A program made the position numbers and the translations under genes. This document shows, piece by piece, positions 1 to 25,649 of a DNA stretch of 25,649 nt (the stretch's first letter is position 1; each line of letters starts with the position of its first letter). The stretch spans positions 1 through 25,649 of the IMG/VR virus record IMGVR_UViG_3300030333_007914. One strand, written 5' to 3'. This stretch comes from a virus. Below the pieces are notes generated by a model. That model was not told the DNA's origin and did no database searches. It saw nothing but the letters and a program-made list of their open reading frames with translations.

Positions 1-1724
1 TGTAGTGGCACATAAGGTGCGTATACATATCCACTCTCAAGGAAGCTTCCACCACGACGACCAACAAGGACGACTGAACGTGGGAAGTAGGGGTCTACAA
101 CCACGTCGAACTTCTTGGAAAGGCTTCCGACGCGAACAGCTCCAATGGAACCCTTCTCATCATCAGCTGTGACGGAGGCACGGAATCCAGCAGTGAACTC
201 AAGGATGTTTGCAACTTCAGGTCCGCAGACGACGAAGTTAGCACCACCACGAAGAGTCTTTCTGTGGATCTGAGCAGAAACATCGTTGATTGTCTCAACA
301 AGTGTCTCGTACCACTCACTAACTGTACCGGTGAAATCGGGAGCAGCAGAGCTAGCACCGAGTTCAACACCAGACTCGCGGTTCACAAAGAGACCGGGAG
401 CACGGCTCCAGTAATATGTGGCAGCGGTAGCGCCACGGATAAGATCGCCAATGATTTCGCGATCAATCTCAAGAGCAATCTGCTCAGAGAGGATGCTTGT
501 AAGCTCAACTTCCGCATCAAGGTTGTGGTAAGCGTTAAGGTCTTGACCTAACTCTGGAGTCCACTTAGCCTTGAGTTTCTTCGTCATCGCGGTAACAGCA
601 ATGCTGTCGACCTTGATGTCGATCTCAGGAATGTTGGCATTGTTTTCAAGTCCCCACTCCGTAGCACCGATGACAGATCCAAGAGCATTGGATGAATTGA
701 ACTGATCATCAATTGGGAATGTAAGGGACATGAGAGCACCGGTGACATGGCCCACGAGACCAACACCATTAGCAGCACCAGCGGCGCCGTTCGCTTCCGC
801 ATCACCATGCATGGTAACAGAACCGGACTTCTGAGTGAAAACAAGAGTAGCCTTGTATCCGCCCTCGCCCTGAGCTGCTCCGTTGCTTGGATCCTGAGTC
901 TTGGAGCCTGAAGCGACACGGCTCAAGCGACGAACAAGTTTTACGTTGTTTGAAAAGTTATCACCAAACGCACTGCTCAAGAACTGAATTGCAACTAAGT
1001 TCTCAGTGTTAAGCTGCTTAAGATCGCTAGAACCAGTAAACTCAACAATTGCAACAAGAGAACCAGAAAGATCTGGATCGTATGATGTCAATGTATCAAT
1101 TTTAGCCTGAGTTTCAGCGTCCCAAGAGACCTGACCATTGGTTGTACCAGGGGCCTGTCCAGCAACACCAGTTGCAATAAGAACGAAAGATGTTCCAGTT
1201 CCATTAGCAATAACTGCGGAGCTTGTTGGAGAAGCGTAGCCGTTGTTGAGTCCGTAAGGACCCTCTTCGGCGCCATCACCAGAAAGATCCACACCACCGG
1301 TAAGCTTGGAGCCTACAACCTGACCACCATAAAGTGATTCCTCATCTGAACCATATCCCAAACGAGGAAGTCCAGGTCCATCTGTGGATGTTGTGAAGTC
1401 AAGGAAGAAGATGAGTCCACTTGGGAGACTCATGGGCTGAACGCTAACGAGATCGTTTGCGATCAAACCGGCAAAAACACGACGAACGATTGGGAATGCG
1501 ACGGCTGCGAAACCTTCGACATCTCCACCGGACATTGTGCTAGCCTCACGAAGAAGTTCCTTCGCCTGATTCTCAAGCAAACGAGCCATTCCGTGTTGGG
1601 CGCGTGAATCACCGAGACCTTCCAAGAGTCCGGTGCGCTGCCACTTTTCTAGTAATGCGTGACCTTCTGCACGCATATCACGATTAACAATACCTTCTGT
1701 TAATCTATCAATAATACCAGCCAT
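1..1724 (-). CDS. 23: Major capsid protein, T4 gp23-like (3' end outside window)
   Basis: This is the main shell protein of a T4-like head, following the scaffold gene as gp23 follows gp22 in T4. The frame is open from ATG at 1724 to the window edge, giving at least 574 residues, already longer than T4 gp23 (521). The N-terminal region holds LLEKWQRTGLLEGL (24-37) and MARLLENQAKELL (46-58), typical of gp23 propeptides. L58-R59-E60 before Ala61 fits the gp21 protease rule (Leu/Ile-x-Glu) and is a candidate maturation site. The last visible residues, GYVYAPYVPL, match the conserved gp23 C-terminal region, so little is probably missing. Residues roughly 120-300 are rich in Gly, Ser and Thr and may be an enlarged insertion domain. 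Translation should be very strong (see the Shine-Dalgarno entry). I checked several points along the frame and saw no frameshift. The vertex protein gp24 is a less likely alternative, given position. Confidence 0.93.
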   Translation of the reverse strand, partial: MAGIIDRLTEGIVNRDMRAEGHALLEKWQRTGLLEGLGDSRAQHGMARLLENQAKELLREASTMSGGDVEGFAAVAFPIVRRVFAGLIANDLVSVQPMSLPSGLIFFLDFTTSTDGPGLPRLGYGSDEESLYGGQVVGSKLTGGVDLSGDGAEEGPYGLNNGYASPTSSAVIANGTGTSFVLIATGVAGQAPGTTNGQVSWDAETQAKIDTLTSYDPDLSGSLVAIVEFTGSSDLKQLNTENLVAIQFLSSAFGDNFSNNVKLVRRLSRVASGSKTQDPSNGAAQGEGGYKATLVFTQKSGSVTMHGDAEANGAAGAANGVGLVGHVTGALMSLTFPIDDQFNSSNALGSVIGATEWGLENNANIPEIDIKVDSIAVTAMTKKLKAKWTPELGQDLNAYHNLDAEVELTSILSEQIALEIDREIIGDLIRGATAATYYWSRAPGLFVNRESGVELGASSAAPDFTGTVSEWYETLVETINDVSAQIHRKTLRGGANFVVCGPEVANILEFTAGFRASVTADDEKGSIGAVRVGSLSKKFDVVVDPYFPRSVVLVGRRGGSFLESGYVYAPYVPL

Positions 1725-1730
1725 TTTTAA

Positions 1731-1740
1731 TCACCTCCTT
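1731..1740 (-). promoter_or_regulatory. Ten-base perfect Shine-Dalgarno of the capsid gene
   Basis: Read on the minus strand this is AAGGAGGTGA, fully complementary to the usual bacterial 16S rRNA 3' tail (TCACCTCCTT), followed by six bases and ATG. Other genes here have only four to six matching bases. It fits the need for very high capsid protein output. Confidence 0.85.
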
Positions 1741-1755
1741 ATATAATGATTTTTT

Positions 1756-2886
1756 TTATTTTATTCCAGCTAGTCTCTTCATCCTCTCGGCAAGAGGATC
1801 AGAGGTTGTCTTCTCATGGCGAGAAGCTCGAATTACAGAGGAACCAGAACGACGATTAATTGCTTCGCTCAACGATTGTGGGCCGCGCTTAGGTGCGGCT
1901 TGCGCTGTGCTTTGAAGCGTATCAAAAATTGTTCTTGCTTCTGTAACTGAACCTGCTTTGGAAATAGCTTCGACAATTGTTTCTTTTTGTCGCTCATTTA
2001 AGGAGGTATTTCTCAACACTCGGTTCGTATAAAGCAAGCGAGCGTTAGAAAGATTTACATTTTGTAAACTTTCTTTAAGCTCTGTTGTTGCTTGCTTATA
2101 TTGCGTTAAACTCTCATTAAGTTGGCTATTTTCAAAAACCAACTCTTCTTGAGCTTTTTTCAAATCTTCTAATTCTTCTTCTAAATCTGTGCTACGACGG
2201 GAGGCCATCTCGCGCTCCATTTCGTGCTTCATATATTCTTGTGATGCGCCAGCCCAGCCAGTAAGCTCAGCACCCATGTCAACTTCAAGCTTTTCGGTGA
2301 TGGCATCTACAATGCTGTCAAGGTCGAGGGACTCTTCTTTAATGTCTGGGTCATCTTTATCTTTGTCGGCGCCGTCTGGAACGCCATCATGATCTTTATC
2401 AAACTTTGCTCGCTCCCCATCAAGAGGATCGGCATCGCCCTTCTCACCTTTAGCTTCTTCAAGCTCCTCTTCGTCATCGTCCTCGGAAAGCATGTCAACA
2501 ATGTCTTGTTCATTAATTTCAATTTCTTCTGATTCGGCCAACTCTGCTTCTAAAGCTGCAACAGCCTCTTGAAGGGCATCAAGACTAACGGTGACCTCAA
2601 CTTCTTCGCCGCTTGATGGAAGATCTTTAAGTCCTGAGCCATCGGACGGATCCAAATCATCTGTCGCTGCAAGATTGAGATCTTTAACAACCTCTTCTCC
2701 TTCCGCTTGGGCTTCTCCGGTGTCAGCCATAGGATCTGCAGCTAAATCATCCTGCTCTAAGAGCTTTTCCAAAGTCTGTCGAACTTCTTCAGAATATTTT
2801 TCAACAATTGTTGTTTCGGCACTCTTAAGTGCGGCTTCTCTTAGTGCTTTAGCGTCTACAATCGCTTCCTTTAATAAATTAGACAT
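1756..2886 (-). CDS. 22: Prohead core scaffolding protein, T4 gp22-like
   Basis: This protein forms the internal core around which the capsid assembles, and is then cut up by the gp21 protease. It has 376 residues, is very acidic, and is mostly helical or coiled-coil, with strong heptad-like stretches at about 105-145 and 215-275. The SLNERQKETIVEAI segment (295-308) and the C-terminal ERMKRLAGIK (367-376) are typical of gp22 homologues. It lies directly upstream of the capsid gene, as in T4. Several Leu/Ile-x-Glu sites could be protease cuts. An unusual insertion at 163-174 reads D-x-D-x-D-G-x-P-D-x-x-D, the pattern of thrombospondin type 3 calcium loops, inside a low-complexity acidic stretch. 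The start is supported by AGGAG eight bases before ATG. A candidate promoter motif lies 32 bases upstream. Confidence 0.88.
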   Translation of the reverse strand: MSNLLKEAIVDAKALREAALKSAETTIVEKYSEEVRQTLEKLLEQDDLAADPMADTGEAQAEGEEVVKDLNLAATDDLDPSDGSGLKDLPSSGEEVEVTVSLDALQEAVAALEAELAESEEIEINEQDIVDMLSEDDDEEELEEAKGEKGDADPLDGERAKFDKDHDGVPDGADKDKDDPDIKEESLDLDSIVDAITEKLEVDMGAELTGWAGASQEYMKHEMEREMASRRSTDLEEELEDLKKAQEELVFENSQLNESLTQYKQATTELKESLQNVNLSNARLLYTNRVLRNTSLNERQKETIVEAISKAGSVTEARTIFDTLQSTAQAAPKRGPQSLSEAINRRSGSSVIRASRHEKTTSDPLAERMKRLAGIK

Positions 2887-2918
2887 ACAGGTACTCCTAA
2901 AAAAAATACTAATTCAAA

Positions 2919-2927
2919 ATAAATAGT
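2919..2927 (-). promoter_or_regulatory. Candidate promoter motif ACTATTTAT before the scaffold gene
   Basis: One of four copies of the 9-mer in this window. It lies in the 65-base gap between the 384-residue fibre-like gene and gp22, 32 bases before the ATG. On the plus strand it reads ATAAATAGT, containing the T4 late-promoter core ATAAATA. Which strand is active cannot be decided from sequence. Confidence 0.45.
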
Positions 2928-2951
2928 GGTTTTTGCTTCAAAACGCCAATA

Positions 2952-4106
2952 TTATGAGCCACTCTTGTTTATAATCCACCATTTGTTTCCGTCAGATTGC
3001 AGCGTTCTACAAGAGTAGCTTGATTTAACAATAATTTCTGTTGAAAAATCTATTAGCTCGCCCTCAGTTTTTATCGTTAGTGAATTTGTGCCTCGTATTT
3101 TGTACTTGTCGTCTTCTTTGTTGATTTTTTTCGTAATAATCACTCGACCAGGGCATTCTCTTGCCGGTGGAAGCAATGCTGTAATTTTAGTGTCGCTGGT
3201 GTCAAACAATATTGTGTTATCCGTGTCTTGTATTTCGTACTCTTTTGTTGAGACTTTTTTTATTCCAGCATAGACAGCACCATTAGCATGAAATTGTCCA
3301 TTGGCTTCTAATTTTCTTGTTGATTGGTGGGACAAGCTTTTGATAACACCTTTTACTTGCAGAGTTTTACTACTAGGCTCGTAAGTAAAATTTTCATCGC
3401 CTTCAAAGTATTTATTTCCTTTATATTGAACACTATTTTTTTGCCCATCGGCTTGTGGAACTTTTGAAATCAAATATCCATCGTATAAATTTTTTAAAGT
3501 GCTGTGTCTTATTTCACCGCGAGATGAGTCGTACATCAAAAGTAAGTCTGGGTCGCTAATATTTTGACCAGCCTCTTTGATATCTTGGGTATTATCGCAA
3601 TCAACTGAGAGTTTATTATTTTTAATTGATAGCCCGCCATTCGGTAACAAGTTTAACGATAAACCTTCTTCATCAGCGTGCAAGCCTTCATTGGTTTTAA
3701 CTTTTAATAAATCTCGATGATCCTCTAAGCCGTTTCCAACATTAATACTTTTTGCTAAGAGCTTTCCAGACAAATATTGTGCCGGCACGTTTAACAGGCC
3801 AGAACCATCACCACTTAGTGAATTGATTATCGCTTTATCGGTCCTAAGCGTGATGCCGTCAAAAGATAGATTGTAGTGGCTTTTAGCAACGCCATCACCT
3901 TCGTATGTTAAAACGCCATGTTGAGTATCGGCTTTTAATGTTTTAATAGCCACATTGTTTTCCGTAGCACATGGACTTTGTGCATCCGTGTCGTAAAACA
4001 TGCTTGCGCTAACCACGTTAAGAAACGTCTTAATTCCGTCTATTTCTTGATTACCATGTTGATCTACTGATCCTGAAACATTACCCTTTAAAACATTGTA
4101 TGCCAT
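2952..4106 (-). CDS. Fibre-like virion protein, 384 residues
   Basis: This is a probable virion surface fibre or adhesin subunit; the exact location is unknown. The N-terminus, MAYNVLKGNV, closely matches the 201-residue gene product at 6336-6941 (MAYNMLSGNV), suggesting a shared docking segment. The middle contains beta-rich repeats including SGDGSGLLNV (about 118-127), a motif common in marine phage fibre proteins. The C-terminal third, from about residue 290, has an ILFDTSDTKITALLPPA segment, then a run of beta strands and a Trp-Trp pair near the end (WWIINKSGS). This corresponds to C-terminal modules in the neighbouring fibre-like genes. No enzymatic motif is visible. AGAGGA lies about five bases before ATG. 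A strong terminator precedes the gene, so it may have its own promoter or depend on read-through. Confidence 0.7.
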   Translation of the reverse strand: MAYNVLKGNVSGSVDQHGNQEIDGIKTFLNVVSASMFYDTDAQSPCATENNVAIKTLKADTQHGVLTYEGDGVAKSHYNLSFDGITLRTDKAIINSLSGDGSGLLNVPAQYLSGKLLAKSINVGNGLEDHRDLLKVKTNEGLHADEEGLSLNLLPNGGLSIKNNKLSVDCDNTQDIKEAGQNISDPDLLLMYDSSRGEIRHSTLKNLYDGYLISKVPQADGQKNSVQYKGNKYFEGDENFTYEPSSKTLQVKGVIKSLSHQSTRKLEANGQFHANGAVYAGIKKVSTKEYEIQDTDNTILFDTSDTKITALLPPARECPGRVIITKKINKEDDKYKIRGTNSLTIKTEGELIDFSTEIIVKSSYSCRTLQSDGNKWWIINKSGS

Positions 4107-4158
4107 TATTAATCCTCTCTATTCTATAAGTAGATATTTAATTTCTTTTGTCTCAAAC

Positions 4159-4190
4159 AAAAAAGGATGCCTCCCGTTAAGGAGGCACCC
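4159..4190 (-). terminator. Rho-independent terminator after the long fibre-like gene
   Basis: On the minus strand GGGTGCCTCC and GGAGGCATCC form a ten-base-pair stem with one G-T pair around the loop TTAACG, followed directly by six T. It sits 37 bases past the stop of the 642-residue gene. The plus strand lacks a comparable T-run, so it acts in the gene direction. It is the only convincing intrinsic terminator I see. Confidence 0.88.
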
Positions 4191-4226
4191 AAAATTTGTT
4201 AAGTTCAAATATCTAGCAATTAGATA

Positions 4227-6155
4227 TCAGACGATGAACCAAGTCATTGCATCATAAGCAACAAGGTTAACCGCTGAACCAGTGGATTCAAGACGGATTG
4301 ATGCTTGTGCTTCAACCAAGTCACCAGCAGCTGCAGCAAGAATAACATCACCAATTGATGATGAAAGCTTAACATGCAAGCACTTACCAGCAGAGGCTGC
4401 TGGCAAGGTGACGGTTACACCATCACCAGCTGTAATAAGAGCGAACTCTGTACCAGCGGAGATAGTTTGACCACCTGCTCTTGCTTCAACATCTTTTACG
4501 ATGTTTGCGCCAACGATATTGTCAACGTAAATGGTATCCCAACGAAGTGAGTCGCTACCCAAGTTGTGAGTGCTATCTGCTTTCGGAACGATAGCAGAGG
4601 CGACACGACCAGTTAAGGTAAGATCATCACCAGTTGCGTTACCAAGAGTAACCGCACCATCGAAAAGTGCAGCACCCTCAACTCTTACGCCGCTAGCAAA
4701 TTGAGCATTGCCAGAACCATAAAAAGTTGACACGGAGCTACTAAGAACAGTAAGCTTTCTGTCTTCATCGATAACTTTGTTACCACCAACGAGGAAACCG
4801 CCTTCTGCAACTACGTCGAACGCTTGCGCGCGACCAGAACCAGAAATAGTGGTTGCACCAGCGATGGCGCCGGCTTCAGTAATTCCACCAGAGTTAACGT
4901 CAAGTGTTTTCACCTGAACATCACCATCAGCATCAACTGAGAAACCAGTCATCGTGATTGTGCCCATGGTAAGGTCACCAGAACCATCGATACTAGTAAC
5001 ATTACTTACTGCGCGAGCAGCAGAGATAACTGCAGTGTTGGCGATCTTAAGACCTTCAGCTACATCAAGTGAACCAAGTGCTTCAAGCTCTTGGCCGCTT
5101 GTACCCATGCTAGCTAAGTTAGCGAGAGTATCAATAGAAGCTTCGATGACAGCTTCAGTTGCTGCGTCAATTGAAGCGATGTTCTTAAGACCTCTATCTT
5201 CATCAATGACTTGTGAGTCACCAACTGTAAGGCCGCCTTCAAAAGTAGCAGAGAATGCTGAAAGTGCACCAGAACCAGAGATTGTGGTTGCACCTGCGAT
5301 AGAACCAGCATTTACGATTCCACCAGAGTTCACGTTAACTTGATTAACGCTAACCTGGCCATCCTCATCAAATCCTCTGTTACCAGCTCCACCGACAGTT
5401 AAACTAAGTCCAGACAAGCCGCCAGAACCAGAAACGGTTTTAACAACAGTATCACCATCAGCGTCAACTGAGAATCCAGTCATTGTGATTGTGCCCATTG
5501 TAAGGTCACCAGAGCCATCGATGGATGTTGCGCCAGCAATAGCACCACAAGCAGCGAGACCAGCAGAGTTAAACGTACCACCAGCCGAGTGAACCGATTG
5601 GGCTTGAAAGGTAGGAACACCTTCAACGTTTAAAGTACCATCGATATCTGTGTTACCACTTGAATCCACAGAGAACTCAGCCATTGTGATTGAGCCCATA
5701 GTAAGATCGCCTGAACCATCAATACTAGTAACGTTGCTTATTGCGCGAGCTTGAGAGATAACTGAAGTATTAGCAATCTTAAGACCTTGAGCAACGTCAA
5801 GTGAACCAAGAGCTTCAAGCTCAGCATCAGCAGCACCCATGCTTGAAAGATTAGCAAGAGTATCGATTGCAGCCTCGATTGTTGCTTCAGATGTAGCATC
5901 TAAAGAAGCAATGTTCTTAAGACCTCTATCTTCATCAATGACTTGTGAATCACCAACTGTGAGGCCACCTTCGAAAGTACCAGTGAAACCACTGATGCCT
6001 GCAGAAGCAGATACGGATGCCAAGTTTTGTAAAGCTCTGTCCGAACCTAAAACCAGTGAACCTGAAATTTTCATTCCACCAGCAAGATCGACATCACCTT
6101 CTTGAACTAAGGAGCCACTCAAACGAGCAGGTCCTAATTGAAATTTGTATGACAT
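4227..6155 (-). CDS. Long repeat-bearing fibre-like protein, 642 residues
   Basis: This is a probable phage fibre or surface structural protein built of beta repeats. The start is ATG at 6155 (MSYKFQLGPARLSGS), backed by GGAGGG about nine bases upstream. The frame extends further upstream, but that part has no ribosome site and an unlikely composition. The body is built of Gly/Ser/Ala-rich modules such as GGLTVGDSQVIDEDR, LKNIASLDA and SIDGSGDLTMGTITM. A block of about 110 residues occurs twice, 244 codons apart, and shorter ISGSG and DGSGDLTMG units recur more often. The C-terminal part has VTVTLPAASAGKCLHVK followed by strands and TWFIV at the end, like the ends of the 231- and 384-residue neighbours. 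A terminator follows the gene. The VIDEDR-LKNIASID repeat type is known to me from marine phage tail-fibre annotations. Whether it sits on tail or head is not shown. Confidence 0.72.
   Translation of the reverse strand: MSYKFQLGPARLSGSLVQEGDVDLAGGMKISGSLVLGSDRALQNLASVSASAGISGFTGTFEGGLTVGDSQVIDEDRGLKNIASLDATSEATIEAAIDTLANLSSMGAADAELEALGSLDVAQGLKIANTSVISQARAISNVTSIDGSGDLTMGSITMAEFSVDSSGNTDIDGTLNVEGVPTFQAQSVHSAGGTFNSAGLAACGAIAGATSIDGSGDLTMGTITMTGFSVDADGDTVVKTVSGSGGLSGLSLTVGGAGNRGFDEDGQVSVNQVNVNSGGIVNAGSIAGATTISGSGALSAFSATFEGGLTVGDSQVIDEDRGLKNIASIDAATEAVIEASIDTLANLASMGTSGQELEALGSLDVAEGLKIANTAVISAARAVSNVTSIDGSGDLTMGTITMTGFSVDADGDVQVKTLDVNSGGITEAGAIAGATTISGSGRAQAFDVVAEGGFLVGGNKVIDEDRKLTVLSSSVSTFYGSGNAQFASGVRVEGAALFDGAVTLGNATGDDLTLTGRVASAIVPKADSTHNLGSDSLRWDTIYVDNIVGANIVKDVEARAGGQTISAGTEFALITAGDGVTVTLPAASAGKCLHVKLSSSIGDVILAAAAGDLVEAQASIRLESTGSAVNLVAYDAMTWFIV
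4940..5250. repeat. Internal direct repeat of the long fibre-like gene, copy 2
   Basis: This is the later-translated copy of a block whose partner lies 732 bases higher (5672-5982). It encodes GGLTVGDSQVIDEDR, LKNIASIDA, SIDTLANLASMG, ELEALGSLDV, GLKIANTAVIS and TSIDGSGDLTMGTIT. The two DNA copies are close enough to align by eye without gaps at the points checked. Confidence 0.8.
5672..5982. repeat. Internal direct repeat of the long fibre-like gene, copy 1
   Basis: This partner of 4940-5250 is offset by 732 bases (244 codons), so the repeat keeps the reading frame. It encodes the same modules with small changes, for example LSSMGAADAELEALG here against LASMGTSGQELEALG in the other copy. 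Third-position differences indicate an older duplication held under protein-level selection, or one that converts occasionally. Confidence 0.8.
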
Positions 6156-6335
6156 TAATAAAAACCCTCCATTTTGTTTTATTGTGTCTTTTGGACAAAT
6201 GCAGATACACCTATCCAAATTTAGGTAAGGCCATAAACCACACCCAACAATAAATAGTGTTATACGGAGCGTCTAATTTTGATTTTTTTTGACCCGATCA
6301 TAGTTTTTAATATTTTGTAAACAAAGTATATAAAA
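6156..6335 (-). other. 180-base intergenic leader before the long fibre-like gene
   Basis: The longest gap between genes here. It holds a copy of ACTATTTAT at 6250-6258, 94 bases before the ATG, and the GGAGGG ribosome site. The rest is AT-rich, with an A/T-run near 6282-6289 but no stable hairpin that I can see. No credible small gene was found in it. Confidence 0.6.
6250..6258 (-). promoter_or_regulatory. Candidate promoter motif ACTATTTAT in the long leader
   Basis: Second copy of the 9-mer, in context CACTATTTATTGTT. It is 94 bases from the start codon, farther than the other three copies (29-36 bases). It would give a leader of roughly 85 bases. Confidence 0.4.
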
Positions 6336-6941
6336 CTAAAATAATCTGTACGATCCCGTTGAAACATAACACAGCGCTATGGCTGCATAAGGCGACTCTA
6401 CTATGACCGATCCTGTGCCGTCAATTGTGTTGTTATGATAGCCCTGAATGGTTAGCGTATTCACGTTGCTGACCCCATCTGGTGCTTTAATTCTTACGAC
6501 ATCTCCAATCGTAGGGCCTGCAGGAGTGGTCCATATTCTAGGCGCATCGAAGGCGGTTGTTCCATAGTTAAAACCAACCTCTAAATTGCCATTTGCATTT
6601 CCAATTGGGTTGACCTCAAGTTTAATTCCGGTTAGTCTGCTACCATCGCCTTCGAAATATGATGACGAGATTCCTACACTAGCGCTAAGGTCTCCCGTTA
6701 CTACCAGGCTATCGCCATCAAACTTTAAATTTGATTCGCAAGTGATATTATTAGCATCACCACCAACATTAGTTATTAATCCGTTGTTAACAGGATTTGA
6801 AACCCTTGCAACATTTTTGATTGCTCCAGCATCAGAGGTGCTAAGGTTGCCTGATATAACATATCTACCGCTGGCTAATGCATCACCAGCTATGTAATTT
6901 TCTGCGGCAATCACGTTGCCTGATAACATGTTATATGCCAT
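6336..6941 (-). CDS. Fibre-like virion protein, 201 residues
   Basis: This short member of the fibre-like cluster starts MAYNMLSGNV, nearly the same as the 384-residue protein, so both may attach to the same virion site. It then shows IAGDALASGRYVISGNLS, AIKNVARVSN and EGDGSRLTGI (about 98-107), the last being a common fibre repeat signature. The C-terminal half is predicted to be beta-rich (VVRIKAPDGV, TLTIQGYHNN) and ends in YRLF, like the aromatic/hydrophobic ends of its neighbours. It has no catalytic motif. The gene follows the 231-residue gene after 15 bases, with AGAGG overlapping the upstream stop region. It looks like a minimal form of the larger fibre-like proteins and may be a cap, adaptor or alternative fibre. 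Confidence 0.65.
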   Translation of the reverse strand: MAYNMLSGNVIAAENYIAGDALASGRYVISGNLSTSDAGAIKNVARVSNPVNNGLITNVGGDANNITCESNLKFDGDSLVVTGDLSASVGISSSYFEGDGSRLTGIKLEVNPIGNANGNLEVGFNYGTTAFDAPRIWTTPAGPTIGDVVRIKAPDGVSNVNTLTIQGYHNNTIDGTGSVIVESPYAAIALCYVSTGSYRLF

Positions 6942-6956
6942 AAGACGCAGTACCTC

Positions 6957-7652
6957 TTAGAATACGAACCAATTAACTCCATCAGTATATAGGTTGACCG
7001 CTGGCATCGTTCCTGAAAGAACATAATACGGCTCTGCATCTATGGTAAATCTTCCTGCGGGTATTGAGGCAGAAATATAAATTCTGGCGCCTGTTGTCTC
7101 ATCACGATTAAGATACTCATCTTTAATGATCATAAGAGAACCAGTACCCGCTAACGAGCCGCTTGGAAGATTTATTGTAACATTTCCGCTTCCGCTAACC
7201 CCTATGATATAGTCATAAAACTTTGCATTATATGAAGTGTCAGTTACTTTTACATATCTTCCAGCAAAACCTCTAACAAATGTTGTTTGATAAACCGTGC
7301 TAGCACTTAATATAATATCAGCTGCGTCATTTTCAACGACTAAGCTTCCGGTGCGCATATGTATATCACTATCATCATCGCCAAATGTCGTCGAACCGGT
7401 GGCGTCGATAGTTGTTATATCTTTAGTGTGAAATGTGCTGGCGCTGATGGTGCCAGTTACATACATATTACCAGATAAAATTAAAGAGTTTGGAAGGTAT
7501 GATTGAACACCTGACGCAGTAAAAAATGTTAGATATGCAGAGCCTGTTGTACGCCCAGTATCATCGTATGAAAATTGCAGAGAGCCATTAGGACCTTCAG
7601 AGCCCGACTCCGCAGAGTTGCAATCAATATATGCCCACCCAAACTTAGCCAT
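6957..7652 (-). CDS. Fibre-like virion protein, 231 residues
   Basis: A beta-rich structural protein. The N-terminal part (MAKFGWAYIDCNSAESGSEG) differs from its neighbours. A short Gly/Ser-rich middle, with SLILSGNMYVTGTISASTF (about 76-94) and IDATGSTTFGDDDSDIHM, resembles bacteriophage fibre repeats, where strands follow a pattern of coloured 'xxGxIxA' units. The C-terminal module (from about 155) has NVTINLPSGSLAGTGSLMI, then strands and NWFVF at the end, parallel to VTVTLPAASAGK...TWFIV in the 642-residue protein. The start is clear: GGAG eight bases before ATG. It sits 13 bases after the 169-residue gene, in what looks like one transcription unit with it and the 201-residue gene. Confidence 0.66.
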   Translation of the reverse strand: MAKFGWAYIDCNSAESGSEGPNGSLQFSYDDTGRTTGSAYLTFFTASGVQSYLPNSLILSGNMYVTGTISASTFHTKDITTIDATGSTTFGDDDSDIHMRTGSLVVENDAADIILSASTVYQTTFVRGFAGRYVKVTDTSYNAKFYDYIIGVSGSGNVTINLPSGSLAGTGSLMIIKDEYLNRDETTGARIYISASIPAGRFTIDAEPYYVLSGTMPAVNLYTDGVNWFVF

Positions 7653-7665
7653 GATCAGTCTCCTA

Positions 7666-8175
7666 CTATAATGCTTGCCCGCTTACACCCACAGAGCCTG
7701 ACCAGTTAGGTCCATCGGCGCCCTCCGTTCTACCAACAGCAATATTTGTTAGACCAGCCACAATATCTGCCTTAAAGGCAGTTGTATGATTTGACATTAA
7801 ATGTAGTTCGCTAACTTTTAATTCATAATGATGAGCGACATGTGAAGCACTATGATCAACAGGAATTGTAAAATAATTACCTCCTCTTATCTTTACACCG
7901 CTATTTACAATCGGGTCTGATAAGCCTTCTGCACTAAATCCAACGCGAATTGCTCTAGCCTCTGGCTCAAGTGCGCCGGAAACTCTAATTTCAAACCATT
8001 TTGTTACATATGGAAATCGTATGCACATTGTTGCTGCGGCAGATCCTTCATCGTCTCCGCTTAGGCTAGCACTGGCCGGTACCACTACAGATGCGGTGGC
8101 GTATGGTGCGCCGCTGACCTGAAAAGACCCAACGTTTTGTAAGCCCGGTGATATGTTCCAAGATTTTGCTCCCAT
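7666..8175 (-). CDS. Unknown beta-rich virion-type protein, 169 residues
   Basis: I do not recognise a family. The sequence is rich in Ser, Ala, Val and Gly, alternates in a way typical of beta sandwiches, and has no signal peptide or membrane segment. Visible segments include WNISPGLQNVGSFQVSGAPY near the start, MCIRFPYVTKWFEIRVSG (about 50-67) and GPNWSGSVGVSG at the end. It is the first gene of the fibre-like cluster, with AGGAG eight bases before ATG and the ACTATTTAT motif 29 bases upstream, so it probably opens a late transcription unit. A capsid decoration protein, fibre base or fibre-associated protein are all plausible. None is demonstrated. Confidence 0.6.
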   Translation of the reverse strand: MGAKSWNISPGLQNVGSFQVSGAPYATASVVVPASASLSGDDEGSAAATMCIRFPYVTKWFEIRVSGALEPEARAIRVGFSAEGLSDPIVNSGVKIRGGNYFTIPVDHSASHVAHHYELKVSELHLMSNHTTAFKADIVAGLTNIAVGRTEGADGPNWSGSVGVSGQAL

Positions 8176-8204
8176 TATAAAACTCCTAATAAAGCGTATT
8201 CAAT

Positions 8205-8213
8205 ATAAATAGT
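8205..8213 (-). promoter_or_regulatory. Candidate promoter motif ACTATTTAT before the 169-residue gene
   Basis: Third copy of the 9-mer, touching the stop codon of the bS21 gene and 29 bases before the next ATG. On the plus strand this copy reads TATAAATAGT, an exact T4 late-promoter octamer TATAAATA, but pointing away from the genes. Confidence 0.5.
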
Positions 8214-8458
8214 CACTTATTTCTTCTATTGCGTCTTTCTATCGCTCTTTGTCTTTTTATAGCCTCGCGCTGACGTGCGCGCTGGGCTCTGATTCGTTTT
8301 TCTTTCTTTTTTACAGACGGCTTTTTGTATCTGCGCCTGTCTTTTACTTGTTCGATAATCTTTTCTTTTTTGACTTTTTTATTGAACTTTCTAATCATTC
8401 TTTCGTTATTGTTGCGACATTCTCGTGCTGTCACACACACATTAATTTTATTACTCAT
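8213..8458 (-). CDS. rpsU: Phage-encoded small-subunit ribosomal protein bS21
   Basis: This 81-residue, very basic protein matches the bS21 pattern: MIRKFNKKVKKEKIIEQVKD (21-40), RRRYKKPS (41-48), then a long Lys/Arg-rich helix to the end. The bacterial family shows the same order (RxFKR, then a helix, E-x-R-x-R-E-x-YEKP, basic tail). In bacteria bS21 lies near the mRNA-16S anti-Shine-Dalgarno duplex and helps initiation. Phage copies of bS21 have been described in aquatic phages, where they are proposed to enter host ribosomes and favour phage mRNAs. It starts one base after the stop of the upstream small gene, so it is probably translated by coupling. Its place inside the head/fibre block suggests late expression. 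A nonspecific basic DNA-binding protein is the main alternative, but the YKKP region argues for bS21. Confidence 0.85.
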   Translation of the reverse strand: MSNKINVCVTARECRNNNERMIRKFNKKVKKEKIIEQVKDRRRYKKPSVKKKEKRIRAQRARQREAIKRQRAIERRNRRNK

Positions 8459-8459
8459 A

Positions 8460-8870
8460 TTATTTCATCGCATCCCAAATTTTACCAGCACCGCCAATTA
8501 AAGAACTTATATCAACACCGGAATCTCTTGGATTGCCAAGGTCTACAGAGCCTGCTTTTGGTTCTGAAGATTCGTAGCCATTCATCGGCTCTGTTCCTTC
8601 AAACAAATCAATTCCGTTGTAAGCATCTGAGTTGATTGATTTCATAAGTTTTGCGCGATGTTCATTAATTTTTCTTCTGTCGTTTTTAACTTTTGTTTCT
8701 CTAGGTACGCGTAATTCATCTCTTTGTTTAGATTCAGTAATTACACTTCCCTGCATGCCTTTAGCTACTTCAGTAACAACATTAGACAACAAGCCGTCTT
8801 CTAAAAGAACTTCATGAATACACTCTTTTACTAACGGCTTTATTAATGCTTTTAAATCATTTTTTTTCAT
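8460..8870 (-). CDS. Small helical protein with tag-like N-terminus, 136 residues
   Basis: Function unknown. I chose ATG at 8870 (MKKNDLKALIKPLVKECIHE); a start at 8894 would add eight residues, and neither ribosome site is decisive. The first 28 residues form an amphipathic helix ending EVLLEDGLLS, loosely similar to the MKITK-type tag on other small genes here and followed by acidic L-L-E, a possible gp21 cleavage site. The rest is charged and low in hydrophobic content (RDELRVPRETKVKNDRRK), with Gly-rich SLIGGAGKIWDAMK at the C-terminus. It overlaps the end of the 517-residue gene by 14 bases and is followed one base later by bS21. By position between protease and scaffold it may be an internal or core protein. 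Confidence 0.6.
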   Translation of the reverse strand: MKKNDLKALIKPLVKECIHEVLLEDGLLSNVVTEVAKGMQGSVITESKQRDELRVPRETKVKNDRRKINEHRAKLMKSINSDAYNGIDLFEGTEPMNGYESSEPKAGSVDLGNPRDSGVDISSLIGGAGKIWDAMK

Positions 8871-10410
8871 TTTTACTCTCGTTGAGCGAATCATTAAGAA
8901 CGCTCTCTAAAATATTTCCAAATTCTTCAGGATTATAACCTCTACGTTTCAATTGTCTTGCTAATCCTGTTTTGACGCTTTTTTGAAATTTGTTGAAGGC
9001 TGTTGGATCGCTGAAGATTGCTTTTAGTTTAGGATCTTTAGCTACCAGTGCTTGATTGTCTGAAACAAATCTTGATATAATCTTCCCTACTGGGCTTTTA
9101 TCGGCGCCGACCGACCTTATATCGCCCCTGGCTTTAGCTTTTTCTTGAGCTTTTCCTTGTCTGTATTCATATCCTAATTTGGCATACTTACGAACCACAT
9201 CATCTTTAAGAGCCCATGACATTAAATCTTTTACATCATCATCGGACAAATCTTTTAATCCTTCAGCTCCGCCCCAGCCAGTATAACGTGTAGATAAAAA
9301 TCCAAGCATCTTGCTAGGATTTCCAGACTTAGCCACTTGCTGCAATCCTAGGGCATATTGACTGCCTTTCTTTTTAGTTTCCTCTTTGGAGCGTATTAAT
9401 TTCATTAAATGACTACGAACGCTTCCTTTGACATTTTTAATTGTTGTTGACGTATCATACTCTTTAGCGGCAGGCTCATCAGCGGCGGGCTCTTCAGCGG
9501 CGGGCTCGTCGGGCTCATCAGAAGACCTGTAGCGCACTCCCCTGACAAGATCTTGACGAAAAGGAAAATCTGGCTCCTCATCCGCGGCAGGAGCTGTATC
9601 TGCTTGTCCTGCTGCAGCATGCTGTTGAGCTTCATCGGCCGAATCAGGTGTGTAAATCTCCACATCGCCGGCTTTGTTAACGGCAATTAAAGTTGATTTT
9701 CCGCGAAGACCCTTAATTTTTTTGACTCTTTTGACTTCTCCAGGAGATATGCCGGCCTGCTCAGCGGCTGCCTTTAGCGTTTCTCGTTGCTTGTCAGAAA
9801 CTTTAATTCTTTTTTCTATCAAAAGTTTTTCTGCCTCTAAAGCTTCTTTAATGATGTCGATAGCTTCAGCAACAGCTAGTTTTCTTTGCTGCAAATATTG
9901 TCCAAGGCGTTTTGCAATCTGTTGGGAAGTTTGTTGAGAAAGCCCCATCTTCTGCAGCTGCATTACTAGTGGCATTTCTGTTTGACCGCCGGAACCAGCT
10001 TTAACGCCCTTTTGTTTTTTAGTTATTGAAAGCGGTGTTTCTTTAGGAATCTGGCTGGCCTGCTGTGCTGAGCCGGCTGCTGTTTCGTCATCTGCACTAG
10101 AGGCGGTAGGCTTGGGAGTTAGCTCCGGTGGAGATTCTTCAGCATCAGCAGGGGCTTTAGCTTGGCCCTTTAATTGATCTGCGGTGCGTGCTAGGCTTCT
10201 GCCTGCTTTTTTAGCAGCGGCGCCTTGTTGTGCGATTCTCTTTTTTGTAGCTTCGGGGCCGGCTTGGCCTATTTTTTTAAAAGCGCCCTTTACGGTATCG
10301 ACAAAGCGACCCTCTTCAAGCTCAGAATCTGCTGCATTGTTTTCAGACAAGTATTTCTTCCAAGCATCATTGAGAAGTTTATCTTGCTCAAAGCTGCTCC
10401 AGTCATTCAT
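8857..10410 (-). CDS. Large low-complexity protein downstream of prohead protease, 517 residues
   Basis: Unrecognised. The N-terminus, MNDWSSFEQDKLLNDAWKKY, is a short amphipathic helix, then a disordered region rich in Ala, Lys, Pro, Gln and Glu (about 60-150). Helices follow (about 150-215: QTEMPLVMQLQKMGLSQQ and EAIDIIKEALEAEKLLIEKR), then an acidic Ala/Pro/Glu repeat EPAAEEPAADEPAAKE (about 300-317). The C-terminal basic helical part, from about 320, has YALGLQQVAKSGNPSKM and ends NILESVLNDSLNESKNEKK. There is no enzyme motif or membrane segment. Its start overlaps the end of gp21 by eight bases. Alternating disordered and helical parts, next to protease and scaffold genes, fit a prohead core or internal head protein cut during maturation, but this is inference from context. 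The repetitive acidic run is reflected in repetitive DNA near 9470-9510. Confidence 0.65.
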   Translation of the reverse strand: MNDWSSFEQDKLLNDAWKKYLSENNAADSELEEGRFVDTVKGAFKKIGQAGPEATKKRIAQQGAAAKKAGRSLARTADQLKGQAKAPADAEESPPELTPKPTASSADDETAAGSAQQASQIPKETPLSITKKQKGVKAGSGGQTEMPLVMQLQKMGLSQQTSQQIAKRLGQYLQQRKLAVAEAIDIIKEALEAEKLLIEKRIKVSDKQRETLKAAAEQAGISPGEVKRVKKIKGLRGKSTLIAVNKAGDVEIYTPDSADEAQQHAAAGQADTAPAADEEPDFPFRQDLVRGVRYRSSDEPDEPAAEEPAADEPAAKEYDTSTTIKNVKGSVRSHLMKLIRSKEETKKKGSQYALGLQQVAKSGNPSKMLGFLSTRYTGWGGAEGLKDLSDDDVKDLMSWALKDDVVRKYAKLGYEYRQGKAQEKAKARGDIRSVGADKSPVGKIISRFVSDNQALVAKDPKLKAIFSDPTAFNKFQKSVKTGLARQLKRRGYNPEEFGNILESVLNDSLNESKNEKK

Positions 10411-11008
10411 CGTCTAAAACCTCATTTAGTAATCGATTTATACGATCTGCTTTAGTAAATATATTGTTATTATAATCTTTGGCCTCTTGCATCATAAAAG
10501 CGTTTGGTGTAGATGGCTCTGATACAAAATCAAAACAAATTAATTGAAAATCATCCTCAACAATTGTCTGGCCAGCGCTCTCCTGCACCGAACCCATTCC
10601 GCGAGAAGAAATGCCTAATTTAACTCCAGAGTTTACTAAACTCTTCAACACTTGACCTGAAGGAGTATCCAATACTTTGACTTTTCCCATCACGTTTTTC
10701 TGGTCCCACCACACTTCAGTGACGAGGTGAGATGCATTCTTAAGGTTAATCACCGAGTCTTCCGGGTGATCTAATTCTCCTAGGGCGCGGCGTTCTTGCA
10801 CAAGCTTTTGATAGTTTTTCATCTCGCGCATTAACACACGATGCGGGTAAACTCTTCCATTTCCGTTTTGAACGTCAGCCTCTTGCAGCTTACCGGTAAG
10901 GATCAGGCCACCATTTGCTACATACCTTTTCTCTTCTTCGGTCAGTAGGTCTTGGCACACTCCACCCTCGCAGAGTTCATAATACTCTCTTAACAGCTTC
11001 TTACCCAT
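10403..11008 (-). CDS. 21: Prohead maturation protease, T4 gp21-like
   Basis: This serine protease of the prohead core cuts scaffold, capsid and internal proteins before DNA packaging. The 201 residues start at ATG 11008, eight bases after AAGGA; a GTG at 11014 is too close to that site. Family blocks are clear: NGNGRVYPHRVL (48-59), ALGELDHPE (75-83) with the likely catalytic His81, and GVKLGISSRGMG (128-139) with the likely catalytic Ser134 or Ser135. The segment after it, DFQLICFDFVSEPSTPNAF (153-171), is typical too. Length agrees with T4 gp21 (about 212). It follows the small membrane-protein gene after a 48-base gap and overlaps the next gene by eight bases. Its likely cut rule, Leu/Ile-x-Glu, can be matched in gp22, in gp23 and after some N-terminal tags in this window. 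Confidence 0.92.
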   Translation of the reverse strand: MGKKLLREYYELCEGGVCQDLLTEEEKRYVANGGLILTGKLQEADVQNGNGRVYPHRVLMREMKNYQKLVQERRALGELDHPEDSVINLKNASHLVTEVWWDQKNVMGKVKVLDTPSGQVLKSLVNSGVKLGISSRGMGSVQESAGQTIVEDDFQLICFDFVSEPSTPNAFMMQEAKDYNNNIFTKADRINRLLNEVLDDE

Positions 11009-11056
11009 TGTCACGATCCTTTACAGCAGCGACGAACCGGCTGCAACATCCATTTA

Positions 11057-11359
11057 CTAGTCCAACTTGTGTTCATGTTTCACTCCATCATCTCCGAAGA
11101 GCATTGTTAAAATATATGATGTGCCTGAAGAAATACCTCCCAAAAGAAAGAAATTAAACACAGTCACATCAAAACTAAATAGTTCTGTAAATGGAGAAAG
11201 TAGCATTAATAGCCAGCCAACATGAAAACCCATACACATAGGACAATTAGCTAATTCTCCAAGTTTACCTTGTTTTGGCCTAATCTTGGAAAAGATTTTG
11301 CCGTAAACGAGAATCTGAGTAAGCCCGTAGGCACAAAGTATAAATGTTAATAGTTCCAT
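11057..11359 (-). CDS. Small membrane protein with CPMC motif (DUF1360-like)
   Basis: This 100-residue hydrophobic protein has three likely membrane segments: MELLTFILCAYGLTQILVYG (1-20), about 46-58 (FHVGWLLMLLSPF) and about 67-90 (TVFNFFLLGGISSGTSYI). The loop ELANCPMCMGFHVGW (35-49) carries the C-x-x-C-x-G-F motif of the DUF1360 family found in phages and bacteria. The function is unknown. It may bind a metal or be redox active through the two Cys residues, and it likely sits in the host inner membrane. It lies between the 180-residue unknown gene (three-base gap) and gp21. T4 has no equivalent at this place that I know of. Confidence 0.7.
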   Translation of the reverse strand: MELLTFILCAYGLTQILVYGKIFSKIRPKQGKLGELANCPMCMGFHVGWLLMLLSPFTELFSFDVTVFNFFLLGGISSGTSYILTMLFGDDGVKHEHKLD

Positions 11360-11362
11360 TTT

Positions 11363-11905
11363 TCACTCAAATGTATATAGATAGTTTAACGAATATGGAT
11401 CGCGAACATATCCTTTCCTGATTGAGCCTTGTTGAGCTTTATGAGGAACTTCTCCAAGCTCAGTTGAGCCCTCTTTGTCAGGATGCGCAAGCTCATCGTC
11501 TGCCAACGATACAATTGCTTCTGTAGATTCAAAATATGGACGCTCATCGTCAATAAATTTTGATATATTGATCAAAGCCATTTTAGGCGTGCTTAGATCT
11601 TCTTCGGATGCTTGTTCCATGGTGGCTTCAAATGAGCCATAAAATGAGCCCGCTTGAATTGACTCAGGAATCACAAGTCCTTTTTTGCGTAAATGCGCAA
11701 AAAGACGATTTTGTGCACCATAAACCAAATCATTCATTGTATCTTTTGGAAAGGCTATAACTTTATTTTTTGCTGTTGACAAAACAATATCAATGTCGCC
11801 GTGATCGAAAATCATTAAATCACCATTCATGCTTTTACGAATGTCCATCTCAAGACGGACTTTAGCATCATTAGCCCCTGGGCCTATCTTAATTACTATC
11901 GCCAT
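11363..11905 (-). CDS. Unknown protein, 180 residues, portal-protease interval
   Basis: I do not recognise a family. The N-terminal half looks like a compact alpha/beta fold: MAIVIKIGPGANDAKVRLEM (1-20), GDLMIFDHGDIDIVLS (28-43) and VIAFPKDTMNDLVYGAQNRL (49-68). The C-terminal half is more charged and extended and ends RDPYSLNYLYTFE. There is no membrane segment and no catalytic signature. It overlaps the 276-residue gene by 17 bases and precedes the membrane-protein gene by three bases, so it belongs to the portal-to-protease operon segment, where T4 carries the small core genes 67 and 68. A prohead core or portal-associated role would suit the position but has no sequence support. Confidence 0.62.
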   Translation of the reverse strand: MAIVIKIGPGANDAKVRLEMDIRKSMNGDLMIFDHGDIDIVLSTAKNKVIAFPKDTMNDLVYGAQNRLFAHLRKKGLVIPESIQAGSFYGSFEATMEQASEEDLSTPKMALINISKFIDDERPYFESTEAIVSLADDELAHPDKEGSTELGEVPHKAQQGSIRKGYVRDPYSLNYLYTFE

Positions 11906-12719
11906 CAGAATAAATTTCCTTTACTAAAGATTGTGTTTTTAGTACGCTAAGCAAAAGCGAATCGCTAATAGGCTGTTTTGAAAATCCATCAAGTTTTTCA
12001 ACAATAGAATTGGTTTTCTCTAGCATTTTATCATCTGAATTAATTTCTTCAATTTTATTTGCATCTGCTAAAAGTGTTTTCAATCTTGAAATTTCTTCGT
12101 TGAGAAAAGTCTTCAATGTAAGAGCATTATCAGTAAACGATGAAACATAATACGTAAGCAATTCTTTTTGTTCGGGCAAAAGCGTGTTATTGTACTTATC
12201 ATTAAATTTAGAAGCAAATGTTTTGTATACAACGCTGTCAAACTTAGCACCGTCAGCCTCATCACTAACCTGAGTCATGCTGTTAATAACTTGATTTTCT
12301 AAAATAATTTTATTTTTAGGAGAAACATTATCAGAAAAAAGCTGAGCTATTGTTGCTAATGTTTTATAATTTGGAACAAAATTGTTAAACACTGATGAGC
12401 CTAGGTTTTTATTTATATCGTGAACTAAAGATGTTTGTGATTCAAAAAGATTATCCGACTCAAGAAGCTTTTTTTGTAATTGTGATTCTTTGATAATTCT
12501 TCTTGATGTTTCCTTGTCTATATTCTGACACTCGTATAATGAACGATAACATTCTAGATCTTTTCTTAAAACGCTATTTTTACCAAAATGCTTTTTAAGT
12601 AAATTTACTGCTGCATTTTGTTTTTCTGGCATATTTTTTATAACTGCAATAGTAGCTTCGACAATCAATGCCTCATAAACAAATGCTGTGTTTCTTTTTT
12701 TATTGTGCCTTATTCTCAT
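11889..12719 (-). CDS. Unknown helical protein after the portal, 276 residues
   Basis: Unrecognised, almost entirely alpha-helical, with a basic N-terminus (MRIRHNKKRNTAFVYEALIV) and long charged helices, including KNKIILENQVINSM (about 135-148) and SSFTDNALTLKTFLNEEISR (about 193-212). It has no membrane segment, Walker motif or Cys cluster. Its start overlaps the last 20 bases of the portal gene, so its translation is probably coupled to portal. It may act with the portal or head core. The T4 cassette has no protein of this size between gp20 and gp21. A structure-based search would be the best route to a name. Confidence 0.65.
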   Translation of the reverse strand: MRIRHNKKRNTAFVYEALIVEATIAVIKNMPEKQNAAVNLLKKHFGKNSVLRKDLECYRSLYECQNIDKETSRRIIKESQLQKKLLESDNLFESQTSLVHDINKNLGSSVFNNFVPNYKTLATIAQLFSDNVSPKNKIILENQVINSMTQVSDEADGAKFDSVVYKTFASKFNDKYNNTLLPEQKELLTYYVSSFTDNALTLKTFLNEEISRLKTLLADANKIEEINSDDKMLEKTNSIVEKLDGFSKQPISDSLLLSVLKTQSLVKEIYSDGDSN

Positions 12720-14724
12720 CTTTTTGTTCCGTTAATATTTTATTATTGTTCTCAAGATCTTCTAAAAGGGTGCGAACTGAATTGTTAATCTTGAAAAGAT
12801 TTTCCTCTTCTGCTTGCTCTTTCAAAATATAAATAGGTTCTTCTTGTTCATAAATACCAGAACCTATGCCGCCCATCTTTGCAATAGTGCCCATATCACC
12901 CATCCCTGGAATTATATTTCTTAGGGCAGCGCTACTTTTTTCTTTTGAATATTTTGAAGCATACGAACGTGTTCTGGCACCTGCTCCTCTTTTATCGGAC
13001 TTAACAGGGTGATATTTTTCGCCCCTGCCATATGTCCTGGGGGCGTCTCTAGAGCCAGGAGGAACTGCTAAAAGCGGGGAATCGTCACCGGCGGGCTCTT
13101 CTTCGCCTCCGCCCTCATCGCCACCAAGGTCTCCAAGGCCGCCTTCGGCGTCACCAGCTGGCATTTCTTCTCCGCCAAGATCACCACCAAGGTCACCACC
13201 CATATCTCCACCGAGGTCGCCACCCATATCTCCACCTAATCCGCCGCCTTCTCCGGCGGCGGCGGCTTCAGCAACAGCTTGAAGAGCAGCATCTTGCTTG
13301 CGATCGTAATACATTTCTCTCTGATTACGAACAAATTCCTCATGCGACATGCCAAAAATATTTTCTGCAACCCAGCGTCGAGAAAAATATCCTTCTGTGG
13401 CTGATCCGGCGATATCAAACTTTGCTTTCCAGTGTTCAATTTCTTGTAGCTCTGCAATTTTTGATGGATTGTTAAGCGCTAAACTAAATGATAGTAAGTC
13501 ATCGCCCCTAAATCCTAGTGTGTAAAGGTGAATAATTCCAACTTTTTCAAGCTCAGAAACAATTACTCTTTGTAGTCTTTGAATTGTTCTTGCAAATCTA
13601 ACGTCTTTTTGAGCTAAGGTTGTTTTATCTTCTTCACCGCCTTCGCCCATGGTCAGGTAGGATTGCGGAATTTTTAAAGCTGAAAATAATTTATCGCGAA
13701 GATATTTAATATCGTCAATGGCTGTTGTATTTGTACCACCGGCAAGATTGGTGACATCCGTTGCGGAGCCAGCACGAACAGGAATATAATAATCTTCCTC
13801 AATACTCATTGGATTATATCGCAAGTCAACACGGCCAGTTGAGGAGTCCACCACTGAGTGTCTTTTTAGTTGAGTTACAATTTTTTGCATGTATTGTTCA
13901 ACTTCTTGTGGAGGCACTGCACCAACATCAATTTTAAAAAGTCTTCTTTCCGACGATCTAATGACTCGGTATGCCATCATCGCATCTTCCATTAATGTAA
14001 GTTGGCGCCAGATACGACGAGCAGGCTCTAGAATAGAAGTTCCATATGGTGCATATTTATCGTGACCAAGAATTCTGAAATGTGCAACCTGCCAATTTTC
14101 AAGAGTCATGCCGGCTGAGTTCCATTGGAACTGCACATAATTTGGATTAGTAGAATCCATTCCCTCAAGTCTTTCAATTTCTGTAGGAGGTAGAGGAATA
14201 ACTGCCTTAACGCCAAACTTCTCATCGATGTCCATATATAAAAAGAAATCTCCATACTTGCACATGGTGCGGGCCCAACCAAAAAGATTATATTGAACAT
14301 TTAAAATATTTTCATACAAGATTCCAAGAACAGCTTTGATTTCCTCGTTTGAACAATTAATGTTTAACATAGGGCGCAAGCTTGAATAAGTTGTCATTTC
14401 GTCTGCATAAATATCCATTGAAGATGCAATCTCTGGCATGTATTCCATTTGATCAAAATCAACATATCGTTCCGCTCTGCGTTGATTTGCAATTGCATTT
14501 GTAGATATTTGGTCAAGCGGGCTATAAAGAGACTTTTTAAACTGCTGGCCAGAGGCAGACTTGAATCGTGATGCAAACTTATCTAAATGCTGCCTTCTAA
14601 TACGGCGCCCAGTCTGCGAACGATAGTTGACAATTGGTCCAGAAAACAATCGCGTTAGTCTTTTGAAAAGTTCTGATTGTCTATTCGCAGGGTTTCTTCC
14701 TTGTTTTGGGTTTCTTGGGGCCAT
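12700..14724 (-). CDS. 20: Portal protein, T4 gp20-like, with Gly/Asp-rich tail
   Basis: The portal forms the ring at the unique head vertex, nucleates prohead assembly and is the channel for DNA packaging. It is 674 residues, against about 524 for T4 gp20. Typical blocks include RYVDFDQMEYMPEIASSMDI (86-105), PYGTSILEPARRIWRQLTL (about 225-243), and IDDIKYLRDKLFSALKIPQS (about 337-356), the classic gp20 motif. The extra length is C-terminal: a run of GGDLGG and GGDMGG repeats (about 491-518), a Glu/Asp/Gly/Pro-rich linker and a basic then acidic end. The gene starts nine bases after the terminase stop, an arrangement that skips the sheath and tube genes found there in T4. Confidence 0.93.
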   Translation of the reverse strand: MAPRNPKQGRNPANRQSELFKRLTRLFSGPIVNYRSQTGRRIRRQHLDKFASRFKSASGQQFKKSLYSPLDQISTNAIANQRRAERYVDFDQMEYMPEIASSMDIYADEMTTYSSLRPMLNINCSNEEIKAVLGILYENILNVQYNLFGWARTMCKYGDFFLYMDIDEKFGVKAVIPLPPTEIERLEGMDSTNPNYVQFQWNSAGMTLENWQVAHFRILGHDKYAPYGTSILEPARRIWRQLTLMEDAMMAYRVIRSSERRLFKIDVGAVPPQEVEQYMQKIVTQLKRHSVVDSSTGRVDLRYNPMSIEEDYYIPVRAGSATDVTNLAGGTNTTAIDDIKYLRDKLFSALKIPQSYLTMGEGGEEDKTTLAQKDVRFARTIQRLQRVIVSELEKVGIIHLYTLGFRGDDLLSFSLALNNPSKIAELQEIEHWKAKFDIAGSATEGYFSRRWVAENIFGMSHEEFVRNQREMYYDRKQDAALQAVAEAAAAGEGGGLGGDMGGDLGGDMGGDLGGDLGGEEMPAGDAEGGLGDLGGDEGGGEEEPAGDDSPLLAVPPGSRDAPRTYGRGEKYHPVKSDKRGAGARTRSYASKYSKEKSSAALRNIIPGMGDMGTIAKMGGIGSGIYEQEEPIYILKEQAEEENLFKINNSVRTLLEDLENNNKILTEQKDENKAQ
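13171..13250. repeat. Short tandem repeats coding GGDLGG/GGDMGG in portal
   Basis: Imperfect 12- and 24-base units such as CCACCCATATCTCC and CCACCAAGGTCA are repeated in frame. They encode alternating GGDMGGDLGG units in the portal C-terminal extension. Such DNA can vary in copy number by slippage without shifting the frame. Confidence 0.75.
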
Positions 14725-14732
14725 TTATATTC

Positions 14733-16319
14733 TCACTTTATAATCCATTTATACTGATTGTATAATTTTTCAGCTTCAGTCATTTTATCAAAAATTTCAT
14801 TAGTTTTGTAGCCATGCTGGCCTTTGATTTGGGTGTTCATAGTTGTTCTTGTGGTATAGATTGCACTTACAAAAGCTTTTTGATAATTCAAATCTCTTGC
14901 ATTTGCCTGCAGTGCAGTGTCTCTTACCCAGCACGCAATGGCAAGTGCCATAATTAAATCATCATTGTAGCCTTTCATTGCTTGTGGCTTACCATTCCTC
15001 CAAATAAAAGTCTTCATCTCATTAGTTGTGCGAGAAGAATATATGGTAATTAGTTTGTTTCTAATAAACTCCTCTAATTTGGCTACGATGAGAGGACGAG
15101 TCTTCATAGAAGTGGTAAAACCAGGCACCGCTGATGTTCTTAGTTCGGCTTGATGTTGCTCAATATATTCGTGTGTAGATTTAACTGAGTGGTATACATT
15201 TGGATATTGATACTCTGAGATGAGTTTATCTAGAACCGAGTACCCAATGTTGTTATTTTCTACCACAAGCATACAACCGCCAAATTCTCTACCCACACTA
15301 TTGAGCATATTTGCAAACATATCCAATGTCGGCTTCCCTTGATACTCTCCAATAACTTCAAGTGTCTCAAGCTTGACAATATGAAACGTTGAGTAATCAG
15401 CACCATCGCCCCTTGAAACATCAGCTACTAGCAAATAATTACATGTTGGATCGAATTCTTCAAAAATCCAAAAATTTCTGTCAAAGCCTGTTCTGTATTT
15501 TGGCTCTTTGATAGTTGACAACATCCACTCCATGCATTCGGGATCGATAACAGTTTCACCAGATGTGTTGAAGTTGCATTCAAGCTCTTGAGCAATCTGC
15601 CGCTTTGACATGTTTTTAGTTTCTTTCTTGTACCATTCTTGATCTCTATCTGGATGCACATCCCACATAAGGGTTGTTAAATTAAAATTATTTGTGCCAG
15701 AGTCTGCTTCAGTGCATGTTTTGTGAAACCAATTACCCACACCATTTGGTGTAGACAGAGCAATGCAGCGTCCACCAGTTGATAGCGTTGGGTACAAACC
15801 AGTCCACAATTCTTCTAAACCATCAATGTGTGCGGCCTCGTCCAGCACCAAAAGCGACAGGGCTTCCGAACGACCAGCATCACCAGAAGTGGATGCGGCC
15901 TTGATGGATGAACCATTAGAAAGCTCAAACGATGTGCGGTTATCTACACTAATCGTGGCAATCTTTAACCAATCGGGAACATTGCGCATAATGTTCTTAA
16001 CTTTTTTAACCAAGTTACCTGCTGTCGCAAACTTGGTTGCCATAACAAGAATAGCCTTATCGCGATGGAACAACATCATCCATACAATATAGCCTGCGGT
16101 AATAGTTGAGATACCTAGCTGACGCGCTTTTAGAATAACGTTAAAGCGGTAATCATTAAAATCTTTGAGAAGGTCATCTTGGAAGTCGAAAGTGTTAAAA
16201 AGAATAAGTCCATGTAATGGGTGTGATATTCTCGCATAGTTGTTAAGAAAGTAAGACGGGTCTTTTCCACACTTAAGTATCTCTTTTACTTTTTCTTGTT
16301 TTGATAGTTGAAAACTCAT
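14733..16319 (-). CDS. 17: Large terminase subunit, T4 gp17-like
   Basis: This is the DNA packaging motor ATPase and headful nuclease. The 528 residues show an ATPase domain with the P-loop region LKARQLGIST (63-72), Walker B LLVLDE (156-161) and the coupling motif LSTP (188-191). The nuclease domain has Asp300 in LLVADVSRGDGADYS (296-310), Glu354 in VVENNNIGY and Asp453/Asp454 in KGYNDDLIMAL, the usual acidic triad. The P-loop reads RQLGIST rather than RQLGKT/S, so the usual Walker A lysine position is Ile. Substitution there occurs in other terminases, where an upstream basic residue is thought to serve. The start codon shares its A with the stop of the previous gene (TAATG), indicating translational coupling. 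T4 gp17 is longer (610), with the difference at the N-terminus. Confidence 0.93.
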   Translation of the reverse strand: MSFQLSKQEKVKEILKCGKDPSYFLNNYARISHPLHGLILFNTFDFQDDLLKDFNDYRFNVILKARQLGISTITAGYIVWMMLFHRDKAILVMATKFATAGNLVKKVKNIMRNVPDWLKIATISVDNRTSFELSNGSSIKAASTSGDAGRSEALSLLVLDEAAHIDGLEELWTGLYPTLSTGGRCIALSTPNGVGNWFHKTCTEADSGTNNFNLTTLMWDVHPDRDQEWYKKETKNMSKRQIAQELECNFNTSGETVIDPECMEWMLSTIKEPKYRTGFDRNFWIFEEFDPTCNYLLVADVSRGDGADYSTFHIVKLETLEVIGEYQGKPTLDMFANMLNSVGREFGGCMLVVENNNIGYSVLDKLISEYQYPNVYHSVKSTHEYIEQHQAELRTSAVPGFTTSMKTRPLIVAKLEEFIRNKLITIYSSRTTNEMKTFIWRNGKPQAMKGYNDDLIMALAIACWVRDTALQANARDLNYQKAFVSAIYTTRTTMNTQIKGQHGYKTNEIFDKMTEAEKLYNQYKWIIK

Positions 16320-16861
16320 TAATCATTTTTGGACTTTGGTCTCTTATCGTTTTTAGGGCGCTTGCCTAAGCCACCTTGATCGAGAAAGCTTCGCCAATTA
16401 GCCTCAAGCCTGTCCTCTGATCCTTCGCCGACCACAACAACATCATCCATGCCGCCTATTCTATAGTGGCATTTTGCCGTCACCCAGCTGCGAACTCGCG
16501 AACTGCTTTCAACGCGCATATCTGCTTCGCCTTCTTTTGTAAGGCTTACTGAATTACCTGTAATTTTTCTATACTCTTTTTTCAGGAATGACGCTATGTC
16601 TGCAATCTGCTGTTCGATGCCAGATTCAAATCCTGCTGCATAAACTTCTTTTAATTGAACTTCTGAATGATATTGAATGCACATCAGGGGACCATGAAAA
16701 GAGACGTTAAAGCCATCGATGACTCTTCTATCCAAAATTGGATCGCCCTCTTCTCTTTTAAGTCCAGCCTTGATAGCCTCGCCATCTTCTGTAAGCGCTC
16801 CATCATAAGCGTTTGCAGCTGCCTGTGAAAGTCCTTGTACTATTTCATAAACTGTTGCCAT
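16319..16861 (-). CDS. Unknown protein upstream of terminase, 180 residues
   Basis: No family recognised. The N-terminal third is helical (MATVYEIVQGLSQAAANAYD). The middle contains strands (FNVSFHGPLMCIQYHSE, about 51-67), then a helix (IEQQIADIASFLKKEYRKI, about 82-100) and further strands (RVRSWVTAKCHYRI). The C-terminus is basic and disordered (GKRPKNDKRPKSKND). There is no membrane segment and no coiled coil as long as in T4 gp16. It overlaps the zinc-ribbon-like gene by 17 bases and the terminase start by one base (TAATG). The position just before gp17 is where T4 carries the small terminase gp16, but the sequence gives no support for that. A structural or packaging accessory protein is possible. 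Confidence 0.62.
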   Translation of the reverse strand: MATVYEIVQGLSQAAANAYDGALTEDGEAIKAGLKREEGDPILDRRVIDGFNVSFHGPLMCIQYHSEVQLKEVYAAGFESGIEQQIADIASFLKKEYRKITGNSVSLTKEGEADMRVESSSRVRSWVTAKCHYRIGGMDDVVVVGEGSEDRLEANWRSFLDQGGLGKRPKNDKRPKSKND

Positions 16862-17234
16862 TATTTGGTCTCCATCCTTTTAGCCATCTTTCCTCTCTAT
16901 CCTCGACATATTTTATGTAACAAGTATTGCAACAATCAAATTTGACAAGGCAAACATCATCCAAAGATATCTTCGGGAAAGACCCGCAGACAGGACAACT
17001 TTTTAAAGATTCTCTATTAAGTAGTTTTTTTGAGATCTTAATACCATTAACATCTACTTTTTCTTGCCACTCATCGTTTTTACGTTGTTTCTTGTAAAAC
17101 TGCTTAGATTGTTCAAGATATTCTTTTTCTTTATTCTCGTTCCAGTTACCCTTCGGATTTTGAATCGCCTCTTTGCCGTACTTCTCTGCAATGGCTTTTT
17201 CTATCGCTGCAATTTTATTTGGATCATCGCTCAT
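16845..17234 (-). CDS. Small zinc-ribbon-like protein, 129 residues
   Basis: The start at 17234 (MSDDPNKIAAIEKAIAEKYG) lies inside the last codons of the upstream gene; the frame continues further upstream, but that part would overlap the neighbour for no gain. The N-terminal half is a charged helical region (NWNENKEKEYLEQSKQFYKK). The C-terminal third has two Cys pairs, SCPVCGSF (about 79-86) and CCNTCYIKY (about 101-109), spaced as in a zinc ribbon, followed by WLKGWRPNN. Such modules bind nucleic acid or proteins. The target is unknown. It overlaps the next gene by 17 bases. A role in DNA packaging is conceivable because the terminase is two genes downstream, but this is not shown. Confidence 0.65.
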   Translation of the reverse strand: MSDDPNKIAAIEKAIAEKYGKEAIQNPKGNWNENKEKEYLEQSKQFYKKQRKNDEWQEKVDVNGIKISKKLLNRESLKSCPVCGSFPKISLDDVCLVKFDCCNTCYIKYVEDREERWLKGWRPNNGNSL

Positions 17235-17640
17235 TAAACATCCTATAGGCAGCATATGTTGTTGCAATTCCTGCAGCAACACCACCCGCAAACCACCATA
17301 ACTTATTATCTGGCGATTGGTTTAGCATTGCCTCTTGCAGGGCGGCGATTTCAATGTCTTTTTGTTCGATGCGTAAATCATATTCGCGAGTCAGAGCGTC
17401 TAAACGAATTTGAAAGTTTTGACGTTCAAGGTGAAACTCTGTGGCTTGAACATCTAGTTGATACTCAATCTCTAGGTCGCAACCCATTCTATATTCTTCA
17501 GGCATAACTAACAGCTCAGCAATGCCGCGCTTATTGAACAAAACACCCTCAAAGGGTGCTGGTTCGTTTTCACCAAGAATAGTAAACTGCGCCGGCTCTG
17601 CGTAAGCCAGCGTAGATAATAACAATGCTTTAAGGAACAT
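17224..17640 (-). CDS. Signal-peptide, coiled-coil and C-terminal membrane protein
   Basis: This 138-residue protein has an N-terminal signal-like sequence, MFLKALLLSTLAYA, with a plausible cleavage before Glu15 (AYA-E). A small domain follows, including APFEGVLFNKRGIAELL (about 28-44). Next comes a helical region rich in Glu, Gln and Arg (about 55-105), likely a coiled coil. The C-terminal WWFAGGVAAGIATTYAAY (about 114-131) is probably a membrane anchor with a short basic tail. There is no Cys lipobox, so it is not a standard o-spanin lipoprotein. It overlaps the spanin-like gene by 11 bases and follows a holin-like gene, so a role in the envelope stage of lysis is likely. I cannot assign a family name. 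Confidence 0.65.
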   Translation of the reverse strand: MFLKALLLSTLAYAEPAQFTILGENEPAPFEGVLFNKRGIAELLVMPEEYRMGCDLEIEYQLDVQATEFHLERQNFQIRLDALTREYDLRIEQKDIEIAALQEAMLNQSPDNKLWWFAGGVAAGIATTYAAYRMFNER

Positions 17641-18040
17641 ACTGAAATCCGAATGTATCTGTTACTTGTTCTGCGAGTTCTTCTTTGTTTTCTGTGAACT
17701 GTCTGCGGTTGTCGATCGTTGTCTCAATTTCAACAATTCGTTCTTCAACCACCACCTCAATTTGATCTCTTTCGCGGTCATATTCTCTCTCCAATAATTC
17801 TAGTGCATCACGATAGGTTTGCAATGCGTGTTCTTTTCTTTCTAATTCTTCTGCGTGAATTTCTTGCAAGCCATCGATTTGATTTTGAAGAGATTGTTGA
17901 CTAGCTTCATAGGTATTCTCAAGTTGTTTATAATCATAACGCATTTTTCCAATAACTGCAAGCAAAAGAATAATAATTGTTATTTCTTTCCAGTTTTTCT
18001 TTATCAACCCGAGAACCTTAAGCCAGTCAACTTTAATCAT
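17630..18040 (-). CDS. i-spanin-like membrane protein (Rz-type), 136 residues
   Basis: It has one N-terminal membrane segment (ITIIILLLAVIG, about 20-31) preceded by basic residues. A long coiled-coil domain rich in Glu, Arg and Gln follows (about 37-110), and the tail ends TDTFGFQYVP. This is the layout of inner-membrane spanins, which span the periplasm and help disrupt the outer membrane after endolysin acts. ATG at 18040 is favoured over GTG at 18043, because AAGGAG sits four bases before the ATG. That ATG shares its A with the holin-like stop (TGATG). The partner may be the following gene product, whose start overlaps this stop by 11 bases. No endolysin is seen in the window. Confidence 0.7.
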   Translation of the reverse strand: MIKVDWLKVLGLIKKNWKEITIIILLLAVIGKMRYDYKQLENTYEASQQSLQNQIDGLQEIHAEELERKEHALQTYRDALELLEREYDRERDQIEVVVEERIVEIETTIDNRRQFTENKEELAEQVTDTFGFQYVP

Positions 18041-18231
18041 CACACTCCTTTCATTCTAGCGATGCCGTCAATAATAGCTTGACCACCAATGTAGATGGCC
18101 GAAATCATAACCCAATCGCCAGATGTTAAATCAGAAAACGCCAACAGACCTGTTGCCGTCAACCAAACCATAAACTTGCGAGAAATTGCTTTCTCTACTA
18201 ATCTATCTAATTTTCCTTGTACATATTCCAT
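18040..18231 (-). CDS. Holin-like small membrane protein, 63 residues
   Basis: A short protein with two likely membrane segments, FMVWLTATGLLAF (about 20-32) and DWVMISAIYIGGQAIIDGI (about 39-57). They are separated by a short SDLTSG turn, with a basic N-terminal region and a basic C-terminus. Size and topology fit a class II-type holin, which makes the inner-membrane lesion that starts lysis. AAGGA is seven bases before ATG. It precedes and is coupled to the spanin-like gene, which supports a lysis cassette. Many other small phage membrane proteins share this topology, so the name rests on context. Confidence 0.62.
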   Translation of the reverse strand: MEYVQGKLDRLVEKAISRKFMVWLTATGLLAFSDLTSGDWVMISAIYIGGQAIIDGIARMKGV

Positions 18232-18234
18232 TGT

Positions 18235-18690
18235 TTAATCCTTTTTTTTCATTGGGCCTTTGCATAGCTCCTCAGCCTCTTGTTGAGAAAGACCTTCGGG
18301 TCTCTCATCAGCGTCTGCGTCTTTCATCGCACACATGTATCTTCTTTGTTTTTCAGAGTAAACTTCATTAAGTTCCTCTTTAATAATTCTTTCTAAGTCT
18401 TCTTCAAAGCCAATTTTTGGACGATCTCCATAAGCTCCGCCGGCTTGATAGTCTGTAGGAAAATCTTCTTCTGCCGGCTCTTGCATACCGGCCTGTCTTT
18501 CGGCTTCTCCTTCAAGAGAGCCCTCGCCATACATTTGATTAAAGGCGTCTCCAAATATGTCAGATGTTGCTTCTGGATCCATGCCTTGCAGCATAGCAGC
18601 GATGGCTGGTGCAGCTATTTCCGGGGATAGCTCTTCTTTGATAACTTCCTCAGTTATAATTTGTCGTAATCTTTTAATAGAGATCTTCAT
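18235..18690 (-). CDS. Tagged small protein with EKQRRYMCAM module, 151 residues
   Basis: It begins MKISIKRLRQIITEEVIKEE, a variant of the N-terminal tag also seen at 18925, 20764 and 24383. The middle is acidic and Gly/Ala/Met-rich (PEIAAPAIAAMLQGMDPEA). A second tag-like helix, FEEDLERIIKEELNEVYSE (about 94-112), follows inside the protein. After it comes EKQRRYMCAMKDADADERPE and a C-terminal GLSQQEAEELCKGPMKKK. This end resembles small phage/bacterial modules of the form 'SxxQQRFMGM...', whose function is unknown. AGGAG lies seven bases before ATG and overlaps the stop of the previous gene. It may be an internal head protein with two targeting helices, or a fusion of two tagged units. Confidence 0.6.
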   Translation of the reverse strand: MKISIKRLRQIITEEVIKEELSPEIAAPAIAAMLQGMDPEATSDIFGDAFNQMYGEGSLEGEAERQAGMQEPAEEDFPTDYQAGGAYGDRPKIGFEEDLERIIKEELNEVYSEKQRRYMCAMKDADADERPEGLSQQEAEELCKGPMKKKD

Positions 18691-18700
18691 TAATTAACTC

Positions 18701-18925
18701 CTAGTCTGCTGTCAATAAAGCCGCTACTGCCTGAGACAGAACCAGAGGATCTAAACCGGATGGCTCGGCCAACGTCTCAATTTCAGCCCTAACTTTATTA
18801 GCAATACCCTCTGCTGCTTTTGGAACATCAGTAATAGCTGCCATAATTTCTTCACCTTCATCGGCTTCAAACATTTCAATCTCTTCTAAAATAATTTGTT
18901 TAAGTTGTGTTTTTGTTATTTTCAT
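18701..18925 (-). CDS. Tagged small acidic protein, 74 residues
   Basis: It starts MKITKTQLKQIILEEIEMFE, the same tag as the gene at 20764, with only two base differences in the first 12 codons. The body is short, acidic and predicted helical (DVPKAAEGIANKVRAEIETL, then PLVLSQAVAALLTAD). There is no membrane segment, Cys or catalytic motif. It lies between the 114-residue Cys-bearing gene (two-base gap) and the double-tagged gene. Because tag and body have different histories, the tag is probably a localisation or assembly signal and the body the cargo. What the body does is unknown. Confidence 0.62.
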   Translation of the reverse strand: MKITKTQLKQIILEEIEMFEADEGEEIMAAITDVPKAAEGIANKVRAEIETLAEPSGLDPLVLSQAVAALLTAD

Positions 18926-18927
18926 TA

Positions 18928-19272
18928 TTAGGTTACCTTTTTAATTTTCTTAGCAATATTTGGGTGCTGTTCTTTAAACTTTGCCACTACCTCCGACATG
19001 CTAACCTCGGCGCAATCACAATCACACCATTCATCAAACGTTGTTTGAATATTATACTTTTCAATAATATAATCACTAATGGCGGCATCTTTTAACATTT
19101 GGCTAAACATTTCAGAACACGTATCGTTTTCCACTAAAACCTCAACAGGGGCTGGAATTCTTTCGACAATAATTTCCTCGATAACATCCCGCTCAGAAAC
19201 CTCAATTTGTTCTGTATGTGGAGCAGAAAATTTGCTTACTAGCCAGTTCCATAATTTTAATAACCAATTCAT
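18928..19272 (-). CDS. Unknown protein, 114 residues, aromatic N-terminus
   Basis: I start at ATG 19272 (MNWLLKLWNWLVSKFSAPHT) because AAGGA, overlapping the FtsZ-like stop codon, lies eight bases upstream; the frame extends further back only within the FtsZ-like gene. The first 15 residues are a Trp/Leu-rich amphipathic or membrane-associated helix. An acidic, Val/Ile-rich segment follows (RDVIEEIIVERIPAPVEVLV). The second half is helical with a Cys cluster (WCDCDCAEVSM, about 87-97) and a basic end (AKKIKKVT). The Cys group could bind a metal. No family recognised. The immediate position after the FtsZ-like gene raises the possibility of a membrane anchor or partner for it, which is conjecture. 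Confidence 0.58.
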   Translation of the reverse strand: MNWLLKLWNWLVSKFSAPHTEQIEVSERDVIEEIIVERIPAPVEVLVENDTCSEMFSQMLKDAAISDYIIEKYNIQTTFDEWCDCDCAEVSMSEVVAKFKEQHPNIAKKIKKVT

Positions 19273-19283
19273 TTTATTATTCC

Positions 19284-20423
19284 TTATGTCGCTAATCCAT
19301 TCATACTTAGTATCGCAATCAATCCAGGCACATTCTTTCGCACATAAACGCCAGAGAATAGTGTCTCGCATCGACCACCGACATAAGCGATTGCCGACTC
19401 AATGTTTTTACTGACTCTTGGATCTGCCACCATTTCCTCAGAAGCCACCAAGATTAGGGAGCCGGCGGCGGCCTTGCCTTTAGGTGGCGGGCAAGCAGAC
19501 CTATTCATACAGTTGTGAAGAATCACCGATCCAAGCTTTCCAGTATTTGGATCTTTTATCATGGTTGAGCCGAGAAAAGCTCTCCCGTCATTGCTCAAGC
19601 ATGTTTCCAAATCCTTGCTATCGAAAGATTGAATCGGTGAATCTTCTGTGGAGAGTTTTAACACCTGAGCGAATGACTTAGCAAATTGTGTGTTGGCGAC
19701 AGGGTACATACCAAGCATACCAATTCTGCCGCGAAGTAAGCGTGTGGAGCGCTCGTTATCAAGAATGATGTGCGGATGCTTGGCTACGTCATTAGCCAGC
19801 GTTAACGCATTGCGAGCGATTGTGGGGTTAAGGTTTTCTTGTGCTGTTGGCCAAGAAACAATGTAAACGACCTGTCCCGAAGCTTGGACGGAACGCAGGT
19901 AGCGATCAAACACAGGCTGTAGCGCAGTCACAGAACTTCCAGTTCCGCCACCGCCGCCAGCTAAAACAAACAGCCAGTCAACCTTTCCAAGTTTAATGCG
20001 CAGTGCGTCTTCAACGACAGCGCCGTTCTGCGACAAGATTTCCTTGCCGTATTCAGTATTCTTTCCAATGCCATCGCTGTCGGGAATAAGAACAACGTGA
20101 TCTTCTTCAACGTTCTTTGGGATGTCCTTGCCTGTGGTGTTCACAAGCAGCGTCTTATTAAAGCCAAGCTCAATAAAAGCGTTAGCCATTTTATTGCCTC
20201 CACCGCCGACACCAACAAAGCCAACGTTCAGGGAGGAAGGAGCAGTGTTTTCTGGGAGGAGATCTTCATCAGAGTATTCCATCTGTAATCCAAAGTCCTC
20301 AACCATTCCGAAATCTTCTGCTGCGACTTCTTCGTGATAGCTGTCTTTCTCCTGATTAAAGGAGGGTGGTGGTTCTGCGGGAGGCAGAAAATCAAATTCA
20401 TTATCGTTGTCTTTATTGCTCAT
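19284..20423 (-). CDS. FtsZ/tubulin-superfamily GTPase, 379 residues
   Basis: A polymer-forming GTPase by family. A disordered acidic N-terminus of about 64 residues precedes the GTPase core. Conserved elements appear in order: T1 loop GFVGVGGGGNKMANAF (68-83), T4 glycine loop LAGGGGGTGSS (154-164), and the T7 catalytic loop with Asp268 and Asp271 in SFDSKDLETCLSNDGRAFLG (266-285). The T7 loop aligns with the bacterial FtsZ D-x-x-D-V-x-T-x-M-S-x-x-G-x-A-x-x-G pattern. The intact T7 aspartates suggest that it can hydrolyse GTP. It starts by ATGA overlap with the tagged 114-residue gene, so the two are co-translated. Jumbo-phage PhuZ and phage/plasmid TubZ are known relatives, but the glycine and T7 motifs here look closer to FtsZ. 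Plausible roles are positioning phage DNA or heads, or interference with host division. Neither is shown. Confidence 0.87.
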   Translation of the reverse strand: MSNKDNDNEFDFLPPAEPPPSFNQEKDSYHEEVAAEDFGMVEDFGLQMEYSDEDLLPENTAPSSLNVGFVGVGGGGNKMANAFIELGFNKTLLVNTTGKDIPKNVEEDHVVLIPDSDGIGKNTEYGKEILSQNGAVVEDALRIKLGKVDWLFVLAGGGGGTGSSVTALQPVFDRYLRSVQASGQVVYIVSWPTAQENLNPTIARNALTLANDVAKHPHIILDNERSTRLLRGRIGMLGMYPVANTQFAKSFAQVLKLSTEDSPIQSFDSKDLETCLSNDGRAFLGSTMIKDPNTGKLGSVILHNCMNRSACPPPKGKAAAGSLILVASEEMVADPRVSKNIESAIAYVGGRCETLFSGVYVRKNVPGLIAILSMNGLAT

Positions 20424-20764
20424 TGCTGCTCCATTTCTAGTTCTTCGATAGCTTGATCGAGAAGTCTATTTTGTCTTTCATCTCCGGGAACTGCTGAAAC
20501 TCTCATACCCATATCTCTCATGATGTTCTTAATCATATCAATATATTCTCTATCAGGATCTCTCTCAGCTTGGCGTTTTTCAGCTTCTTCTCTTTCCGCA
20601 TCAGTCATTGAGCTTCCATAGCTTCTTTTCGGCTTCTTCCTATAAGGAGATGCAATCTCAGGCTCGCCTTCTGGGTCAAAGACGGCGCCATAATCGTGGC
20701 GCCCATGTGCCTCCTCAAGCTCTTCCTTAATAATCTGTTTAAGTTGTGTTTTTGTGATTTTCAT
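20420..20764 (-). CDS. Tagged small protein coupled to the FtsZ-like gene, 114 residues
   Basis: It begins MKITKTQLKQIIKEELEEAH, the archetypal form of the tag in this window. A basic, Pro/Tyr-rich linker follows (EIASPYRKKPKRSYGSSM, about 36-53), then a charged helix (DAEREEAEKRQAERDPDREY) and a helical C-terminus ending EELEMEQQ. There is no membrane segment or enzyme motif. Its ATG shares an A with the stop of the Mre11-Rad50 fusion gene (TAATG), and its TGA overlaps the FtsZ-like ATG (ATGA), making a tightly coupled three-gene block. It could be a partner of the FtsZ-like GTPase or an internal head protein. I cannot choose between them. Confidence 0.65.
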   Translation of the reverse strand: MKITKTQLKQIIKEELEEAHGRHDYGAVFDPEGEPEIASPYRKKPKRSYGSSMTDAEREEAEKRQAERDPDREYIDMIKNIMRDMGMRVSAVPGDERQNRLLDQAIEELEMEQQ

Positions 20765-23700
20765 TATTGATTTACTCTTGCGTATCCGCGCTTTTTGTCT
20801 ATAACAATTTGCATATCAACGCAGTCTTTGAGAGAATCAAGGTGTGAGATAAGCAAAACATTCTTAAAATACACTTTAATTAGTTCCAAAATCCGAATAA
20901 AACCCTCCATATTTTCTTCGTCTAAGGCTGTTCCCGGCTCGTCAAGAATAAATAAATCACCCTTGGGCAGTGACGACACGGATAGGAGCGCCAACCGAAT
21001 AGCCATCGCAGCCATCGTTTTCTCAGCTCCTGACGCCATTTCAATAGGGCGCTCGTCGTATTGCGGGTGCTTAATAAAGATGTCAAACTTGTTGCCAGAG
21101 CTTTCAAAGAAAATCTCAAACTCTACAATATTCGCGAGAACTTTAGCAATCTCTTGATTGATTACTGGAATCTTCTTTTTAATAACGTCATAAGCAATTC
21201 CGTTAGGGTGCATGGCTCTCATGAACAAATCATACGCTGCAAACGACGATCTGAGATCGTGGTATTCTTGCTTTTGATCTCGCAATGTTTCTACACGTTG
21301 TTCGTAGGATCCCACAAGTTTAACGAGGTCAAGCGTCTCTTCTTCACAAGATGTAATCTTTTTATTATTGCTCTTGATACTTTTTTCTAATCCTTTTTTT
21401 TCGCTAAGTAATTTTTCAAGGTTTTCAATAGCTTCTTTATTATCTTCGTACTCAGTAATTTTCAATAAGATATCTTTAAGGGCAAGCTCAATTTTTGACC
21501 TAACAGTTTTGTTACGCTCTCGCTCTAAATCAAGCTGCGTAATCTCTGTTTCAATTTTCGTAATCATGCCGGAGATGCGTGTGTGTTCCATGAGTTTCGT
21601 AAACACATCTGATGGATTTAAAGCCGCTAAATCAACCATGGTGTTCTGTAGTTCATATTCAACCAGTTCTTTGCTGGCAACAGCTAAGTTAGCCTCTCTA
21701 ACAAATTTATTGTCGGAGCAAAACTTACAATTTGGATCATATTCATGATCATGAAGTAGTGCTTCTTTTTTAGCAATCTCGGCTAGCTCTTCATTAAGTT
21801 TCTTTTCTTTTTCATTAAGCAGTTCAATCTTGCGCTGGATCTTCATAAGTTTAGTAATATTTACACGTTCAATCTTACCTCTGCAGTTTTTAAGCACACG
21901 CTTCTTTCTTTCAATTTCTTTCGACTGCTCTTTAATCTCAGTCATAAGAGTTGCGGCTTTTTTAGTTTTTCCTTTTTGTTCTTCGCGAAGTTTAGCAATA
22001 TCAATTAAATCATTAGGAATTGCAGAAATTTGCGCATCTAATGCGGCAAGGCTATCTTGCAAGCTTGTTAATTCAATTCTTAACTCTGAGCAAAATGATT
22101 TGTTTGTCTTTACGTTTTCGCGATGATCTTCCAAAGTTTCATTAGCCGCATCAATTTCTTCGTCATAGTTTCTATCCTGATGCTTCTTTAACATAACCTT
22201 GGCTTCAACCGAATCTTCCTTAGCCATTCGAAACTTCTTCTCAAATACTTCAAGGTCTAAGAACTTGGCGATTATTTCCTTTCTACGTGTCGAGCCCTCG
22301 TCAATAAATGCTAACGCCCCATGCTGAGATGCTAACGAAGAAACCATGAAATCGTCAATCGTCCCAAAATGCTTGCGAATGTTTGCGTCTGTTTCGTTAC
22401 GAGTTGTGCCGTTAAGAGAGATTACTTCATCAGTAATGTGGTCACGCTTTTCAAAATTCAAATCAGTTTTTGCCTCTTGTGTCTCGACACCCTTTAGTCG
22501 CTTTGTGTATTTTGTAGATTCGCGGCTGATTGTATACGTGGCATTGTTGGCTTCAATCGTAAGTCTTCCTCGTCCACAATCTCTATTCTGGTTAATGACG
22601 TTGAGGTTCTTTCGCTCGTTCTTTGAAGTTGTATTAAAAAGAGTGTAAAGAGCAGCGTCGATAATAGAGCTTTTACCGCTAAAGTTCTTTCCGAAAATGC
22701 CAACAATACCATTAAGCCTATCAAAATTAACAACATTATCTTCTCCATAATTAAACAGATTGTCGAACTCAAACGACTTTAGCTTCCAATTTACATTTCG
22801 CGCTATTTCCTCTTTCTCTTCAATAATTTTATTGTAAGTACGATTAAGGTCATAAACTTTTTCCATAGTATCAGAGGGCGCCTGAAAGTCTTTAAGATAC
22901 TCTTCGATTAGTTCTTCTTGGATCTTTGGATCACGCAAGTTCTCCGACTGCAGTCCGTTAGTAATATCCTCCACATTTCCGCGCTGACCACTGGCGCGAT
23001 TTAGAAACGAAATGCTCTCTGGCTTAAAGCGGTGCTTCGCAATGTCCATCGCTCTGCGCATAACATCGAGCGGTAAGTTGTTGTTGCTCACAAGGCGAAG
23101 TCTTGCGCCTGTTGGCACGTCGATCTTCTTGGGCATACGCCCCTTTAGCGTAAGGGGAATTGTGAAGAACGGCTTTGGGTTTTTAAATACAATTGGTTCT
23201 ATTTCCCAATCATTCTTTGATTTGATATCCCATATGAGAATGCCCTTGTCGTTAGTCTCGCCATGGTTTTGCTGAACAGTCGAGCCTGCGTACCATACGC
23301 GACCTTCTTCATCCAAGAATTGGCGCCTATGAATATCGCCCAACATCGAGAAGTCATGGTCATCAAAAATTGTTATTGTGTCTTCACCATTTACCATTGT
23401 CCAGCCAACATCTGTCTTGCAGTTGCTGATTGAGCCGTGATAAAGTGCGATATTAATCTTGTCTGGGTTTGTTGGTTTAATCCACTGCTCTCGATCAAAC
23501 ACAGATAGCACATTCAAGCAGAACTTATCATCTAAATGTGTTTCACCAGAATTTTTGAGCAAGTGCAGCTGAGACAAGTTTAGCGCATCTACAATCGGCG
23601 TGAGTGCATCTTGGCGGCTGCTGTTCTTTAAGTTGCCGTCGTGGTTGCCCAAGATAATATATGTGGGGGCAATCTCCGCTAAGTTGCGAAAAAAATCAGA

Positions 23701-23880
23701 ACACATTTCCACAAACTCTGGTGAGATTTGTGTTTTCGTGTGCGCGATGTCACCGCAGTGGACGATATAATCGACCTCTTGTTCTCGTAATGATTCGTAT
23801 AATTGCTCAAAAACAATCTTATACTCGTAATGATACTTCAAATTTTTGATATGAGTATCGCTTATATGTGCAAACTTCAA
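20764..23880 (-). CDS. Mre11-Rad50 (gp47-gp46, SbcDC) single-chain fusion, 1038 residues
   Basis: A DNA-end processing nuclease and ATPase, separate proteins in T4 (gp47, gp46) and bacteria (SbcD, SbcC), here in one frame. Residues 1-240 are the metallophosphatase: HISDTH (5-10), HCGDIAH (41-47), ILGNHDG (76-82), LYHGS (146-150), LGDIHRRQ (180-187). Residues about 250-365 are the capping/linker region. The ATPase follows: Walker A GKNFSGKSS (397-405), two coiled-coil arms around the zinc hook CKFC (718-721), signature SGAEKTM (950-956), Walker B LFILDE (976-981) and DEPGTALDEEN (980-990). Start is TTG at 23880 with GGAGG four bases before. In T4 the complex makes ends for recombination-dependent replication and degrades host DNA. 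All active-site motifs look intact and no stop or shift interrupts the join. Confidence 0.93.
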   Translation of the reverse strand: MKFAHISDTHIKNLKYHYEYKIVFEQLYESLREQEVDYIVHCGDIAHTKTQISPEFVEMCSDFFRNLAEIAPTYIILGNHDGNLKNSSRQDALTPIVDALNLSQLHLLKNSGETHLDDKFCLNVLSVFDREQWIKPTNPDKINIALYHGSISNCKTDVGWTMVNGEDTITIFDDHDFSMLGDIHRRQFLDEEGRVWYAGSTVQQNHGETNDKGILIWDIKSKNDWEIEPIVFKNPKPFFTIPLTLKGRMPKKIDVPTGARLRLVSNNNLPLDVMRRAMDIAKHRFKPESISFLNRASGQRGNVEDITNGLQSENLRDPKIQEELIEEYLKDFQAPSDTMEKVYDLNRTYNKIIEEKEEIARNVNWKLKSFEFDNLFNYGEDNVVNFDRLNGIVGIFGKNFSGKSSIIDAALYTLFNTTSKNERKNLNVINQNRDCGRGRLTIEANNATYTISRESTKYTKRLKGVETQEAKTDLNFEKRDHITDEVISLNGTTRNETDANIRKHFGTIDDFMVSSLASQHGALAFIDEGSTRRKEIIAKFLDLEVFEKKFRMAKEDSVEAKVMLKKHQDRNYDEEIDAANETLEDHRENVKTNKSFCSELRIELTSLQDSLAALDAQISAIPNDLIDIAKLREEQKGKTKKAATLMTEIKEQSKEIERKKRVLKNCRGKIERVNITKLMKIQRKIELLNEKEKKLNEELAEIAKKEALLHDHEYDPNCKFCSDNKFVREANLAVASKELVEYELQNTMVDLAALNPSDVFTKLMEHTRISGMITKIETEITQLDLERERNKTVRSKIELALKDILLKITEYEDNKEAIENLEKLLSEKKGLEKSIKSNNKKITSCEEETLDLVKLVGSYEQRVETLRDQKQEYHDLRSSFAAYDLFMRAMHPNGIAYDVIKKKIPVINQEIAKVLANIVEFEIFFESSGNKFDIFIKHPQYDERPIEMASGAEKTMAAMAIRLALLSVSSLPKGDLFILDEPGTALDEENMEGFIRILELIKVYFKNVLLISHLDSLKDCVDMQIVIDKKRGYARVNQ

Positions 23881-23906
23881 GTTCCCTCCAGACGTACTTG
23901 TGCCGT

Positions 23907-23914
23907 TATTTATA
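23907..23914 (-). promoter_or_regulatory. T4-type late promoter element TATAAATA
   Basis: An exact match, in the gene direction, to the T4 late-promoter octamer recognised by the gp55 sigma factor, located 26 bases before the TTG of the Mre11-Rad50 fusion. It shares one base with the sigma70-like -10 element. Confidence 0.55.
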
Positions 23915-23942
23915 TAATACCCTATGCAGGATCTGTTGTCAA
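23914..23942 (-). promoter_or_regulatory. Strong sigma70-like promoter of the Mre11-Rad50 gene
   Basis: Minus strand TTGACA (23937-23942, exact -35 consensus), a 17-base spacer, and TATTAT (23914-23919, five of six -10 bases). Predicted transcription starts in the short leader before the fusion gene. It also overlaps the end region of the preceding 46-residue gene only slightly, so it marks the start of a separate unit. Confidence 0.8.
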
Positions 23943-23949
23943 GACTTTT

Positions 23950-24090
23950 TTATAGAAGAAGGGCGCCTATTGCTCCATAAAGCATAACACCCACAAATGT
24001 TGCTGACATTAAAACAATTCCGATAATCTTTAAAAGCTCTAAATCGCTTATGCCTTTTTTATAAAGATATCGAGAAAGTTTTCTTAGCAT
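23950..24090 (-). CDS. Small membrane protein, 46 residues
   Basis: An ATG at 24090 opens a 46-codon frame, MLRKLSRYLYKKGISDLELL, then a single hydrophobic segment (about 21-46, KIIGIVLMSATFVGVMLYG and onward) that runs to the C-terminus ALLL. A basic N-terminal part followed by a membrane helix predicts an N-in inner-membrane protein. Its ATG shares an A with the stop of the tagged gene upstream (TAATG), the same coupling as at other junctions here, which is the main reason to believe the gene. Function unknown. It is not a standard holin by length or topology. Confidence 0.6.
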   Translation of the reverse strand: MLRKLSRYLYKKGISDLELLKIIGIVLMSATFVGVMLYGAIGALLL

Positions 24091-24383
24091 TATTCGTCAT
24101 AATCTCTTGGGTTATATTTATTAAAGGGGTGATCTTTAGGACGCGGACCACCGGTGCGACTAACTCCAATATCTGGGATATCGTCTAGTGTGCGTTTTTT
24201 GCTTTTGGGAGGTTTATATGCTGATGGGTTATCTAAGCACTTTCCAAATTCGCGACTGTTTGCGGAGTACATTTGTGGAACTTTTTCAAGGCATTCATAA
24301 TAGTCTGCTCGGGTTGCTTCGGCCAAAACATTCTCAAGCTCTTCTTTAATAATCTGTTCAAGTTGTAGTTTTTTGATTTTCAT
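24090..24383 (-). CDS. Tagged small protein, 97 residues
   Basis: Starts at ATG 24383 (MKIKKLQLEQIIKEELENVL), with GGAG seven bases upstream; an extra seven-residue extension to 24404 has no such site. The tag is followed at once by A-E-A (VLAEATRADYY), so Leu-Ala-Glu before Ala23 fits a gp21 protease cut that would release the tag. The body has two Cys (YYECLEKV and GKCLDNPS), a Lys/Pro-rich stretch (PPKSKKRTLDDI) and a Pro/Asn/Tyr-rich end (NKYNPRDYDE), and is probably unstructured in part. It follows the 156-residue gene after four bases. Its best comparison is with T4 internal proteins, which carry a short N-terminal targeting peptide removed after an Ile/Leu-x-Glu site. Confidence 0.65.
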   Translation of the reverse strand: MKIKKLQLEQIIKEELENVLAEATRADYYECLEKVPQMYSANSREFGKCLDNPSAYKPPKSKKRTLDDIPDIGVSRTGGPRPKDHPFNKYNPRDYDE

Positions 24384-24387
24384 TTTG

Positions 24388-24858
24388 TTACTCCCACGCA
24401 CCATAGGCTCTTAAAACATTACGAGAAAAGCTTTCCTTTTCTAAACCTTTATTCATCAGGGCCCTTACGGCATTTTTTAAATCAGCTACAATTTGAATGC
24501 CCAACATGTCTACAATTCGATTAGTTTCAGAATCTTCTTTTGGGCCCTTCCAATCAGCAGCTAACATTAATGCCAAAATTTGATTAGGTGGCAAGCCATG
24601 AAGATATTGCTGCGATGTGCCACCATAAAAAATGTTACCGGTTATGCCGTAGTCGCCATCTGAAATGCGCTCAGCCTCATTGCGCATATTTTGATAAGCT
24701 GCCTCGTCGCTTGCAGTCATTCCGCCTGGGGTCAGCCCTCTGCCCACAAAAGCAGCTGCATCTCTAACCGCTCTAAAGGGACCTTCATCTAGTCTTTCCA
24801 TCTTCTCGTTCATAAAGTATCTTGGATCGATTCTTTTTACATTTTTTCTTCTAGCCAT
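24388..24858 (-). CDS. Unknown protein, 156 residues, possible internal head protein
   Basis: I do not recognise a family. The N-terminus is basic then acidic (MARRKNVKRIDPRYFMNEKM, then ERLDEGPF), with Leu-Asp-Glu before Gly26 as a possible prohead-protease site. The remainder is mostly helical: PFRAVRDAAAFVGRGL (about 27-42), LPPNQILALMLAADW (about 90-104) and VADLKNAVRALMNKGLEKES (about 124-143), with a Gly/Tyr/Thr-rich patch in between (GDYGITGNIFYGGT). No membrane segment. AAGGAG is six bases before ATG, and the ACTATTTAT motif is 36 bases upstream inside the end of the primase gene, so it may start a late unit with the next two genes. Confidence 0.62.
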   Translation of the reverse strand: MARRKNVKRIDPRYFMNEKMERLDEGPFRAVRDAAAFVGRGLTPGGMTASDEAAYQNMRNEAERISDGDYGITGNIFYGGTSQQYLHGLPPNQILALMLAADWKGPKEDSETNRIVDMLGIQIVADLKNAVRALMNKGLEKESFSRNVLRAYGAWE

Positions 24859-24868
24859 TGTGTTCTCC

Positions 24869-25649
24869 TTAGACAGCCGATAGTAAATCTAACAATAAAT
24901 AGTTGTCTCTGTCGATAAAGACTGCGTTTTGTTTTCTATCCTCAAACACATCTTTCGGCATAGAACCTACATCTTCATATCCAGTAACATCTATCTTGTA
25001 TAGCTCCACGTCATACTTTAACAAAGTCTTAATTACTTTTCGTTCTTTTTCTGCTGCATCAGGATCAAGTGCGACGTAGACTGGTGTGTCGTTGTAAACA
25101 ATTTTCTTGATGAGCGAAGAGTCTGTGCGTAGCGTTGAACCCAATATCGGAACAGAATTTCCTGCGTTGATTGCATCGAATACCCCCTCTACAAGAATCA
25201 GGTCTTCGTTCCAATTAACATACAATTCGTTAAACACGATGTTTTTGGAGGCACGTGGATTCTTGTACTTGTAAGTATCACCATTATAACTTCTTGCCAC
25301 AAAATAACTAACATTTCCGTCATCATTGAATGAAGGTATTACAATTCTATTGCGATACTCTCCACCAAAACAGTATCCGATTTTCCATTTGAGAATTTGC
25401 GCATCGGTTACACCACGTGATTTTAAATAGTTGCGAGCGTATAAACCAGTCTTAGGTATGTTATCGTGACATAGACTTATAAACTCTTCTGGGAGATCCA
25501 CAACCTGTTCAATTCGTTCCACACTTCTATCAGTAAAGAGATCGTCAAATCTTTCCAGATCTTCACGGCCGAATATTGCGTCCCACTTTTGTAATTGAGT
25601 ATAGGAACCGTAAGACCTAATAAGACGCCTAATACTACGGCCACGATAA
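24869..25649 (-). CDS. DNA primase with TOPRIM domain (5' end outside window)
   Basis: The frame is open from the window edge to the stop at 24869, at least 259 residues, with no start needed inside; a GTG at 25522 is internal. The TOPRIM fold shows LILVEGVFDAINAG with the catalytic Glu-Gly pair, and VYVALDPDAAEKE with the Asp-x-Asp metal site. Upstream lies the region seen in DnaG-type primases (YARNYLKSRGVTDAQILKWK, then RNRIVIPSFNDDGNVSYFVA), including the R-N-R-I-V-I-P-S-F motif. The zinc-binding N-terminus would be outside the window. It makes RNA primers for lagging-strand synthesis. This is a DnaG-like primase rather than clearly T4 gp61. Its end carries a promoter-like motif for the following gene. 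Confidence 0.88.
   Translation of the reverse strand, partial: YRGRSIRRLIRSYGSYTQLQKWDAIFGREDLERFDDLFTDRSVERIEQVVDLPEEFISLCHDNIPKTGLYARNYLKSRGVTDAQILKWKIGYCFGGEYRNRIVIPSFNDDGNVSYFVARSYNGDTYKYKNPRASKNIVFNELYVNWNEDLILVEGVFDAINAGNSVPILGSTLRTDSSLIKKIVYNDTPVYVALDPDAAEKERKVIKTLLKYDVELYKIDVTGYEDVGSMPKDVFEDRKQNAVFIDRDNYLLLDLLSAV
24895..24903 (-). promoter_or_regulatory. Candidate promoter motif ACTATTTAT at the primase end
   Basis: Fourth copy, in context AACTATTTATTGTTAG, within the last codons of the primase gene and 36 bases before the ATG of the 156-residue gene. Because it is inside coding sequence, part of the match is constrained by protein (codons for NYLLLD). Confidence 0.4.

Follow-up and report, generated by a model that had tools for sequence, protein, structure and literature searches.

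Gene Z, on the minus strand at positions 19284..20423 of the 25,649-nucleotide stretch of viral DNA analysed here (the window), encodes a protein of 379 residues. By sequence and predicted fold it is a tubulin/FtsZ-superfamily GTPase, and on sequence comparison it represents a new phage tubulin family, distinct from all phage tubulins available for comparison; the assignment draws on Pfam, NCBIfam, solved structures, AlphaFold2 (AF2) and Foldseek. Because Z mostly adjoins head-building genes, its product probably assembles, driven by GTP, into filaments that organise the building of virus particles in the infected cell. The proposal that filaments of this new family organise head assembly or DNA packaging in particular is given an even chance of being right.

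The reading frame begins with an ATG at 20423 and stops at 19284. When Z was compared with relatives of about 92-94% identity, codon positions 1, 2 and 3 differed by roughly 9, 3 and 45%, respectively. The gene is under strong purifying selection, and a chance open reading frame is therefore excluded. The Pfam Tubulin family (PF00091) covers residues 68-224 with 36.4 bits against a cut-off of 33, the NCBIfam ftsZ model (TIGR00065) matches at E=7e-13, and FtsZ chains of solved structure match from E=5e-12 upward.

The structure prediction and comparison with FtsZ, PhuZ and TubZ suggested in an earlier sequence-only reading of this DNA yielded a tubulin/FtsZ fold. AF2 was run as a monomer on an alignment of 106 rows, FtsZ rows among them, which favours this fold; the model had a mean pLDDT of 87.5 and a pTM of 0.82, with most of the core above 90. 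A model built from 18 near-identical rows alone reached a pLDDT of 46 and was discarded. Foldseek ranked FtsZ first (E=4e-20, TMt 0.77-0.80), followed by CetZ (8e-20) and TubZ (2e-18). The Pfam match, the confident core and this order of fold relatives bear out the FtsZ/tubulin-family GTPase called by the sequence-only reading. The phylogeny placed Z in a clade apart from PhuZ and FtsZ: Z forms one group (support 97/98), PhuZ a second (100/100) and the FtsZ rows a third, on long branches whose deeper order is unsettled. The identification of Z as FtsZ, PhuZ or TubZ itself was rejected, since Z fails the curated or profile tests for these proteins and has a clade of its own.

A profile comparison of Z with the viral FtsZ set gave 96%. 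Another viral FtsZ was also observed, of about 310 residues, with a canonical FtsZ core and neither linker nor C-terminal peptide (L402:714-1646, L383:8835-9767, L371:1610-2545 and about 60 more IMG/VR loci, L362-L437). Inspection of these contigs by eye revealed a WhiB-like gene, an SSB gene and terminase-like genes; the carriers are therefore probably phages of actinobacteria.

The T1, glycine-rich T4 and T7 motifs named from the sequence were all found by alignment and motif count, and none of the 181 intact copies has lost T1, T4 or either T7 aspartate, some contigs being counted twice. On the minus strand, the T1 loop GVGGGGN lies at 20193..20213, the T4 tubulin signature GGGGGTGS at 19935..19958, and the T7 loop, with catalytic Asp268 and Asp271, at 19575..19631. 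The long acidic N-terminal tail of about 64 residues (20232..20423, minus strand) was likewise present, with 18 D/E against 2 K/R. The first ~50 residues are mostly predicted to be disordered by AF2, with a weak helix at 35-44. The tail contains a short conserved motif, EDFGMVEDFGL (20286..20318, minus strand; alignment and motif count), whose family form DF[DG]F[VI][DE]xY occurs in 179 of the 181 copies, about 20 residues ahead of the fold. Within the near clade the tail evolves about as slowly as the core. As the tail is both unusual and strongly conserved, a docking role is plausible. At the other end, nearly all copies stop 6-10 residues past the last strand motif; thus no C-terminal linker, conserved peptide or tail was found in the alignment or the 181 copies.

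The T4-like gene neighbourhood recognised in the sequence-only reading was confirmed by a gp17-like TerL, a gp20 portal and a gp21 protease. Contigs of the window lineage run from SbcCD through 0-3 variable genes to Z, followed by variable genes, a one-TM protein, a spanin-like protein, more genes, a small-terminase-like gene and TerL, and in the window all of those located below are on the minus strand. The constant upstream neighbour in this lineage is a fused SbcD-SbcC (gp47/gp46-like) nuclease of 1038 residues (20764..23880; family scan), in which SbcD and SbcC are joined in one gene with a TTG start. The small one-TM protein and the spanin-like protein, probable lysis genes by family scans and relatives, occupy 17630..18231; in relatives an M15 endolysin sits between them. 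TerL was located by family scan at 14733..16319. Among TerL-anchored contigs of the window lineage, Z was present in 18 of 21, and the remaining 3 do not visibly reach the Z site.

Many variable genes of this lineage carry a common N-terminal tag. Directly upstream of Z is a variable accessory gene (20420..20764; open reading frame and relatives) whose tagged product begins MKITKTQLKQIIKEE and whose stop overlaps the Z start in an ATGA (stop 20420, start 20423). A second (18701..18925) and a third tagged gene (18235..18690) were defined in the same way in the accessory block. The translational coupling read from the sequence is thus real, both in the overlap and in the MKITKTQLKQIIKEE tag; the dedicated partner that it seemed to hint at is not borne out. 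In relatives the gene just upstream of Z is variable and, in other lineages, a head gene; because it is often SbcCD itself, the tagged gene is not a constant partner. No partner protein for Z was identified. Two tags, MKITKxQLKQIIKEE and MKxLxENWRxYLxEE, recur on otherwise unrelated, highly variable proteins (window 20420-20764, 18701-18925, 18235-18690 and 24090-24404; genes 1, 12, 19, 21-24, 101, 102, 107, 188 and 258 of the large contig G003). Both finish in hydrophobic-x-E and resemble the T4 capsid-targeting sequence cut by gp21; the tags may mark head-targeted cargo.

In other lineages Z was found between the gene for the major capsid protein gp23 and that for the neck protein, just ahead of the gp21 protease gene, between scaffold genes and gp22, or adjacent to a gene for a putative late sigma factor. 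The sigma factor is named from the G003 homologue, whose PHROG match is weak (E=0.008). Among 43 copies dereplicated at 90%, 10 were placed at gp23-neck, 5 at gp21, 1 at scaffold/gp22, 4 at the sigma factor and 9 at SbcCD, with 14 unassigned. The gp23-neck placement occurs in two places of the tree with supported branches between them. It is not a universal site: 75 of 76 close gp23 relatives have no Z there. Since such genes fill much of these genomes, the proximity of Z to head genes is partly expected. Three sister contigs, all fragments (TerL 63-64% identical), have SbcCD, TerL and gp23 and no Z; at the empty site the one-TM lysis-like gene comes right after SbcCD or with a single small gene in between. 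Some lineages thus keep Z stably, and others lack it in the SbcCD-TerL segment. A universal presence in the whole clade is unsupported by these three fragments, elsewhere in whose genomes Z could lie.

A sigma70-type promoter, TTGACA-17-TATTAT, matches 11 of 12 consensus positions 33 nt before SbcCD (23914..23942, minus strand). An 11/12 match at a similar distance was found in 7 of 12 loci, window included, and none of the shuffled sequences reached 11. T4 TATAAATA-type late promoters gave no clear signal at the loci scanned. For Z itself, the promoter would indicate middle expression and the neighbourhood late expression.

An IMG/VR scan with Z returned 166 close relatives and a scan with a divergent subgroup 347; about 350 IMG/VR contigs carry the gene. 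Forty representatives are 52-91% identical to the window protein. No match at E<=1 was obtained by tblastn among 50,697 isolate phage records, and the carriers are uncultured phages that form a very common group in the ocean. A tblastn search of GTDB contigs gave one match, L082, in a Flavobacteriaceae MAG. Shine-Dalgarno sites were found for 59% of the genes in the window and 53% of those in G003 (12% and 14%, respectively, after shuffling), compared with 3% in Flavobacterium phage immuto and 52% in a Microcystis phage. These figures make a Bacteroidota host unlikely and the flavobacterial host suggested by L082 doubtful; this contig, the sole match in the cellular collection, is probably misbinned.

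The biggest Z-bearing contigs measure 185-205 kb. One of them, G003 (195,459 bp), is probably a complete genome of ~195 kb, since its two ends carry a direct repeat of 127 bp. It has a one-piece tmRNA (L093:5525-5864, tag ANNNNYFEQRLAA), encodes GroEL (L095:16381-17961, E=1e-137) and, amid T4-like structural genes, carries a DNA polymerase with a PHP-like start (L096:5801-9232; PHROG DNA polymerase, E=4e-237). An HSP60-tubulin link in jumbo phages is reported in PMC7824862. A fast-evolving family of 280 residues beside the SSB gene (L097:2051-2893, L517-L527), with a GxGxAGxxIA start, was observed in 11 of 14 large Z-bearing contigs and has no known relatives. This protein (P0002) was considered as a second tubulin-like protein, but homology to Z was not supported (hhalign 4.5%, 31 residues).

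GTP-dependent head-to-tail assembly is established for the tubulin/FtsZ superfamily, and it is implied for Z by the conserved nucleotide and T7 residues. With GTP, Z would form head-to-tail protofilaments in which each subunit contributes its T7 aspartates to complete the GTPase site of its neighbour. That Z has repeatedly settled beside head genes suggests filaments acting on proheads or packaging; during virion production they would bring order to the assembly of capsids or the packaging of DNA, for instance if they moved or corralled the proheads and the replicated DNA. The acidic, disordered peptide at the N-terminus is probably a docking arm for cargo, a job carried out in FtsZ by its C-terminal peptide. 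Because sister phages lack Z at the same site, Z appears to be an aid peculiar to certain lineages instead of an indispensable part of the head. In nucleus-forming phages, PhuZ filaments deliver procapsids to the place where DNA is packaged (PMC8314001, PMC13282480). By analogy, Z would do a PhuZ-like job in phages that show no sign of a nucleus. Positioning of phage DNA or heads, among the roles suggested from the sequence, is thus the favoured reading. There are observations against a head or packaging role: SbcCD and the sigma70-type promoter in the window lineage could mean expression in the replication phase, and sister phages with the same head genes manage without Z at that site.

The possibility was considered that Z positions or segregates replicating phage DNA, coupled to SbcCD and with no direct role in the capsid. 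SbcCD is its constant neighbour in the window lineage and has the conserved sigma70-type promoter ahead of it, and PhuZ centres phage DNA (PMC4244570). However, most other lineages have Z away from SbcCD, beside head or neck genes, and no DNA-binding partner or repeat array was found nearby, so this explanation is regarded as unlikely. As another alternative, Z could serve the prohead or scaffold as a GTPase component or chaperone that forms no filaments; several lineages do have it beside gp21, gp22 and gp23. The T7 aspartates are needed in the tubulin/FtsZ family only for hydrolysis between subunits, and their invariance in Z argues against such a role. Z also has no capsid-targeting-like tag, and sister phages make heads of the same kind with no Z at that site, which leaves a prohead component still less probable than a DNA-positioning protein.

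Capture of host FtsZ and partition of the plasmid type are given less weight. Z could target host division by co-polymerising with or capping host FtsZ, thereby blocking septation and enlarging the cell; FtsZ is its best sequence relative, and Z has no C-terminal peptide of the kind that recruits division partners. This idea, raised by the sequence-only reading, is disfavoured because Z is ~20% identical to FtsZ, which makes mixed filaments unlikely, yet retains its own complete GTPase and T7 residues. A decoy would not require an invariant catalytic site of its own, and Z sits with virion genes, not with known early host-takeover genes; we consider the explanation quite improbable. The lowest likelihood, a very slight one, is assigned to the idea that Z partitions the genome of a carrier-state phage as TubZ would. 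TubZ is related to Z in structure, and phages are among the carriers of TubZ systems (PMC7824862). However, no iteron-type centromere array was seen in 17500-24500 and no TubR-like gene was recognised beside Z.

The phage tubulins in the literature examined are of two kinds: PhuZ, which makes the spindle in nucleus-forming jumbo phages, and TubZ, which acts in partition systems. Literature on phage, marine or T4-like FtsZ/tubulin yielded PhuZ and TubZ only, within a coverage that left out most subscription papers, where an earlier description is possible. A broader claim is that a dedicated tubulin, whose docking tail is N-terminal and not C-terminal, serves abundant marine T4-like phages that show no sign of a nucleus as a cytoskeleton for capsid assembly or packaging, extending active assembly transport beyond nucleus-forming jumbo phages; this is tentative and, in our estimate, rather more apt to be wrong than right. 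A tubulin family of its own, strongly conserved across hundreds of contigs from marine T4-like phages, would mean that a cytoskeleton can also be built by bacterial viruses that lack a nucleus, and its genome position would link it to head assembly. The core of Z is small (about 320 residues) and would be an easy in vitro target.

Compared with known tubulins, Z has in FtsZ (TIGR00065) its best sequence and fold relative, with the GTPase core, C-terminal domain and T1/T4/T7 in common. However, the two are about 20% identical, Z scores 48.6 bits against the FtsZ equivalog cut-off of 295.2, and FtsZ has a C-terminal linker and conserved peptide whereas Z has an N-terminal tail instead. CetZ (3zid) is the best full-length solved profile match (E=4.8e-9, profile residues 58-357) and shares the GGTGS form of T4, but its identity to Z in the fold match is about 21% and its separate long branch, from one CetZ row, is of uncertain placement. 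TubZ (4ei7, 2xka) resembles Z in fold (E about 2e-18). TubZ systems have TubR and an iteron centromere; at Z, the family scans made recognised no TubR-like neighbour, and no iteron-type centromere or repeat array was found in 17500-24500 of the window.

Among viral models, the top Foldseek match of Z was A0A6J5RW92 (E=1.3e-22), an FtsZ-annotated protein of an uncultured Caudovirales phage that is 16% identical to Z and belongs to another family by sequence; PhuZ models ranked below it. PhuZ (phrog_4733) is, like Z, a phage-encoded tubulin-fold GTPase, and hhalign aligned the two with 93% probability over the N-terminal half. The PhuZ PHROG matched the window Z at E=0.076, against 4.6e-118 for the phiKZ PhuZ control, and 11 of 40 Z relatives gave weak matches, the best at 2.8e-4. 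PhuZ lies in a separate clade, and Z is without a C-terminal tail. The multisubunit RNA polymerase motif D[FYH]DGD was not found in the Z-bearing genome G003. Z is carried by T4-like phages, PhuZ by nucleus-forming jumbo phages.
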